This document shows, in pieces, positions 1 through 64,000 of a stretch of 64,000 nt of DNA. How positions within the stretch are numbered: the first letter of the stretch is position 1; each line of letters begins with the position of its first letter. The position numbers and the translations under genes were made by a program. This DNA is from Euzebya sp. (lineage in GTDB: Bacteria; Actinomycetota; Nitriliruptoria; Euzebyales; Euzebyaceae): NCBI RefSeq assembly GCF_964222135.1, contig NZ_CAXQBR010000021.1:1-64000 (forward strand), in the 5' to 3' direction. The notes under the pieces are model-generated. The model did no database searches. It saw only the letters and a list, made by a program, of their open reading frames with translations, and was not told where the DNA came from.

Positions 1-1
1 A

Positions 2-166
2 CCAAGGAGGCAGATCGTTGACAGCCGTCATCGCGTTCATGACCCTGCTACTACGACCCTCACCCCGGCCGAGGTGGTCCCTAGCAACTGGCAACACCCT
101 GGTCCCATCGTGGTGGCAGGTGACACCGTTCGCGAGCGCGAACTCCCCGTGCGTCACACCGGGTGA
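2..166 (+). other. Possible 3' end of an unidentified ORF (cut by window edge)
   Basis: A reading frame is open from the window edge and ends in TGA at 164-166, with a C-terminus reading VAGDTVRERELPVRHTG. The stop overlaps the GTG of the next frame (GTGA), which is the usual coupling between paired genes in this genome. That, and the toxin-like start that follows, would fit an antitoxin C-terminus. I recognise no family and the fragment is short, so this is speculative. Confidence 0.2.
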
Positions 167-351
167 GGTTCCTCATCGATGCCCGCCTCTCACCGAGGTT
201 GGGGGAGTTCGTCGACGACAGCGGTCATGCCACACCAGACCACACGCCCCGCGGTGCGCCCACGGGTCGATGGCAGGACCCGACCGGAGCGCTCACGGCC
301 GAGGATGTGCACGTCGGTCACGTGGGTGGCACAGGTGCACATCGTGGGTGA
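163..351 (+). pseudogene. Possible decayed DUF5615 (PIN-like) toxin remnant
   Basis: A GTG start gives an N-terminus RFLIDARLSPRLGEF followed by VDDSGHA. This looks like the opening strand and helix of DUF5615 PIN-like toxins, which begin RFLVDxxLPPRLA and reach GHD by about residue 25. After roughly residue 24 the frame turns into low-complexity Pro/Arg/Thr sequence, without the following VHV-D-L motif or the later acidic residues of the family. The match is to a short motif only, read by eye. It may be a truncated toxin lying just downstream of a tRNA-Glu gene on the opposite strand, or chance. Confidence 0.27.
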
Positions 352-415
352 GCGGGGAGCCTCCCGCACCTCGAGGGCCAATCCCCGAACCGCCCCTGAT
401 CTGCGGTTTCGGTAG

Positions 416-489
416 TGCTCCCGACGGGATTCGAACCCGCGCCGCCGGCTTGAAAGGCCGGTATCCTGGGCCAGCTAGATGACGGGAGC
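416..489 (-). tRNA. tRNA-Glu (anticodon TTC)
   Basis: On the minus strand the acceptor arms GCTCCCG (489-483) and CGGGAGC (423-417) pair perfectly, with discriminator A at 416. The anticodon stem CCGGC/GCCGG encloses loop CTTTCAA, giving anticodon TTC, which reads GAA and GAG. The T-arm contains GGGTTCGAATCCC. Length is 74 nt and the 3' CCA is not encoded. No other RNA gene is adjacent. Confidence 0.95.
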
Positions 490-583
490 GCGGCGCTACC
501 GTACCCGACCGGTCCGGGTTCGCTCGCGAGCGCTCGACGCCGCCCTCCTCGAGCCGTTCGACCTGGGTAGCGTGGTGCTCACC

Positions 584-1075
584 ATGTCGACCTCTCCCCC
601 ACCGGAGCTCGATGCCGAGGGGCGGGCCCGCTACCGACGGGTCGAGGAGATGGCCCGCGTCCTCGACAGCCTCTTCACGATCCCGGGCACCGACCGGACC
701 GTCGGCGTCGACGCGATCATCGGCTTCATCCCTTGGGTGGGCGGCGCGGCCGGCCTGGCGCTGTCGGCCGGCATCATCGCCCAGGGCATCCTGCTCGGCG
801 CGCGGGGGGCGACCGTGGCCCGCATGCTGCTCAACGCGGCGGCGGACGCCGCCCTCAACGCGATCCCGTTCGTGGGGTGGATCAGCGACGTGTTCTTCAA
901 GGCGAACGAGCGGAACGTGCGGCTCCTCCGCACCCACTCCCTCGACCCCGACCGGACCCGGGCCGACAGCCGGCGGATCCTGGTGATCACCGTGGTCGTC
1001 CTCGTGGTGGTCGTGCTCGTGGCGATCGCCGCGGCGGTGTGGGCGCTCGTCGCGCTGCTCGCCTGGCTGTTCTGA
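584..1075 (+). CDS. DUF4112 domain membrane protein
   Basis: A 163-residue protein starting at ATG 584. An ORF extends further upstream, but that part runs into the tRNA gene. The first half matches the DUF4112 pattern: a short helix ([19 protein letters not shown]), then the Gly/Ala hydrophobic hairpin [10 protein letters not shown] and a second one [14 protein letters not shown]. The C-terminus carries a strong transmembrane helix rich in Val, Leu and Ala (about residues 130-160). The family is widespread in bacteria and its function is not established; it is probably an integral membrane protein. It stands alone between the tRNA gene and the ribosomal protein trio. Confidence 0.85.
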
Positions 1076-1095
1076 CCCATCCCCTCCCCCGCCGG

Positions 1096-1125
1096 TTGTC
1101 GGATCAGGGGGGTGCGGTCTACACT
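1096..1125 (+). promoter_or_regulatory. Sigma70-type promoter for rpmB-rpmG-rpmE2
   Basis: TTGTCG (1096-1101) and TACACT (1120-1125) are separated by 18 bp, about 113 nt before the L28 start. I see no Zur-type AT-rich palindrome nearby, although C- ribosomal protein genes are often Zur-controlled in actinobacteria. Confidence 0.55.
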
Positions 1126-1238
1126 TGCGGACCCGCGCGATGCGCGTTGTCTCGCTGCGTCCGTGCCTCGGGGTTCGCCGCCGCCCACCGGCGTCCGGCC
1201 TCCCCTCCACCAGACCTCCCGATCCCAGGAGCCCTGCC

Positions 1239-1474
1239 GTGAGCAAGGTGTGCCAGGTCACGGGCAAGCGCCCGACCACCGGTAACAACGTGTCGTTCTC
1301 CCACCGCAAGACCAAGCGGCGGTTCGAACCGAACCTGCAGACGAAGCGCTACTTCGTCCCCTCCGAGAACCGGTGGGTGACGTTGACGCTGTCGACGAAG
1401 GGGATGAAGACCATCTCCAAGCGCGGGATCGAGTCCGTCCTGGCGGACATGCGCCGTCGAGGGGTGAAGGTCTG

Positions 1475-1475
<1 letters not shown>
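1239..1475 (+). CDS. rpmB: 50S ribosomal protein L28, C- type
   Basis: This 78-residue protein starts at GTG 1239 with [12 protein letters not shown], the hallmark N-terminus of bacterial L28, and ends with the basic [16 protein letters not shown] segment. It contains only one cysteine, so the zinc-binding cysteine set of C+ L28 is absent. It is the first gene of a three-gene unit with L33 and L31. Its TGA overlaps the ATG of rpmG (TGATG at 1473-1477), implying translational coupling. It is a structural component of the 50S subunit. Grouping of C- L28, L33 and L31 is typical of actinobacterial alternative ribosomal protein operons. Confidence 0.95.
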
Positions 1476-1639
<164 letters not shown>

Positions 1640-1643
1640 TCCC

Positions 1644-1898
1644 ATGCGCAAGGGCATCCACCCCGAGTACCGCCCTGTGGTCTTCCAGGACCCGGGCGCG
1701 GACTTCGCGTTCATCACCCGCTCCACCATCGAGACCAGCGACACCATCGAGTGGTCCGACGGGAACACCTACCCGCTGAAGCGGATCGAGATCTCCGCGG
1801 CCAGCCACCCGTACTTCACGGGGCAGATGAAGATCGTCGACACGGCCGGTCGCGTCGACCGCTACAAGCGGCGCTACCAGCAGGGCAAGAAGGGCTAG
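1644..1898 (+). CDS. rpmE2: 50S ribosomal protein L31 type B
   Basis: This 84-residue protein has the type B L31 signature: [16 protein letters not shown] at the N-terminus and [21 protein letters not shown] near the C-terminus. It has no cysteines, unlike the zinc-binding L31 type A. It is the last gene of the L28-L33-L31 unit. Its stop codon sits inside a CTAG tetranucleotide (1895-1898) that also contains the stop of the convergent lnt gene, so there is no room for a terminator between the two. Confidence 0.95.
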
Positions 1899-3454
1899 CC
1901 AGCCCGCCGGCGGTCGACCACGACCGCCGCGAGGCCCAGCACCGCCACCGCCCCGGCGAGCCAGGCGACCGCGTCGCCGATCCGCATCGCCGGCGTCCTC
2001 CCCTCCACCAGGGGGACGTCCATCACCGGCGTGGCGCGTTCGAACAGTTCGGTGCGCTGGTGGACCACGCCCTCGGGGTCGACGAACCCCGAGATGCCGG
2101 AGATCCCGGCGTGGACGACCCAGCGCCCGGTCTCCACCGCGCGGACCTGGCTGAAGGCGATGTGCTGGGACGACATGGGCGTGTCGCCGAAGCTCGAGTT
2201 GTTGGTCGACACCACGAGCACGTCGGCGCCCGCGTGGACCTGGTCGCGCACCAGGTGGCCGAAGGTGTTCTCGAAGCAGATGACGTTGCCGACCGCCGCC
2301 CCGCCCACGTGCACGACCTGCGGGCCGTCGCCGGGGACCACGTCGCTCGGGATCTGCTCGAGCGGCGGGAACCAGTCGAGCCACGACCGCAGCGGGACGT
2401 ACTCGCCGAACGGCACCGGCCGGCGCTTGCGGTAGGACTCGCCGATCCCGTCGGCGGTGAACACGGTCATCGCGTTGAAGCGCGTGGCGGGCTCGGTCCC
2501 GTCGATCGACTCACCGGCCAGGATCGGGGCCGGGTCGACCAGGTCGACGCCGGCCTCGAGCATCGCCTCGACCTCCGCCCAGCGGGGTTGGCGGATGTCG
2601 CCGTCGAGGGCGTTCTCCGGCCAGATCACCACGTCGGGCGGATCGTCGGCGAGTGCCGCGGTCGCCTCCACCATCAGCTCGGCCACGCGGACGATCCGGC
2701 CGGTGTCGATCCTCGTGACCCCCGCCGCCGACGTCGCCCGGGTGTCGCCGGCCTGCACGATCCCGAACGAGGTCGTGCGCCCGGTGGGGGCGGGGGGTGA
2801 GCCCGCCAGCAGCACCGCGACGGCGAGCACGCCGAGGACGGTGAGGAGCGGGGTCCGGATGCGGCGGAACACCGCGTCGGCCGGCACGGCCTCCTCCCTC
2901 GCGGCCGCCCAGCCGGTCGCGGCGCCGCGGATCGCCTCCTCGACCGCGACGGCCACGGTGGCGAGGACCGCGCTGATGCCGGCCGCCCCGAGCGTCCTGG
3001 CGACCCCCAGCGCGAGCCCGCCGTCCGCTTGGGTGTAGGCGAGGCCACCCCACGCGAGCCCGCCGAACGGCCACACCCCTCGGAGCGCCTCCAGGCCGAC
3101 CCAGATCGCGACGGTGACCGCGGCCCGGCCACGACGCTCCCCGTAGGCGGTCAGGAGCGCGGTCACGACGCCGAGGTAGGCCGACTGCACCAGCGTCAGC
3201 AGCCCGAACGCGGCGTAGCCGAAGGGGATCAGCCAGTACAGCAGCGGACCGAAGAACGTCGCGCCCGCGAGGAACCCGTACCCGAAGGCGACGCGCGCGC
3301 GGACGCCGTCGCGCGCCAGCTCCCTGGACAGCGCGACGAGTGGGACCAGGGCGACGAACCCGGCGGCGGCCAGGCCGATCGGGGGGTGGCCGCCGTAGAG
3401 CAGGACCCCGGCGAGCAGGGCGAGGCCGGCCCGCCGGGCCCCGGGCCGCGTCAC
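1895..3454 (-). CDS. lnt: Apolipoprotein N-acyltransferase
   Basis: A 519-residue protein that N-acylates the lipid-modified cysteine of lipoproteins, using phospholipid as donor, on the outer face of the membrane. The N-terminal half holds about six transmembrane helices. The C-terminal half is a carbon-nitrogen hydrolase domain with the catalytic triad visible in context: Glu in [12 protein letters not shown], Lys in [15 protein letters not shown] and Cys in [13 protein letters not shown]. The start is a GTG 20 nt after the stop of the DUF4193 gene, so the two probably form an operon. In mycobacteria this enzyme is fused to the polyprenol-phosphate mannose synthase Ppm1; here the Ppm-type enzyme is a separate gene at 27.9 kb. 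The stop interlocks with that of rpmE2. Confidence 0.93.
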
Positions 3455-3474
3455 CGCCTGCCGGACGCCCGTGG

Positions 3475-3948
3475 TCAGACGCAGTCGAAGCAGAGCATCT
3501 GCTCCGCGTCGGCCAGCTGGGAGGGCTTCTTCACGAGGAAGCAGGATCGGCAGGTGAACTCGTCGTCGCTGATCAGCTCGGGCTTGCGACGGGGCTTGGC
3601 GCCCTTCTTCGCGCCGCCCTCCTCCTCGTCGAGGGGCTGGACCTCCTCGTCCTCCTCGAGCAGCTCGTCGAGCTCGTCCTCGAGGTCGTCCTCGTCGTCC
3701 TCGTCGTCCTCCTCGAGCTCCTCGTCCTCGTCGTCGCCCTCGGTCTCGTCGTCGTCCTCGCTGACCTCGTCGCCGTCGAGGTCGTCGTCCTCGTCGTCGT
3801 CGTCGAAGAGGTCGTCGTCGTCGGACTCGATGTCGTCATCGAGGTCGTCGCCCTCGAACTCGAGGTCGTCGTCGAGGTCCTCGCCGTCGTCGAGGTCGTC
3901 AGCGAACTCGTCGTCGGCGCTCGTGGCCTCGAGGTCTGGGTCTGCCAA
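3475..3948 (-). CDS. DUF4193 zinc-binding protein with long acidic tract
   Basis: I chose the TTG at 3948 because a GGAGGAA ribosome site lies just upstream and a promoter precedes it; the longer ORF reads through that promoter. The 157-residue product ends in a four-cysteine module, DEFTCRSCFLV followed by MLCFDCV, the conserved C-terminus of DUF4193, a small actinobacterial family of unknown function usually about 100 residues long. Here the family's middle is expanded into an almost uninterrupted Asp/Glu tract (about residues 10-115), then a basic stretch KKGAKPRRKP. The acidic part is likely disordered and could bind cations, basic proteins or nucleic acid-binding partners; this is inference. 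It lies 20 nt upstream of lnt. Confidence 0.85.
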   Translation of the reverse strand: MADPDLEATSADDEFADDLDDGEDLDDDLEFEGDDLDDDIESDDDDLFDDDDEDDDLDGDEVSEDDDETEGDDEDEELEEDDEDDEDDLEDELDELLEEDEEVQPLDEEEGGAKKGAKPRRKPELISDDEFTCRSCFLVKKPSQLADAEQMLCFDCV

Positions 3949-4021
3949 AGGGGTTTCCTCCGCGGCTTCCGTGGGCTCAGATCGCGCCCAGCCCGGGTCG
4001 TCGGTGGCGTGCGCGGGCGCA

Positions 4022-4050
4022 TGTGTAGCCGCTCGGGGACGGGGCCGCAA
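4022..4050 (-). promoter_or_regulatory. Sigma70-type promoter for the DUF4193-lnt unit
   Basis: On the minus strand TTGCGG (4050-4045), a 17-bp spacer, then TACACA (4027-4022). The predicted start near 4015 gives a leader of about 65 nt before the TTG start. Confidence 0.55.
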
Positions 4051-4088
4051 CGAAATCGCCCGACGGGCCGAACCCGTCCGAAAACCGG

Positions 4089-4121
4089 CCCGGCCCCGAG
4101 GAGCAGGTCCTCGGGGCCGGG
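4089..4121 (-). terminator. Strong hairpin terminator
   Basis: A perfect 14-bp stem (CCCGGCCCCGAGGA paired across a 5-nt loop) followed on the minus strand by CCGGTTTTCGG. It lies between a promoter at about 4.40 kb and the DUF4193 promoter, so it would end the upstream minus-strand transcript. The short T-run makes it weaker than a classical intrinsic terminator. Confidence 0.65.
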
Positions 4122-4368
4122 TCCGTCGTGGGCAGCGGGCAGTTGGCACCGACAGGTCGCGGGTGGCGTGTCCGCGACCTCCGTTCTCTACTACGCCTGC
4201 TGGCCCCCACACCTGCCACGGCCTGACACCCGCGAAGGCGGGAGCAGGTCACACAGCGTCATACGCATGTCTGGAGAAGATCCCCCGCAGGGCCGCGCTG
4301 GGCCCTGCCTTCGTTCGATCTGCGCCACTTCCAGTCGTGCTCCGGTCCTTTGCCGCCGTGGCTTGACG
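4089..4368 (-). ncRNA. Candidate structured non-coding RNA, unassigned
   Basis: This stretch has no credible gene. It lies between a good minus-strand promoter (-35 4398-4403, -10 4375-4380) and a 14-bp hairpin terminator. Several nested helices can be drawn. A closing helix pairs 4355-4362 with 4215-4222 (GCCACGGC). Inside it, one arm pairs 4330-4334 with 4271-4275, 4317-4321 with 4278-4282 and 4301-4308 with 4287-4294. A second arm pairs 4248-4251 with 4224-4227 and 4238-4242 with 4229-4233. Outside it, 4172-4180 pairs with 4154-4162 (9 bp). I looked for RNase P, tmRNA and SRP signatures and found none. The strand call rests on promoter and terminator orientation. The RNA would be about 280 nt. 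Confidence 0.5.
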
Positions 4369-4374
4369 TCGGAG

Positions 4375-4403
4375 AAGGTACGGCGTGACCGGGGACTCGT
4401 CAA
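4375..4403 (-). promoter_or_regulatory. Sigma70-type promoter for the candidate ncRNA
   Basis: TTGACG (4403-4398) and TACCTT (4380-4375) on the minus strand with a 17-bp spacer; this is the best-matching -35/-10 pair I noticed in the window. Predicted start is near 4368. Confidence 0.6.
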
Positions 4404-4426
4404 GCTGTCTGCGGCATGTCCCACAG

Positions 4427-4469
4427 GGCGCTGACCTGCGGTTTCGCGTTCGATCGTGGCCCTGACCTG
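4427..4469. repeat. Pair of 12-bp direct repeats upstream of the ncRNA promoter
   Basis: GGCGCTGACCTG (4427-4438) and GGCCCTGACCTG (4458-4469) differ at one base and are 31 bp apart, about three helical turns. They lie about 60-100 bp upstream of the predicted ncRNA start, where activator or repressor sites would be expected. The rest of 4470-4518 shows nothing I can name. Confidence 0.5.
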
Positions 4470-4518
4470 GGAAAACCCGCCCCGGCGATTTTCCGTCCGT
4501 TCACCGCCTCTTCGCCGG

Positions 4519-4959
4519 TCAGGCCGTGCCGGCCACGTCCCGTGCGGACAGGTGGTGCACCGACGCGGGCACGGCGGCCTCGACCAGGGCCTCATCGACC
4601 GTGACGTCACTCTCTGCGACGAACTCGGCGCCTCCGCGCAGCCGCGACCACGCTGGGTCACCTGGGTCGCGGCTCGCCCAGGCGTCCTCGAGGTCGGACT
4701 CGGCCTCCTCGCGGCCGACACGGAGCTCGTAGTCGCTGAAGGCACGGCCGACCTCACGGCCGTCCGCGATCGCGCGCAGCGCGTCGGGGATGTCGATGCC
4801 CCAGCGGGACGCGACCGCCCCTGCGATGACCGCCACCCCGTGCTCGAGCAGCCCCTCGCCGACGAGGGCCCGTGTGACGGCGACGGCTTGTGCGCGCGTC
4901 GCGCCGAGGACGACGGCGACCTCGACCTCCTCGACTGCGCGGACGGTTCGCACGGGCAC
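4519..4959 (-). CDS. Hypothetical protein, 146 aa
   Basis: I do not recognise this protein. It starts at GTG 4959, three bases after the stop of the amidohydrolase gene, so it is probably translated from the same message. It is acidic, rich in Ala, Val and Glu, with a central segment WGIDIPDALRAIADG and a helix-rich N-terminal third; no membrane segment or signal peptide is visible. The tight coupling is the main reason to believe it is expressed. Confidence 0.55.
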   Translation of the reverse strand: MPVRTVRAVEEVEVAVVLGATRAQAVAVTRALVGEGLLEHGVAVIAGAVASRWGIDIPDALRAIADGREVGRAFSDYELRVGREEAESDLEDAWASRDPGDPAWSRLRGGAEFVAESDVTVDEALVEAAVPASVHHLSARDVAGTA

Positions 4960-4962
4960 CCC

Positions 4963-6501
4963 TCAAGCGTAGGACAGCAGGCCGAGTCCGTGGACGACCC
5001 GGCCGGCGACGGTCGTGAGCACGCACTGGCCCGGTGCCGCCGGGGTTCCCTCGAAGGCAGCGAGGTCAGCGCGGTTGCCGGCCCTGATCGCGCCGACCAT
5101 GGGTTGGCGGGCAGCCAGGCGGCCCCCCAGCGTCGCAGCGCGGAGGGCGGCCGTGGCGTCCATCCGCATGCCCTCCTCCGGGTGGCTCGCGGCCGACCGG
5201 ACCGTCGCCCACGGGTCGAGCGCCTGCACGTCGTCGGAGCCGAACGCGAGCGGCACCCCTGCGCGCTGGAGCACCCCCAGGGGGTTGGCGGCACGCGCCC
5301 GGTCGGCTCCGAGACGCCGCTCGTAGGTCCCGCCGACCGTCGCCAGGTCGAGGTCGTTGGCCGGTTGGGCCGTCACGACCACGCCGAGCGCGGCGAGGCG
5401 GCGGACGTCGGCGGCGTCGACCAGGGCGGCGTACTCCAGTCGGGGGCAGGTCCGCCGCAGCTGCTCGGGGCCGATCGCCGCCGCGACCGACTCGAACACG
5501 TCGATGGCCTGGCCGATCGCGCGGTCACCCATGGCGTGCAGGGCCACCTGGATGCCCTTGCGGGTCGCCTGCAGCGCGAACTCGCTCAGCTCCTCGGTGT
5601 CGTGGTACAGCTGCCCCGCGCCGGACTTGTCCGCATACGGGCTGGCGAGCGCGGCGCTGTGGCTCCCGATGCTGCCGTCGAGCAGCAGCGAGCCGCCGAT
5701 GCGGCGCAGTCCGCGCTCGGCGACGAAGTCGAGGTCGACGTCGCCCCAGTACGCCACGACCTCGATCGGCCAGTCGCCGGCCAGCCAGGCGTCGAAGTCG
5801 TCGGGTCCCATGCGGTGCGGGCCGCCCATCTCGTGGGCGGACGCCACCCCGGAGGCGGCGAGCTCGCGGACGGCGAGGCGCCGGGCGTGCCGCAGGGTGG
5901 CGCTCGGCAGCTGCGCCACGAACCACCGCTGCGCGACCTGCGCGGCCTCCTGGCGGAGGAGGCCCGTCGGCCGGCCGTCGCTGCCCCGGTCCACGCCGCG
6001 GGCCCGGCCCAGCGGCAGCGCGGTCAGCGACGTGCGGTCGACCACGACGCAGTGGCCGTCCGAGCGCGACAGCATCGCCGGTCGCCCCTCGGCCGCGACG
6101 GTGAGCTCGTCAGCGGTCGGCGCGCGGTGCTCGGGCCACCGGGTCTCGTCCCACCCGATCCCCCACAGCACCGGGTCGGGGGTGACGTCGACGTTGGCGC
6201 GGACCGCGGCGAGGCAGTCCTCGACCGACTCTGCGACCCCGAGGTCGAGGGCGCTGAGCATCAGCCCCAGGTTGGTCAGGTGCGTGTGGGCGTTGACGAA
6301 CGCCGGCTGCAGCGTCGTCCCGGTCAGGTCGAGGACCCGGCACCCCGGAGGGGTCACGTCGCTCGGGTCGTCACCCACCCACGCGATCCGGCGCCGACGG
6401 ATCAGCACCGCCCGGGCCGACGGCGCGGCGTCATCCAGCGTGACGACGTCGGCGCCCACGAGCAGCAGCGGTTCGTCGCGATCGGACGCGTCCACTCCCA
6501 T
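4963..6501 (-). CDS. Amidohydrolase family 3 (YtcJ-like)
   Basis: A 512-residue metal-dependent hydrolase of the amidohydrolase superfamily. The N-terminal beta-sandwich part (ADVVTLDDAAPSA...AWVGDD) leads to the metal-binding HTH of FVNAHTHLTNLG. Other family features are GGSLLLDGSIGSHSAAL, HAMGDRAI and GSDDVQALDPW near the C-terminus (the metal-binding Asp region). These proteins act on amide or ester bonds of small compounds; the substrate cannot be read from sequence. I chose ATG 6501, preceded by CAGCGTACTTCCCG-type non-coding sequence. The coupled downstream gene is an unknown 146-residue protein. Confidence 0.88.
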   Translation of the reverse strand: MGVDASDRDEPLLLVGADVVTLDDAAPSARAVLIRRRRIAWVGDDPSDVTPPGCRVLDLTGTTLQPAFVNAHTHLTNLGLMLSALDLGVAESVEDCLAAVRANVDVTPDPVLWGIGWDETRWPEHRAPTADELTVAAEGRPAMLSRSDGHCVVVDRTSLTALPLGRARGVDRGSDGRPTGLLRQEAAQVAQRWFVAQLPSATLRHARRLAVRELAASGVASAHEMGGPHRMGPDDFDAWLAGDWPIEVVAYWGDVDLDFVAERGLRRIGGSLLLDGSIGSHSAALASPYADKSGAGQLYHDTEELSEFALQATRKGIQVALHAMGDRAIGQAIDVFESVAAAIGPEQLRRTCPRLEYAALVDAADVRRLAALGVVVTAQPANDLDLATVGGTYERRLGADRARAANPLGVLQRAGVPLAFGSDDVQALDPWATVRSAASHPEEGMRMDATAALRAATLGGRLAARQPMVGAIRAGNRADLAAFEGTPAAPGQCVLTTVAGRVVHGLGLLSYA

Positions 6502-6584
6502 ATGGACGCCCAGCGTACTTCCCGTCAACGGTCGTGGTCGTAGGCGCCCCCGCCGGCCGGAGCCCGCACGTGGACGCGCTCGGC

Positions 6585-7223
6585 TCAGACCGTGTCGCGC
6601 AGGTACGCCGTGGAGAGGGAGTCGGCGTACTCGTTCCAGCGGTTCCCGGAGTGTGCGGCGATCCACTCGAGCCGCAGCTCCGGGCGGTCGGCGAGCGCCG
6701 CGTGGAGGGGCTTGATGAGGTCGAGGTTCTTGATCTCGCCGCCCTTGCGTCGCCAGCCGCGGCGAGCCCAGCCGTGCGCCCAGGAGGTGAGGGTGTCGAC
6801 GGCGAGCTTCGAGTCGGTCCAGATCGTCGCCGGGGTGCCCACCGGCACCAGCTCGACCGCCGACGCGATCGCGGTGAGCTCCATGCGGTTGTTCGTCGTG
6901 TCGGGATCGTGGCCGTGGCGCTGGTCGACGATCTCGCCGTCGACGACGTAGACCGCCCCCCACCCTCCGGGGCCGGGGTTCGGCTGGGCGCTGCCGTCGG
7001 TGAAGACCCCGTCGGCGGGGCCGGCGCTGTAGCGCTCCAGCACCTCCGCGGTGGTCAGGTTCTCCTCGACCAGCGTCGTCCTCCGGCGGGACCCCCCGCC
7101 CCCTCCCCCGGCGCCGCTGCGGAAGCAGGACGGGCACTCCTTGGGCGTCCACCCGGGGTAGCGGGCGGCGAGGTCGGCAGCGACCTCGAAGGTCCGGCCG
7201 CAGGTCGCGCAGGTGCCGCTCAT
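6585..7223 (-). CDS. rnhA: Ribonuclease HI with N-terminal zinc ribbon
   Basis: A 212-residue protein that should cleave the RNA strand of RNA-DNA hybrids. The C-terminal RNase H domain (from about residue 68) shows the four catalytic acidic positions: Asp in FTDGSAQPNPGPGG, Glu in NNRMELTAI, Asp in IWTDSKL and Asp in NRWNEYAD. The N-terminus adds a putative zinc ribbon (CATCGRTF and, about 25 residues on, CPSC) joined by a Gly/Arg linker. Its ATG overlaps the stop of the upstream membrane protein (ATGA). It is the last gene of a three-gene unit with an M24 peptidase. The ribbon might help bind hybrids, but that is inference. Confidence 0.9.
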   Translation of the reverse strand: MSGTCATCGRTFEVAADLAARYPGWTPKECPSCFRSGAGGGGGGSRRRTTLVEENLTTAEVLERYSAGPADGVFTDGSAQPNPGPGGWGAVYVVDGEIVDQRHGHDPDTTNNRMELTAIASAVELVPVGTPATIWTDSKLAVDTLTSWAHGWARRGWRRKGGEIKNLDLIKPLHAALADRPELRLEWIAAHSGNRWNEYADSLSTAYLRDTV

Positions 7224-7594
7224 CGGCCGGCCGCGACCTGCAGCATGGCCGCCGGGACGATCGGGGCGAGGAAGGCCACCGCGAACAGCGCGGCGGTCCA
7301 CACCGCACGGCGGCGGCTGGGGACCTCCCCGGCGATCAGGTCGAGCACCAGGGTGAGGACCATCCAGCCGCTCGTGACGAGGGTGCCGACCACGGCCGAG
7401 GTGGACACCCAGATCGCGGCGCTGACGCCGTCACCGCCGAACGCGATGTTCGCCGCGCCGGTCAGGACGGCCAGCGCCACCGCGGTCAGCGCGCCCGCCC
7501 TCACCGCTCGGCGGAGCACCCGGCGGTCCCGGTCCACCGGGCCGGGGCCGTCAGCGGCGACCGGGTCGGCGGTCGACGTCCGCTCGGGGGTCAC
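7220..7594 (-). CDS. Small three-helix membrane protein
   Basis: This 124-residue protein starts at a GTG overlapping the stop of the M24 peptidase gene (GTGA), and its own stop overlaps the rnhA start. After about 25 polar residues there are three hydrophobic segments: AGALTAVALAVLTGAANIAF, IWVSTSAVVGTLVTSGWMVL and WTAALFAVAFLAPIVPAAM. No family is recognised. Overlaps on both sides make it a firm member of the peptidase-rnhA operon. Confidence 0.75.
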   Translation of the reverse strand: MTPERTSTADPVAADGPGPVDRDRRVLRRAVRAGALTAVALAVLTGAANIAFGGDGVSAAIWVSTSAVVGTLVTSGWMVLTLVLDLIAGEVPSRRRAVWTAALFAVAFLAPIVPAAMLQVAAGR

Positions 7595-8688
7595 GCCGGC
7601 AGCACCACCAGCGCGGTGTCGGTCGTGTTCAGGCGCTCGACGCCGTCCTCGGTGACCGCGACGATGTCCTCGATCCGCATGCCGTAGCGGCCCTCGAGGT
7701 AGATCCCCGGCTCGACGGAGAACGTCATGCCGGGTTGCAGGCGCAGGTCGTTGCCGGCGGTGATGTAGGGCTCCTCGTGGACCTCGAGGCCGATGCCGTG
7801 GCCCGTGCGGTGGATGAACGCGTCGCCGTAGCCCGCGTCGGCGATGACCTGTCGGGCGGCCGCGTCCACCGACGCCGCGGTCACGCCCGGACGGACGTGG
7901 GCGACCGCGGCCCGCTGGGCGTCCCAGAGGACCTGGTGGGCGGCCTCGTAGCCGTCCGGCGCGGAGCCGAGGACGTAGTTGCGGGTGCAGTCGCTGAACC
8001 ACCCCGCGACGGGTCCGCCGGTGTCGACGACCACCGCGTCGCCGGCGGACAGGACCCGGTCCGAGGTCTCGTGGTGCGGCGACGCGCCGTTCGGGCCGCT
8101 CCCGACGATGACGAAGTCCACGTCGTCGTGACCTTCCTCCCGCATGGCCGCGGCGATGGCCCGACCGGCCTCCTGCTCGGTCCGCCCCGGTACGAGGAAC
8201 TCCCCCATCCGGCGGTGGACCGCGTCGATGGCCGCGCCGGCGCGGCGGAGCCCGTCGAGTCCCGCGGCGTCCTTCACCATCCGCACGTCGCGGGTCACGT
8301 GGGACGCGAGCTGCCAGCGGGCGCCCGGACGGACCTGCTGCAGCGCCAGCAGGAACCGGGCCCACAGCTGGTCGCCGACACCGAGGCGGGCGTCTGCGGG
8401 GACGCCGTCGAGCACCTCCGCCACGGTGTCCGCGGGATCGGCGGTCTCCGCGTACGTCCGCACCGGCACCGCGTCGGTGCCGGCGACCGCGGCCGCGCGC
8501 TCGAGCTCTGGGACGACCAGGGCGTGGCGGCCGTCGGCGCGCAGCACGAGCAGCGTCATCCGCTCGAGCGCGTGCGCGGCGTAGCCGGTCAGGTGGCGCA
8601 GGTCGGCGCCGGGTCCGATCAGGAGGGCATCCACCCCGGCGGTCCGCATCGCGGCGACGGCGTGGTCGATGGTGCGCTGGTGTCCCAC
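7591..8688 (-). CDS. M24 family metallopeptidase (Xaa-Pro dipeptidase-like)
   Basis: A 365-residue aminopeptidase P / prolidase homolog. The N-terminal creatinase-like domain covers about residues 1-125. The C-terminal pita-bread domain shows the metal ligands: Asp in AVVVDTGG, Asp in WFSDCTRNYV, His in RTGHGIGLEVHE, Glu in FSVEPGIYL and Glu in MRIEDIVAV. It probably removes residues next to proline from cytoplasmic peptides. It is the first gene of an operon with a small membrane protein and rnhA, and diverges from rpsN across about 165 bp. Confidence 0.9.
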   Translation of the reverse strand: MGHQRTIDHAVAAMRTAGVDALLIGPGADLRHLTGYAAHALERMTLLVLRADGRHALVVPELERAAAVAGTDAVPVRTYAETADPADTVAEVLDGVPADARLGVGDQLWARFLLALQQVRPGARWQLASHVTRDVRMVKDAAGLDGLRRAGAAIDAVHRRMGEFLVPGRTEQEAGRAIAAAMREEGHDDVDFVIVGSGPNGASPHHETSDRVLSAGDAVVVDTGGPVAGWFSDCTRNYVLGSAPDGYEAAHQVLWDAQRAAVAHVRPGVTAASVDAAARQVIADAGYGDAFIHRTGHGIGLEVHEEPYITAGNDLRLQPGMTFSVEPGIYLEGRYGMRIEDIVAVTEDGVERLNTTDTALVVLPA

Positions 8689-8853
8689 GCGGCCATGCTA
8701 GTGGGCAGGTGGTGGCCGACCGCCGCCGGCCCCCGGCAGCCACTGCGCCCGCGCGGGGGCGGTGTAGACTCGTCGTCCCGCCGGACGGGCACGTGTCGTG
8801 CTGCCCGCGGCCAGACCTCCCCCAACTCCTCCGACACCCCTGGAGGGCCCCAC

Positions 8854-9159
8854 GTGGCCAAGAAGAGCAAGATCGTCCAGAACCAGAAGCGCGCCGAGAT
8901 GGTGGCCCGCCAGGCCGCACGCCGCGCCGAGCTGAAGGCCATCGTCAAGGACCCCGACGTGGACTTCGACGCGAAGCTCGAGGCCCGCGACGCGCTGAAC
9001 AAGATGAAGGTGAACGGCAGCCCCGTCCGCCTGCGCAACCGCGACCGGCTCAACGGCCGGCCCCGGGGCCACGTCGGCTTCGCCGGCCTGTCCCGCGTCA
9101 GCTTCCGCGAGCTGGCGCACAACGGCGAGCTGCCGGGCATCACCAAGTCCTCCTGGTAG
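8854..9159 (+). CDS. rpsN: 30S ribosomal protein S14, C- long type
   Basis: This 101-residue S14 (MAKKSKIVQNQKRAEMV...RNRDRLNGRPRGHVGFAGLSRVSFRELA) is the long form without the CxxC zinc motif of short S14. It starts at GTG 8854 behind a GGAGG site. A TAGACT -10 box lies at 8765-8770, about 85 nt upstream. Together with L28, L33 and L31B it completes the usual set of four C- ribosomal proteins, here split between two loci. It is monocistronic. Confidence 0.95.
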   Translation: MAKKSKIVQNQKRAEMVARQAARRAELKAIVKDPDVDFDAKLEARDALNKMKVNGSPVRLRNRDRLNGRPRGHVGFAGLSRVSFRELAHNGELPGITKSSW

Positions 9160-9208
9160 GGCACCGCTGGTGGGCACCCGCCCCCGCGCGGGGCCACCAC
9201 CGCCTCCA

Positions 9209-9233
9209 CGACCGCCGATCACGTCGGCGGTCG
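9209..9233 (+). terminator. Hairpin downstream of rpsN
   Basis: A perfect 10-bp stem CGACCGCCGA/TCGGCGGTCG with a 5-nt loop, 50 nt after the rpsN stop and before the SDR gene. There is no T-run, as is common for high-GC actinobacterial terminators. Confidence 0.5.
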
Positions 9234-9310
9234 TCGTGCGTCCGGGCCGGTTGCCGCCCGTAGGTTAACGCCGCTAGGTTGCCGGGCGAGCCACGACGAG
9301 GAGCACACCG

Positions 9311-10153
9311 ATGGCAGTCCAGCTGCACGGCAAGGTCGCCGCGATCACCGGCGGCGCGCAGGGGATCGGCAAGTCGATCGCCCGGGCGCTCGTCGCCGAG
9401 GGCATGTCGGTCGCGATCGGCGACCTCGACCTCCCCCTCGCCCGCATCACCGCAGCCGAGCTGGGTGACCGGGCGGTCGCACTGGACCTCGACGTCACGT
9501 CCCCCGCGTCGGTCCGTGCCTTCGTCACCGCCGCGGAGGAGGCGCTCGGCCCTCTCGACGTGATGGTCAACAACGCGGGGATCATGCTGGTCGGGGAGTT
9601 CGCGAAGGAGGACGACCGCGGCACCGACCTGCAGCTCGACGTCAACGTCCGCGGCGTCCTGAACGGCTGCAAGGCCGCGGTGCAGGTCATGGCGGACCGA
9701 GGGCGCGGCCACATCGTCAACATCGCCTCGACCGCCGGGAAGGTCGCGGTGCCGCGGCTCGTGACCTACACGACCTCGAAGCACGCGGTGGTCGGCGCGA
9801 CCGACTCCCTGCGCGCCGAGCTCCGCGGCACCGGCATCGACGTGTCGGCCATCATGCCCGTGCCGGTCAACACGCGGCTCGGCTCGGGGCTGGGTCGCTC
9901 GGTGGTGCCGCCGGTCGAGCCCGACGACGTGGCCCGCGCCGTCGTCAGGGTCCTCCGCCGACGTCGCGACGAGGCGTTCGTCCCCGGGTACCTCGCGGTC
10001 GTCGCCGACATGACGGCCTGGCTCCCGACCGCCGCACGCGCCGCCGTGGCCCGGCTGCTCGGGGCCTACGACATCATGGTGCAGGCCGACGACGCCGCCC
10101 GCGAGGCCTACCAGCGCGAGGCCGTCGCCGCCCAGCGCAGCCGGCTGCCCTAG
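9311..10153 (+). CDS. Short-chain dehydrogenase/reductase
   Basis: A 280-residue classical SDR. It has the nucleotide-binding motif TGGAQGIG near residue 14, an Asp after strand 2 (GDLDLP), the NNAG motif, Ser in NIASTAGK and the catalytic YTTSK. The C-terminal extension includes a hydrophobic stretch (MTAWLPTAARAAVARLLGAYDIM) like that of SDRs acting on lipid substrates. The Asp after strand 2 suggests NAD preference, which is inference. No operon partner is close; the tricorn-like gene follows on the same strand after 59 nt. Confidence 0.9.
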   Translation: MAVQLHGKVAAITGGAQGIGKSIARALVAEGMSVAIGDLDLPLARITAAELGDRAVALDLDVTSPASVRAFVTAAEEALGPLDVMVNNAGIMLVGEFAKEDDRGTDLQLDVNVRGVLNGCKAAVQVMADRGRGHIVNIASTAGKVAVPRLVTYTTSKHAVVGATDSLRAELRGTGIDVSAIMPVPVNTRLGSGLGRSVVPPVEPDDVARAVVRVLRRRRDEAFVPGYLAVVADMTAWLPTAARAAVARLLGAYDIMVQADDAAREAYQREAVAAQRSRLP

Positions 10154-10212
10154 CAGGCGGACCCCCACCCAGCCGGGGGCCCGTCGACGCCGCGGTATCC
10201 TCCCGCACCCCC

Positions 10213-13200
10213 ATGCCAGCCGCGACCGCCGACCACGCCTACGTCCGCCACCCCGCCGTCGTCGGTGACACCGTCGTCTTCGTCGCCGACGACGACCTCT
10301 GGGTGGTCGACCTCGACGGCGGCCGCGCCCACCGCCTGACGGACGGGCGCAGCGGCGCGAGCCACCCGGTCATCAGCCCCGACGCCCAGCAGGTCGCCTT
10401 CACCGGCCGGGACGCCCAGCACCCGGAGGCCTACGTCATGCCGCTGTCGGGCGGGGCGGCCGAGCGGCTGACCTACCTCGGGGCCACCACGACCACCACC
10501 CGGGCCTGGCACCCCGACGGTCGCGTCGTCGTCGCGACCAACCAGGGGTTGCCGTTCGCCCGCGACAGCCACCTGGTCGCGGCCGGCCCGACGCCGGGCC
10601 ACCACGAACCGCTCGGCTGGGGATCGGCCCACGAGGTCGCCATGCGCGCCGGCCCTCCCGCTGTGGACGGCGGCGTCCGCGTGCTGATCGGCCGGCACAC
10701 GACCAACCAGGGTCGGTGGAAGCGCTACCGCGGCGGCACCGCGGGCCAGCTGTGGCTCGACGACACGGGTGGTGGCGCGTTCCAGCGGCTCCTCGGCGAC
10801 CTCCCCGGCGACATCGGCGCGCCGATGCTGCTCGGCGACCGGGTGTGGTTCATCAGCGACCACGACGGGGTCGGCAACGTCTGCTCGTGCGACATCCACG
10901 GCCAGGACCTGGTCGTCCACACCGACCACCGCGACTTCTACGCGCGCTTCGCCGCCACGGACGGCCGCACGATCGTCTACACCTGCGGCGGTGACCTGTG
11001 GCGCCTCGACCCGGCGGACCCGTCACCGGAGCGGGTCGCGCTGTCCGTCGCCTCACCCCGCGTCCAGCGCACCGCCACGTTCGCCGACCCGAGCCGCTGG
11101 CTGCAGTCCTACGCCGTCCACCCGGCGGGCACCCACGTCGCCCTGCGGATCCGTGGCCGGGCGTTCGCGATGGGTCTCCACGACGGGCCGGTCACCCAGG
11201 TCGGGACCCGTCAGGGCGCCAACCACCGGCTGGTCCGCTGGCTGCCCGACGGCCAGCGGCTGGTCGCGGTCTCCGACAGCTCCGGCGAGGAGCGCCTGGA
11301 GGTCCTCGCGACCAGCCCGGGGGCGCTGTCGGACGAGGAGCCGCACCGCCTCGACGTCGACCTCGGCGTCCCCCTCGAGCTGGTCGTGTCCCCCGTCGAC
11401 GACGTGGTGGCCGTCACCGACCAGCAGGGACGGCTGCGGGTCGTCGACCTCTCCAGCGGGACTGTCGAGGAGGTCGCGACGTCCCCCTACGGGATCGACG
11501 AGCCGGCCTGGTCCCCCGACGGCCGCTGGCTCGCCTACAGCCAGCGGGAGTCCAACTGGTACACGGCGAGCATCCGGCTGTGGCACCGCGGCGATCCGCC
11601 GGGGTCCACCGCGGTGGTGGCGGAGGCGCGGGCCGCCCACCGGGCCCCGGACTTCGATCCGGCGGGCCACTACCTCTACTGGGTCGCCAGCACCCGCTTC
11701 GCCCCGGTCCGCGACGGGTTGTTCTTCGACCACGGCTTCCCCCACCCCGACGTCATCATGGCGGCCGTGCTGGCGGCGGACGGCACCGCACCGCTCGACC
11801 GCGAGCCCCGGGCGCCGGGCACGCCCCCGCCGCGGCCCCCGTCGGCCCCGGCCCCCGAGACCGCCACGTCGACCCCCGACGCGGACCGGGACGCCGCCCC
11901 CGAGGGCGATGGCGACCCGCCGTCGCCCGGCGACCCCTCCGCGCCCGGTCGGCGCCCCCCACCGGTGGTCGTCGACGTCGACGGGCTTGCCGACCGCGTC
12001 GTCGCCCTGCCGTTCCCGACCGGTCGGTACCGCGGCGTGATCGGGCTGCACGGGAAGGTCCTCGCGTTCGCAACGCCGCTGCGCCCGCCGCCGCCACCGG
12101 GCGCGCCACCCGGTGAGCGGCGCCCCGGGGGGCAGGCCGAGGTCCTCGACCTCGACACCGCCCGCCACGAGGTGGTCCTGCCCGCGATCTCGTCGTTGGC
12201 GGTGTCAGCGGACCGCCGGACGACCGTCTACGCGGTCAAGCGGCGGCTGCGGGCGGTCAAGGCCGGCGTGAAGCCGCCTGACGGTCCGGCGGCTGAGGGC
12301 GGTCCGCGGGTCAGCGGGTGGCTCGACCTGTCACGGGTGTCGGTGCCCGTCGATCCCCCGGCGGAGTGGCGCCAGATCTTCGACGAGGCCTGGCGGTTGC
12401 AGCGCGACCTGTTCTGGCACTCGGAGATGTCCGGGGTGGACTGGGCCGCGGTCCACGACCGCTACGCCGGCCTGATCGACCGGATCGCCACGCGTGGCGA
12501 GCTGTCGGACCTGATCTGGGAGATGTTCGGCGAGCTCGGCACCGGCCACGCCTACGAGCGGGGCGGCGACCACCCCTCGCCGCCGAGGATGCCGGTGGGG
12601 CACCTCGGCGCCGACGTCGCGTGGGATGGCGACGCCTGGACGCTCACCAGGCTGCTCGAGGCGGACCCGACCGATCCGCTCCGCCGACGTCCGCTCGCCG
12701 CCCCCGGCGTCCGCGTGGACGCCGGTGCGCGGGTGCTCGCGGTCGACGGCGTGCCGCTCGGACCGGACGTCGCCCCGGCGACGCTCCTGGTCAACGCCGC
12801 CGGGCGGGAGGTACGCCTCCGCGTCGCGGACCCGGACCCGCGCGAGGTGGTGGTCCGCGCACTCGACGACGAGACGCCGCTGCGGTACGCCGACTGGGTC
12901 GAGCGGAACCGCCGCGCCGTCCACGAGCGGTCCGGCGGGCGCGTCGCCTACGTGCACGTGCCGGACATGGGCGCGACCGGCTACGGGGAGTTCCACCGCC
13001 AGTACCTCGCCGCGGTGTACGCCGACGCGGTCGTGGTCGACGTGCGCTTCAACGCCGGCGGCAACGTGTCCAGCCTGATCCTCGAGAAGCTCGCGGCCGA
13101 GCGGATCGGCTACCAGATGCGCCGCACCGGCGCGCTCGAGCCGTTCCCCCACCACGCGCCCGGCGGTCCGCTGGTCGCCATCGCCAACGAGCGGTGCGGG

Positions 13201-13554
13201 TCCGACGGGGACATCTTCGCGCACGCCTGGAAGCGCCTGGGCCTCGGACCGGTCGTCGGCACGCGGACCTGGGGCGGGGTCATCGGCATCCAACCGCGCC
13301 ACTCGAGCGTGGACGGGACCGTCACCACCCAGCCGGGCTTCGCGTTCTGGTTCGACGACGTCGGCTGGGGGGTCGAGAACTACGGCACGGATCCGACCCA
13401 CCCGGTGGAGATCGCCCCGCACGACGCCGCCGCCGGGCACGATCCCCAGCTGGACACCGCCGTGCGCCTGGCCCTCGAGCGCCTGGAGGCGGTCGGCGCC
13501 CCGCAGACGCCGGACATCGCGACCGCGCCGGACCTGGGCACCCGACCCGGATGA
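10213..13554 (+). CDS. Tricorn-like S41 serine protease
   Basis: A 1113-residue homolog of the tricorn protease, a large cytosolic peptidase that processes peptides made by the proteasome and other proteases. Order: a WD40/PD40-like beta-propeller (about 1-300), a second propeller (about 300-690) interrupted by a Pro/Ala/Asp-rich insert (about 531-585), a C1 helical domain, a PDZ domain and the S41 C2 domain. Catalytic residues can be placed: His779 in GTGHAYERG, Ser997 in ERCGSDGD and Glu1055 in GVENYGTDP. No signal peptide is visible. Its presence in a proteasome-bearing genome makes a role downstream of PrcAB plausible, but the gene is not in the Pup cluster. Confidence 0.92.
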   Translation: MPAATADHAYVRHPAVVGDTVVFVADDDLWVVDLDGGRAHRLTDGRSGASHPVISPDAQQVAFTGRDAQHPEAYVMPLSGGAAERLTYLGATTTTTRAWHPDGRVVVATNQGLPFARDSHLVAAGPTPGHHEPLGWGSAHEVAMRAGPPAVDGGVRVLIGRHTTNQGRWKRYRGGTAGQLWLDDTGGGAFQRLLGDLPGDIGAPMLLGDRVWFISDHDGVGNVCSCDIHGQDLVVHTDHRDFYARFAATDGRTIVYTCGGDLWRLDPADPSPERVALSVASPRVQRTATFADPSRWLQSYAVHPAGTHVALRIRGRAFAMGLHDGPVTQVGTRQGANHRLVRWLPDGQRLVAVSDSSGEERLEVLATSPGALSDEEPHRLDVDLGVPLELVVSPVDDVVAVTDQQGRLRVVDLSSGTVEEVATSPYGIDEPAWSPDGRWLAYSQRESNWYTASIRLWHRGDPPGSTAVVAEARAAHRAPDFDPAGHYLYWVASTRFAPVRDGLFFDHGFPHPDVIMAAVLAADGTAPLDREPRAPGTPPPRPPSAPAPETATSTPDADRDAAPEGDGDPPSPGDPSAPGRRPPPVVVDVDGLADRVVALPFPTGRYRGVIGLHGKVLAFATPLRPPPPPGAPPGERRPGGQAEVLDLDTARHEVVLPAISSLAVSADRRTTVYAVKRRLRAVKAGVKPPDGPAAEGGPRVSGWLDLSRVSVPVDPPAEWRQIFDEAWRLQRDLFWHSEMSGVDWAAVHDRYAGLIDRIATRGELSDLIWEMFGELGTGHAYERGGDHPSPPRMPVGHLGADVAWDGDAWTLTRLLEADPTDPLRRRPLAAPGVRVDAGARVLAVDGVPLGPDVAPATLLVNAAGREVRLRVADPDPREVVVRALDDETPLRYADWVERNRRAVHERSGGRVAYVHVPDMGATGYGEFHRQYLAAVYADAVVVDVRFNAGGNVSSLILEKLAAERIGYQMRRTGALEPFPHHAPGGPLVAIANERCGSDGDIFAHAWKRLGLGPVVGTRTWGGVIGIQPRHSSVDGTVTTQPGFAFWFDDVGWGVENYGTDPTHPVEIAPHDAAAGHDPQLDTAVRLALERLEAVGAPQTPDIATAPDLGTRPG

Positions 13555-13602
13555 GCCCGCCGGGGTGCGCCTGCACCGGCCGCCCCGCCACCTCCGTCCG
13601 CC

Positions 13603-15168
13603 TCAGAGGACCTCGCTGAGCGCCTGGGCGAGCTGCTCGACGGCATCGGCGTCGCGGACGGCGACGCGCAGGAACCGGGGTGGGAGCAGCGGGAAGGTCG
13701 AGGGCCGGACGGCGATGCCGCGGGCCAGGAGCGCGCGGTGGACGGCGGGACCGCCGGGCACCTCCACCAGCACGAAGTTGGCGGCGCCGTCGTGCACGGT
13801 CACGCCGGGCACCCGGCCCAGCCGCGTCGTCATGGCCGCACGCCGTCGCGCGACCCCCTCCGCGGCCTCGAGCCGCCACGCCTCACCGTCCGCGGCGGCG
13901 GTCAGCGCGGCCAGGGCGTGGGCGGAGAGCGGCCAGGGCTGCTGGCGGCGACGGATCCGCGCCGCGATGGCCGGGTCTGCGACGAGGTAGCCGGCCCGCA
14001 CGCCGGGCACCGACCACATCTTCGTGACCGAGCGGACCACGACCAGGCCGGGGAGGTCGACCCGCCCGGCCAGGCTCGAGCGGCCGTCGGTGACGAAGTC
14101 CATGAAGGCCTCGTCGACGACGGTGGTGCGCCCCGGTCTGCAGAGCGCGGCGATGTCAGCCGGGTCGTCGAGCGTGCCGGTGGGGTTGTTCGGGTTGCCG
14201 ACGAGCACCAGGTCCGCGACGTCCGGCACGCGGGACGGGTGCAGGCGCCACCCGTCGTCTGCGTCGCGCGCGACGCGGGTGACCGGGACGCCGCAGGCCG
14301 TCAGCCCGGCCTCGGCGGCGGTGAACGTGGGGTGGACGACCGCCGCGTGCCGCGGGCGCAGCGCCAGGGGGACCAACCAGAACGCCTCGGCGGCGCCGGC
14401 CAGCAGGACGACGTGGTCGATGCTCAGGCCGGTCAGCGCGGCGACGGCCAGTCGGGCCGGTCCCGGATCGGGGTAGCGGGTCACGTCGACCGCGTCGAGG
14501 GCGCGCCGCACGTGGGCGGGCGGTCCGCCCTCCACGACGTTGACGGCCATGTCGAGGGCGCCGTCGGGGACCATGCGGTCGCCGTGGGCCGCCAGGTCGG
14601 CCTGCTCATCCCCGTCCGCCGACTCCTGGACCGGGAGGTCGGCTGCGGGCTGCCCCCACGGCGCGGGGAGGTCCACGGCACGGCCCGCCACCACGAGGAC
14701 GACCCGATCGGCCTGGGCCGACAGGGCCTCGGTCACCAACCCGACGGCGTCCACCCAGCGGCGCGACCCGGCATCCGTCGGCACCAGGCCGCCGCCGACC
14801 TGCTCGGCCACCACCACCACATCGCGGTCCACCTCGGCGAACCAGGTGGCGGCCTCGGCCGCGAGGTCGTCGAGGTCGCCGGCCTCCCACAGGTCGTCGT
14901 CGTCCATCCGGGCCGCCACCCACAGCCCGACGGAGTCGACCAGCACCGGACCCGCCGCCGCGGCGATCGCGGCGACGACGTCGGTGGTCTCGACGGTCTG
15001 CCAGCCCCGGGGGCGACTGGCGCGGTGCCGGGCGATCCGCTCGGCCATCTCGGGATCCGACGCCCGGCCCGTCGCGACGTAGGTGACGGCGGCGTCCGCC
15101 GGCAGCAGCGACTGGGCCACGCCGCTCTTGCCCGACCGCGTCCCGCCGGTCACGAGCGTGCGGGTCAC
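13603..15168 (-). CDS. cobU-cobC: Fused adenosylcobinamide kinase/guanylyltransferase and CobC-like PLP enzyme
   Basis: A 521-residue fusion in the late cobalamin pathway. Residues 1 to about 180 are CobU/CobP: Walker A GGTRSGKS, the RHRASRPRGWQTVE segment and EQVGGGLVPTDAGSR. This half phosphorylates adenosylcobinamide and transfers GMP. From about 200 to the end it is a class I/II aminotransferase-fold enzyme of the threonine-phosphate decarboxylase (CobC/CobD) type: NPNNPTG, VVDEAFMDF, and SVTKMWSVPGVRAGY with the PLP lysine. This half would make aminopropanol phosphate for the nucleotide loop. I chose GTG 15168; longer forms extend into Arg/Pro-rich non-coding sequence. No frameshift joins the two halves. 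CbiB, the enzyme between the two steps, is encoded 1.6 kb away on the same strand. Confidence 0.9.
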   Translation of the reverse strand: MTRTLVTGGTRSGKSGVAQSLLPADAAVTYVATGRASDPEMAERIARHRASRPRGWQTVETTDVVAAIAAAAGPVLVDSVGLWVAARMDDDDLWEAGDLDDLAAEAATWFAEVDRDVVVVAEQVGGGLVPTDAGSRRWVDAVGLVTEALSAQADRVVLVVAGRAVDLPAPWGQPAADLPVQESADGDEQADLAAHGDRMVPDGALDMAVNVVEGGPPAHVRRALDAVDVTRYPDPGPARLAVAALTGLSIDHVVLLAGAAEAFWLVPLALRPRHAAVVHPTFTAAEAGLTACGVPVTRVARDADDGWRLHPSRVPDVADLVLVGNPNNPTGTLDDPADIAALCRPGRTTVVDEAFMDFVTDGRSSLAGRVDLPGLVVVRSVTKMWSVPGVRAGYLVADPAIAARIRRRQQPWPLSAHALAALTAAADGEAWRLEAAEGVARRRAAMTTRLGRVPGVTVHDGAANFVLVEVPGGPAVHRALLARGIAVRPSTFPLLPPRFLRVAVRDADAVEQLAQALSEVL

Positions 15169-15287
15169 GACGGACGACGCGAGCGGGAGCGGTGGACGGT
15201 CATCCGGCAGACCATACCGCCTCGCCACCACCGGGTGACACCAGGTGGCTCTTGACTGGACCGGACCACTTGGGCGAACGTGTGGCG

Positions 15288-16784
15288 ATGTCCACGACGC
15301 ACGACCACATCGGCCACCAGTGGCTGGCAGACCGGCTGCACGACTGGCCTGACGGGACCGGACCGATGTACCTCCGCCTGGCCGGTGCGCTGGAGCGGCT
15401 CCTGCACGCCGGGGAGGTGGCCGACGGTGCGCGCCTGCCCGCGGAGCGGCAGCTGGCCGGTGCGCTGCGCGTCTCCCGCACGACCGTCGCCGCGGCCTAC
15501 GAGGTGCTCGAGGACCGGCGGTTGGTCGCCCGGCGCCACGGCAGCGGCACCTACGTCGAGGGCGTGGCCCCCCCGCCACCGGCACCGCCCCGCGAGTCGG
15601 TCCTGCTCCGCAGCCTGGAGCGCAACGAGATCTTCGACGGGCTGCTCGACCCGCCGCGGGAGCTGCTCGACCTCCGCGCAGCGGCGCTGCACCACTCCGA
15701 TCCCCTGCCCGAGGACGTCCTCGCCGCAGCGGTGGCCGACCTCCGCGCGGCCGGCGCCGGCCACGGGTACGTGCCGGCCGGCCTGCACGACCTCCGCGCC
15801 GAGGTCGCGGCGCGCTACGCCACCCTCGGCCTGCCCACCGGTCCGGAGGAGGTCCTCATCACCAGCGGCGCGCAGCAGGCGATCGGGCTGATCACCATGC
15901 TGCACCTCCGCGCCGACGACACCGTGGTGACCGAGACGCTGACCCACACCGGTGCCATCGACCTGTTCACCGCCGCGGGGGCCCACATCACCGACGTCGA
16001 CGTGGGGCCGGAGGGCGTGGACGTCGACGCGGTGATCGGCCGCCTGGCCGACCGCCCACGCCTCGTCTACCTGATCCCGTCGATCCACAACCCGACCGGG
16101 TCGGTCATGCCGGCCCGCAACCGGCGGCGCCTGGCCGCCGCGCTGGCCGAGCACCCCGACGTCATCGCGATCAGCGACGACACCCTGGCCGACACCTGGT
16201 GGGCTCGCCGGCCCCCTCCCCCGCTCGCCAGCTACCCCGGCGCGGACCACGTCCTGCACCTCGGGTCGATGTCGAAGCTGATGTGGCCGGGGCTGCGGAT
16301 CGGCTGGGTGCGCGGCCCGGCACCGGAGATCCGCCGTCTGGCCCGCCTGAAGGCCATGGCCGACCTGGGCACCAGCGTCCCGAGCCAGCTGATCGCCCTG
16401 CGGCTGCTGCGTCAGGACCCGGCGTTCGAGGACGACCGCCGGGAGCTGCTGGCCCGCCGGGGCCACCACCTCGCCGAGGCGCTGGCCGCGCAGCTCCCGA
16501 CGTGGACCTTCGACGTGCCCGAGGGCGGGTTGTGCCTCTGGGTCCGTCTGCCCGACGGCAACAGCGCTCGCGAGCTGGCCATCTCCGCGGCGCGGCACGG
16601 CGTGGCGCTCGCGCCGGGGTCGATCCAGTCCCCGTCGGGCGCCTACGCCGACCACATCCGGCTGCCGACGGGCCACCCGGAGCCGATCCTCGACCAGGCG
16701 GTCCGCCGGCTCACCGCGGCCTGGCAGGCCCGGCACCCGGCCGGACCGACCACCGTCCTCGACGACCTCCGCGTCGTCGTCTAG
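15288..16784 (+). CDS. MocR-family (GntR-aminotransferase) transcription regulator
   Basis: A 498-residue protein with an N-terminal GntR winged helix (GPMYLRLAGALERLL...RLPAERQLAGALRVSRTTVAAAYEVLEDRRLVARRHGSGTYV, about residues 25-95) and a C-terminal class I aminotransferase domain. The PLP lysine is in LGSMSKLMWPGLRIGW, and SIHNPTGS is the cofactor-binding Asn motif. Such regulators sense PLP or amino-acid ligands; PdxR controls vitamin B6 synthesis. It sits between two cobalamin genes on the opposite strand, one of them a PLP enzyme, so control of this pathway is possible but unproven. A TTGACT hexamer at 15252 could be a -35 element. Its stop shares a CTAG with the cbiB stop. Confidence 0.9.
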   Translation: MSTTHDHIGHQWLADRLHDWPDGTGPMYLRLAGALERLLHAGEVADGARLPAERQLAGALRVSRTTVAAAYEVLEDRRLVARRHGSGTYVEGVAPPPPAPPRESVLLRSLERNEIFDGLLDPPRELLDLRAAALHHSDPLPEDVLAAAVADLRAAGAGHGYVPAGLHDLRAEVAARYATLGLPTGPEEVLITSGAQQAIGLITMLHLRADDTVVTETLTHTGAIDLFTAAGAHITDVDVGPEGVDVDAVIGRLADRPRLVYLIPSIHNPTGSVMPARNRRRLAAALAEHPDVIAISDDTLADTWWARRPPPPLASYPGADHVLHLGSMSKLMWPGLRIGWVRGPAPEIRRLARLKAMADLGTSVPSQLIALRLLRQDPAFEDDRRELLARRGHHLAEALAAQLPTWTFDVPEGGLCLWVRLPDGNSARELAISAARHGVALAPGSIQSPSGAYADHIRLPTGHPEPILDQAVRRLTAAWQARHPAGPTTVLDDLRVVV

Positions 16785-17764
16785 CCCCGCCTGACGCGTC
16801 CCACCGGCGACCGGACGAGGGCCAGCGCCGCGGCCAGGCCGACGGCCGCCGCCCCGACGGCGGTGGTCAACCGGACCGCCCGGCGGATGTCGCCGGCCGC
16901 GGGGGTCGGCCCGTCCCCGAACGGCCCGCGCCGCTCGACGCCGTGGCCGTAGTCGAGCGGTCCGCCGAGCTGCACCCCCAGGGCGCCGGCGGTGGCGGCC
17001 TCGACCGGTCCGGCGTTCGGGGAGGGGTGGCGAGGTGCATCGCGGCGCCAGGTCCGCCACGCCCGGCGCGGTGACCCGTCGACGAGCGGTGCGAGGACGC
17101 ACACCAGCGCGGCGGTCAGGCGCGCGGGCACCAGGTTGGCGAGGTCGTCAGCCCGCGCGGCGACCACGCCGAAGCGCGCGTACCGCGGGGAGCGGTGGCC
17201 GACCATCGCGTCCAGGGTTTTCACCGCCCGGTGGGCGACGATCCCGGCGGGTCCGGCCACCGCACCCCACCACAGCGGCCCGACGACCGCGTCGGCGGTG
17301 TTCTCCGCCACGGACTCGACGACGGCGCGGACGATCCCGTCCCCGTCGAGGGACGCCGGGTCACGGCCGACCAGCCAGGGCAGCCGTTCGCGGGCGGCTG
17401 CGAGGTCGCCCGATTCGACGGCGGCCGCGATGGCGGCGGCCACCTCGGTGAGCTGGTGGCCCCCGGTGGCGGCCCAGCCGGTGGCGGCTGTCAGCGCCGC
17501 CACCCCGAGGGGGTGCGCCGCGAGGCGGCGCTGGAGCCACCACGTGCTGGCCACGGGCGGGGCCACCACCACCAGCCAGTGGAGGGCGCCTGCTGCGGGG
17601 TGGTCGCGGTGCAGGCGCCGCTCGAGGGTGGCCGCCACCGCCCCGAGCCCCGCGACGGGGTGCCCGCGCTGGGGGTCGCCGAGCACGCGGTCGGCGACCC
17701 AGCCGCCCACCAACCCGCCGGCGACGGCGCTGCCCGCAGCCGGGCGTCCGCCCCGACCGGCCAC
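16781..17764 (-). CDS. cbiB: Adenosylcobinamide-phosphate synthase CbiB
   Basis: A 327-residue integral membrane protein that joins adenosylcobyric acid to aminopropanol (phosphate). Recognisable family blocks are AGGLVGGWVADRVLGDPQRGHPVA at the N-terminus, VRAVVESVAENTADAVVGPLWWGAVAG, YKTLD-like VKTLDAMVGHR, and SPNAGPVEAATAGALGVQLGG. Several hydrophobic segments are spread throughout. Its GTG overlaps the TAG of the DAG kinase gene by one base (TAGTG), so it is coupled to that gene. With the CobU-CobC fusion it covers part of the lower cobalamin pathway; CobS and CobT are not in the window. Confidence 0.9.
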   Translation of the reverse strand: MAGRGGRPAAGSAVAGGLVGGWVADRVLGDPQRGHPVAGLGAVAATLERRLHRDHPAAGALHWLVVVAPPVASTWWLQRRLAAHPLGVAALTAATGWAATGGHQLTEVAAAIAAAVESGDLAAARERLPWLVGRDPASLDGDGIVRAVVESVAENTADAVVGPLWWGAVAGPAGIVAHRAVKTLDAMVGHRSPRYARFGVVAARADDLANLVPARLTAALVCVLAPLVDGSPRRAWRTWRRDAPRHPSPNAGPVEAATAGALGVQLGGPLDYGHGVERRGPFGDGPTPAAGDIRRAVRLTTAVGAAAVGLAAALALVRSPVGRVRRG

Positions 17765-18690
17765 TACACCTTGATCCGCAGCGGGGTGGGCACGATGGAG
17801 AAGCGGGCGGGGGTGGTGCCGAGCAGCTCGCCGTCGGCCTCGACCGCCATCGGGTCGTCCGGGGCCAGCTCCACGGTCGCGGACTGCCACTCGGCGATCT
17901 GGGGGTTCGGGAGGTGCTCCCCCTGGTACAGCTTCGGCGTCAGGGTGAACACCTGGCTGCGCCCCCCGGTGAAGGCGAGGACGTTGAACAGCCCGTCGTC
18001 GGGCAGGGCGCGGGGGGCGACCTTCATCCCGCCGCCGAAGAACTGGCCGTTGGCCACGACGAGCTCGACGAGGGGGACGGTCACGTCAGCGCGGTCGAGG
18101 ACCAGTCGGGCGTCCTGGCGGTTCACCGAGCGGATCGCGGCGTAGGCCGCCAGCAGGTAGCGGAGCCGACCGGTGGCGCGGGGCAACCGCTCGGCCTTGC
18201 GGACGACCTCTGCACCCCACCCGACCTCGGCGATGTTGGCGAAGAAGGCCTGCTGCTCGACGCCGTCGCGGTGGAACGTGACCCGCCCGACGTCCATCGC
18301 GAGGGTGTCGGTGGTGCTCAGGTGCCGCCGGACCAACCGGTCCACGGGGCGGTCCAGCCCGTAGGTCCGCGCCAGGTCCCCGCCCGAACCGGCGCTGATG
18401 ACGGCCAGGACGAGGTCCTCCCCCACCGCCGTGCCGTCGGGGGCGAGAAGCCCGTTGACGACCTCGTGGACCGTCCCGTCCCCGCCGACCGCGCCGATGT
18501 AGCGCGCTCCGCCGGCCGCCAGCTCCCCCGCGAGGTCGGCGGCGTGGTGGCGCCGGTCGGTGTGGTGCACCTCGTGGTCGATGCCCTCGGCCTGCAGCAG
18601 GGTGCGCAGCTCCGGGAGCGCCTTGCGGGCCGCGGCGTTCCCCGCACGGGGGTTCACGATCAGGTGCAGGGTTCCGAACGGGTGGGCCAT
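17764..18690 (-). CDS. Diacylglycerol/sphingosine kinase-family lipid kinase
   Basis: A 308-residue DAGK_cat protein (YegS/BmrU/DgkB type) that phosphorylates diacylglycerol or a related lipid at the membrane. It shows LHLIVNPRAGN at the N-terminus, the nucleotide-binding GAVGGDGTVHEVVNGL, and ISAGSGGDLART for the SGxxND-type loop (here GGD rather than GND). The C-terminal domain has GGGMKVAPRALPDDGLFNVLAF and the closing VEADGELLGTTPARFSIVPTPLRI. It lies between helY and cbiB on the same strand and overlaps cbiB by one base. Confidence 0.9.
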   Translation of the reverse strand: MAHPFGTLHLIVNPRAGNAAARKALPELRTLLQAEGIDHEVHHTDRRHHAADLAGELAAGGARYIGAVGGDGTVHEVVNGLLAPDGTAVGEDLVLAVISAGSGGDLARTYGLDRPVDRLVRRHLSTTDTLAMDVGRVTFHRDGVEQQAFFANIAEVGWGAEVVRKAERLPRATGRLRYLLAAYAAIRSVNRQDARLVLDRADVTVPLVELVVANGQFFGGGMKVAPRALPDDGLFNVLAFTGGRSQVFTLTPKLYQGEHLPNPQIAEWQSATVELAPDDPMAVEADGELLGTTPARFSIVPTPLRIKV

Positions 18691-18750
18691 GGCCGCCAGA
18701 GGATAGCGACCACCCGGCGACGCCCGGGCACGGGCCGCTGTGGCATCAGG

Positions 18751-21552
18751 TCAGTAGGCGACGACCCCGCGGACCAGCATGTGGTTGGCCTCGCGCGCGA
18801 CGCGTTGGAGCTCGCCGTCGCTCGCATCCCGGATCTGGCGGACCAGGTCGGCGACCATCTTGACGGACCGCACGAAGTCGCCGGGGGTGAGGTCGCTGCG
18901 CCCGAGGGCGCGGTCGAGGTCGACGCCCTGGGTCCAGCGGTAGACGACCTGCACCAGCCCGGCGTCGAGGTCGCGGGTCGCCGGCAGCCCCAGCTCGGAC
19001 TCGAGCTCGACGACCCGCTTCAGGTGCCGCTCGACGTCGTCGACGGCGTCCTCGAGGCGCTGCGTCGGCACGAACACCTGCTCCTCCTCCGCCGACCGCG
19101 ACTCGTAGGTGAAGAGGCTGACGAGCGCGGCGAGCTCGGGAGCGTTGAGCCCCTCGAAGGTCCCCCACCGCAGGCACTCGGCCAGCACGAGATCGGTCTC
19201 GGCGTACAGCTGGGACAGCCGCAGCCCCTCGGTGGTGGGCGCGGGCTCGTCGTCGAGGTAGCCCAGCCGCTGGAGCAGCTCGACGATGCGGGTGAAGCGC
19301 GTCGCGAGCGACCGGGTGCGACGGCGCAGCGACCCCTCGAGGCGGTCGGTCTTCTCCGCCAGCTCGTCGTGTCGCCGGGCCCACACCTCGATCTCGCCGA
19401 GCTGGGGGTCGCCGTGGACCGGGTGGGCCTTCATGGCCGCGCGGACCTCGGCGATGCGGGCGGTCGTGGCCGCGTCGACCGGCGCGTCGTCGCCACGGGC
19501 CTCCCCCGACGGGGTGACGTCCAACAGCGACCGCTGCACCTCCTTGCGGTACGCCGGCTGGCGGTGGCTGCCGGCGGAGGGGAGCCGCACGAACCCGACG
19601 GGCACCGGTGGCCGGTCGAACTCCCGCGGCCCCACCCGGCTCGACCGCCGGTCGTCGGTCACGACGGTGGCGAGTGGCGTGCCGCTCTTCGAGGAGGTCA
19701 TCGCGATGACCGCGGCCAACCGCGTGCTGCCCCGCCGGCCCCCGTCGAGGGCGATGACGTCCCCCGGGCGGAGGCTCTCGATCGCGGTCTCGATCGCCTG
19801 GGTGCGACGCGCCCGGCGGTCCTTGGCCGAGTCCGACTCGAGCCGGGACAGCTCGCGACGCAACCCCCAGTACTCCGCGAAGTCGCCGCGGTCCGAGCGC
19901 AGGTGGGCGGCGTACCCCTCGAGCGCCGCGTGGTTCTTCTCGATCTCGGCGGCGCGCCCGCCGGCCTGCTGGTCGGCCTGGAACTGGGCGAAGGACCGCT
20001 CCAGCATGGCGACGGCCTGCTCGACGCGGGACCGTCCCCCGTCCGCGCCGGCCTCGGACGCCTCCCCCTCGCCGTGGGGGTGGCGGAGCAGGTTGACGGC
20101 CATGTTGTAGGAGGGCGCGAACTGGCTGACCAGCGGCTCGGTGCGCCGGCCGACCAGGCTCGCGACGGTCGGGAAGTCGATGTCGCGCTGGTAGGCGACC
20201 ACGGCGTGGCCGATCGCGTCGAGGCCACGCCGACCGGCGCGGCCGGTCAGCTGGGTGAACTGGCCGGGGGTCAGCAGCTCGTGGCGCTGGCCGTTCCACT
20301 TCTCGAGCCGCTCGATCACCACCGTGCGCGCGGGCATGTTGATGCCGAGGGCGAGGGTCTCGGTGGCGAAGACCATCTTCACCAGGCCGGCGGCGAACAG
20401 CTCCTCGACGGCCTCCTTGAACGCCGGGACCATGCCGGCGTGGTGGGCGGCCACCCCCCGTTCGAGCCCGTGGGCCCACGGCCCGTAGCCGAGGACCTCG
20501 AGGTCCTCCGGCGCCAGGTCGGCGGTGCGCTCGTCGATCACCTGGCGGATCGTCCGGCGCTCCTCGGCGCTGGTGAGGGTGATGCCGGCCCCGAGGACGT
20601 GGCCGACCGCGTCGTCGCAGGCCTGCCGGCTGAAGATGAACGTGATGGCCGGCAGCCAGCCGCGGTCGGCGAGCATCTCGGTCAGGTCGCTCCGCCGGGG
20701 CGCCCGCAGCTTCTGGCCCGACGAGACCCGCCGACCCTTCCGCGTGACGCGGTTCCGCGTCTGGGCCCGCCGCTCCATCATCAGCAGCTCGGGGTTCGGC
20801 TTCCCGCCGCGGGCCTGGCGAGCCGCGGTCCGGTCGGCGGTCTCGGCCTTCTTGCCCCCCGCCCCGCCGGCGCCGCTGCGGAACACCGGGTACAGCTTCT
20901 CGTTGACCGCGTAGTGGTGCTCGAGGGGGACGGGCCGCAGCTCGGAGATGACCACGTCGCAGCCGCCGCGGACCTCGGCCAGCCAGGCGCCGAACTCCTC
21001 GGCGTTGCTGACCGTCGCCGACAGCGACGCGAGCTGCACCGAGGCGGGCAGCTGGATGATGACCTCCTCCCACACAGCCCCGCGGGCCCGGTCGGCGAGG
21101 TAGTGCACCTCGTCGAGCACGACGAACCCGAGGCCGCGGAGGGTCGGCGACTGCTCGTAGAGCATGTTGCGCAGCACCTCGGTGGTCATGACCACCAGCG
21201 GCGCTTCGCCGTTGATGACGTTGTCGCCGGTCAGCAGGCCGACGTTGCGGTCGCCGTGCACCCGGCGGAGGTCGTTGAACTTCTGGTTGCTCAGCGCCTT
21301 GATCGGCGTGGTGTAGAAGGCCTTCTGGCCGCGGCGGAGGGCGAGCCACAGCGCGAACTCGCCGACCAGCGTCTTCCCCGCCCCGGTCGGGGCGGCGACG
21401 AGGACGCTGCGGCCCTCGACCAGCGCGTCGATGCCGGCCCGCTGGAAGGGGTCGAGCCCGAAGTCGACGGTCGACGCGAACGCCTGCGCGACGTCGACGT
21501 CCGCACCGGCCTCCTCCGGGGTGGGGCCGTCGGGGATGGGAGCGGTGCTCAC
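18751..21552 (-). CDS. helY: Ski2/HelY-like DEAD/DEAH-box helicase
   Basis: A 933-residue superfamily 2 helicase of the Ski2/Mtr4-like group, corresponding to mycobacterial HelY. Motifs: Walker A AAPTGAGKT (about residue 55), TTPIKALSNQKF, the DEAH-type VVLDEVHYL, SATVSN, and ATETLALGINMPARTVVIE followed by QLTGRAGRRG. A long C-terminal DSHCT-type helical region follows. It probably unwinds structured RNA. It starts at GTG 21552 overlapping the tatC stop (GTGA). The tatA-tatC-helY order next to the pafBC genes is the conserved actinobacterial arrangement. Confidence 0.93.
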   Translation of the reverse strand: MSTAPIPDGPTPEEAGADVDVAQAFASTVDFGLDPFQRAGIDALVEGRSVLVAAPTGAGKTLVGEFALWLALRRGQKAFYTTPIKALSNQKFNDLRRVHGDRNVGLLTGDNVINGEAPLVVMTTEVLRNMLYEQSPTLRGLGFVVLDEVHYLADRARGAVWEEVIIQLPASVQLASLSATVSNAEEFGAWLAEVRGGCDVVISELRPVPLEHHYAVNEKLYPVFRSGAGGAGGKKAETADRTAARQARGGKPNPELLMMERRAQTRNRVTRKGRRVSSGQKLRAPRRSDLTEMLADRGWLPAITFIFSRQACDDAVGHVLGAGITLTSAEERRTIRQVIDERTADLAPEDLEVLGYGPWAHGLERGVAAHHAGMVPAFKEAVEELFAAGLVKMVFATETLALGINMPARTVVIERLEKWNGQRHELLTPGQFTQLTGRAGRRGLDAIGHAVVAYQRDIDFPTVASLVGRRTEPLVSQFAPSYNMAVNLLRHPHGEGEASEAGADGGRSRVEQAVAMLERSFAQFQADQQAGGRAAEIEKNHAALEGYAAHLRSDRGDFAEYWGLRRELSRLESDSAKDRRARRTQAIETAIESLRPGDVIALDGGRRGSTRLAAVIAMTSSKSGTPLATVVTDDRRSSRVGPREFDRPPVPVGFVRLPSAGSHRQPAYRKEVQRSLLDVTPSGEARGDDAPVDAATTARIAEVRAAMKAHPVHGDPQLGEIEVWARRHDELAEKTDRLEGSLRRRTRSLATRFTRIVELLQRLGYLDDEPAPTTEGLRLSQLYAETDLVLAECLRWGTFEGLNAPELAALVSLFTYESRSAEEEQVFVPTQRLEDAVDDVERHLKRVVELESELGLPATRDLDAGLVQVVYRWTQGVDLDRALGRSDLTPGDFVRSVKMVADLVRQIRDASDGELQRVAREANHMLVRGVVAY

Positions 21553-22364
21553 GCCGTCGCACCGTCTCCGGCTCGACGGCGACCCCGCTCGATCAGGCGG
21601 GCGAAGACGATGCAGATCTCGTAGAAGCCTGCCAGCGGCAGGGCCATGACGACCATGGTGAAGGGGTCCTGGGAGGGGGTGATGACGGCGGCGGCCACGA
21701 ACGCGGCGAAGAACGCGTGACGCCGGTAGGTCTTCAGCGTCGCGTGGGTGACCACCCCCATCAGTACCAGGATGGCGATGACCAGCGGGTACTCGAAGCT
21801 GATCCCGAACGCGACCATGGTCCGCAGCAGGAACGTCAGGTAGCTGTCGGCGTCGAGGAGCGGCACGAAGTCGTCACCGCCGAACTGCAGGAGGAACTCG
21901 AGGCCCTTCGGCAGGATGAACAGGCTGAACACGGCGCCGGCGAGGAACAGCAGCTGGCTGAGGATCACGAACGGGGCGGCGTACCGCTTCTCCTTCGCCT
22001 TCAGGCCGGGGACGATGAACGCCCACAGCTGGTAGAAGACGATCGGTCCGCCGAAGGTGACCGCGACGACCATCGCCGCCTTGATCCGGACGACGAACGC
22101 CCCCATGACCGACGTGAAGATCAGCTCGCAGTCCGACCCCGAGGAGACGTTGGTGCGGATCTCCGCCGGAAGTGAGCAGTAGGGGCTGGTGAGGATGTCG
22201 CTGACGACCTCGTTCAGCGCGAACCCGACGACGAACGCGACCGCGAAGCCGAGGGTGGCGCGGATCAGCCGCGTCCGGAGCTCGGCGAGGTGCTCGAAGA
22301 GCGTCATCTCCTCGCCGGCGTAGTCGTCGCCGGAGGGGGTGGGCGGGTCAGCGGTCGCGGTCAT
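21549..22364 (-). CDS. tatC: Sec-independent protein translocase TatC
   Basis: A 271-residue TatC, the twin-arginine signal receptor of the Tat translocase. It has the conserved start MTLFEHLAELRTRLIRA, six hydrophobic segments, and FYQLWAFIVPGLKAKEKRYA between helices 2 and 3. The helix 5-6 end reads VAAAVITPSQDPFTMVVMALPL. The N-terminal 18 residues are polar. It follows tatA by 72 nt and overlaps helY by four bases. Confidence 0.96.
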   Translation of the reverse strand: MTATADPPTPSGDDYAGEEMTLFEHLAELRTRLIRATLGFAVAFVVGFALNEVVSDILTSPYCSLPAEIRTNVSSGSDCELIFTSVMGAFVVRIKAAMVVAVTFGGPIVFYQLWAFIVPGLKAKEKRYAAPFVILSQLLFLAGAVFSLFILPKGLEFLLQFGGDDFVPLLDADSYLTFLLRTMVAFGISFEYPLVIAILVLMGVVTHATLKTYRRHAFFAAFVAAAVITPSQDPFTMVVMALPLAGFYEICIVFARLIERGRRRAGDGATA

Positions 22365-22436
22365 GAGGGGGGTGCCGTGGCGCGATCGGGCGCGCGGCGC
22401 GGGGACGGCCCCGACCGGGCGCTGGGGTGCGCGCGG

Positions 22437-22664
22437 CTAGCTGCGCGGCTGGTCGACGGGTTCGGCGGTGGCGTCGGCGGGGGCGCCGGACGTCGCGTCG
22501 GCGTCGTCACCGTCCTCGTCACCGTCCTTCGCCTCGGCCATGCCCTTGCGGAAGTTGGTGATCGTCTGGCCGACCGAGCTGCCCAGCTCGGGCAGCTTCC
22601 TGCTGCCGAACAGCAGGAGCGCCAGCACCACGATGCCGATGATCTCCGGTGCGCCGAGGTTCAT
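22437..22664 (-). CDS. tatA: Twin-arginine translocase subunit TatA
   Basis: A 75-residue TatA: N-terminal transmembrane helix IIGIVVLALLLFGSRKLPELG with the classic FGxxxLPELG hinge, an amphipathic helix SVGQTITNFRKGMAEA, and an acidic Ala/Asp-rich tail. TatA oligomers form the pore for folded Tat substrates. It starts at ATG 22664 and leads the tatA-tatC-helY unit. Confidence 0.95.
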   Translation of the reverse strand: MNLGAPEIIGIVVLALLLFGSRKLPELGSSVGQTITNFRKGMAEAKDGDEDGDDADATSGAPADATAEPVDQPRS

Positions 22665-22700
22665 GTCGGGTCCTCTTCCTCGCCTGGCGGGTGTGGCGGC

Positions 22701-22738
22701 GGCGGTCCGCCGCCGCTGCCGAGTGTACGTGGACCGCC
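22701..22738 (-). promoter_or_regulatory. Candidate tatA promoter region with inverted repeat
   Basis: A TACACT -10 box (22727-22722, minus strand) lies 58 nt before the tatA start, inside an inverted repeat GGCGGTCC (22701-22708) / GGACCGCC (22731-22738). No good -35 is visible. The repeat could be an operator or a leader hairpin. Confidence 0.35.
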
Positions 22739-22746
22739 GCACGCGG

Positions 22747-22775
22747 CGACGCCCGCCGGGTGCCGGCGGGCGTCG
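22747..22775 (-). terminator. Hairpin terminator after the zinc-ribbon gene
   Basis: A perfect 13-bp stem CGACGCCCGCCGG/CCGGCGGGCGTCG with a 3-nt loop between the CpXC-type gene and tatA. It separates pafBC-side transcription from the tat unit. There is no clear T-run. Confidence 0.6.
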
Positions 22776-22838
22776 GGGGTTGGGGGCAGCCGGTCGCCGG
22801 GCGACGACCGACCGCCCGGAGGCCAGGGGGGCGGCCCG

Positions 22839-23177
22839 TCAGACCACCTGGTCGAGGAGGCGGGCGAACCAGCTGTCGTCCTGCAGCGCCTGGTGGAAGT
22901 CGAGCAGGTCGTCGTGGGTCAGGCGTGGGAAGTCGAAGCGGTCCCGCAGTCGGACCCGCTCCTCGACGGGGTGCATGGGGAGGGCCGGGACGCCACCGCT
23001 GACCAGCAGCCGGACGACGCGCTCGTCGGCGGGCTTGCGGACCTCGGCGTCGCAACGGGGGCAGTCGAACCCGTAGTAGGAGGACTCGGTGTCCTGCTCA
23101 TCGACGCGCAGCTCGATGTCCGCCGGGGTGAGCGCCACCTCACCGCAGGTGGGGCACGTGGCCTTGATCGTCGTCAT
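22839..23177 (-). CDS. CpXC-type zinc-ribbon protein
   Basis: A 112-residue protein. The N-terminal half has two cysteine knuckles, ATCPTCGEV and FDCPRCDAEV, typical of CpXC / zinc-ribbon proteins. The C-terminal half (RFDFPRLTHDDLLDFHQALQDDSWFARLL) is helical and has an LTHDDLLDFHxxL pattern seen with actinobacterial small zinc-ribbon proteins. I chose ATG 23177 with GAGGTCC upstream; an earlier ATG at 23192 lacks a usable site. It sits between pafC and tatA. Function is unknown. Confidence 0.8.
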   Translation of the reverse strand: MTTIKATCPTCGEVALTPADIELRVDEQDTESSYYGFDCPRCDAEVRKPADERVVRLLVSGGVPALPMHPVEERVRLRDRFDFPRLTHDDLLDFHQALQDDSWFARLLDQVV

Positions 23178-23332
23178 CGGGGACCTCGCCATCCTTCGCG
23201 TTCGGGTTCACCGGGCGACCCCGGTGGGCCGGGCTCTCCGTGTCTCCGGCCGTCTGTGCCCCTTCGATCGGCCGGGCCCCGACCGTTCTTGAGCTGGCGT
23301 CAAGGGTGGACCCGCGAAACCCCTCGATCGGG

Positions 23333-24286
23333 TCAGTCGACATCCCCATACCGGGCTAGTACCCCCCGGGCCCGCCGGTGGACCAGCTCCTGCAGGGCCG
23401 GCGGCTCGACGACCCTCGCCTGGCCCCCCAGTCGCACGACGAGGCGGGCGGCCCAGTCGAGCGTCGCCGCCTGGAACACCAGCCGCGTCCAGCCCGCGGC
23501 GGCCGGCTGGCGATCGCTCAGGACGACGTGGTCGGAGATCCACACGGCGTCGGGGCTCACGTCGACGACGACCACCGGGTCGTCGGGACCCGGGCGGTAC
23601 ACCGGCGGGCGCACCTCCTCCTCCGGTGGCGGTGGGGCCGGCTCGTCGGTCACCTCCGCGTTGACGATCCGGTCGAGGCGGAAGGACCGGTGGTCGGTCG
23701 CCAGGCGGCACCAGCCCTGGAGGTACCAGGCCCCGCCGAGGGACCGCAGGGTCCAGGGCTCCACCTCGCGGACGGTCGTCTCGTCCTTCGACGCCGACCG
23801 GTACGTCAGCCGCACGACCCGCCGCTCCTGCACCGCGGGCCACAGCCGCGACAGGTGGTCGGCCCCGCCGGCGGACACGTCCATGGCGACGGGCACCCCC
23901 GCCTCCGCGCCGAGGTGGGTCTCCAGCTTCGCGATCGCCGTGGACAGGGGCCCGTCGTTGACATCGTCGCCGAGGACGCCGCTCTCGCGGGTCGCCCGGG
24001 CCGCCAGCAGCAGGCTCAGGCCCTCGCGGACCGACAGGGCCAGCGGGCGGCTGAAGAACTCCGCCATGCGGACCACGACCTGGCCGCCGTTGACCGACGC
24101 CTCGATCAGGTCGCCGCCGCCGTAGCCCGGCAGGCCGCAGTAGCCGAGGACGTCGAGGTCGTCCAGGACGTCGCCGGCGGTGACGTCGAAGCGGTCCGCG
24201 ACCTCTTCGACGCTGATGCCGGGGTGCTCGAGCAGCCAGGGCACCATCACGAGGATCCGCCGCAGGCGGGCGAGGGTCCGGTTCAC
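23333..24286 (-). CDS. pafC: WYL-domain regulator PafC
   Basis: A 317-residue member of the PafB/PafC family: N-terminal winged helix (LARLRRILVMVPWLLEHPGISVEEVADRFDV), a WYL domain (about 155-230, RVVRLTYRSASKDETTVREVEPWTL...WYLQGWC) and a WCX C-terminal domain. PafB and PafC form a dimer that activates DNA-damage response promoters in mycobacteria, largely independent of LexA. The GTG start overlaps the pafB stop (GTGA), so the two subunits are co-translated. Despite the name, PafC is not part of the Pup ligation chemistry. Confidence 0.93.
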   Translation of the reverse strand: MNRTLARLRRILVMVPWLLEHPGISVEEVADRFDVTAGDVLDDLDVLGYCGLPGYGGGDLIEASVNGGQVVVRMAEFFSRPLALSVREGLSLLLAARATRESGVLGDDVNDGPLSTAIAKLETHLGAEAGVPVAMDVSAGGADHLSRLWPAVQERRVVRLTYRSASKDETTVREVEPWTLRSLGGAWYLQGWCRLATDHRSFRLDRIVNAEVTDEPAPPPPEEEVRPPVYRPGPDDPVVVVDVSPDAVWISDHVVLSDRQPAAAGWTRLVFQAATLDWAARLVVRLGGQARVVEPPALQELVHRRARGVLARYGDVD

Positions 24287-25257
24287 GTCGTCGTCCCCGC
24301 GGCGGGGTCCAGCACCGCGCGCAGGTGGGCGACGAGCCGCGCGCGCAGCGCTGGGGGCCCCACCAGCTCGACGCCGGGGCCCAGCTCGACCAGCCAGCCG
24401 ATCAGCTCGTCGGGGTCGGCGGTGCGGACGACGAACTCCCGCCAGCCGTCGGCCTCCTCCCCCGCCGGCTGGGACGATCCGCGCGCCCGCCGCGCCACGG
24501 CCCAGGCGGTCTCCTCGTCTGCCCGCACGACCGCCTCGACCGCGTCGCGGGAGGCGCCGGGCACCACCTCCACGGGGTCCGGCGGCTGGTCCGGGATGAC
24601 GACGGTGCCCGGTTCCCCCGCCGGTCGCACCCGGTCGGTGATCCGGTCCAGCCGGAAGGTGCGGTCCGCCCCGCGGTCGACGTCGTGGCCGCGCAGGTAC
24701 CAGCGGCCCCGCCAGTGCAGCAGGGCGTGGGGCTCCACGCGCCGCCGCTCCTCGCTGTCGTCCGCGCCGGCCGCCTTGCGGTAGCCGAACGTCACCGGCC
24801 GCCGTTCGACCAGCGCCTCGGTCAGGGCGGCGCGGTGGGGGGCGTCCAGGCCGAGCTCGAGGGGGAGGCGCCGGACCGCCCGCTGCTCCCCCGGCACGCC
24901 GGCGTCGACCGCCAGCTTGTCGAGCGCGGGCGCGGCATCGTCGGCCAACCCGGTGAGCTGGACCGACAGCGCGAGGGCCGTCAGCTCGGACGGGGTGAGC
25001 GACACCGACGGCAGGTCGTAGTCGTCAGGTTCGATCCGGTAGCCGAGCGTCTCGTCGAACCGGTCGACCTTCTCGGTCCGCACGGGAACGCCGAGGTCCC
25101 GGAGGTCGGCCTTGTCGCGTTCGAACATGCGTCGCCAGGCCTCGTCCCGCTCGCCCCCGTAGCCGGCCACGCGGCTGTTGATCTGCTCGACGGTGAGGGG
25201 TCGGCGGGTCTCGCGCAGCGCGATGACGAGGTTCACCAGGCGCTCGAGTCGGTCCAC
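24283..25257 (-). CDS. pafB: WYL-domain regulator PafB
   Basis: A 324-residue partner of PafC with the same layout: N-terminal HTH (VDRLERLVNLVIALRETRRPLTVEQINSRV), a WYL domain (RRPVTFGYRKAAGADDSEERRRVEPHALLHWRGRWYLRGHD) and a WCX domain (from about 245). Two tandem GTG codons (25260, 25257) are possible starts; I use the second. No ribosome site is evident and a TACCCT hexamer lies just upstream, so the message may be leaderless. The gene diverges from the PBP gene. Confidence 0.92.
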   Translation of the reverse strand: MDRLERLVNLVIALRETRRPLTVEQINSRVAGYGGERDEAWRRMFERDKADLRDLGVPVRTEKVDRFDETLGYRIEPDDYDLPSVSLTPSELTALALSVQLTGLADDAAPALDKLAVDAGVPGEQRAVRRLPLELGLDAPHRAALTEALVERRPVTFGYRKAAGADDSEERRRVEPHALLHWRGRWYLRGHDVDRGADRTFRLDRITDRVRPAGEPGTVVIPDQPPDPVEVVPGASRDAVEAVVRADEETAWAVARRARGSSQPAGEEADGWREFVVRTADPDELIGWLVELGPGVELVGPPALRARLVAHLRAVLDPAAGTTT

Positions 25258-25417
25258 CACCGCGAGAAGGGTAGACGCCGCCGGGACGGGGATGTCGCAG
25301 CCCGCGGAGATCGGGGGGCAACCGTGCGAGACTGTCGCGTGTGGATGCACGGGCCGTGGGGTCCGATCGCGCCCGCACCCCACCCCGCACGCCCTCCCCA
25401 CCACCCGATCGGCGACG

Positions 25418-27913
25418 ATGGCCTCCCCCACCGCAACCCACGACGAGCTCGGCGACGTGTCGGGTCGCGCGATGGACCTCGCGAAGGGCGGGGTCCTGAT
25501 CCTCCTCCGGACCGGTGGGCTGTTCCTCGGGCTGCTCGTCGGGTTCCTCGTCATCGGCTGGGTCGCCACGCTGCTGCTGGCCCCGGCCACCGCCGGGGTG
25601 TCGAACAGCGTCGGGTTCGGCGTCGCGGTGCCCGAGGACGTGGAGCTGGCCGGGCTCGACCAGACCTCGACGGTGTACGCGGCCGACGGCAGCGTCATCG
25701 CGGTGCTGCACGACGAGGTCGACCGGACCGTCATCAGCCTCGACCAGATCCCCCCGCACGTGCAGAACGCGGTCATCGCCGCCGAGGACCGCCGGTTCTG
25801 GGAGCACGACGGGTACGACGTCGAGGGGCTCGGTCGCGCCCTGCTCGAGAACATCGAGTCCCGCGGCGTCAGCCAGGGCGGGTCGACGATCACCCAGCAG
25901 CTCGCGAAGAGCGAGGTCGGCGACGAGGTCACGCTGCAGCGCAAGCTGACCGAGATCGCCTTCGCGATGGCGCTCGAGCGGGAGCTCACGAAGGAGCAGA
26001 TCCTCGAGCGCTACCTGAACCAGGTCTACTTCGGGGAGGGTGCCTACGGGATCGCCGCGGCCGCCGAGGAGTTCTTCGGCAAGCCCGTCGACCAGCTGTC
26101 CGCGGCCGAGGCGGCCACCCTGGCCGGTCAGATCCGCCAGCCGGGCACGACCAACCCGCGGGACTTCCCCGAGATCAGCCTCCGCCGACGCAACCAGACC
26201 CTGGCCGCGATGGCCGAGGAGGGGTGGCTGACCGTCGAGGAGGCGCAGTCGGAGATGCAGGCCCCGCTCACGGTCGTCCCGAAGGTCGTGGAGCAGCCGT
26301 CGGACCCCTACATCGCCGAGGCGGTGAAGCAGGAGTTCTACACCCTGGAGGCCTTCGGGGCGGACCGGCTGGAGCGGAACGAGGCGCTGCTGAACGGCGG
26401 GCTCGAGATCTTCACGTCCTTCGACCCCCGGCTGCAGCAGATCGCCGAGGACGTCGTCCTCAGCTACTTCCCCGAGCCCACCCCCACGGCGGCCCTCGCG
26501 AGCGTCGACCCCCGCACCGGGCAGATCCGGGCGATCTTCGGCGGGACGGACTTCGACACCGAGCAGTTCAACTTCGCCACCCAGGGACGCCGGCAGCCGG
26601 GGTCGGGCTGGAAGCCCTTCGTCATGGCCACGGCGCTCGAGATCGGGTTCTCGCCGTCGCTGCGCCTGCCCGGCAACTCCCCGACCCGGTTCGAGACCGG
26701 AGACGAGTGGGAGGACCGCGGCGTCGACAACTTCGGCGGCGCCAACTACGGCTCGCTGACGATGCGCCAGGCGCTGGTCTCGTCGGTCAACACCGCGTTC
26801 GCCCAGCTCATGCTGATCGTCGGCCCGGAGAACGTCGTCAGCCTGGCGGAGTCGCTGGGGATCAACACGAACGCGGCCCTCGCGGGTCCGAGCGGCGAGC
26901 CGATCATCAACCCCTCCATCGCCCTCGGCGGCTTGACCGTCGGCGTGACGCCCCTCGAGATGGCCGGTGCCTACACCGTCTTCGCGAACGCCGGCGCCTG
27001 GGTGGAGCCCAGCCTGATCGACCGGGTCACCGACCAGCAGGGCAACGTCCTCTACGAGCGGGACACGACCGCCACCCAGATCCTCGACCCGACCGTGAAC
27101 GAGATCATGGTCGACACGATGCAGCAGGTCGTCTGCTGCGGCACCGCAAGCCGGGCGAGCATCGCCGACATGGGGTGGCGGGCAGGCGGGAAGACGGGGA
27201 CCTCGCAGATCAACGCCGACGCCTGGTTCACCGGGTACACGCCGGTGCTGTCGACATCGGTGTGGGTCGGCCACCCCGAGGGCCGCATCCCGATGAGCGG
27301 GGTCTCGTCGGGTCGCCAACCGTCCCAGATCTGGCACGACTTCATGTCCGCGGCCCTCGAGGGGGTCGAGCCGATCGACTTCCCGACCGAGCCGCCGGGC
27401 GGTCTGCCATCGACCGACGACGTCGAGGAGGGCGAGGTCCAGGTCCCCGACGTCCGCGGCATGCAGGAGTTCGACGCGTACCGCGAGCTCGCGGACGTCG
27501 GCCTCGGGGCGACCACGACCGAGGTCGCGAGCGAGCGGCCGGCGGGCAGCGTCGTGTGGCAGTCCCCACGGGGCGGCAGCGTCGTGCCGGGCGGTGACGT
27601 GATCACGCTGGGCATCTCGACCGGGTCGGCGCCGCCGGAGCCGACCGAGGCGGCGCCCGAGACCGAGGAGCCGGAGGCGCCCCCGACCACCGAGCCGACG
27701 GCAGCCCCCGATCCCACAGCCCCTGCCGGTCCGACGGAGAACCCGGACCCGCAGGCTCCGCTGCCGAACCCGGACCCGGAGCCGGCGCCCGAGCCGCCGC
27801 CCTCCCAGCCGCGGCCGGATCCCGAACCCCCGCCGGCTCCGCCTCCACCGCCGCCCCCGCCGCCGGAGCCCGGGCCGGCTGCGCCCCCGACGCCGGCCAG
27901 CCGGCCCGACTAG
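25418..27913 (+). CDS. Class A penicillin-binding protein with PASTA domain
   Basis: An 831-residue bifunctional peptidoglycan synthase (PonA-like). Order: a cytoplasmic N-terminus, one transmembrane helix (about 28-52), a GT51 glycosyltransferase domain with IAAEDRRFWEHDGYD and GGSTITQQLAK, then a transpeptidase domain with SxxK at Ser396 (GSGWKP), SVN at Ser456 and KTGTS at Lys592. One PASTA domain (about 668-735, VPDVRGM...GGDVITLGIS) follows, then an about 90-residue Pro/Glu/Ala tail. It polymerises and cross-links the wall outside the cell. The Ppm-like gene follows after 3 nt. Confidence 0.95.
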   Translation: MASPTATHDELGDVSGRAMDLAKGGVLILLRTGGLFLGLLVGFLVIGWVATLLLAPATAGVSNSVGFGVAVPEDVELAGLDQTSTVYAADGSVIAVLHDEVDRTVISLDQIPPHVQNAVIAAEDRRFWEHDGYDVEGLGRALLENIESRGVSQGGSTITQQLAKSEVGDEVTLQRKLTEIAFAMALERELTKEQILERYLNQVYFGEGAYGIAAAAEEFFGKPVDQLSAAEAATLAGQIRQPGTTNPRDFPEISLRRRNQTLAAMAEEGWLTVEEAQSEMQAPLTVVPKVVEQPSDPYIAEAVKQEFYTLEAFGADRLERNEALLNGGLEIFTSFDPRLQQIAEDVVLSYFPEPTPTAALASVDPRTGQIRAIFGGTDFDTEQFNFATQGRRQPGSGWKPFVMATALEIGFSPSLRLPGNSPTRFETGDEWEDRGVDNFGGANYGSLTMRQALVSSVNTAFAQLMLIVGPENVVSLAESLGINTNAALAGPSGEPIINPSIALGGLTVGVTPLEMAGAYTVFANAGAWVEPSLIDRVTDQQGNVLYERDTTATQILDPTVNEIMVDTMQQVVCCGTASRASIADMGWRAGGKTGTSQINADAWFTGYTPVLSTSVWVGHPEGRIPMSGVSSGRQPSQIWHDFMSAALEGVEPIDFPTEPPGGLPSTDDVEEGEVQVPDVRGMQEFDAYRELADVGLGATTTEVASERPAGSVVWQSPRGGSVVPGGDVITLGISTGSAPPEPTEAAPETEEPEAPPTTEPTAAPDPTAPAGPTENPDPQAPLPNPDPEPAPEPPPSQPRPDPEPPPAPPPPPPPPPEPGPAAPPTPASRPD

Positions 27914-27916
27914 CCG

Positions 27917-28648
27917 GTGGTCGACGACCCCCGGTCCCTCTTCGTCATCCCGACCCTCGATGAGGGCCCGACCATCGAGAAGGCCGTGTCCGGGGTGCTG
28001 GACGCGGGTGCGGACGTCCTCGTCGTGGACGACGGCTCGACGGATGACACCCGCGACATCGTGCGCCGGATCGCCGCGGCGCGGCCGGGCGTCCACCTGC
28101 TGGAGCGCGGGCGGAAGATGGGGCTCGGCACCGCGTACCGGGACGGGTTCGCCTGGGGGCTCGAGCGGGGCTACGACGCGCTCGGCGAGATGGACGGCGA
28201 CCTGTCGCACAACCCCGCCGACGTCCCCCACCTGATGGCCGGCATCCGGATGGCGGACCTCGCGATCGGGTCGCGCTACGTCGTCGGCGGCGGCGTCGAG
28301 GACTGGCCGCTGTCACGGCGGGTCCTGTCACGCGGCGGGAACGCCTACGTCCGCATCTGGACCGGCGTCGGGGTGCGGGACGCGACCGCCGGGTTCCGGC
28401 TGTACCGCCGGGAGGTGCTCGAGGCGATCGAGCTCGACACCGTCCGCTCCGACGGCTACGCCTTCCAGATCGAGATGGCGCTGCGGACCTGGTGGGCCGG
28501 CTTCGACATCCTCGAGGTCCCGATCACCTTCACCGAGCGGCGGGAGGGGGCCTCGAAGATGAGCCGCGCGATCGTGGCCGAGGCGCTGTGGCGCGTGCCG
28601 CTGGGGGCGCTGCGCCGGCGGCGCGCCCGGCCGGCACGCCGCCGCTGA
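27917..28648 (+). CDS. Polyprenol monophosphomannose synthase-like GT2
   Basis: A 243-residue family 2 glycosyltransferase of the dolichol-phosphate mannose synthase type. Motifs: FVIPTLDEGPTIE, VVDDGSTDDT, GEMDGDLSHNPADVP (the DxD-type metal site), and EVPITFTERREGASKMS near the end. It would transfer mannose from GDP-mannose to polyprenyl phosphate for lipoglycan and glycoprotein synthesis. It has no membrane segment and ends in a basic run. It starts at GTG 27917, 3 nt after the PBP stop, so it is likely co-transcribed. In mycobacteria this domain is fused to Lnt; here lnt is a separate gene 24 kb away. Confidence 0.88.
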   Translation: MVDDPRSLFVIPTLDEGPTIEKAVSGVLDAGADVLVVDDGSTDDTRDIVRRIAAARPGVHLLERGRKMGLGTAYRDGFAWGLERGYDALGEMDGDLSHNPADVPHLMAGIRMADLAIGSRYVVGGGVEDWPLSRRVLSRGGNAYVRIWTGVGVRDATAGFRLYRREVLEAIELDTVRSDGYAFQIEMALRTWWAGFDILEVPITFTERREGASKMSRAIVAEALWRVPLGALRRRRARPARRR

Positions 28649-28677
28649 AGTCGGGTCGCTGAGGGTCCCGCGCCGGC

Positions 28678-29532
28678 TCAGGCAGGTCGGTCGGGGATGG
28701 TGACCTCCCGCTTCCACAGCCCGCCGGCGGCCATGGCCCGGACGACGGGGACCATGAGGTCGAACAGGAGGAGGCTGGCGTCGGCACCGATGGCGACCCA
28801 CGGGGCGGCGGCGAGCTCGTCGGTGCGCTGCTCGAGGTGACCCCGGAACACCTCGCCGTCGGCGGTCAACCCGTCGTCGTCGAGGAGGCCGCGGGACCGC
28901 AGGCGTGCCTCCCCGGCCGCCCACGCCTCGTCGTCCCACAGCCGGGACCGCTGGAGGAACCGGCGCGAGACGTTCGACTGCCAGGCGCTGTAGAGCACCA
29001 GGGCGTCGACCGGAGCGAGGTCCTCGGCGACCAGCAGGGCGACGTGGCCGTCGCCCCGGTGCTCGCGGACCACGGCGAGGGCCTGCCACAGCGCTGCCCA
29101 GGGCGTGCCGGGAGGGGGGACCCGCCGGTTCGCCGCCGCGAGCGGGCGGCCGGGGAGCGGGGTGGCCTCCGCGGCGGTGACGGCTATGGCGGTCGCCTCG
29201 GCGAGCCGGTCGGTCGGCGCGCCGACGTCGGTGAAGATCGTCTCGACGATCCGGGCGCGGGTGGCCAGCACCTCCGCGGGGGAGGCGATGTCCCACGCCG
29301 CCGGCAGGGCGTGGTCGAACAGCGCCGGGTTGAAGTTGAAGGACACGGCGTTCGCGACGTCCGGACCGACGGGGCCGAAGGGGGCGATGCGCCCCGCGAC
29401 GTACCCCTGCCCGCGGGGCTCGAGCCCGAGCTGCTCCCAGGCCGCGTGCGCGGTCGGCGACAGGTACAGGATCGCGTGGAACGGCTCGATCACCCCGTGC
29501 AGGGCGCGGGCGAGCGTCGCGGGGCTGGTCAC
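28678..29532 (-). CDS. SCO6745-like helix-rich protein
   Basis: A 284-residue protein resembling the actinobacterial SCO6745 family. Features recalled from that family: HGVIEPFHAILYLSPTAHAAWEQLGL at the N-terminus, YVAGRIAPFGPVGPDVANAVSFNFNPALF, LVLYSAWQSNVSRRFLQRSR and a C-terminal HLEQRTDELAAAPWVAIG. Function is unknown, and some members are annotated as HTH-like. I chose GTG 29532 because the sequence upstream is Pro/Arg-rich and lies in a repeat-containing intergenic region. It is convergent with the mannosyltransferase gene. Confidence 0.75.
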   Translation of the reverse strand: MTSPATLARALHGVIEPFHAILYLSPTAHAAWEQLGLEPRGQGYVAGRIAPFGPVGPDVANAVSFNFNPALFDHALPAAWDIASPAEVLATRARIVETIFTDVGAPTDRLAEATAIAVTAAEATPLPGRPLAAANRRVPPPGTPWAALWQALAVVREHRGDGHVALLVAEDLAPVDALVLYSAWQSNVSRRFLQRSRLWDDEAWAAGEARLRSRGLLDDDGLTADGEVFRGHLEQRTDELAAAPWVAIGADASLLLFDLMVPVVRAMAAGGLWKREVTIPDRPA

Positions 29533-29578
29533 GGGGGGCCTCCGGGATCGTGGGCCGCCGGAGTCTAGGCCCCAGGGT

Positions 29579-29791
29579 GGCGGCACCTGCACGTCGTCGG
29601 GTCCACGCGCGGGTCCGACTGCACGTTGCACGGGACAGTCCTGGACGATGTGCAGCTGGGCGAACGAGGGAGCCGGAGAACGGGCAGCTGGACCGACGCC
29701 GGCACGGGAGGATGAGCAGTCGAGCCGGTGGAGCCACGGGACGGCGTGCAGCTGAGCCGGCCGCGGCGCCCGACGGTGTGCGGTCGGCCCT
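29579..29791. repeat. Seven degenerate direct repeats with 32-bp period
   Basis: Cores begin GCA/GCG at 29589, 29621, 29652, 29684, 29716, 29748 and 29780, that is every 31 or 32 bp. Aligning 10 bases before and 12 after gives a consensus near GGGACGRTGT + GCAGCTGAGCCG. The best copies are 29642-29663, 29706-29727 and 29738-29759. About 22 bp of each unit is conserved and about 10 bp varies. The mean period of 31.8 bp equals three helical turns, and 32 is not a multiple of three, so this is not coding periodicity. The array fills the gap between the SCO6745-like gene and the divergent AraC gene and ends at the AraC -10 box. It may be an array of sites for a cooperative DNA-binding protein. 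Confidence 0.6.
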
Positions 29792-29796
29792 ATCCT
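29791..29796 (+). promoter_or_regulatory. -10 box of the AraC-family gene
   Basis: TATCCT lies 8 nt upstream of the ATG at 29805, which places the transcript start at or next to the start codon; the message is probably leaderless. No -35 match is visible, consistent with activator-dependent use. Confidence 0.5.
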
Positions 29797-29804
29797 GTGC
29801 GCGG

Positions 29805-30659
29805 ATGGGGCAGCGCGCGGAGTACGTGACCGCCGAGGTCGGGCCGGACCTCCGCGGCCTGGTCGACAGCGTCCACTGCTATGACCTGTCGGGGTTCGCG
29901 CCGGGTGAGCACCTCGGGCTCCCCTCCCCCGCCGTGACGTTCATCATCGCCCTGGACGACGGGGTCGAGATGCGGCGCATGCCGCGGGCGGACCGCGCCC
30001 CCGGCCGGTTCCGCGCCCTGGTCGGTGGGTTGCACGACGGCCCGGTGGTGATCGGGCACGACGGCGCGCAGGCGGGGATCCAGCTCGGCCTGTCCGCGGG
30101 CGCGACCCGCGCGCTGCTCGGCGTCCCCGCGGCGGCGGTGGCCGGCGAGGTCGTGGAGCTGGCTGACCTGTGGGGTCCGGTGGCCGCCCGGGCGCTCGTG
30201 GAGCAGGTGGGTGAGGCACCGGACTGGCCCACGCGGACCGCGGCGATCGCCACCACGTTCCGCCGTCGCCTGGCCCTCAACCCCCTGGCTGACGACGCCC
30301 ACCGGTCCGACGCGACCCTCGACGCCTCGTGGGCCATGCTGACCGGCCCGGCGCTGCACCCCGTCGCCGACGTCGCCGCCCAGGTCGGCTGGAGCAGGCG
30401 GAACCTGACCGACCGCGTGACCAGGGAGTTCGGCGTCAGCCCGGTCGTCGCCCGCGCGATGGCCCGCTTCGACCGCGCTCGCGCGCTCGTCGCCTCGACG
30501 ACCGGGCCCCTCGCGGCGGTGGCCGCCTGCGCGGGCTACGCCGACCAGTCCCACATGGTCCGGGAGTGGCGGCGCTTCACCGGCCTGTCCCCCACCGGGT
30601 GGCTGACCCGCGAGGACTTCCCATCCGTCCAAGCCGGGACCGTCGCCGCCGACCGATGA
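29805..30659 (+). CDS. AraC-family transcription regulator
   Basis: A 284-residue regulator with an N-terminal domain of the kind found in actinobacterial AraC proteins (EVGPDLRGLVDSVHCYD...LPSPAVTFIIALDDGVEM, then FRALVGGLHDGPVVIGHDG) and a C-terminal double-HTH (about 190-275): HPVADVAAQVGWSRRNLTDRVTREFGVSP and LAAVAACAGYADQSHMVREWRRFTGLSPTGW. It probably activates the two genes downstream (VOC and SRPBCC), which start within 8 nt and by overlap. The intergenic region before it carries seven 32-bp-period repeats. Confidence 0.88.
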   Translation: MGQRAEYVTAEVGPDLRGLVDSVHCYDLSGFAPGEHLGLPSPAVTFIIALDDGVEMRRMPRADRAPGRFRALVGGLHDGPVVIGHDGAQAGIQLGLSAGATRALLGVPAAAVAGEVVELADLWGPVAARALVEQVGEAPDWPTRTAAIATTFRRRLALNPLADDAHRSDATLDASWAMLTGPALHPVADVAAQVGWSRRNLTDRVTREFGVSPVVARAMARFDRARALVASTTGPLAAVAACAGYADQSHMVREWRRFTGLSPTGWLTREDFPSVQAGTVAADR

Positions 30660-30666
30660 TCAGGCC

Positions 30667-31110
30667 ATGAGCGCACCTCCCCCCATGGTCTGGCCCACCG
30701 TCAACTTCGCCGACGCCCGCGCGGGCATCGCCTTCTGCACCGACGTCCTCGGCTTCCGGCTGGTCGCCTGCTACGCCGACGGGTCTGACGGCGCGATCGT
30801 CCACCACGCCGAGCTGCACTGGCCCGAGGGGGGTGGGTTCATGTGCGGCACCGCGGACCGGCCCGACAGCGAGTTCAGCCAGCGCCCCACCGGCCTGGCC
30901 GGCATCTACGTCGTCACCGACGACCCCGATGCCGTCCACGCCCGCTGCGAGGCCGCCGGCGCCCGGATCGTCCGCGGCCTGACCGAGCAGGACTACGGCT
31001 CGCGGGAGTTCGCCGTCGCCGACCCCGAGGGCAACCTCTGGTCCTTCGGCACGTACCGCGGCACCGATCCCGACGCGGCTGCGGAGACCGGCGGGGACGA
31101 CCAGCGGTGA
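30667..31110 (+). CDS. VOC-superfamily (glyoxalase-like) protein
   Basis: A 147-residue vicinal-oxygen-chelate fold protein: VWPTVNFADARAGIAFCTDVLGFRLVACY at the N-terminus and a second beta-alpha-beta-beta-beta module ending FAVADPEGNLWSFGTYRG. It resembles the bleomycin-resistance/PhnB subgroup. Its stop overlaps the GTG of the SRPBCC gene (GTGA). Substrate unknown; the AraC-VOC-SRPBCC trio is a common actinobacterial stress or detoxification arrangement. Confidence 0.85.
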   Translation: MSAPPPMVWPTVNFADARAGIAFCTDVLGFRLVACYADGSDGAIVHHAELHWPEGGGFMCGTADRPDSEFSQRPTGLAGIYVVTDDPDAVHARCEAAGARIVRGLTEQDYGSREFAVADPEGNLWSFGTYRGTDPDAAAETGGDDQR

Positions 31111-31574
31111 GCGACGAGATCCCGCCGCTGCTCGCCGACGTCACCGTCCCGATCCCCCCGGACCGGGCCTTCACCGCGTTCACCGCGGGGTTCGACGACT
31201 GGTGGCCGCCGTCGTTCACCTGGTCCCAGCCCGCGAACCTGGTGCAGATGCGGTTCGGCACCGCGGAGGGCGATCTGCTCAACGAGATCGGGCCGCACGG
31301 GTTCAGACTCGACTGGGGCCGCATCACCCGGTGGGATCCCCCGGAGGCGGTCGGCTTCACCTGGCAGATCGGACCCGACCGCGTGCCGGTGCCCGACCCC
31401 GACCGGGCCAGCCTCGTCGAGGTGACGTTCCGACCGTCCGACCGCGGCACGCAGGTCGCGGTCCGCCACCACCGCTGGGCGGCCCACGGCGACGGGGCCG
31501 CCGCGTACCGCGAGCAGTTCGCCCCTGCCTGGCCGATGGCGCTGGAGGCCTACGCCGCTACATCGACGCGATGA
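31107..31574 (+). CDS. SRPBCC / AHSA1-like protein
   Basis: A 155-residue START/AHSA1-like protein ([26 protein letters not shown], then [14 protein letters not shown] and [21 protein letters not shown]). The fold binds hydrophobic ligands in a deep cavity. It starts at GTG 31107 overlapping the VOC stop. Its 3' end overlaps the convergent pafA gene by 17 bp, so transcription of the two genes may interfere. Confidence 0.85.
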
Positions 31575-32913
31575 GCTTGGTGACCCGGTCGTCGTCGGCC
31601 TGGAACGGGTCCTTGCACAGCACCGTCCGCTGGGCCTGGTCGTTCAGCTTGAGGTGCACCCAGTCGACGGTGAAGTCCCGGCGCTTGCGCTTCGCCTCCC
31701 GGATGAAGTCGCCGCGCAGCTTCGCCCGGGTCGTCTGGGGAGGGGTCGACATCGCCGTCGAGATGGCGTGGTCGTCGGTGACCCGGTCGACCTTGTCGTT
31801 GCGCTGCATGACGTAGTACAGCCCGCGGGTGCGGTTCACGTCGTGGTACTGCAGGTCCAGCATGGCCACGCGGGGGTGGCTGAGGGGCAGGTCCCGACGT
31901 CGGCGGTAGTCCTCGATCAGCTGGTACTTCGTGACCCAGTCGACCTCCCGCGACAGCTTCAACGGGTCGTCGGCCAGCGTGTCCAGCACCCTCCCCCACT
32001 CCGCCAGCACGTGGTCGGTCTCCGGGTCCGACCCGGTCGACTGGACGTACTGGGCGACCCGGGCGTAGTACTCCCGCTGGATCTCGAGGGCGGACAGCTC
32101 GCGGCCGCCGACCAGCTTGACCCGCCGGCTGCAGGTCATGTCGTGGCTGATCTCGCGGATCGCCCGGATCGGGTTGTCAAGGGACAGGTCGCGCATGACC
32201 GCTCCGGACTCGATCATCCGCAGCACCAGGTCGCAGGTGGCGACCTTCAGCCAGGTCGTGTACTCGCCCATGTTCGAGTCGCCGACGATGACGTGGAGGC
32301 GGCGGAACCGCTCGGCGTCCGCGTGCGGCTCGTCGCGGGAGTTGATGATCGGCCGGGACCGGGTCGTCGCCGAGCTGAGGCCCTCCCAGATGTGCTCGGC
32401 CCGCTGGCTGATCGAGTACACCGCCCCGCGGGGCGTCTGCAGCACCTTGCCGGCGCCGGCGAAGATCTGGCGGCTGACGAGGAACGGGATGAGGGTGTCC
32501 GCGAGCTTCTGGAACTCCCCGAAGCGGGCCACGAGGTAGTTCTCGTGGCTGCCGTAGGAGTTGCCCGCCGAGTCGGTGTTGTTCTTGAACAGGTAGATCG
32601 TCCCGGCGATCCCCTCCTCGTGGAGGCGCTCCTCGGCCTGCTCGACGAGTCCCTCGAGGATCCGCTCCCCGGCCTTGTCGTGCGCGACGACCTGGCGGAC
32701 GGAGTCGCACTCGGCGGTCGCGTACTCCGGGTGGCTGCCGACGTCGAGGTACAGGCGCGCGCCGTTCTCGAGGAACACGTTGGAGCTGCGCCCCCAGCTG
32801 ACCACCCGCCGGAACAGGTACCGCGCCACCTCGTCCGGTGAGAGCCGGCGCTGCCCGCGGAAGGTGCAGGTCACGCCGTACTCGCACTCGATGCCGAAGA
32901 TCCGGCGGTGCAT
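31558..32913 (-). CDS. pafA: Pup-protein ligase PafA
   Basis: A 451-residue member of the carboxylate-amine/glutamine synthetase-like fold. It phosphorylates the C-terminal glutamate of Pup and forms an isopeptide bond with substrate lysines. The N-terminus [11 protein letters not shown] carries the catalytic Glu9. Other features: [65 protein letters not shown] and the C-terminal domain [21 protein letters not shown] -10 box lies at 32965-32960 and an AGAGGAG site precedes the ATG. It follows the kinase gene on the same strand. Confidence 0.97.
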
Positions 32914-32959
32914 GTGTGCTCCTCTGGCTCGGTGTCGCCGACCGGCGCCTGCAGACCGA

Positions 32960-32965
32960 AGTCTA
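32960..32965 (-). promoter_or_regulatory. -10 box of pafA
   Basis: TAGACT on the minus strand (32965-32960), about 47 nt before the pafA ATG. A -35 match is not apparent. It suggests pafA can be transcribed apart from the kinase and prcBA genes. Confidence 0.4.
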
Positions 32966-33003
32966 GGCCGGGGCCGAGGCCGCCACCGAGAACCGCACGA
33001 GCG

Positions 33004-34860
33004 TCAGCCGCCCTCCGTCGGCGGCGCCGCCCCCGCCCCGCCACCGCCGTCTCCGGTGTGGACGAAGGTGTTGATCGCCTGCTCGAGCGCCTCGTCGTCG
33101 CGGTCGTCGACGGCCTGGAACTGCAGCAGCACCAGGCGGCCGCCGGCGGGTGGCTGGCCGGCGATGATGGTGTAGCTCGTGCCGGTGCCCCCGCAGTCGG
33201 TGTACTCATCGCGCACCCCGGTGTAGGCCGGGTCGGTGTAGATCTCCCGGCCCTCGTAGGTGCACTGGTCGCTGAAGCTGATCGCGTCCGCCAGCGTCTC
33301 CGGCGTGAAGGACGTCGCGAGCTGCTCGCTCGCGCCGAAGATCAGCCCCGGCGTCGTCCAGGTGGAGCGGAAGGCGTCCAGGTCCGGCGCGGCGGTGATC
33401 TGCTGGCCGACCTCCTGGCCGTCGATCACCCAGGGGCCCCGATCGACGTCGGCCCACGGCCGCGGGACGGTCACGGTGATGGAGTTCGAGTCATCGAACA
33501 CCGGCTCGAACGCGGCGTACGGCTCAGGCCCCGGCTCGGTGGTGGGACCGTCGTCCGGCTCGGTCGTCGGGGGGTCGGTGGGCTCCTCCGGTGGGGTCGT
33601 CTCCTCGTCCGGCGGCGGTGTCGGCTCCTCGGTCGGGTCGTCGCCGCCGGACAGGGCGATCGCCCCCCCGATGCCGCCGAGCACGACGACGACCCCCACG
33701 ACGGCGGCGATGATCCCCCACGGCGCCGACTTCTTCGGCGGCGCGCCCCCGTACCCGGCGTACTGGGGCTGGGGCTGCTGCGGCGGGGCGTACTGCGGAC
33801 CGGTCTGGCCGGCGTACGGGGTGGGGCCGGTCGGCGGGATCGGCCCGGGTCCGGTGACTGGGCCGGTGACCGGACCGGGCACCCCTCCCGTCGAGCCGGC
33901 GAAGCCCTGTGAGGCTCGGATGTCCTCGATGGACTGGGCGATGTCGTCGGAGTTCAGCGTGCGGGTGCTCTCGCGCGCCCGGGCGGCCTCCTCCTCGCGG
34001 ATCGGCAGGCTGGTCGGCAGCTGGCCCAGGGCCTGCTGGGTCTGCTGCAGGGCACGGCCCATCTCCGCCGCCGACGCGAACCGCTGGGCGGGGTCCTTCG
34101 CCATGGCGCGCTCGACGACGCGGGCGACCGCGTCGGGGATGCCGCGCTGGCGGAGGTCCGGGACCGGCTCGTCCTTGATGCGCGTCAGCGCCGGCACGAT
34201 CGACTCGTCGCCCTTGCGGACGAACGCGGCCTCCCCGGTCAGCAGCTTGAACATCGTCGACCCGAGCGCGTACAGGTCACTGCCCACCCCGGGGGGCTGG
34301 GCCTCGAGCAGCTCCGGGGCGACGTGCTCGATCGACGCGGTCAGGCTCGCTGTGCCGGTCTCGGGTCCGCCCTTCAGCCGGGCGATGCCGAAGTCGCCGA
34401 GCTTCGGCTCGCCGTACCCGCTGACCAGGACGTTCTCCGGCTTGAGGTCGCGGTGCAGGATGCCCGCCTGGTGGGCGGTCTCGAGCGCCCCACAGACCTG
34501 GACCATGATCTGGAGGACGTCAGGCCATGGCAGCGCCCCCTCCTCCTCGAGCCGGTCCCCGAGGGACCCGCGCTCCATGAAGTCCATCAGGATGTAGGGC
34601 TGGCCGCCCGCGGTGAACCCGGAGTCGTAGACCGTGACGATGTTCGGGTGCCCGCTGAGCATCCCCATCGCCTGGATCTCGCGCTCGAAGCGGATGCGGA
34701 CCTTCCGGTCCTTGACGGTGTTGGCCACCATCTTCACCGCGACGTCGCGGCGGAGGGACTCCTGCCGGGCCTTGTAGACGGTGCCGAAGCCGCCCGCGCC
34801 GACCTCCACCGCATCGGTGAGGTCCTCGATCCCCAGCTCAACCACGTCGTCGTCGTCCAT
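33004..34860 (-). CDS. Transmembrane Ser/Thr protein kinase (Pkn type)
   Basis: A 618-residue eukaryotic-like kinase. The kinase domain (about 10-270) has the glycine loop VGAGGFGTVYKA, VAVKMV, the catalytic loop HRDLKPENVL and DFGIARL. A juxtamembrane region with Pro/Gly/Gln repeats (about 310-375) leads to a single transmembrane helix (about 378-402). Then come a Pro/Thr/Glu-rich spacer and an extracellular domain (about 450-605) with a Cys pair in QCTYEGREIY and YTDCGGTGTSY. It has no PASTA domains, so its signal differs from PknB's. Its position between prcA and pafA raises the idea of control over proteasome components. Confidence 0.93.
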   Translation of the reverse strand: MDDDDVVELGIEDLTDAVEVGAGGFGTVYKARQESLRRDVAVKMVANTVKDRKVRIRFEREIQAMGMLSGHPNIVTVYDSGFTAGGQPYILMDFMERGSLGDRLEEEGALPWPDVLQIMVQVCGALETAHQAGILHRDLKPENVLVSGYGEPKLGDFGIARLKGGPETGTASLTASIEHVAPELLEAQPPGVGSDLYALGSTMFKLLTGEAAFVRKGDESIVPALTRIKDEPVPDLRQRGIPDAVARVVERAMAKDPAQRFASAAEMGRALQQTQQALGQLPTSLPIREEEAARARESTRTLNSDDIAQSIEDIRASQGFAGSTGGVPGPVTGPVTGPGPIPPTGPTPYAGQTGPQYAPPQQPQPQYAGYGGAPPKKSAPWGIIAAVVGVVVVLGGIGGAIALSGGDDPTEEPTPPPDEETTPPEEPTDPPTTEPDDGPTTEPGPEPYAAFEPVFDDSNSITVTVPRPWADVDRGPWVIDGQEVGQQITAAPDLDAFRSTWTTPGLIFGASEQLATSFTPETLADAISFSDQCTYEGREIYTDPAYTGVRDEYTDCGGTGTSYTIIAGQPPAGGRLVLLQFQAVDDRDDEALEQAINTFVHTGDGGGGAGAAPPTEGG

Positions 34861-34935
34861 GTGCCGACGTGGGATGCTACCGGGCTAGGAGGTCGAAGAT
34901 CGAACGGTCCGGCAACACCCGCTCGGCCGCCGGCC

Positions 34936-35616
34936 CTAGCCGGCCTCGAGCAGGGCCGTCACCTCGTCCTCGGTCAGGCGGAAGAACTTGCGGCGGCCGA
35001 GGCTCCGGTCGAGGCCGGCGACCTCGAGGCGCGACGGGGCCATGTCACGCTCCTCCACCTGGCCCAGCGCGCGGACGGTGGTGCGCAGGGCGGTGCCCCG
35101 GTCCATGCCCGGCTCGAAGCTCGCCGACAGGGCCTCGTTGATCGCCTCGGCGCTGCCGCCGATCGCCACGAACCCCTCCTCGTCGGTGATCGAGCCGTCG
35201 TAGAGGATGTGGTACAGCTCGACGGCGTCGCCGATGACCTCAGCGACCAGCAGCTCGACCTCGAGGGGCTTGGGCGAGTCGGTGAAGACCGACCCGAGGG
35301 CGTTCGAGTAGGCCGTCGCCAGCGCGCGGCCGGTCACGTCCTCCCGGCTGTACTGGTACCCCCGGACGTCGGCCAAGCGGATGCCGGCGACGCGCAGCTG
35401 CTCGAACTCGTTGTACTTGCCGACCGCCGCGAAGGCGATCCGGTCGTAGATCTCCGACACCTTGTGGAGGGTCGTGGAGGGGTTCTCCGCGACGAACAGC
35501 ACGCCGTCGGCGGTGACGACGGCGACCGCGGACCGGCCCCGGCTGATGCCCTTGCGGGCGAAGTCGGCCTTGTCCTTCATCGCCTGCTCGGGCGACACGT
35601 AGGGCATCATCGGCAT
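34936..35616 (-). CDS. prcA: Proteasome alpha subunit
   Basis: A 226-residue 20S proteasome alpha-type subunit forming the outer gate rings. It opens with MMPYVSPEQAMKDKADFARKGISRGRSAVAVVTADGVLFVAENPS, the actinobacterial PrcA pattern, and keeps KVSEIYDRIAFAAVGKYNEFEQLRVAGIR. It has no N-terminal Thr, as expected for alpha. It lies 39 nt downstream of prcB and before the kinase gene. Confidence 0.97.
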   Translation of the reverse strand: MPMMPYVSPEQAMKDKADFARKGISRGRSAVAVVTADGVLFVAENPSTTLHKVSEIYDRIAFAAVGKYNEFEQLRVAGIRLADVRGYQYSREDVTGRALATAYSNALGSVFTDSPKPLEVELLVAEVIGDAVELYHILYDGSITDEEGFVAIGGSAEAINEALSASFEPGMDRGTALRTTVRALGQVEERDMAPSRLEVAGLDRSLGRRKFFRLTEDEVTALLEAG

Positions 35617-35655
35617 GGTCGTGCTCCGTGGGGGCGGGGTCGGTCGGGCCCGGGG

Positions 35656-36516
35656 TCAGGCCCCGGCGTCGGGGCGGGGGTTGTCGTCGATCGCCGTCCC
35701 GGCCAGGCCGAGGCGGGATCCGCGCCGACCGGCGACCTCGGCGGCGCGCGCCGCCACCTCCTCCTCGGGGCGCTCGACGTAGCCATCGGCGTCGATCTCG
35801 GCGACGATCGGGTAGTGGCCGCGGACGGTGTCGGGGCCGCCGGTGGCGGAGTCCTCGTCCGCGGCGTCCCACAGCGCCGCCACGGCGAGGTCCACCGCGG
35901 CGTCCGCGGTCAGGTCCGGCTCCCAGCGGGCCTTCAGCGACGCGCGGGCGTGCAGGCTGCCCGACCCGGTGGCAGAGTACCGCCGCTCCTCGTAGCGGCC
36001 GCCGGCCACGTCGAAGTCGAAGATGCGGCCCGTGGCGGCGCGCTGGTCGTACCCGGCGAAGAGGGGGACCACGACGAGCCCCTGCATCGCGAGGGGCAGG
36101 TTGCCGCGCACCATGCTGGCCAGCTTGTTGGCCTTGCCCTCGAGGGACAGCTCGACGCCCTCGACCTTCTCGTAGTGCTCGAGCTCGGTGGCGAAGACCT
36201 TGGCCAGCTCCATCGCCGGACCGGCCGCGCCCGAGATCCCGACCGCGGACAGGCGGTCGGTCTGGAAGATCTTGCGCATGTCCCGCTTGGAGATCAGGTT
36301 CCCGGCCGTCGCCCGGCGGTCGCCGGCGATGATCACGCCGCCGTCGAACGTGAGCGCGACGATCGTGGTCCCCTCCACGTGGCCCGGCACCTGGGGGTGG
36401 TGGCCGTGCGCCAGCGGGTCCGAGGGCAGTGCGCGCCGAAGCAGTTCGCTGAACGAGGATCCCTGGTAGTCGAACGGGTCAACGATGTGAGAGCCGAGGG
36501 CCCAGCGGTCCGTCAT
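35656..36516 (-). CDS. prcB: Proteasome beta subunit
   Basis: A 286-residue catalytic subunit. The first 49 residues (ending HVEG) are a propeptide; autocleavage exposes Thr50 as the nucleophile (TTIVALTFDGG). In mature numbering Asp17 (AGDRR) and Lys33 (RDMRK) complete the active site exactly as in known 20S beta subunits. It is the first gene of the prcB-prcA pair and diverges from the DUF421 gene over 80 bp. The C-terminal tail beyond about 250 is Glu/Ala/Arg-rich. Confidence 0.97.
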   Translation of the reverse strand: MTDRWALGSHIVDPFDYQGSSFSELLRRALPSDPLAHGHHPQVPGHVEGTTIVALTFDGGVIIAGDRRATAGNLISKRDMRKIFQTDRLSAVGISGAAGPAMELAKVFATELEHYEKVEGVELSLEGKANKLASMVRGNLPLAMQGLVVVPLFAGYDQRAATGRIFDFDVAGGRYEERRYSATGSGSLHARASLKARWEPDLTADAAVDLAVAALWDAADEDSATGGPDTVRGHYPIVAEIDADGYVERPEEEVAARAAEVAGRRGSRLGLAGTAIDDNPRPDAGA

Positions 36517-36596
36517 AGGCGCCGAACGCTATCACCCGCGGCCGGGCTTTCAGCCGTCGACGGTGCGCGCCGCCGCGCACGTGGTAGGGCTGCGAC

Positions 36597-37166
36597 ATGT
36601 CGTCTGCGAGCGCGCTGTCGAAGCTCGGCATCACCCCTGCCGAGGCCGGCCTCACCGTCCTGATCGCCACCGCGATGTACCTGGTGGTGATCGTCCTCAG
36701 CAGGGTCTTCGGGCAGCGCCAGTTCGCGACGGCCACCAGCTACGACATGGCCTTCACCTTCGCCCTCGGCTCGATCGTCGGACGGGTGGTGCTGGTCCGG
36801 ACCTCCCTGGCGACCGCCGTCCTGGGCCTGGTCACCCTGTTCGGGCTGCACGCGACGTCGCGGTGGCTGCACCACCGCGTCCCGACCGTCCACCGGCTGA
36901 TCCAGAACCGCCCGATCCTCCTGGTCGTCGACGGCGAGGTGCTGGACGAGAACCTGCGGCGGGCTCGCACCAGCCGTGCGGAGCTGTTCCAGCAGGTGCG
37001 ACTGGCCGGCGTGGGGCGCCTGGCCGACGTCGGCGCGGTCATCATGGAGCGCAGCGGCGCGATGAGCGTGCTCCCCGCCGACGCGATCGTCGAGGACGTG
37101 GTGCTCCACGAGGTGTACGGCGCTGACCGGCTCCTCGACGCCGGGGGTGGCCGTCAGCGGGGGTAG
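36597..37166 (+). CDS. DUF421 (YetF-like) membrane protein
   Basis: A 189-residue protein with two or three N-terminal transmembrane helices (LTVLIATAMYLVVIVLSRVFG, AFTFALGSIVGRVVL and LATAVLGLVTLFGLHATSRWL). The cytosolic YetF/DUF421 domain follows: NRPILLVVDGEVLDENLRRARTSRAELFQQVRLAGVGRLADVGAVIMERSGAMSV. Function of the family is not established. It is the first gene after prcB at the edge of the island that separates prcB from pup, and its 3' end overlaps modC by 13 bp. Confidence 0.85.
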   Translation: MSSASALSKLGITPAEAGLTVLIATAMYLVVIVLSRVFGQRQFATATSYDMAFTFALGSIVGRVVLVRTSLATAVLGLVTLFGLHATSRWLHHRVPTVHRLIQNRPILLVVDGEVLDENLRRARTSRAELFQQVRLAGVGRLADVGAVIMERSGAMSVLPADAIVEDVVLHEVYGADRLLDAGGGRQRG

Positions 37167-38212
37167 ACCTCCACGTCAGCGGCCTTGAACGACGCCCACA
37201 CCGCACCGCCGGCGGCCAGGTCCAGATCGGCCAGCGCGGCGGCGGTCACCGCGGCGACGACCGGCGGTCGGCTGCGGACCTGCACGCGGACGCGGTCGCC
37301 GGCGATCTCGACATCTCCCACCTCGCCCGCCCAGACGTTCCGCGGGGAACCGCTCGGGGGCTCGCGGTGCAGCGACACGCTGCGGGGGTGGACCGTGACC
37401 AGCAACGGCCCGGTGGGCAGCGGGCCCGGCACGACCAGCCGCCCGCCCCCGTCCACCACGACGTGGCCCGCCCCCGCGGTGCCGGGAAAGAGGTTGATGC
37501 CGACCAGCCGCGCGACCCAGTCCGACCGCGGGCGCCGGGCGACCTCCGCCGGCGACCCGCTCTGGGTGACCCGGCCCCCTTCGAGGACGACGAGGCGGTC
37601 GGCCAGGGCGAGGGCCTCGAGCGGCTCGTGGGTCACCACCAGCACCGGCCCGTCGAAGGCCGCCAGGTGGGTGCGCAGCTCGCGTCGGACCGCCCCGCGG
37701 GCGTCCGCGTCCAGCGCCGACAGGGGCTCGTCGAGCAGCAGGCAGTCCGGGTCGGCGGCCAGCGCCCGGGCGAGCGCGACGCGCTGGCGCTGCCCGCCGG
37801 AGAGGGTCGCGGGCGGAGCACCGCCCAACCCCTGGAGGCCGACGCGCTCCAGCCACGCCGCCGCCCGGGTGGCCGCAGCAGCGCGGTCCAGACCGCGGCT
37901 GCGCGGGCCGAAGGCGACGTTCTCGAGCGCGCTCAGGTGGTCGAACAGCAGGAGGTCCTGGAAGACCACGCCGACGTGGCGGTCAGCGCTCGGCACGTCC
38001 ACGCCGGCCGCCACGTCGACGACGTCGCGGCCGGCCAGGCGGACCCGGCCGCGGTCGGGGGCGAGCAGCCCCGCGACGACGCGCAGCAACGTGGACTTGC
38101 CCGCCCCGTTCGGCCCGACGACGGCGACGACCTCGCCGGCCGCGACGGCCAGGTCGACGGTCAGCTCGAGCGTCCCGAGGTGGACCCCGACGTCCAGGTG
38201 GAGCCCGCTCAC
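37154..38212 (-). CDS. modC: Molybdate ABC transporter ATP-binding protein
   Basis: A 352-residue ATPase: Walker A GPNGAGKST, signature LSGGQRQRVALARAL, Walker B CLLLDEPLSALD and the H-loop VTHEPLEA. A C-terminal TOBE-like region (from about 285: VWAGEVGDVEIAGDRVRVQV) fits ModC. Its GTG overlaps the modB stop (GTGA). It powers uptake of molybdate (or tungstate) and ends the regulator-modA-modB-modC operon. Confidence 0.9.
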   Translation of the reverse strand: MSGLHLDVGVHLGTLELTVDLAVAAGEVVAVVGPNGAGKSTLLRVVAGLLAPDRGRVRLAGRDVVDVAAGVDVPSADRHVGVVFQDLLLFDHLSALENVAFGPRSRGLDRAAAATRAAAWLERVGLQGLGGAPPATLSGGQRQRVALARALAADPDCLLLDEPLSALDADARGAVRRELRTHLAAFDGPVLVVTHEPLEALALADRLVVLEGGRVTQSGSPAEVARRPRSDWVARLVGINLFPGTAGAGHVVVDGGGRLVVPGPLPTGPLLVTVHPRSVSLHREPPSGSPRNVWAGEVGDVEIAGDRVRVQVRSRPPVVAAVTAAALADLDLAAGGAVWASFKAADVEVYPR

Positions 38213-39009
38213 GACGCGCTCGTGCCGAGGTAGCGCCCGCGCAGCACGACGAGCACCGCGACGGAGATGGCCAGGAGCAGCAGGCTGAGCACGTAGGCCG
38301 CCTCGGGGTCGCTCTCGAGCAGCAGGTACACCCCGAGAGGCATCGTCTGGGTCCGGCCGGGGAAGTTCCCGGCGAAGGTGATCGTGGCCCCGAACTCGCC
38401 CAGCGCCCGGGCCCAGCACAGGGCCATCCCCGCCGCCAGCGACGGGCCGATCTGGGGCAGCGTGATCCGGCGGTAGATCGTCCAGCGGCTGGCGCCGAGC
38501 GTCGCGGCGGCGTCCTCCAGCCGCTGGTCGGCCTGCCGGAGGCCGGCCTCGACGGTGACGACGAGGACCGGCATCGCGACGAACGTCGCCGCGAGGACCG
38601 CGCCGGCGGTGGTGAAGGGCAGCCGCACGCCGGTCAGGGCCTCGAGGGGGCCGCCGAGCAACCCGCGCCGGCCGAAGGCGAGCAGCAGCGCGACGCCGCC
38701 CACGACCGGGGGCAGCACCATCGGCAGGACGGCGACCGCGCGCAGGAGCGAGAGGCCGCGCACGCGGGTCCGGGCGAACAGCCACGCGAGGGGGACGCCG
38801 AGCACGGTGGAGACGACCAGCGCGGCCCCCGACGTGACGAGGGACAACCGGATCGCGTCGAGGACCGCGGCGCTGGTCACCAGCGCCGGCACGCGCGCCA
38901 GCGGCGCGCGGCCCACCAGCCCGACGAGCGGGACGACCACCAGGGCCAGGCCGGCGACGGCCAGACCGGTCAGGACGCGGTGGGCGCCCGGGACCCCCCG
39001 GCCGCTCAT
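38209..39009 (-). CDS. modB: Molybdate ABC transporter permease
   Basis: A 266-residue inner membrane permease with about six helices. It shows the ModB pattern VLPMVLPPVVGGVALLLAFGRRG and the EAA loop EDAAATLGASRWTIYRRITLPQIGPS, then ALGEFGATITFAGNFPGRTQTMPLGVY, a highly conserved molybdate permease segment. Its ATG overlaps the modA stop (ATGA). Confidence 0.94.
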   Translation of the reverse strand: MSGRGVPGAHRVLTGLAVAGLALVVVPLVGLVGRAPLARVPALVTSAAVLDAIRLSLVTSGAALVVSTVLGVPLAWLFARTRVRGLSLLRAVAVLPMVLPPVVGGVALLLAFGRRGLLGGPLEALTGVRLPFTTAGAVLAATFVAMPVLVVTVEAGLRQADQRLEDAAATLGASRWTIYRRITLPQIGPSLAAGMALCWARALGEFGATITFAGNFPGRTQTMPLGVYLLLESDPEAAYVLSLLLLAISVAVLVVLRGRYLGTSAS

Positions 39010-39836
39010 CGACCCGCGCCGCCGGTGAAGCCGTGCCGCTCGAGGGTGGCCTGGGACGCCGGGTCGAGGACGTGGTCGACGAAGGCGGCCGCGCCGTCGG
39101 GGTTGGGCGCCTCGGCCAGCACCGCGATGAGGTGCTCGGCGACGACGTCGACGTCGGCCGGGACGGGGATGCCCTCCACGGCGTCGCCGGCGGTCACGAG
39201 GTCCGAGGCGTACACGATCGCCGCGTCGGCCTCGCCCAGCTCGACCTTGGACAGCGCGGCGCGCACGTCGAGCTCGAGGGAGGCCGGCGTCACGGCCACC
39301 CCGGCGACGTCGAGCGCCCGGGCGGCGTAGGCGCCCGCCGGCACCTCCGGCGCCGCCAGGACCAGGACCACGTCGGGATCCGCCAGGTCCTCCAGCGCGG
39401 TGATGCCGAGGGGGTTGCCGGCCGCGACCGCGATGGCGAGCTCGTTGGTGGCGAAGACCCGCGGGGTCGAACCGACCAGGCCCTCGGCAGCCACCCGGGC
39501 CATCTGCGCGTCGTCGGCGCTCGCGAACACGTCGGCGGGCGCGCCGTCGAGGATCTGGGTCGCCAGTGACTGGCTGCCGGCGACGTTCAGCACGACCGAC
39601 GCGCCGGGGTGGGCCGCCTCGAACGCGTCGCCGATCTCGACGAAGGCGTCTGTCGACGAGGCGGCGGCCTGCACGACCACGTCGCCGGTCACCGTCGGGG
39701 CCGCGGACGCGGCCGCGCTCTGCGAGGGACCATCCGCCACCCCTCCCCCACCGCCCGGTCCGCAGGCCGCGGCGACCAGGACCACTCCCGCCAGCACCGC
39801 GGACAAGCGCACGTGGGTGCCACGCGGCCGGCTCAC
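39006..39836 (-). CDS. modA: Molybdate-binding lipoprotein
   Basis: A 276-residue periplasmic-type binding protein anchored as a lipoprotein: signal peptide with lipobox LVAAAC followed by a Gly-rich linker. The mature part has VVVQAAASSTDAFVEIGDAFEAAHPGA, AGSQSLATQI and DVFASADDAQM, typical of ModA. The start is a GTG overlapping the stop of the upstream regulator (GTGA). It delivers molybdate to ModB. Confidence 0.93.
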   Translation of the reverse strand: MSRPRGTHVRLSAVLAGVVLVAAACGPGGGGGVADGPSQSAAASAAPTVTGDVVVQAAASSTDAFVEIGDAFEAAHPGASVVLNVAGSQSLATQILDGAPADVFASADDAQMARVAAEGLVGSTPRVFATNELAIAVAAGNPLGITALEDLADPDVVLVLAAPEVPAGAYAARALDVAGVAVTPASLELDVRAALSKVELGEADAAIVYASDLVTAGDAVEGIPVPADVDVVAEHLIAVLAEAPNPDGAAAFVDHVLDPASQATLERHGFTGGAGR

Positions 39837-40237
39837 CCGGGCAGCCCGATCACGACGTTGGTCGACTTCACCGACGCCACGACCTCCCGGCCGGGTGCGA
39901 GGTCGAGGGCCTGCACGCTCTCCGCGGTCATCAAGGACACCAGCCGGAACGGCCCCGCCTGCACCTCGACGACCGCCGCGGCGAGGTCGGCGGTGACCCC
40001 GGTGACGATGCCCGGCATCTGGTTCCGGGCGGACGAGGCGACGATCGGGCCCTGGGTGCCCGTGCCGCCCCGCTCGGCGATGATCCGTTGCACCTCGGCC
40101 ACCGGCACCAGCCGCTGGCCGCCCTCGGAGCGCTCGACCCGGACCGTGCCGTCCTCGTCCCACCGGCGGATGGTGTCGACGCTCACGCCGATCACCGCCG
40201 CGGCCTGCCCCACGCGCAGGAGCTCGTCATCTGCCAT
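39833..40237 (-). CDS. HTH-TOBE molybdate-responsive regulator
   Basis: A 134-residue protein with an N-terminal MerR/excisionase-like HTH (LLRVGQAAAVIGVSVDTIRRWDEDGTV) and a C-terminal TOBE (molbindin) domain (SARNQMPGIVTGVTADLAAAVVEVQAG...SVKSTNVVIGL). Proteins of this build bind molybdate through the TOBE unit and probably control the mod operon. It is the first gene of that operon and couples to modA by GTGA. Confidence 0.88.
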   Translation of the reverse strand: MADDELLRVGQAAAVIGVSVDTIRRWDEDGTVRVERSEGGQRLVPVAEVQRIIAERGGTGTQGPIVASSARNQMPGIVTGVTADLAAAVVEVQAGPFRLVSLMTAESVQALDLAPGREVVASVKSTNVVIGLPG

Positions 40238-40268
40238 GGCGTCCGATCATGAACCTATGCAGGTGTGG

Positions 40269-41759
40269 TCACAACCCTAGGTACAGGGACGACCCGGACA
40301 GCAGGTCGATCAGCTGGGCGTAGCGGCGGTGCACCTGCTCGTGCACCGCGCGGTCGGTGTCGTCGGGGTCGATGTGGTCGGTGATGGTGATCAGGTCCTC
40401 GACGGCGTCGAGGTCGTCGAGCAGGCCGACCGCGGTCATGCCGAGCACCGCCGCGCCGAACGCGGCCGCCTCGGCGACCTCCGGCACCTCGAGGGGGACG
40501 CGCAGCACGTCGGCGACGAGCTGGACCCACAGCGGCGAGTTGAGGAACCCGCCCGTGGCCCGCAGGCGGCGCAGCCCGTGGCCGGTGTCGTCGAGCGCGT
40601 CGGCGACCAGCCGCAGCTGGTGGGCGACGCCCTCCAGCCCGGCGCGCACGAGGTGCCCGCGCCGGTGGGCGTAGCGCAGCCCGAAGACCACGCCGGACGG
40701 CGCGCCGGACCACTGCGGCGCCCGCTCGCCGGTCAGGTACGGCAGGACCAGCACGCCCTCGGCGCCGGGGGGCACGTCGCCGGCCGACGCCGTCAGGTCG
40801 GCGACCTCGACCCGCCCGTCGAGGACGTGGTCGCGCAGCCAGGTCAGCCACAGCCCGCCGGTGCTGATGGCCCCACCGACGCACCACCGTCCGGGGGTGA
40901 GGGCGTAGCAGAAGGTGCGCATGGCGGGGTCGGTGACGGGCTCGTCGACGATGACCCGGATCGCCCCGCTGGTGCCGACCGTCAGCGCGCCGATGCCGTC
41001 CCCGATGGCGCCGACGCCGAGGTTGGCCATGATCCCGTCGGTCGCGCCCGCGACCACAGGGGTGTCTCGGGGCAGGCCGGTCCGGCCGGCGGCCGCGGCG
41101 GTCAGGCCGTCGAGGACGTGGTCGGTCGGCACGAGCGGGGCGAGCTGGTCGCGGTCGATGCCGGCCAGGCTCAGCGCCTCGTCATCCCAGTCGAGGTCCG
41201 ACAGGTTGAACAGCCCGGTGGCCGACGCGCCGGCGTGGTCGAGCACCGCCTCGCCGGTCAGGGCAGCCAGCAGCTGCTCCTTGATCGTCCCCCAGGTCCG
41301 CACCGACGCGGCCACGTCGGGCTGGTGGGCGGCCAGCCAGCGGAGCTTCGCCAGGGGTGCCATCGGGTGCAGCGGCGTGCCGGTGCGGCGGTAGACGTCG
41401 ACGTGGTCGGCGCGCAGGACCGCCGCCTCCGGCGCCGCCCTGGTGTCGGCGTAGATGATCAGCGGCGTCACCGGCCGGCCGTCGGCGTCGAGACCGAGGA
41501 GGCTGTGCATCACCGTGCTGATCGACACCGCCGAGACGGCGATCCCGTAGGCGCTGGCGTGGCCGGCGACCTCCTCGATCGCGTCGAGGGTGGCCTCGAC
41601 GATCGCGTCGGGGTCCTGCTCCGCCCAGCCGGGCTCGGGGTCGTCCAGGGCGTACTCGCGGCTGGCCACGACGTGCTCGGTCGCGTCGGCGTCGTACAGG
41701 CCGACCTTGACCGCCGTGGTCCCGACGTCGACGCCGATGACCGCACCGTCACGTGCCAT
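40269..41759 (-). CDS. FGGY-family kinase, probable gluconokinase
   Basis: A 496-residue sugar kinase. N-terminal phosphate-binding loop AVIGVDVGTTAVKVGLYD; VSISTVMHSLLGLDADG and IYADTRA match FGGY gluconokinases more than xylulokinases. The C-terminal half has GAISTGGLWLTWL, the FGGY signature region LVRAGLEGVAHQL and RATGGFLNSPLWVQ. It would phosphorylate gluconate to 6-phosphogluconate. It is intact, while its apparent partners, a transporter remnant overlapping its start and a frameshifted SMP-30 lactonase, are broken. Substrate assignment rests partly on that context. Confidence 0.85.
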   Translation of the reverse strand: MARDGAVIGVDVGTTAVKVGLYDADATEHVVASREYALDDPEPGWAEQDPDAIVEATLDAIEEVAGHASAYGIAVSAVSISTVMHSLLGLDADGRPVTPLIIYADTRAAPEAAVLRADHVDVYRRTGTPLHPMAPLAKLRWLAAHQPDVAASVRTWGTIKEQLLAALTGEAVLDHAGASATGLFNLSDLDWDDEALSLAGIDRDQLAPLVPTDHVLDGLTAAAAGRTGLPRDTPVVAGATDGIMANLGVGAIGDGIGALTVGTSGAIRVIVDEPVTDPAMRTFCYALTPGRWCVGGAISTGGLWLTWLRDHVLDGRVEVADLTASAGDVPPGAEGVLVLPYLTGERAPQWSGAPSGVVFGLRYAHRRGHLVRAGLEGVAHQLRLVADALDDTGHGLRRLRATGGFLNSPLWVQLVADVLRVPLEVPEVAEAAAFGAAVLGMTAVGLLDDLDAVEDLITITDHIDPDDTDRAVHEQVHRRYAQLIDLLSGSSLYLGL

Positions 41760-41884
41760 CAGGAGGACGTCATCCCGAGTATGGGGACGGCGAGGAGGTA
41801 CCCGCCGGCCGCGATGAGGACGATGCCGATGGTGATGCGGCCCGAGCCGAACGCGATCGCGTTCGGTGACGTCGCGACCGGCAT
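41759..41884 (-). pseudogene. C-terminal remnant of a DASS/SLC13-type transporter
   Basis: A 41-codon frame reads MPVATSPNAIAFGSGRITI then GIVLIAAGGYLLAVPILGM. This is the conserved C-terminal SNT/PNAI signature and last helix of divalent anion:sodium symporters (SLC13/DASS). Between GRITI and GIVLI about a dozen residues normally present are missing, and the sequence upstream of the ATG has no transporter similarity in this frame. So both an N-terminal truncation and an internal deletion are visible. The TGA overlaps the kinase ATG (TGATG), preserving an old operon junction. Confidence 0.7.
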
Positions 41885-42036
41885 CCCAGCACCATACCAC
41901 CGGGGTGTTCATCCGGGCGGTGGGGGTGATGGTGGCGGTGTGCGGGGTGCATGGAGATGGTTGATCCTGCACCTCTGCACCGCGACGCCCGACCGCGCGG
42001 CGCCCTGCCGGAGGATCGACAGATGCGGAGGACTCG

Positions 42037-42881
42037 ATGGACGTCGACCAGGTGACGGATCCGGTGGCCTACCACGGTGAGGGCCCGGTGTGGTCCTCCC
42101 GCTGGGGCGGGCTCCGCTGGGTCGACATGCTGGCCGGCGACATCCTCTCCCTGGACGAGGCGGGCACGGTCGGTCGCCGGCACGTCGGATCGGTGGCCGC
42201 CGCGGTCCGGCCGCGTCGCGGGGGTGGCGCGGTGATCGCGGTCGAACGTGGCTTCGCCCTCGAGGACCTGGACGGGTCGGTCGCGGCACTGCCGGAGATC
42301 TGGTCCAGCACGCAGATCCGGATGAACGAGGGCGGCTGCGACCCCGACGGTCGCTTCTACTGCGGGTCCATGGCCTACGACCAGCGACCTGGCGCGGCCT
42401 CCGTCTACCGGCTCGATCCCGACCTCACGGTCACCGTCGTCCTCTCCGACGTCACCATCTCCAACGGCCTGGAGTGGAGCCCTGACGGGTCGCGTGCCTA
42501 CTCCAACGACACCGCCACCCATCGCATCGACGTCTTCGACTACGACAGCCGTGCAGGGCTCAGCAACCGTCGGACGTTCGCCGAGGTCCCCGATGGCGGC
42601 TGGCCGGACGGGCTGACGGTCGACGTCGAGGGAGGGGTGTGGACCGCCATCGCCAACGGCGGCGCCGTCCAGCGGTACAGGCCCGACGGCGTCCTCGACG
42701 AGGTCATCGAGGTGCCCGCGCGGATGGTCACCGCCTGCACGTTCGGCGGCGAGCACCTCGACCAGCTGTTCATCACGACCTCCCGGGAGGGGCTGACCGA
42801 GACGAGGACCCCCTCGCCGGCGCGCTGTTCCGGGCGACGCCGGGGGTCACCGGCCGGCCGGTCAGGGAGTTCGCCGGGTGA
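42037..42881 (+). pseudogene. SMP-30/gluconolactonase-like gene with a frameshift
   Basis: The first about 252 codons give a good SMP-30/LRE beta-propeller: HGEGPVW (metal Glu), MNEGGCDPDGRFYCGSM, ISNGLEWSPDG and GWPDGLTVDVEGGVW (metal Asp). After FITTSREGLTE (about 42800) the frame is lost; the expected ending DEDPLAGALFRATPGVTGRPVREFAG continues in another frame to a TGA at 42879-42881. One single-base indel near 42795-42805 explains this. The original frame runs on through the next gene, DUF488. The intact enzyme would hydrolyse gluconolactone, matching the gluconokinase next door. A ribosome site GGAGGACTCG precedes the ATG. Confidence 0.85.
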
Positions 42882-42972
42882 TCGCCCGACTGCCGGTCCT
42901 GGCGCCACGGGGCACGGGGCGACGGCCTGGTCCCGCTGCAGGAGCACCCCGTCGGATCACGCCGGCCGTGAC

Positions 42973-43515
42973 GTGCTGCTGACCGTCGGCCACGGCACGG
43001 CGAGCCAGGAGGAGCTGGTGCGCCTGCTCACCGACGCCGACGTCGAGGCGGTCGTCGACGTCAGGCGGTTCCCCGGCAGCCGCCGCCATCCCCACGCGGC
43101 GCGCGACGCGATGGCGCGCTGGCTGCCCGAGGCCGGCGTGGGCTACCGCTGGGACGAGCGCCTCGGCGGGCGCAGACGACCCGCGGAGGGATCGCCGCAC
43201 ACGGGGCTGCGCCACCCGTCGTTCAGGGCCTACGCCGATCACATGGACACCGCCGAGTTCGCCACGGCGGTCGGCGAGCTCCTGGAGCAGCTCACCGAGC
43301 AGCGATCGGTCATCCTCTGCTCGGAGTCGCTGTGGTGGCGCTGCCACCGCCGGCTCATCGCCGACCACGTCACCGCAGTCCACGGGGTGGACGTGCGCCA
43401 CCTGTTCCACGACGGCCGGCTGGCACACCACCGGATGACCGACGTCACCCGCGTCGAGGGCGACGCGCTGGTGTACGACGGTGGGGAGCCGACCCTGGAC
43501 CTCGGGGACGCCTAG
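42973..43515 (+). CDS. DUF488 family protein
   Basis: A 180-residue protein with the DUF488 pattern: VLLTVGHGTASQEELVRLLTDADVEAVVDVRRFPGSRRHPH at the N-terminus, YRWDERLGGRRR, then VILCSESLWWRCHRRLIADHV (Cys-Ser-Glu and CHR motifs) and HLFHDGRL. The family is of unknown function. The start at GTG 42973 begins the conserved domain; no clear ribosome site is seen. The frame is continuous with the pre-frameshift part of the SMP-30 pseudogene, so an artificial fusion can appear in automatic annotation. Confidence 0.8.
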   Translation: MLLTVGHGTASQEELVRLLTDADVEAVVDVRRFPGSRRHPHAARDAMARWLPEAGVGYRWDERLGGRRRPAEGSPHTGLRHPSFRAYADHMDTAEFATAVGELLEQLTEQRSVILCSESLWWRCHRRLIADHVTAVHGVDVRHLFHDGRLAHHRMTDVTRVEGDALVYDGGEPTLDLGDA

Positions 43516-43605
43516 AGGCTGCTGGCCGCCGCACTGCTGGGCGCTGGGTTTGTCGAGCACCCGAAACGGGTAGCCGGCCGCGGAGGAGAGGAGATGTGAG
43601 CGACG

Positions 43606-44822
43606 ATGTCCGTCAGCACCCCCTCCGGCGTGCAGCAGACCGTCTCGTGGTTCGTCTTCGGCCTGATGGCCAGCGTCACCGTCCTCGGGATCCTGTCGGA
43701 ACTCGTGGTGTCCGGCATCCTGCCGCAGATGACCGAGGGCCTCGGGGTCGAGGAGGGCCAGGTGGGCTTCTTGGTGGGTGCCTACGCGCTCGCCTCCGCC
43801 ATCGCCGCCATCCCCCTCGTCAGCGCCACCCTGGCGGTCAACCGCAAGGCGCTGCTGATGGTGCTCCTCGTCGGGTACGCTGCCTCGAACTCCGTCGTCG
43901 CCGCCACGTCGTCCTACGGCCTCATCGTCGGCGCCCGGGTCGTCGGGGGCGTCTGCGCCGGCGTGATGTGGCCGATGATCGCCGCCTACGGCACGCGGTT
44001 GGTCCCCGAGCACGTGCACGGCAAGGCCATCACCGTGATCATTCGGGCAACACCCTGGGGATCTGCGTCGGCCTGCCCGCCATGACCACCGTTGGCCTGC
44101 AGTTCGGCTGGCGGACCGTCTTCGTCGTCCTGGGCGTGCTGGGCCATCGTGATCGCCGCCCTGTCGTACGTGTCCCTGCCCGCGGTCGGGGGTGAGCAGC
44201 GCACCAGGAGCAACTCACCGGTGACCGTGGCGAGGATGCCCACGATCCTCATGGTCCTGTTGCTGACGTTCCTGTCGGTCGCCGCGCACTACGGTGCGTA
44301 CACCTACATCACGTTGCTGGTGGAGCTGATCGACTTCACGGGCGGCATGGGGATGGCGTTGCTGATCTTCGGGTCGGCTCGGTCCTGTCGCTGGTGATCT
44401 CCGCCCGGTACATCGACGTCCACCTGCGCCCCTTGATCGTCATCACCTTGGCCGTCGGTGCCATCGCGATGGCATTGCTGCTGCTCTTCCGGGGGACGCC
44501 CGGGATCTCCCACATCGCGTTCCTGCTCTGTGGCCTGTCCGTCGGACCGCTCGTGACGATGTACCAGACCGCCGTCAGCACGCAGGTCGAGGAGGCCGAG
44601 GACGTCGCCACGTCGGTGCAGTCGAGCGTCTTCAACTTCTCGATCATGATCGTCACCGGGGTCGGCGGGCTGCTGCTGGCCGCCATCACCGAGCGATCCG
44701 GCGTCCGGTCCATCGTCTACGTGTCCCTCGGGTGCTTCGTCGCCGCCGCCGTCATCGCCTACTTCGTCGAGACCACCCTGCGCTCGTCCCCACCACCCGC
44801 CCACGACAAGGAGACGCCGTGA
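43606..44822 (+). pseudogene. MFS transporter gene with three frameshifts
   Basis: Four frames in series spell one major facilitator protein. Segment 1 (from ATG 43606) has VGFLVGAYALASAIAAIPL and GARVVGGVCAGVMWPMIAAYGTRLVPEHVHGKAIT. The frame then changes near 44040 (NTLGICVGLPAMTTVGLQFGWRTVFVVLG), again near 44140 (IVIAALSYVSLPAVGG) and near 44372 (SVLSLVISARYIDVHL). The last part ends normally at TGA 44820-44822, overlapping the GTG of the next pseudogene. Each change needs one base. The intact protein would have about 400 residues and 12 helices; cargo unknown, though it was probably co-transcribed with the deaminase. Confidence 0.88.
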
Positions 44823-45953
44823 AGAAGTTCACCAACGCCCGGATCTACCGGCAGCACGACGCGACCAGCGAGATCCTGGTCGACGGCGGCGTCATCTCCC
44901 GGATCGGCACGGATCTCCCAGGAGCCGAGGAGGAGATCGATCTGGGCGGCCGGCTGGTGGTGCCCCCCTACGTCGACCCCCACCTCCACCTCGACTACGT
45001 CTACACCGCCCAGAGCGAGGGCGCCGCGAACACGAGCGGCACGCTGTTCGAGGGCATCGAGCGCTGGCACCACGTGAAGAAGACCCAGACACTGGAGGAC
45101 GCCAAGGAGCGGGCGCTGAAGGGCATCCGCGAGGAGGTGTCCCACGGCGTCCAGTTCATCCGCACCCACATCGACGTGTGACGGATTCCGAGCTGACCGG
45201 GTTGACGGCGATGCTCGAGATCCGCGAGCAGCTGGAGGACAACGTCACCATCCAGATCGTCGCCTTCCCGCAGGAGGGCATGACGCCTTCGACCGCGGCG
45301 ACGAGCTCGTGGAGGAGGGCCTGCGGATGCGACGAGACCGACGACCCGATGAGCCGCTTCGTCGAGCTGCTCAACGCCCTGGTGATGACCGCGGGGATCG
45401 GCACCCGCTCGACCGCCAGCCACACCTGCTCCTTCGGCTCGGCCGACGACGCCTACGCATTCCGCATGAGGGGCCTGTTCCAGAGGTCCGGGTTGAACTT
45501 CATCGCCAACCCCACCGAGAACGCCTACCTGCAGGGACGCCAGGACACCTATCCGAGGCGGCGGGGTCTCACGCGGGTGAAGGAGATGTGGGCGAGCGGC
45601 ATCAACGTCTGCTTCGGGCAGGACTCGATCAACGATGCGTGGTACCCGGCGGGCAACGGCAACATGATGAACATCCTCGACAACGGCATCCACCTGGCCC
45701 AGACCATGTCGTTTCGACGAGCTGGACCGGTGCTTGGACCTGATCACCTACAACGGCGCGAAGACGCTGAACGTCGAGGACCAGTACGGCATCGAGGAGG
45801 GCAAGCCCGCCAACTTCCTGGTGCTGGACGCGGACTCGCCGTTCGAAGCCGTCCGCCAGCGCGCGAGCGTGCTGGCGTCGATCCGCAACGGCGAGTACCT
45901 GTTCAAGCGTCCCGAGCCGTCCTACGAGATCGAGCTCGACCTCTTCAGGGCGA
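44819..45953 (+). pseudogene. Cytosine deaminase-like amidohydrolase, degenerate
   Basis: Homology runs through several frames. The start (GTG 44819) gives FTNARIYRQHDATSEILVDGG and the metal motif VDPHLHLDYVY, ending HIDV-stop at 45181. It then resumes with TDSELTGLTAMLEIREQLEDNVTIQIVAFPQEG. A second shift follows (FDRGDELVEEGLRM), directly joined to CDETDDPMSRFVELL. About 40 residues that normally lie between, including the His of the VHCDE metal site, are deleted. The rest (ASHTCSFGSADDAYAF, LQGRQDTYPRRRG, INVCFGQDSINDAWYP) is followed by another shift near 45715 before LDLITYNGAKTLNVEDQYGIEEGKPANFLVL. The end runs into the 3' side of the catalase gene without its own stop. The product cannot be active. 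Confidence 0.85.
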
Positions 45954-45979
45954 CGACAGAGCGACGGGCCGCTCCCGGA

Positions 45980-47479
45980 TCAGCCCTCGCCCATGCCGGG
46001 GACGGGCTCGGGGGCGGCGTCGCGGCGCACGACCTCCTCGATGCGCTTGCCGACCTCGCTGTCGATGCTCGTCCAGTAGCCGACGGCGCGATCCAGCACC
46101 TCGCCGCGCACGCCACCCAGCAGGGAACCGCTCACCTGCTCGACGAGCCGGTCCCGGGCGCCGTCGTCGAACACCTCGCGCACCAACGTCCCCGGCTGGG
46201 AGAAGTCGTCGTCGTCGCGACGCAGGGTGTAGGCGGCGCGCACCATGTCGCCGTCGACCGCCCACGACTCCTCGGGCGTGGCGTCGCCGTCGGCCCACGC
46301 ACGGCCTGCGGAGTTCGGGGCGTAGACGGGCTGGCTGCCCGAGTGCTCGTATGCCATCTGCCCGTCGAAGAGGTAGGAGTTGACCTCGACGCGGGGGCGG
46401 TTGACCGGCAGCTGGTGGAAGTTCGTGCCGATCCGGTTGCGCTGGGCGTCGTTGTAGGCGAACGCCCGGCCGAGGAGCATCTTGTCCGGCGACAGGCCGA
46501 TGCCCGGGACCACGTTCCCCGGTGAGAACGCCGCCTGCTCGATCTCGGCGAAGAAGTTCTCCGGGTTCCGGTTCAACCGCATCGTCCCGACCGGGATGAG
46601 GGGGTAGTCGCCCTGGGGCCAGATCTTGGTGAGGTCGAAGGGGTTGAACCGGTAGTCCTTGGCGTCCTCGTACGGCATCACCTGGACCTTGAGCGTCCAC
46701 GAGGGCAGGTCGCCCCGCGCGATCGACTCGAACAGGTCGCGCCGGTGGAAGTCGGCGTCGGACCCGGCCAGGTCGGCGGCCTCCTGGTTGGTGAGGGTCT
46801 GCCAGCCCTGGTCGGTCTTGAAGTGGTACTTCACCCAGAACCGCTCGCCGCCGGCGTTCACCCACATGAAGGTGTGGGAGCCGAAGCCGTCCATGTGCCG
46901 CCAGGTGCGCGGCAGGCCGCGGTCACCCATCAGGTAGGTGACCTGGTGCGCCGACTCGGGGTTGAGGGTCCAGAAGTCCCACTGCATGTGGTTGTCGCGC
47001 AGGCCGGAGTCGGGGAGGCGCTTCTGGCTGCGGATGAAGTGGGGGAACTTCATCGGGTCGCGGACGAAGAAGATCGGCGTGTTGTTGCCGACCAGGTCGT
47101 AGTTGCCCTCGGAGGTGTAGAACTTGATCGAGAAGCCGCGCACGTCGCGCCAGGTGTCGGGGCTCCCCATCTCGCCCGCCACGGTGGAGAAGCGGATCAG
47201 CATGTCGGTGGAGGCGCCCGGCTGGAACAGGGCGGCCCGCGTGAACTGCGAGACGTCCTCGGTGACCTCGAACGTGCCGAAGGCGCCGGCACCCTTGGCG
47301 TGGGGCTGGCGCTCGGGCACCTTCTCGCGGTTGAAGTGCGCCATCTGCTCGAGGAAGTGCACGTCGTGCAGGAGCAGTGGGCCGTCGGTGCCGACCGTCA
47401 GCGAGTTGCGGTCGCTGGGGGCCGGCGCCCCCGAACCAGTGGTGGACCGACCATCGGGACGAACCTCAGAGCCGGACAT
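45980..47479 (-). CDS. katA: Monofunctional heme catalase
   Basis: A 499-residue small-subunit catalase that breaks down hydrogen peroxide. Catalytic His lies in [15 protein letters not shown], the distal Asn in [16 protein letters not shown], and the heme-ligand Tyr in [17 protein letters not shown]. The clade 3 features [13 protein letters not shown] and [12 protein letters not shown] are present. An AGGAGGAG site precedes the ATG. The 248 bp upstream (47480-47727) hold no gene I accept and no clear operator. It is convergent with the degenerate deaminase. Confidence 0.96.
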
Positions 47480-47727
47480 CGCTCTCCTCCTGTGGGTGAC
47501 CGGCCACCCTCACATCGCCCGCACACGGGTCATGGCCCCTGACCGGGGTGGCTCGCAACGGTCTGGCCGCGGTGTCCTGTACCCGACCCGACAGTAGCAA
47601 GCGGCGCCACTCCCGTGCGCGCCACCGCGATGACCGCCCGCCGCCACCGGTCGATCACATCTCGACGTGCCGCGTGCCCGTCGCGACCCGCGACGCCACG
47701 CGTCGGGTGCGGACGCCACGGCGTCGG

Positions 47728-48414
47728 TCACGGAACAGCCGATGCGACGGCCTGCAGGTGGCCGTCGACGAGGTGGTGGACGGTGTCGACGTGATCGAGC
47801 TGGCTGCGGTCGTGGGTGACCATGAGGGTGGCGACGCCGTGGCGGTGGGTCAGCCGGGAGAGCAGGTTCACGATCTGGCTGCCGCGGTCGTGGTCGAGCG
47901 CCGAGGTGGGTTCGTCGACCAGCAGCACGTGGGGGCGGTTGATCAGCGCGCGGGCGATGCCGACGCGTTGGCGTTCGCCGCCGGACAGCTGGTGGGGTCT
48001 CCGGTCGATCTTGGAGGCCAGACCGAGTTCGGTGAGCAGCTCGACCGCGTCGGCGCGTCGAGCGCGGGGGTTCCCTCCGCGCAGGTGGACGCCGACGAGC
48101 AGCTGATCGACGGCGGTCAGCGAGACCAACAGGTTGACGCCCTGGAACACGAACCCGATGCGGTCCGCGCGGACCGCGGTGCGCGTCGCGTCGTCGAGAG
48201 CGGTCACGTCGGTCCCGGCGATCGTGACGGTGCCGGACTGCGGGCGCAGCAAGGTGCCGGCGACGGCCAGCAGGCTCGACTTGCCCGAACCGGACGGGCC
48301 GGCCACGGCGGCGAACTCGCCGGCGTCCACCGAGAGGTCGATGCCGTCGAGAGCGGTCAGGGTGGCGTCGCCGTCCTCGTAGGTGAGGGTGATGTCGGTC
48401 ATCGTCAGCGTCAT
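47728..48414 (-). CDS. MacB/LolD-type ABC transporter ATP-binding protein
   Basis: A 228-residue ATPase: LTYEDGDATLTALDGIDLSVDAGEFAAVAGPSGSGKSSLL (Walker A), the LolD/MacB-type Q-loop region GFVFQGVNLL, signature LSGGERQRVGIARALI, Walker B VLLVDEPTSALD and H-loop VTHD. It overlaps the permease stop by ATGA. With the FtsX-like permease it should extrude a peptide, lipid or drug. The truncated sensor kinase and response regulator upstream suggest two-component control. Confidence 0.93.
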   Translation of the reverse strand: MTLTMTDITLTYEDGDATLTALDGIDLSVDAGEFAAVAGPSGSGKSSLLAVAGTLLRPQSGTVTIAGTDVTALDDATRTAVRADRIGFVFQGVNLLVSLTAVDQLLVGVHLRGGNPRARRADAVELLTELGLASKIDRRPHQLSGGERQRVGIARALINRPHVLLVDEPTSALDHDRGSQIVNLLSRLTHRHGVATLMVTHDRSQLDHVDTVHHLVDGHLQAVASAVP

Positions 48415-49469
48415 CGGTTGGCCCCCAGGGCGGTCAGCGGGTCGACGGTGGTGATGGAGCGCACGGCCACGACCGCGCCGAGCAGGCCGATCACCACGAG
48501 GGCGAGCAGCGGTGCCACGGTGGTGGTGGCCGTGGAGACGAACGGGACGGTGCTCGAGACCAGACGGCCGATGCCGTACCCGATGCCACCCCCGACCACG
48601 GCAGCGGTGGTCAGCACGATGACGGCCTGGCCGAGGGCGTCGCCGAGCAGGTACCGCGTCGAGGCGCCCATCGCCTTGAGGATCGCGATGTCGTGGCGTC
48701 GCTGCATCGTCCACACGGTGAAGAAGGCACCGATCACGAGAGCCGAGATGACCAGGAGGAACCCGCGGATCATCTGCAGCGACCCGTTCTCCTCCGCGTA
48801 GCTGCCGATCGCGGAGAAGCTGTCGCCCACGGACTGGACCGTGGTCCCGGCGACCGGGGCGACCCCGTCCAGGCCGTCGGGTGCGTCGAGGGCGATCGCG
48901 GTGACGGCACCGTGGGCGCCGGCGAGCCGGTTCCAGTCCGACAGGTCGACCCACACCACGGGCGAGTGGGAGAACGACGCGTCGTCGGTCGTGCCCGCCA
49001 CGGTCAGGGCCGTGTCACCGATCGCGACGTGGTCGCCGACGGCGAGGTCGTGGTCGTCGGCGAGGCTGCGTGGCACCACGACCGTGGTGTCGTGGTCCAA
49101 GCTCGCGGGTGCCGCGGCGTCGGCCGGATCGACGCCGAACAGGACCACGCCGATGTCGGTGTCGCCAGTCGTCAGGTTGGCGCGGCTGATGCCGAGCGGT
49201 GCAGCCGCGGCCACCCGTGGTCGCGATGCCCAGGCGTCCACCGCTGCAGCGCCGAATCGGCTCTGCTCGAACGAGGGCCCGTCGCTGGTGTCCTGCAACA
49301 CGATGTGGGTGGCGTCAAGGCCCGCGATGGCGGAGGTGTTCTCCGCACCGAGCCCGGCGGTCAGGCCCGACAGCATGACGACGAGCAGGGCGACCAGCGC
49401 CACGACCGTGGTCATCAACGCGAACCGACCTCGGGCGAACCACAGATCGCGCAAGCCGACGAACATCAT
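48411..49469 (-). CDS. FtsX-like ABC transporter permease
   Basis: A 352-residue MacB/FtsX-type permease with one N-terminal helix (FALMTTVVALVALLVVMLSGL), a large extracellular MacB periplasmic core-like domain (about 45-225), then three C-terminal helices including IRGFLLVISALVIGAFFTVWTMQRRHDIAILKAMGAS. It starts at the first of two ATG codons (49469) behind GGAGG. It is co-transcribed with the ATPase and diverges from the two-component remnant. Confidence 0.9.
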   Translation of the reverse strand: MMFVGLRDLWFARGRFALMTTVVALVALLVVMLSGLTAGLGAENTSAIAGLDATHIVLQDTSDGPSFEQSRFGAAAVDAWASRPRVAAAAPLGISRANLTTGDTDIGVVLFGVDPADAAAPASLDHDTTVVVPRSLADDHDLAVGDHVAIGDTALTVAGTTDDASFSHSPVVWVDLSDWNRLAGAHGAVTAIALDAPDGLDGVAPVAGTTVQSVGDSFSAIGSYAEENGSLQMIRGFLLVISALVIGAFFTVWTMQRRHDIAILKAMGASTRYLLGDALGQAVIVLTTAAVVGGGIGYGIGRLVSSTVPFVSTATTTVAPLLALVVIGLLGAVVAVRSITTVDPLTALGANR

Positions 49470-49550
49470 CTGCCTCCTCCGACGCTTCCGCACCGATGCT
49501 CGACGCCGTCGTGAGCGGCGCCATCCATCGTCGGATGGGGTCGTCGGCAA

Positions 49551-49934
49551 CGATGGTTCGACCGGAGGACCGCGGCCGCCCGCGGCGTCGACGTCGACTT
49601 CCGTGTGGTGGGCCAGCCCCAGCGCCTGCCGGTCGCCCACGAGCTCGCGCTGCTCCGTGTCGCGCAGTCGGCGTTGGCGAACGCGACGACCCACGGGCGC
49701 CCCCACGACGTGCGGGTGACGTTGTCCTACCTCGACGACTGCACCGCGCTCGACGTGGTCGACGACGGCGTCGGGTTCGACCCCGACGCCGTCCGGGCCC
49801 GCGCCGACGGGTCGGGGTTCGGCTTGCAGGTCATGCGCGAGCGGCTCCGCGACGTCGGGGGAACGCTCGTCGTGGAGAGCGCCCGCGGCGAGGGCACGGC
49901 GGTGATGGCTGCGATCCCCCGGAGGCCCGAGTGA
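49551..49934 (+). pseudogene. Histidine kinase remnant (HATPase part only)
   Basis: Only the C-terminal part of a NarL-type sensor kinase remains: GVDVDFRVVGQPQRLPVAHELALLRVAQSALANATTHG (N-box region), VVDDGVGFDPDAVRA (G1) and GSGFGLQVMRERLRDVGGTLVVESARGEGTAV. The frame opens after a TGA at 49512-49514; sensor, membrane and phosphoacceptor (HisKA_3) parts are missing. A GTG at 49605 could still start a 109-residue ATPase fragment. The stop overlaps the response regulator start (GTGA), so the operon junction is preserved. Confidence 0.8.
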
Positions 49935-50557
49935 TCCGGATCCTGATCGTCGATGACCATCCCGTCGTCCGCAGCGGACTGCGGGCCGTGATCGACAGCC
50001 AGCCCGACCTCGCGGTGGTCGGTGAGGCCGCCACGGGCGAGCAGGCCGTCGGACGGGCGGTGCTCGACTTGCCCGACGTGGTGCTGATGGATCTGCAGAT
50101 GCCGGGCATCGGCGGCGCAGCCGCCACCCGACGGCTCACCGAGCTCGACGCGTCGCCACGGGTCATCATCCTCACGACCTACGACACCGACGCTGACATC
50201 CTGTCCGGGCTAGAGGCAGGCGCCGTCGGCTACCGGCTGAAGGACGCCCCGCCCGAGGAGCTGTTCGACGCGATCCGCTCGGCGGCGGCGGGAGAGACCG
50301 TGCTGGCATCGACCGTCGCGTCGCGGCTGGTGGACCGCGTCCGCCAGCCCCCACGCGACGCGTTGAGCACCCGGGAGCTCGAGGTGCTCGACGCGGTCGC
50401 CGAGGGGCTCGGCAACCGGGCGATCGCCCGCCGGCTGCACATCAGCGAAGCCACCGTCAAGACCCACCTGGTCCACATCTTCGCCAAGCTCGACGTCGAC
50501 ACCCGCACCGCCGCCGTCGCAGCCGCGGTCGACCGAGGGCTGATCAGACTGCGCTGA
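49931..50557 (+). CDS. NarL/FixJ-family response regulator
   Basis: A 208-residue regulator. The receiver domain has the acidic pair in ILIVDDHPVVRSG, the phosphorylated Asp in VVLMDLQMPG, Thr/Ser in ILTTYDTDAD and Lys in GYRLKDAPPEEL. The C-terminal LuxR-type HTH is STRELEVLDAVAEGLGNRAIARRLHISEATVKTHLVHIFAKLDV. It appears intact although its partner kinase lost its N-terminus. It probably controls the divergent ABC pair. If the kinase is dead, phosphorylation must come from another kinase or acetyl phosphate. Confidence 0.92.
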   Translation: MIRILIVDDHPVVRSGLRAVIDSQPDLAVVGEAATGEQAVGRAVLDLPDVVLMDLQMPGIGGAAATRRLTELDASPRVIILTTYDTDADILSGLEAGAVGYRLKDAPPEELFDAIRSAAAGETVLASTVASRLVDRVRQPPRDALSTRELEVLDAVAEGLGNRAIARRLHISEATVKTHLVHIFAKLDVDTRTAAVAAAVDRGLIRLR

Positions 50558-50764
50558 CCACCGCACCACCGTGACGACAGGCCGCGGACGCCGCGGTCGC
50601 GTCATGGATGAACCCCACCACGTGGCACGTCTACGGGTCCACGAGGAGCACACGGAGCCTGGTGGGTCCTCTGCCCTCACCTGGGGCCTCGATAAGCCCG
50701 GTCTTCGACGGTACGTCGATCCCGCGACGGCGACCCGGCGACATCTCCGGGCCGGCCGGTTGCG
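50558..50764. other. Gene-free stretch between response regulator and pup
   Basis: About 207 bp downstream of two convergent genes. I see no credible ORF on either strand. A short palindrome CGACGGTACGTCG is at about 50708-50720. No terminator with a T-run is visible. Confidence 0.4.
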
Positions 50765-50953
50765 CTACTGGCCGCCCTTCTGGACGTAGTTCTTGACGAA
50801 CTCCTCGGCGTTCTCCTCGAGGACGCCGTCGATCTCGTCCAGCAGGTCGTCCACGTCGGAGGTGTCGACCTCGGGGGCGTCCTGCTCGACCGTGGACTCC
50901 TGCTCCTCGGTCTGCTTGCCCTTCTGCTTGCGGACCTGTCCGCCGTCGCTCAT
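50765..50953 (-). CDS. pup: Prokaryotic ubiquitin-like protein Pup
   Basis: A 62-residue, mostly disordered, acidic tag protein. The N-terminal part is polar (VRKQKGKQTEEQ), the centre has the coiled-coil segment VDDLLDEIDGVLEENAEEFV that binds Mpa, and the end NYVQKGGQ carries the C-terminal Gly-Gly-Gln. Gln must be deamidated to Glu by Dop before ligation. The gene follows the RlpA-like gene by 35 nt and lies on the same strand as dop. Confidence 0.98.
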   Translation of the reverse strand: MSDGGQVRKQKGKQTEEQESTVEQDAPEVDTSDVDDLLDEIDGVLEENAEEFVKNYVQKGGQ

Positions 50954-50988
50954 CGCAGCCTCCTGGGGGGTCTGACGTCACCGGGAGT

Positions 50989-51444
50989 CTACTGGCCCGC
51001 CGGTGCCAGCACCTCCAGGGTCACCGGGGCGCGGCCGGCCTCGATGATGCCCAGCCGCTCCCCCGCCGCGCGGGTCAGGTCGATCCTCCCCGGCCCGCCG
51101 TCGGGGAGGCGGTCGTCGACCGTCACCACGACCGACGCGCCGGTCTCCGGGCGGGTGACCCGCACCTGGGTCCCGAACTCGAGGCTGCCGTGCGCCGCGG
51201 ACAGCGCGGTCGGGTCGAACGGCGACCCCGACGCGGTCACCGCGTCCGCGGGCAGGCCCGGCCCGTACCAGGTGGCCTCGCCCTGGAGCGTCTGGACGAC
51301 GACAGCCTTCTCCCCCACCCCGGCCCGCACCAGGGTCCGCGCTGGATCGCCACCGCCCACCACGCGGGCGGCCCCGACCAGCAGGAACGCGGCGAGCAAC
51401 GCGACCACGAACCGCCCGCGCGCCGTCAGCCGGGTCCGGGTCAC
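50989..51444 (-). CDS. RlpA-like double-psi beta-barrel protein
   Basis: A 151-residue exported protein: N-terminal signal anchor (RFVVALLAAFLLVGAARVV) followed by a double-psi beta-barrel of the RlpA type with QGEATWYGPGLPADAVTASGSPFDP and AAHGSLEFGTQVRVTRPETGASVVVTVDDRLPDGGPGRIDLTRAAGERLG. RlpA proteins act on or bind peptidoglycan, and some are lytic transglycosylases. Here the catalytic-type Asp (DDR) and the GxAxWYG motif are present, but the usual Cys-free HxxLPxGT is replaced by HGSLEFGT. The GTG overlaps the dop stop (GTGA), so it is co-translated with dop and lies before pup. Start and end are firm; activity is not. Confidence 0.85.
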   Translation of the reverse strand: MTRTRLTARGRFVVALLAAFLLVGAARVVGGGDPARTLVRAGVGEKAVVVQTLQGEATWYGPGLPADAVTASGSPFDPTALSAAHGSLEFGTQVRVTRPETGASVVVTVDDRLPDGGPGRIDLTRAAGERLGIIEAGRAPVTLEVLAPAGQ

Positions 51445-52940
51445 CCCTGCAGCTGGTCGAGCAGCTGGCGGGCGGTGTCGGCGCCGTCGATCAGCGCACC
51501 GGTCATCGCCCTGGTCCCCCGGCCGGGATCCATCATCGGCACCCGCTGGAGGGTCTCCCCGCCCACGTCGAAGATCATCGAGTCCCATCCGGCGGCGGTC
51601 ACCGCGTCCCGGAACTTCTCGAGGCAGCGGCCGCGGAACCAGGCCCGGGTGTCCTCCGGCGGGGTGGTGACCGCCGCGCGCACCTCGTCCTCGGCGACCA
51701 GGGTCTCGCAGCGGCCGGTCGCGACGAGGCGGTTGTACAGCCCCTTGTCCCGCCGCACGTCGTGGTACTGGATGTCGATCAGCTTCAGCTTCCCGTCGTC
51801 CCAGGACAGGCCGTCCCGCTCGACGTAGCGCTGCATGATCCGGTACTTGGTGACCCAGTCGACCACGCCGTCGAGGGACATCGGGTCGTCCTCGAGCGTG
51901 GTCAGGATCCGCTCCCAGGTCCGCAGCAGGGCCGGAGCCCAGTCCGGGGCATCCCGGGTCTCGACCCACTTCTGGGCCCACTCGAGGTAGTGCCACTGGA
52001 GCTCGGTCGGTCGCACGCGCCGACCGTCCCTCAGCTCGATGGGGCGTGCGCAGGTCAGGTCGTGGCTGACCCGGTGGAGGGTCTTCACGGGGTTCGCGAC
52101 CGTGGGCGCCGCCGGCAGGAACCCGTCCTCCACCATCGACAGCACCAACGCCGTCGAGCCCAGCTTGAGGTACGTGCAGACCTCGCTCATGTTCGCGTCG
52201 CCGATTATGACGTGGAGGCGGCGGAACCGGTCGGGGTCCGCGTGCGGTTCGTCGCGTGTGTTGATGATCGGGCGCTTGAGCGTGGTCTCGAGCCCGACCT
52301 CGACCTCGAAGAAGTCCGCCCGCTGGCTGACCTGGTAGTCGACCTCGGCGGACGGGAACTCCGTGCCGACCCGTCCGGCACCCACCATCGACTGGCGGGT
52401 GATGAAGAACGGGGTCAGCTGCCGCACGATCTCGCCGAAGGGGGTCGCCCGGTCGACGATGTAGTTCTCGTGCATCCCGTAGGCGGCGCCCTTGCCGTCG
52501 GTGTTGTTCTTGGTGATCAGGATCCGGCCGGGGTTGCCGTCCTCGTGGCCCGGGACCAGCGGCGCCGCCTTCCGCGCGGCGACCTCGAGGATCCGCTCCC
52601 CCGCCTTGTCCCACACCACCGCGTCGAGCGGGTTCGACACCTCCGGGGAGGAGTACTCGGGGTGGGCGTGGTCGACGTAGAACCGGGCCCCGTTGGTGAG
52701 GATCGAGTTCGCCAGCCCGATGTCGTCCTCCGGGGCCGGTTCGTGGGCGCCCGGCTGGGTGTACCCGCGGGCGTCCCGCAGGGGGTCCTCGTCCTCGTAG
52801 TCCCAGCGGGCGCGGTTCCGGCCATCGGACGCGTAGGCGTTCACGACCAGGGAGGACGCCAGCACCGGGTTGAAGTCAGGGCGGCCGATGACGGCGATCC
52901 CGAACTCGGTCTCGGTGCCCATGTACTTGGTGATGGCCAT
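51441..52940 (-). CDS. dop: Pup deamidase/depupylase Dop
   Basis: A 499-residue homolog of PafA with the same glutamine synthetase-like fold. It converts the terminal Gln of Pup to Glu and removes Pup from substrates. It begins MAITKYMGTETEFGIAVIGRPDFNP, and the insertion DYEDEDPLRDARGYTQPGAHEPAP corresponds to the Dop-specific loop absent from Paf[63 protein letters not shown] and IQYHDVRRDKGLY are shared with the family. It leads the dop-rlpA-pup unit and diverges from the LuxR-type gene. Confidence 0.97.
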   Translation of the reverse strand: MAITKYMGTETEFGIAVIGRPDFNPVLASSLVVNAYASDGRNRARWDYEDEDPLRDARGYTQPGAHEPAPEDDIGLANSILTNGARFYVDHAHPEYSSPEVSNPLDAVVWDKAGERILEVAARKAAPLVPGHEDGNPGRILITKNNTDGKGAAYGMHENYIVDRATPFGEIVRQLTPFFITRQSMVGAGRVGTEFPSAEVDYQVSQRADFFEVEVGLETTLKRPIINTRDEPHADPDRFRRLHVIIGDANMSEVCTYLKLGSTALVLSMVEDGFLPAAPTVANPVKTLHRVSHDLTCARPIELRDGRRVRPTELQWHYLEWAQKWVETRDAPDWAPALLRTWERILTTLEDDPMSLDGVVDWVTKYRIMQRYVERDGLSWDDGKLKLIDIQYHDVRRDKGLYNRLVATGRCETLVAEDEVRAAVTTPPEDTRAWFRGRCLEKFRDAVTAAGWDSMIFDVGGETLQRVPMMDPGRGTRAMTGALIDGADTARQLLDQLQG

Positions 52941-53002
52941 GACCGTCCCAGCCTAACCGCGGCCACACCCCCTCGAACCCGCGTGGAGTAGCCTCCGCGG
53001 GC

Positions 53003-55916
53003 ATGGGCGCCAGCGGTCACGCGCCGAGCGGGTCGGGGGCCGGCGGAGACCCCCGCACCCCGCTGCTCGAGCGCGCCGACCAGCTGGCGGCGCTGGGAGA
53101 GGCGGTGGACGGTGCCGACCTCGGCCGCGGGGCCACGGTCCTCCTGGTCGGCCCCGCGGGGGTGGGGAAGACGACGCTGCTCCAGCACGCGACCGCGCAC
53201 GCCGGCGAGGGCCTGGCCGTGCTGTCCGCGCGCGGTGACGCCCTCGAGCAGGCCCACCCGTGGGGCGTCGCGATCCAGCTGCTCGGGCCGCTCGCCCGCC
53301 GGGTGGACGCGGCGGCGACGTTCCACGGCGCCGCGACGCTGGCCGGCCCCCTCCTGCTCCACGCCACGCCGGAGGTGCCCGACGGCACGCCGGGCGGTGC
53401 GGCTGATCCCCTCGCCCTGCTCCACGCCCTCCACTGGGCGGTCGCGAACGCGGCGGAGCGCACGCCCCTCCTGCTGGTCGTCGACGACGTCCACTGGGCT
53501 GACGCGGCGAGCCTGCGGCTGCTGGCCTTCCTCGCCTCCCGCCTGGAGGGCCACCGGGTCGGGATGGCGCTGGCCGCCCGCACCGGCCAACCGGTGCCGA
53601 CCGAGCACCAGCAGCTGCTCCACCACCTGCACGTGCACCCCTCGATCGCGCGGGTCGACGTCCCGGCGCTGAGCGACGGGGCGATCCGGGCGGTGGTGCG
53701 CCACGTCCTGCCCGACGCGCACGACAGGTTCTGCAGCGCCGTCGCGGGGGCGGTCGCGGGCAACCCCTTCCTGTGCCACGAGGTGACCACGGCGGTCCGC
53801 ACCGCCCACATCGTGCCCGACGAGGCAGCCGCGTCACGGATCGGCGACCTGCGCCCGGACGGGATCCGCACGTCGATGCTGGTCCGGCTCGGCCAGAGCG
53901 GTCCAGGCGCCGCGGACGTCGCCGCCGCCGTCGCGGTGCTGGGTCCGCAGGCCTCGGTCCCCTCGGTCGCGGCGCTCACCGGCCTGTCGTCGGAGCGGGT
54001 GACCGAGCTCATCGACGACCTGGCCAGCGCCGACCTGCTCGACGCCGGACCCGCCCTCGGCTTCGCCCACCCGATCATCCGCGAGGTCGTGCTCGACGAC
54101 GTCGGGACGGCCCGGCGCCGCTGGCTCCACGGGCGGGCAGCGGCCTGGGCCCAGGCTGCCGGCGCACCGGACGAGGACGTCGCCTCCCACCTGCTCGCCG
54201 CCGACCCGGTCACCGAGCCGTGGGCGGTCGAGGCCCTCCGCAGGGCCGCCGACCGCGACCTGCTGCGCAGCGCACCCGACCGGGCGGTCGAGCTGCTCCG
54301 GTGCGCCCTCGCCGCCGCCTCCGACCGGACCACCCGCGGCGCGCTCCTGACGACCCTCGCCGCTGCCGAGGCGGCGGTGGGCGACCCCCGGGTGGAGGCG
54401 ACGGCCGACGCCGCCGTCGACCTCCTCGTCGCCGACCGCCCGCCTGGCCGCCGCCGTGGACGGGGTCGGGGATCTCCCAGACGCCGTCTCCCTGGGCGAG
54501 GTCCTCTACGCCGCCGGGTGGTACCGGCGCGCGACGCGCGCGTACGCCGCAGGGGTGGCACGCCTGGTGGCGGACGCCCCTGCCGTGCCGGAGGTCGAGG
54601 CGAGGCTCGTGGCCGGGCACCTGATCGCGGCGCGCATGGCCGGCGAGCCCGCGGCGCACGCCGAGGCGCGGCTGGCGGGGCTGGTCGGCTCACCGCCACC
54701 CGCGCCGGACCTCGCGGACCGCATGCTCCTCGCCATCGCGGCGGGTGATCGCGCGCTCGCGGGGGACCTCCACGTCGAACGCATCCTCGCGCTCGCGACG
54801 GCGGCACGGGGCGGCGACGACGACCTCCGGGCGCTCGGGATGGTCGTGCTGCAACCGCTGGTCGGGGCCCTGCTGTGCGGCGACCGCTACGTCGACGCGC
54901 TCGAGCTCCTGGACCACGCCATGGCAGAGGTGCGGGTGCGGGGTGCCCTCGCCGCCCACGTCGGGCTGCTCCCCCTCCGCGGCTTCCTGCTGCTCTTCGC
55001 CGGGCGCATCGCGGACGCGGTGGCTGATGCGGCCTGGGCCGTCGAGCTCGCGGACGAGCTCCCGTCCGTGCCGCGACCGGCGCTCGTCGCGGCCCACCAC
55101 GTGCTGGCGGAGGCGGCGCTCGAGCGGGGGGACCTGGCTGCGGCCGCGGCGGCGACCAGCCTGCCCGACCCCGCCGTGACCGACGTGCGGACCCCGTTCC
55201 TCGGCTCCTACCTCGAATCCGTGGGCCGGCTGGCCCTCGCCGGTGGGCGGGTCGACGAGGCCGTCGAGGCCTACACCGCCGCCGCCGCCGTCCACACGGC
55301 CGCCGGAGGGGACGGACCGGTGCACGACTGGCGCAACGGGTTGGCTCGCGCACGGCGGGCCGGCGGAGATCACGGCGTCGCGGTCGACCTCGCCGCCGAG
55401 CAGCTGGGGCGAGCCCGTCACTTCGGCGCCGCACGCCCCCTGGCGGCCGCCCTGCGGGCGGTCGCCGCGGTGTCCGCCGACCTCGACGAGCAGATCACGG
55501 CGCTCGATGAGGCGGAGGGGGTCGTCGAGGGGTCCGAGGCCCGTCTCGAGCAGGCGCGCGTGCAGGTGGCGCGCGGTGCGGCGCTCCGCCGTGCCGGCCG
55601 CCGCCGCCAGGCCCGGGAGGTGCTGCGAGCCGGACTCGACGCCGCCCGCACCGCCGGAGCCGCCGCCCTCGCCCGCTCGGCGGTCGAGGAGCTGGAGGCC
55701 TCAGGGGCGCGCCAACCCCGACTCGCGATCAGCGGCCGCGATGCGCTGACCCCCTCCGAGCTGCGGGTGGCGCGGCTGGCGGTGGAGGGGCGATCGAACC
55801 GGGAGATCGCCGAGACGCTCTACGTGACCCGCAAGACCGTCGAGGTGCACCTGTCGGCGACCTACCGGAAGCTCGGCATCGCCTCGCGGCAGGAGCTCCC
55901 CGACGCGCTCGGCTGA
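53003..55916 (+). pseudogene. LuxR-family ATPase regulator (LAL type) with one frameshift
   Basis: A large LuxR-type regulator is split into two frames. The first (ATG 53003) has an AAA/STAND ATPase: TPLLERADQLAALGEAV, Walker A GPAGVGKTTLL, Walker B LLLVVDDVHWAD. The frame changes near 54434-54440, after VDLLVADRP, and continues as LAAAVDGVGDLPDAVSLGEVLY through TPR-like helices to a C-terminal HTH: LTPSELRVARLAVEGRSNREIAETLYVTRKTVEVHLSATYRKLGI. One missing or extra base explains it. An intact protein would have about 970 residues, normal for the LAL group. It could be a real mutation or a base-call error in a GC-rich run. Confidence 0.85.
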
Positions 55917-55973
55917 CCAGGTTAGGGGTGGGTCCCTGATGCCCGCGCGCCGGCGCGACGGGATGCTGCCGCC

Positions 55974-56813
55974 ATGGCATCCCACACCCACCGACCAGGC
56001 CACCGCGGGCGGCACCTCGCCCTCGGCCTCACCACCGTCCTGATCCTCACCGCGTGCGGCGGGAGCGACGACCGCACGGCTGACGCCGGCCCGCCCGACG
56101 AGGTGGACCCCGCATCGACGTCGACCGCCGGCGAGGCATCGCCGTCCGCCACGGACACGACCGGCACGGGCACCCTGGTCGAGGCCGACGCGGCGGCGAC
56201 GGACGCCGTCGCGACCGACGCCGTGCCCACCGAGGAGGTGGCCGCGGCGGGTGGCGACGGTCCCGGGGAAGGGGTGGAGGGTTGCCCGGCGGAGACGACG
56301 CTGTCGATCACCCAGGTCAGCCTGGACTTCCCGGACGAGGAGCTCCTCCCCGAGACCACCTTCGCCGGCGGCCACTTCGTCCTCGACCTGGACGGCAGCG
56401 GCTTCGGGCCCACCCTGGGCGGCACGCTGACCACCGACCCCACGGCCGACCCGGTGGCGCTCGGGGAGTCCTGGGCCTCGCCGGGCGCACCGCCCGAGGG
56501 GGAGGCGCACGTCACGATGCTCTTCGAGGGACCGCCGGAGGGCGCGACGGAGTTCCCGCTCGGCACCTACGGCGTGACCTTCACCGACGACGTCTTCGCG
56601 CCGACAGAGGGCATGGGCCTGTCGGCCCTCAACCTCTTCACCGCCGACGGGTCGAACCGCCCCCTCAACCGCGACAACGCCGTCGAGCTCACCCACATCG
56701 GCGACGGGGTGATCTGCGGGACCGTGACCTCCACCGGGCGCGAGCCCGGGCCGTCCAACCCCGTCCGCCACGTCGACGGCGCCTTCGTCGCGACCGTCAC
56801 CGAGCAGCCGTGA
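55974..56813 (+). CDS. Putative lipoprotein
   Basis: A 279-residue secreted lipoprotein: positively charged start, hydrophobic core LALGLTTVLILTAC with lipobox LTAC, then a long Ala/Thr/Asp/Glu-rich linker (about 30-105). A C-terminal beta-rich domain follows (AETTLSITQVSLDFPDEELLPET...PLGTYGVTFTDD...ICGTVTSTGREP). I do not recognise the family. It begins 57 nt after the LuxR gene and is followed by a second small lipoprotein 34 nt downstream. Confidence 0.8.
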   Translation: MASHTHRPGHRGRHLALGLTTVLILTACGGSDDRTADAGPPDEVDPASTSTAGEASPSATDTTGTGTLVEADAAATDAVATDAVPTEEVAAAGGDGPGEGVEGCPAETTLSITQVSLDFPDEELLPETTFAGGHFVLDLDGSGFGPTLGGTLTTDPTADPVALGESWASPGAPPEGEAHVTMLFEGPPEGATEFPLGTYGVTFTDDVFAPTEGMGLSALNLFTADGSNRPLNRDNAVELTHIGDGVICGTVTSTGREPGPSNPVRHVDGAFVATVTEQP

Positions 56814-56847
56814 CCCCTCACCCACCACCGAACGGAAGGCACATCCC

Positions 56848-57138
56848 ATGATCCGACGCACATCGACCCTCCTGACCGCCGTGGCGCTGGTCCTCGGCCT
56901 GGCCGCCTGCGGCGGCGCGGACGACGGCGACCGGCAGGCGTTCATCGACGCGGCCGCAGAGGGCAGCGGCGGCGAGCTCGACGAGGAGACGGCGGGCTGC
57001 ATCTACGACGCCCTCGCCGAGGAGCTCGACGCCGACCAGATCGACCAGCTGGCCGGCAACTTCGACGCCGAACCTGATGACCCGGCGATCGCCGAGGCGG
57101 CCATCACCGCGCTGCAGGGGTGTGTCGAGGGCGGGTGA
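56848..57138 (+). CDS. Small putative lipoprotein
   Basis: A 96-residue protein with a clear lipoprotein signal (TLLTAVALVLGLAAC, lipobox LAAC). The acidic mature part has two further Cys residues (in AGCIYDALAEEL and LQGCVEGG) that could form a disulfide. The layout, DRQAFIDAAAEG then ETAGCIYDALAEELDADQIDQL and ...AITALQGC, resembles small actinobacterial secreted proteins of unknown function. A GGAAGG site precedes the ATG. Confidence 0.8.
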   Translation: MIRRTSTLLTAVALVLGLAACGGADDGDRQAFIDAAAEGSGGELDEETAGCIYDALAEELDADQIDQLAGNFDAEPDDPAIAEAAITALQGCVEGG

Positions 57139-57154
57139 TCCCGACCCGGTCCGC

Positions 57155-57364
57155 GTGCTCCTGACGATCGTGCCGGGTGCAGCGCCCATCGAGGGGACGC
57201 TCACCCGGCTCGACGGCTCGGACGCCCAGCCCTTCTGCGGCTGGATGGACCTGACCGCTCGACTCGAGGGGCTGCGGAGCTCGGGTGGGGATCCCACCGA
57301 TTACCCACTGGCGGACGACGCCGGCACCGTCGAGGCTGCGGGGGAGCCATCCACCGAGCCCTGA
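57155..57364 (+). CDS. Small conserved-looking protein, 69 aa
   Basis: A GTG at 57155 gives a 69-residue protein: LLTIVPGAAPIEGTLTRLDGSDAQPFCGWMDLTARLEGLRSSG. The pattern 'P-I-x-G-x-L ... F-x-G-W-x-x-L-x-x-x-L-E' recurs in small actinobacterial proteins of unknown function that I recall. It ends 7 nt before metY. The short length keeps confidence moderate. Confidence 0.5.
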   Translation: MLLTIVPGAAPIEGTLTRLDGSDAQPFCGWMDLTARLEGLRSSGGDPTDYPLADDAGTVEAAGEPSTEP

Positions 57365-57371
57365 GGATCCC

Positions 57372-58649
57372 ATGCGCGACGAGACCATCGCCCTGCACGC
57401 CGGGTACGACCCCGAGCCGACCACGAAGTCGGTGGCCGTGCCGATCTACCAGACGGTCGCCTACGAGTTCGACAACGCCCAGCACGGCGCGGACCTGTTC
57501 AACCTGGCGGTGCCGGGCAACATCTACACGCGGATCATGAACCCGACCCAGGAGGTCCTCGAAGCGCGGGTCGCCGCGCTCGAGGGCGGGGTCGCGGCAC
57601 TCGCCACCAGCTCGGGCCAGGCGGCGATCACCTACGCGATCCTGACCCTCGCCAAGTCGGGCGACAACATCGTGACCGTCCCCCAGCTCTACGGCGGGAC
57701 GTTCACGTTGTTCACCCACATGCTCCCGGACATGGGCATCGACGTGCGCTTCGCCGAGAGCGACTCGGCGGAGGACCTGGAGGCCCTGGTCGACGACCGC
57801 ACCCGAGCGGTGTACTGCGAGACGATCGGCAACCCCGCCGGGAACCTCCCGGACCTCGAGGCCATCGTGGAGATGGCCCGTGCCAAGGGCGTGCCCGTCG
57901 TGGTGGACAACACCGTCCCGACGCCGGCGCTGCTCAAGCCGATCAGCTGGGGCGCGAACATCGTCGTGCACTCGCTGACGAAGTACATGGGTGGGCACGG
58001 CACCACGGTGGCCGGTGCCATCGTCGACGGCGGGAACTTCGACTGGACCGCCGACGCCGGCCGCTGGCCGCAGTTCACCGAGCCGGAGCCCGCGTACCAC
58101 GGCGTCGTGTACTCCGACGCGCTCGGGCCGGCGGCCTTCATCGGCCGGGCCCGGACGGTCGCGCTGCGCAACACCGGCGCGGCGGTGTCGCCCTTCAACG
58201 CCTGGCAGATCATGCAGGGCATCGAGACGCTCAACCTGCGGATGGAGCGGCACACCGAGAACGCGAAGGCCGTCGCCGAGTTCCTCGAGGCCCACGAGCG
58301 GGTCACGTGGGTGGAGTACGGCGGGCTCGAGTCCTCCCGGTACCACCAGATGGCGCAGAAGTACACCGGTGGCCGGCCGTCGGCGCTGCTGACGTTCGGG
58401 ATCGAGGGAGGGTTCGAGGCCGGCGAGCGGTTCTACGACGCCCTCGAGCTGTTCACCCGTCTGGTCAACATCGGGGACACCAAGTCGCTCGCCGCCCACC
58501 CGGCCTCGACGACCCACCGCCAGCTGACCGAGGACGAGCTCGCGTCGGCGGGGGTCACCCCGGACATGATCCGCCTGTGCGTCGGCATCGAGCACATCGA
58601 CGACATCCTGGCCGACCTGGAGCAGGCGCTGAAGGCCTCGTCGGGCTGA
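57372..58649 (+). CDS. metY: O-acetylhomoserine sulfhydrylase
   Basis: A 425-residue PLP enzyme of the Cys/Met metabolism family, making homocysteine from O-acetylhomoserine and sulfide. It begins DETIALHAGYDPEPTTKSVAVPIYQTVAYEF, typical of MetY, with NIYTRIMNPTQEVLEARVAALEGGVAALATSSGQAA. The PLP lysine is in IVVHSLTKYMGGHGT, and the C-terminus has NIGDTKSLAAHPASTTHRQL. No SAM riboswitch is visible in the short upstream gap. A long inverted repeat lies 70 bp downstream. Confidence 0.95.
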   Translation: MRDETIALHAGYDPEPTTKSVAVPIYQTVAYEFDNAQHGADLFNLAVPGNIYTRIMNPTQEVLEARVAALEGGVAALATSSGQAAITYAILTLAKSGDNIVTVPQLYGGTFTLFTHMLPDMGIDVRFAESDSAEDLEALVDDRTRAVYCETIGNPAGNLPDLEAIVEMARAKGVPVVVDNTVPTPALLKPISWGANIVVHSLTKYMGGHGTTVAGAIVDGGNFDWTADAGRWPQFTEPEPAYHGVVYSDALGPAAFIGRARTVALRNTGAAVSPFNAWQIMQGIETLNLRMERHTENAKAVAEFLEAHERVTWVEYGGLESSRYHQMAQKYTGGRPSALLTFGIEGGFEAGERFYDALELFTRLVNIGDTKSLAAHPASTTHRQLTEDELASAGVTPDMIRLCVGIEHIDDILADLEQALKASSG

Positions 58650-58719
58650 TCGGTCGGAGTCGGGGGGCCGGCGTGGGTGCCCGCCCCACCCCAGGGATCT
58701 GTCGCGCCCCCACCTCGCC

Positions 58720-58768
58720 GGGGTCTGTCGCCTTCGTCTCGTTCCGCGCAACGAACCCGACAGACCCC
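58720..58768. terminator. Inverted repeat between convergent metY and APC permease genes
   Basis: Perfect 11-bp arms GGGGTCTGTCG (58720-58730) and CGACAGACCCC (58758-58768) enclose an inner CGTT/AACG pair. A third, direct copy of the arm (GGATCTGTCG) lies at about 58694-58704, and a CCCCGA-type tandem repeat follows at about 58778-58800. It is placed to act as a bidirectional terminator; it may also be a small dispersed element. Confidence 0.5.
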
Positions 58769-58817
58769 CGGATGGGCACCCCGACCCCGACCCCGACCCG
58801 GACCACCACCCGCCGCC

Positions 58818-60206
58818 CTACACGTCGAGTGTGATCTCCTCGGCGTCCGGTCGGCGCCCCTCCCCGCCGAGCGCGCGGTTGACCGCCCACAGGACGAGTC
58901 CGAGGGCGACCAGCAGGCCGGCGCGCAGCCAGGTCCCGGCCTCGTTCTGCGTCGCGAGGCCGAGGCTGACGACGGCACCCAGGGCCGGGAGCGCGGTCGG
59001 GGCGACGTAGTGGTCGTGGCCCACCGACTCCCGCCGCAGGACCAGCACCGAGACGTTCACGACGGCGAAGACGAGCAGGAGCAGCAGGACCGTGGTGTCC
59101 GCGAGGTCCCCCAGGTCGCCCGTGATCGCCAGGACGATCGCGATCACCGCGCTGAGCGCGATCGCGACCACCGGTGTCCGCCGGCCCGGCAGGACCTTCC
59201 CGAACACCGGTGGGAGGATCCCCTCCTCCGACATCCCGTACATCAACCGGGATGCCATGATCATGTTGATCAGCGCGCCGTTGGCCAGCGCGAAGAGGGC
59301 GATGGCGCTGAACAGCTCCTCGCTCACGCCACCTGGTCCCCGCCTGATGACCTCGAGGAGCGGCCCGTCGCTGTCCGCCAGCGCATCGGTCGGCACGACC
59401 GCGGACGCCACCACGGTCACCACCACGTAGATCACCCCGGCCGCCACCAGGCCGCCGAACAGGGCGATCGGGAACGCGCGGGAGGGGCGGCGCACCTCCT
59501 CGGCCAGGTTCACGGAGTCCTCGAAGCCGATGAGTGCGTAGAAGGCCAGGGACGCCCCGGCGAGCACGACCAACCACGGGCTCGAGTCCCCGGCGAACTC
59601 GAGGTTCCGGGACAGGTCGACCTCCGAGCCGCCTCCCCCTCCCCCGGTGAGCGCCGCGATGCCCACGCCCACGATGATCATGAGCCCCACGATCTCGATC
59701 AGGGTGAAGGCGACGTTGAGCTTGACGGACTCCCCGACCCCCCACAGGTTGACGAGGGCGAGGACCACCAGCACCGCGATCGCCGACAGCACGACCGGCG
59801 CGTCGACGAACGCGGTCAGGTAGTCGCCGGCGAACCCGCGGGCCAACGTCGCTGCCGAGGTCAGGCCGGACGCCATCACGATGAAGGCGACGACGAACGT
59901 GACGAACGGACGCTTGAACGCGCGGTTGACGTACAGGGCGGCACCGGCGGCCCGGGGGTACTTGGTCACCAGCTCGACGTAGGCGAAGGCGGTCAGGGAG
60001 GCCATGACGAAGGCGGCGAGGAACGCCGCCCAGATGGCGCCGCCGACCTCACCCCCGACCTCCCCCACCAGGGCGTAGATCCCGCCGCCGAGCATGTCCC
60101 CGACGATGAAGAAGAACAGCAGGCGGCTGCCCACGACCCGCTTGAGGGCGCCCGTCCCCTCCTCGTCCGAGCGGTCGATCGTCGTCTCCGCCGCGTCGAC
60201 GGCCAT
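58818..60206 (-). CDS. APC-family amino acid permease
   Basis: A 462-residue transporter with about 12 transmembrane helices. It opens with LKRVVGSRLLFFFIVGDMLGGGIYALVGEV (the Gly-rich break in helix 1), then YVELVTKYPRAAGAALYVNRAFKRP and GASLAFYALIGFEDSVNLAEEVRRPSRAFP in the middle, characteristic of APC transporters. A Gly-run loop GGGGGGSEVD lies between helices 5 and 6. The substrate is probably an amino acid or amine. I chose ATG 60206 behind a purine-rich site. It is convergent with metY. Confidence 0.92.
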   Translation of the reverse strand: MAVDAAETTIDRSDEEGTGALKRVVGSRLLFFFIVGDMLGGGIYALVGEVGGEVGGAIWAAFLAAFVMASLTAFAYVELVTKYPRAAGAALYVNRAFKRPFVTFVVAFIVMASGLTSAATLARGFAGDYLTAFVDAPVVLSAIAVLVVLALVNLWGVGESVKLNVAFTLIEIVGLMIIVGVGIAALTGGGGGGSEVDLSRNLEFAGDSSPWLVVLAGASLAFYALIGFEDSVNLAEEVRRPSRAFPIALFGGLVAAGVIYVVVTVVASAVVPTDALADSDGPLLEVIRRGPGGVSEELFSAIALFALANGALINMIMASRLMYGMSEEGILPPVFGKVLPGRRTPVVAIALSAVIAIVLAITGDLGDLADTTVLLLLLVFAVVNVSVLVLRRESVGHDHYVAPTALPALGAVVSLGLATQNEAGTWLRAGLLVALGLVLWAVNRALGGEGRRPDAEEITLDV

Positions 60207-60276
60207 GACATCCCCGTTCCCCCTGGTGCTGGTCGCTCGCACATACCCCGTGGCGGGACCCGGCGAACCTCGGCCG

Positions 60277-61485
60277 TCAGATCACGTCGACCCAGGGCGC
60301 CTCGCTCGGGCGGCCGAGGAAGAAGCCCTGCCCCATGTGCACCCCGAGAACGCGCAGGGCGTCCGCGTCCTCCTGGGTCTCGATGCCCTCGGCGATCACC
60401 TCGACCCCGGTCGAGCGGGCGAAGGTGGTGAAGGCCTGCACCATCGCCTGGCGGCGTACGTCCTCCCACACGCCGGTCACCAGGCTGCGGTCCAGCTTGA
60501 TGACGTCGGGTTGCAGCCGGAGCACCCGGTCGAGACCGGAGTACCCGGCGCCCACGTCGTCGAGGGCCAGCCGGACGCCGGCGCAGCGCAACCCGGCCAG
60601 GATCCCCTCGACCTCGCGCTGGTCACGGGTGGAGGCGTGCTCGGTGAGCTCGAGGAGGATCCGCTGGCCGGGGTGATCCCCCAGGATCGCCCGCACCGCG
60701 GGGTCGACCAGCGCACGCTCGCTGACGTTGACCGCCATCCACCTCCCCTCGGGGACCGAGCCGAGCTGGGCCAGCGCCGAGGTGGCGGCATGCCCCTGCA
60801 AGACGGCGTCGACCTCGAGCCGCTCGGCCAGGGCGAACCAGGACGAGGGGTCGTTGACGGCCTCCCGGGGGAACCGCGCCAGCGCCTCGTAGCCCACCTC
60901 GACGCCGGTCCGCAGATCCACGACGGGCTGGAACAGCATCCGGAGCGGGTCCTCGAACGCCGGCCGGGGAGGGGGGCCGTCCAGCGGCGCCACGTCCTCG
61001 CGGCGGGGCGCGAAGCCGCTCAGCCGCTGGGCGATGAGGGCGGCCGCCAGCTCGAGGGCGTGGACGTCCTCGGCGTCGAAGTCGTGGCGGTCGTGGCTGA
61101 AGGCGCAGAGGGTGCCGTAGACCCGCCCGTCGGTGAGCCGGATCGGCGCGCCGGCGTAGGCGCCGATCCCGAGCTCGTCGGTGACGGGCATCTCGGCCAG
61201 GGCGGGGACCGCACCGGTGTCGGGGGTCAGGGGCTGCAGCGCCCCCTCGATCACCAGGGTGCAGTAGGTCGCCTGGAGCGCGTGGCTCGCACCGACCTTG
61301 ACCTCCGGGTGCGCCTCGGCCGGGGCGACGTGGCGGAACACCCGGCGACCCCGGCCGACGCTCGACACGAACGCGATGTCCATGCCCAGGTGGCAGCGGA
61401 TGATCTCGAGCATGTGGTCGACCGCGGCCTCGTGGTCGCCCGGAGCTGAGGTGTGCACCGGCTCACGCCCTCCCTCGTGAGTCAT
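60277..61485 (-). CDS. GAF-EAL cyclic-di-GMP phosphodiesterase
   Basis: A 402-residue protein: an N-terminal GAF domain (about 20-160, FVSSVGRGRRVFRH...YCTLVIEGALQPL...GIGAYAGAPIRLTDGRVYGTLCAFS) and a C-terminal EAL domain (about 180-400). The EAL motif is VGYEALARF; active-site motifs NVSERAL, LLELTEHA, LDDVGAGYSGLDRVLRLQPDVIKLDRSLV and EVIAEGIET are all present. So it should be an active c-di-GMP phosphodiesterase under GAF ligand control. It starts 25 nt downstream of mpa on the same strand and is therefore probably co-transcribed with it. Confidence 0.93.
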   Translation of the reverse strand: MTHEGGREPVHTSAPGDHEAAVDHMLEIIRCHLGMDIAFVSSVGRGRRVFRHVAPAEAHPEVKVGASHALQATYCTLVIEGALQPLTPDTGAVPALAEMPVTDELGIGAYAGAPIRLTDGRVYGTLCAFSHDRHDFDAEDVHALELAAALIAQRLSGFAPRREDVAPLDGPPPRPAFEDPLRMLFQPVVDLRTGVEVGYEALARFPREAVNDPSSWFALAERLEVDAVLQGHAATSALAQLGSVPEGRWMAVNVSERALVDPAVRAILGDHPGQRILLELTEHASTRDQREVEGILAGLRCAGVRLALDDVGAGYSGLDRVLRLQPDVIKLDRSLVTGVWEDVRRQAMVQAFTTFARSTGVEVIAEGIETQEDADALRVLGVHMGQGFFLGRPSEAPWVDVI

Positions 61486-61510
61486 CCGGGCCGCGCGCCA
61501 CGGCGCGGTC

Positions 61511-63259
61511 CTACAGGTACTGGCCGGTCTGGACGTTCTCGATCGACTTGCCCGGCTCGGTGCCGTCGCCGATGAGCGTGCGGACGTAGACGATGCGCTC
61601 GCCCTTCTTGCCGCTGATGCGCGCCCAGTCGTCGGGGTTCGTGGTGTTGGGGAGGTCCTCGTTCTCCTTGAACTCGTCGCGGATCGCGACCTGGAGGTCC
61701 TCGGCCTTGATCCCCTTCTGCCCCTCGTCGAGGTACCGCTTGATCGCGAGCTTCTTCGCCCGCGCGACGACGTTCTCGATCATGGCGCCGGAGTTGAAGT
61801 CCTTGAAGTACAGGATCTCCTTGTCCCCGTTGGCGTAGGTCACCTCGAGGAACCGGTTGGCCTCGTCCTCGGCGTACATCCGGTAGACGGTCTGGGCGAC
61901 CAGCGCATCGCACGCGGCGTCCTCGGAGCCGTGCTCCTTGACGAGGTCGGGGTGGAGCGGCAGGCCGCCGTGCAGGTAGATCCGGAAGATCTCGCGCGCG
62001 GCGTCGGAGTCGGGCCGCTCGATCTTGATCTTCACGTCCAGCCGGCCGGGCCGCAGGATCGCCGGGTCGATCATGTCCTCGCGGTTGGACGCGCCGATGA
62101 CGATGACGTCCTTCAGCGTCTCGACCCCGTCGATCTCGCTCAGCAGCTGCGGGACGATCGTCGTCTCGACGTCCGAGGACACCCCCGATCCGCGGGTGCG
62201 GAAGATCGAGTCCATCTCGTCGAAGAACACGATCACCGGCGTGCCGTACGACGCCTTCTCGCGGGCGCGCTGGAAGACCAGCCGGATGTGACGCTCGGTC
62301 TCGCCGACGTACTTGTTGAGCAGCTCGGGGCCCTTGATGTTGAGGAAGTAGCTCTTCGCGTCTGCGCGGCCCTCCTTCTCCGCCACCCGCTTGGCGAGGG
62401 AGTTGGCCACCGCCTTCGCGATCATCGTCTTGCCGCAGCCGGGCGGGCCGTACAGCAGGATGCCCTTCGGGGGCTTGAGCTCGTGCTCGACGAACAGGTC
62501 GGCGTGGAGGAACGGCAGCTCGACGGCGTCCTGGATCGCCTCGATCTGCGGACCGAGGCCGCCGATGTCGGTGTAGGCGATGTCGGGGACCTCCTCGAGG
62601 ACGAGCTCCTCGACCTCGGGCCGCTCGAGCTTCTCGAGGGCGTACCCCGAGCGGGTCTCGACCAGGACGTGGTCGCCGGCCCGGAGGGGGACCCCGTCGA
62701 GCTGGTCGGCCATCCGCACGACCTGCTCGTCGTCGGTGTGGCCGATGACGAGCAGCCGGCCGTCGCCCATGACGTCCTTCAGGGCCATGACCTCGCCGAC
62801 GATCTCGAAGGTGGCCGCCTCGACCACGTTGAGGGCCTCGTTGAGCACGAGCTCCTGGCCCTGGCGCAGATCGGCCACCTCGATGTCGGGGCTGACGTTG
62901 ACGCGCAGCTTGCGGCCCTGGGTGAAGATCTCGACGGTCTCGTCGGTGGGGCCCGGCCCCAGGTAGACGCCGTAGCCGCTGGGCGGGGAGGCGAGCTTCT
63001 CGACCTGCTCCTTCAACCCGACGATCTGCTCGCGCGCGTCCCGCAGGGTGTCAGCCAGCTTGCCGTTCTGGGCCATCGCGCCGTTGAGCTGGGACTTCGC
63101 GTCCATGAGCCGCTCCTCGAGCGCGCGCACGCGGCTCGGCGAGTCCTCGAGCCGGCGGCGGAGCGTCGCGGCCTCCTCCTCGAGCAGGGCGATGCGCTCG
63201 CGGAGCGCGCGCACCTGGTCGCGTGCGTCGGCGTCGTGGTCAGAGGGACTTGCGGACAT
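61511..63259 (-). CDS. mpa: Proteasome-associated AAA ATPase Mpa/ARC
   Basis: A 582-residue unfoldase that captures Pup-tagged proteins and feeds the 20S core. The N-terminal coiled coil (about 8-90, [24 protein letters not shown]) binds Pup. It is followed by two OB folds (about 95-230) and an AAA module: Walker A GPPGCGKT, Walker [32 protein letters not shown]. The C-terminus GQYL is the HbYX-like tail that docks on PrcA. I start it at ATG 63259 behind GGAGGCG. It heads the Pup gene series on this strand. Confidence 0.97.
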
Positions 63260-63343
63260 CTCACGCCTCCTCTTCGTCACCGGCTGGCTCCTCACGGGCT
63301 GGGTCCCACGAGCTGGCCTGGCCCGACAGTATGACAGCCGTCG

Positions 63344-64000
63344 TCAGCAGCGCTGACCCTGGGTGATCGCGTACACCTCGTCGGCGGTGGCGTCGCTGAT
63401 GCGGTCGCGGCCGCCGACGACGAACAGGTTGCCACCGGCCCCGCAGACACCCTCGCGCACCTCATCGCGGACCGGTGAGGTGGGGCCCGGGTCCTCGAGC
63501 GGCACGAACACCGCGCCGTGCCCGCCGAGCAACGAGGCGGACAGGACGTCGTTGAAGTTGTGGCGGACGTTCACGGCGACGTTGACGACCCCACCGGAGT
63601 CCACGCCGTCGACCGCCATCTCGTCGAGGTAGGCGTCGCGGATCGCCATCGCCGTCCCGATGCGGGTGTCGCCCGCCAGGCGCTCCACGCTGAACCCGAG
63701 GTCGTCGATGTCGTCGATGACCTGGTCGGCGATGACCGCGTCGCCGCCCAGGGCCCACACCCGCTCCGGCGCGAGCCGCGCGAGCTCCTCGGCCGTGACC
63801 GGGTGCAGGCCGTCGCGGTTCGTCAACAGGACCGGGATGCCGTAGTAGGCCGCCATCTGGCCGGCCGCCACCGCGTCGGCGAAGTCGCGCCCGTAGGCGA
63901 CGAAGGCGTGGTCGCGGGTCTCGAACGGCGCATCGGCGACCAGCTGGCGCACCGCTCGGGCGGCGGCGGCCGCCGTGGCCTCACGTCCGTCCCCGGCGAT
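63344..64000 (-). CDS. Cell wall-binding repeat 2 protein (partial, 3' end)
   Basis: The frame is open to the window edge, so the N-terminus is missing. The visible 218 residues carry CW_binding_2-type repeats: AFVAYGRDFADAVAAGQMAAYYGIPVLLTNRDGLHPVTAEELARLAPERVWALGGDAVIADQV, then ERLAGDTRIGTAMAIRDAY, and a last repeat with FNDVLSASLLGGHGAVFVPL and LFVVGGRDRISDATADEVYAI. Such modules attach surface proteins to wall polymers. The function of the missing part is unknown. It ends 85 nt upstream of mpa on the same strand. Confidence 0.88.
   Translation of the reverse strand: MAGDGREATAAAAARAVRQLVADAPFETRDHAFVAYGRDFADAVAAGQMAAYYGIPVLLTNRDGLHPVTAEELARLAPERVWALGGDAVIADQVIDDIDDLGFSVERLAGDTRIGTAMAIRDAYLDEMAVDGVDSGGVVNVAVNVRHNFNDVLSASLLGGHGAVFVPLEDPGPTSPVRDEVREGVCGAGGNLFVVGGRDRISDATADEVYAITQGQRC

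Follow-up and report, generated by a model that had tools for sequence, protein, structure and literature searches.

A standalone, trans-acting RNA gene is probably what occupies about 280 nt on the minus strand of the Euzebya sp. sequence analyzed here (the window, 64,000 nt, positions 1 to 64,000 of contig NZ_CAXQBR010000021.1). The family to which it would belong is absent from Rfam, has two paralogues in the Actinomycetota and carries a putative site of protein docking. It is a new family within a known kind, the standalone structured bacterial RNA. Gene architecture, structure, distribution, synteny and the geometry of an upstream dyad are matters of observation, and this descriptive part (new family, covariation, distribution) holds whatever the function proves to be. 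A structured RNA with a near-invariant loop that keeps to two fixed genomic locations in different classes has apparently escaped notice in the phylum of Streptomyces. To our knowledge, actinobacteria lack Hfq, and a function has been assigned to few of their standalone RNAs.

Organization of the RNA gene

Read directly on the minus strand, the two promoter elements TTGACG and TACCTT are separated by a 17-nt spacer and followed by the RNA and a terminator hairpin (Table 1), so that the region is, as judged from its letters, an independent gene with its own promoter, RNA and strong terminator. The hairpin leads into the tail GGTTTTC at 4087-4081, and because this T tract is short (4 T) the terminator goes uncalled in a mechanical scan; mechanical scans call neither the promoter nor the terminator at the RNA gene of the window. 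The positions of both signals are kept in most relatives, and most relatives within the window's order have an equivalent GC-rich hairpin 3' of the core. No credible protein gene was found in the RNA region, the open reading frames crossing it being mechanical. The initial annotation, which had described an unassigned structured RNA flanked by its own promoter and terminator and devoid of any gene, was right in these respects. Shortly past the terminator the DUF4193 gene has a promoter of its own, whose consensus in relatives is TTGCG/A-17-TAnAAn.

Table 1. Features of the predicted RNA gene and its surroundings in the window
Feature	Position	Strand	Basis or remark
Predicted RNA gene, type A, ~280 nt	4087-4368	-	promoter, core and terminator; start deduced from sequence
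-35 element TTGACG	4398-4403	-	sequence; 19 of 21 loci have TTGAC in the corresponding position
-10 element TACCTT (TAnnnT)	4375-4380	-	sequence and relatives
Intrinsic terminator hairpin, perfect 14-bp, G+C-rich	4088-4122	-	sequence
Lineage-specific 5' domain, predicted fold only	4217-4368	-	not alignable between genera
Conserved core, ~90 nt, near 3' end	4123-4216	-	covariance model match, E 2e-11 with R1
P1 helix, 5' strand AGCAGGCG	4194-4201	-	covariation
P1 helix, 3' strand TGCCCGCT	4134-4141	-	covariation
Internal loop, 5' strand TAGTAGAGAAC, includes AGUA of putative loop-E module	4183-4193	-	
Internal loop, 3' strand GGTGCCAAC, includes SAA of putative loop-E module	4142-4150	-	
P2 hairpin (CGG-AGGTCGCGG / CCGCGACCT-TCG)	4150-4183	-	9-bp hairpin of the initial annotation
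9-bp helix AGGTCGCGG/CCGCGACCT	4180-4172 with 4162-4154	-	
Promoter-proximal half-site GCAGGTCA	4432-4439	-	intact; 28 nt from -35, in the 27-29 class
DUF4193 gene: acidic protein, DUF4193 zinc-ribbon C-terminus; downstream of RNA	3475-3947	-	
Separate promoter of DUF4193 gene, TTGCGG-17-TACACA	4022-4050	-	kept in relatives
lnt, apolipoprotein N-acyltransferase	1895-3454	-	syntenic neighbor of type A
Amidohydrolase gene (PF07969)	4963-6483	-	syntenic upstream neighbor of type A

A covarying core with an almost invariant internal loop

BLASTN searches in 61 relatives returned almost only matches to the terminator hairpin, with the exception of one match of 70% identity lying directly upstream of a DUF4193 gene, the same neighbor as in the window. 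Plain BLASTN would wrongly have suggested a private sequence; only DUF4193 synteny exposed the homologues. The regions upstream of DUF4193 homologues yielded a set of 21 loci that share, on the same strand and in the same order, a TTGAC-17/18-TAnnnT promoter, a variable 5' part, the core and usually a strong terminator. The core, read in these loci as 'GGCAGGCTCAGTAGAGAACG-hairpin-GGTGCCAACGGCCTGCC', consists of two covarying helices, P1 and the hairpin P2, around an almost invariant, asymmetric internal loop, 5'-YAGUAGASAAC / GGNNCSAAVG-3'.

Covariation was already evident in alignment A1 (20 sequences aligned by MAFFT without structure), where it reached 0.477 vs 0.193 in shuffled alignments (0/500), with slid controls at or below 0.184. 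Values of 0.554 in A3 (52 sequences) and of 0.624 vs 0.202 shuffled (0/500) in A5 (99 sequences) come from alignments fitted to the model and thus biased towards its structure. Double changes affect 12 of the 16 pairs of the core in A5. In the same alignment, loop columns 27-32, 34-36, 115-116, 119, 121-122 and 125 are 98-100% conserved, giving AGUAGA-S-AAC on the 5' side and GG-NN-C-S-AA-V-G on the 3' side. A27, G28, U29, A30, A121 and A122 fall within this range of conservation, position 120 is C or G, and columns 26/123, which flank AGUA/SAA, covary as G:A, C or T:C, and C:G. In two loci of the window's genus (L022 and L023) the 3' strand of the core has GCCACC where others have GCCAAC, and the 3' loop string occurs once more, as GGTGCCAACGACGGCAC, within the 5' domain, which resembles a partial duplication of the core.

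The folding energy is less telling. Of 200 dinucleotide shuffles of the whole predicted transcript, 198 are less stable than the transcript itself (z -2.8), a value to which the terminator contributes; energy alone would not convince, because the 5' domain and the core of the window, when folded separately, give z-scores of only -1.5 and -1.7, respectively. Single cores likewise reach only a modest mean z-score of -1.5, and the z-scores of the 5' domain in 19 relatives are heterogeneous around a mean of -1.4. Even members of the one order differ in the length and sequence of their 5' domain, which is largely absent in other classes. The fold of this domain was rejected as a conserved structure on account of the heterogeneous z-scores and the lack of comparative support. 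All the helices listed in the initial annotation do occur in the minimum-energy fold, but only its 9-bp hairpin, that is P2, belongs to the evolutionarily supported core and covaries, together with P1; the large 5' fold proposed there, with an 8-bp closing helix and a three-step arm, lies within the 5' domain and finds no such support. What decides the matter is comparison and not energy: the core can be traced, with covariation, through the phylum, and the observation of a structured RNA is therefore confirmed.

Distribution in the Actinomycetota

The first covariance model, R1, detected the core in 44 of the 61 relatives and in 49 of 396 genomes of the phylum. With R2 the number rose to 98/396 at E<=0.05, a search of one actinomycete class with R2 gave 93 of 247 genomes, and with R3, whose training set partly overlaps the genomes counted, 98/396 Actinomycetota genomes were positive at E<=0.001. 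Among the matches listed in a pattern scan of named genomes were Actinomadura, Microbispora, Nonomuraea, Microtetraspora and Herbidospora, as well as Serinicoccus, Ornithinimicrobium, Frankiales and Acidimicrobiales. When the first 100 pattern-scan loci listed were scored with R2, 91 passed, all of them from Actinomycetota or unnamed bacteria, and the nine that failed were exactly those of other phyla (Nitratiruptor, an alphaproteobacterium, Gloeocapsa, Desulfosarcinaceae, two Oscillospiraceae, Synechococcales, Clostridium and Clostridia). This split of 91 vs 9 is a clean specificity control for the model. The distribution is phylum-wide and, as far as tested, phylum-restricted, which extends the actinobacterial character that had been proposed from the single sequence. 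One genome of the window's order, G024, has two strong copies of the core (C57 26510-26606 and C28 2517-2612).

Two paralogues with conserved neighborhoods

Many genomes carry two copies of the RNA, usually one syntenic copy of each of two types, and each paralogue has its own conserved synteny. Type A, to which the RNA of the window belongs, is located between an amidohydrolase gene (PF07969) or a lysine-degradation cluster (kam/kal-like, named from sequence by eye) and lnt and/or ppm1, in the order amidohydrolase - RNA - (DUF4193) - lnt/ppm1, with rbpA often close by. In nearly every annotated case type A precedes lnt or ppm1 and points in the same direction. Type B is distinguished by GGGGAAG in the tip of P2 and resides near polA, a hotdog thioesterase gene, an ANTAR response regulator gene or liv transporter genes (loci L152, L154, L156, L158, L159, L161, L165, L172, L207 and L231). 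Type B often has a convergent gene on its downstream side and is therefore not generally a 5' leader.

These neighborhoods bear on the possibility of a cis-acting leader, a riboswitch or attenuator of the downstream envelope gene, lnt or ppm1. In such a leader, termination at P1 and the U-rich stretch would be regulated, with a metabolite or a protein as the ligand of the loop. The co-directionality of type A with lnt or ppm1 across classes fits with this idea, as do the U-rich stretch directly 3' of P1 in families f12 and f48 and the fact that in Actinomycetia the start of the gene can be only ~35-150 nt away. However, RNA and gene are kept apart in the window's clade by another terminator hairpin and a conserved separate promoter, and the same core in type B frequently faces a convergent downstream gene. 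One loop is thus found in two unrelated gene contexts, and a trans-acting RNA therefore fits better; a leader function is considered unlikely.

Relationship to known RNAs

Apart from a tRNA at 416-489, the window gave no match to any of 4227 Rfam families at the gathering score, and 12 type A and type B loci likewise returned only tRNAs. In the RNA region of the window a permissive scan yielded sub-threshold matches to VA, C0465 and microRNAs, which all fall on the terminator hairpin and its edge and were rejected; in other relatives such scans produced only sub-threshold matches of unrelated families. RNase P, tmRNA and SRP RNA, already discounted in the initial annotation, had no match with Rfam or ARAGORN models, and the covariance model of 6S RNA (RF00013) found nothing in the window or at homologous loci. 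In the literature searched, no RNA is described at the Streptomyces neighbor genes of type A, and among the matches listed the loop string was not found in a relevant context, with the proviso that subscription papers might still describe a transcript at one of the loci. The sRNAs annotated in S. lividans from Rfam include 6C, Ms_IGR-5 and several scr RNAs, none of which matches the new RNA by Rfam.

A resemblance to Ms1 or 6S RNA had been suggested, and it amounts at most to an analogy. Like Ms1 (MTS2823, scr3559; RF02566), the new RNA is a standalone actinobacterial RNA of the ~200-300 nt range with its own promoter, and both share the theme of a long hairpin interrupted by a conserved internal bubble; unlike it, Ms1 adjoins a HAD hydrolase gene and has another sequence, whereas the loop of the new core is invariant in sequence across classes. 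The Ms1 model has no match in the window region even at E 10. Its weak matches (26-30 bits) in two Streptomyces-like genomes fall beside 6C RNA, at the HAD-hydrolase locus to which Ms1 of S. coelicolor has been assigned in a report (PMC9130861). Both genomes carry type A elsewhere, adjoining ppm1. Conversely, R2 and R3 have no match at Ms1 / HAD-IB hydrolase (SCO3558/Rv3661 type) loci, and mycobacterial Ms1 sequences do not contain the AGUAGASAAC / CSAAVGG loop. Identity with Ms1 was rejected after being tested in both directions: there is no cross-match between models, the locus is different and the loop is absent. Genomes of family f29, which include the strongest Ms1 matches (e.g. G096 and G107), gave no match to the new RNA.

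With 6S RNA the new RNA shares the succession of helix, internal loop and hairpin and, in its case by prediction, transcription on its own; it differs in having no Rfam match and in its conserved AGUAGASAAC / CSAAVGG loop. 6C RNA (RF01066) is also conserved in actinobacteria and its function is not settled, but it has another place and structure, and in the Streptomyces-like genomes it scores at about its gathering cut-off next to Ms1. The livJ motif, according to the accessible text of its description, is found mostly in Streptomyces upstream of LIVBP genes, with the Shine-Dalgarno sequence in a bulge of P1 (Narunsky et al. 2024, PMC11109978). It is, like the new family, a structured RNA of Streptomyces revealed by comparative genomics, and some type B loci lie near liv transporter genes; unlike it, type A has DUF4193, lnt or ppm1 as the next gene and not LIVBP. 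On this comparison by description, an assignment of type B to the livJ motif is not supported by its context, which is often convergent with the liv genes. The accessible text of the same 2024 survey, which included S. avermitilis, lists the dauA, livJ, pntA and asfR motifs in Streptomyces, none of them with the context of the new RNA (PMC11109978).

Functional analogy without homology would still allow the internal loop to bind RNA polymerase, as core or holoenzyme, and to tune transcription in the manner of Ms1 or 6S RNA. The hairpin-loop-helix layout and the housekeeping promoter agree with such a role; moreover, type A is often near rbpA, the gene of an RNA-polymerase-binding protein, and family f29, strongest for Ms1, is not among the genomes listed with the new RNA. 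Against it, the core loop is short and sequence-invariant, which the bubbles of 6S RNA are not, homology to Ms1 is lacking and both RNAs coexist in two Streptomyces-like genomes. RIP-seq of S. coelicolor, in the accessible text of the study, names scr3559 and scr0792 and not the type A locus (PMC11077062). Polymerase binding is accordingly regarded as distinctly improbable. Very remote indeed is the notion that the region is no RNA, and that a strong terminator together with a DNA element conserved on other grounds (the end of a transposon, a REP-like repeat or a palindrome bound by a protein) accounts for it: GC-rich inverted repeats are common and the BLASTN matches in relatives are mostly terminator-like hairpins, but the compensatory changes in two helices, the invariant asymmetric loop on one strand, the usual limit of a single syntenic copy per type in a genome and the promoter upstream in most loci all speak against it. 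Of the refuting outcomes that had been named for the structured RNA, neither a lack of covariation nor a transposon end nor a known Rfam family materialized.

Upstream dyad and possible mode of action

In a search of 189 non-redundant RNA loci that tolerated variants of the half-sites, a complete dyad, TGACCTGC-N16/17-GCAGGTCA, was seen upstream of 30, of which 29 are of type A. The gap between dyad and -35 element is 8-9 bp in 15 type A loci and one type B locus, 18 bp in one case and 27-29 bp in nine, classes that differ by about one and two helical turns. Such helically phased distances imply an activator, and the simplest reading of the dyad is that of its putative binding site. In the window only the promoter-proximal half-site is intact, the distal half being not recognizable (dyad region 4432-4467). 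The shorter half pattern occurs often in these genomes; it is not diagnostic. A text search of the literature for the operator string retrieved nothing relevant.

For a trans-acting RNA gene, the following mode of action may be envisaged. A putative activator bound at TGACCTGC-N16-GCAGGTCA would switch type A on from its housekeeping-type promoter. The internal loop of the transcript fits a bulged-G (loop E, sarcin-ricin) module, AGUA/SAA, in which A27-G28-U29-A30 would be set against S120-A121-A122 and closed by the covarying 26/123 pair and by G31-C119 (A5 columns). The likeness to this module resides in AGUA facing (G or C)AA with a variable flanking pair; loop E is a structural module and not a family, and the remaining part of the loop (GASAAC / GGNNC) is specific to the new RNA. 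Less certainly, and judging from the kind of loop, such a core would dock a conserved actinobacterial RNA-binding protein or RNP, and the variable part would be carried by the lineage-specific P2 tip and the 5' domain. A bolder version, to which slightly less than an even chance is given, sees an ancestral RNA class of the Actinomycetota with two paralogues, a dedicated loop-E ribonucleoprotein and a dedicated activator, of its own origin and function and of an importance like that of 6S RNA or Ms1. If the core truly were that of a dedicated RNP, this would be a new class.

The position of type A, fixed beside ppm1 in tractable Streptomyces, offers a testable handle, and the phased dyad points to a regulator amenable to pull-down. 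In addition, the alignment and the model allow the immediate annotation of existing RNA-seq data. The dyad is also present upstream of the RNA promoter at L126, L136, L148, L185, L025 and L040, among others.
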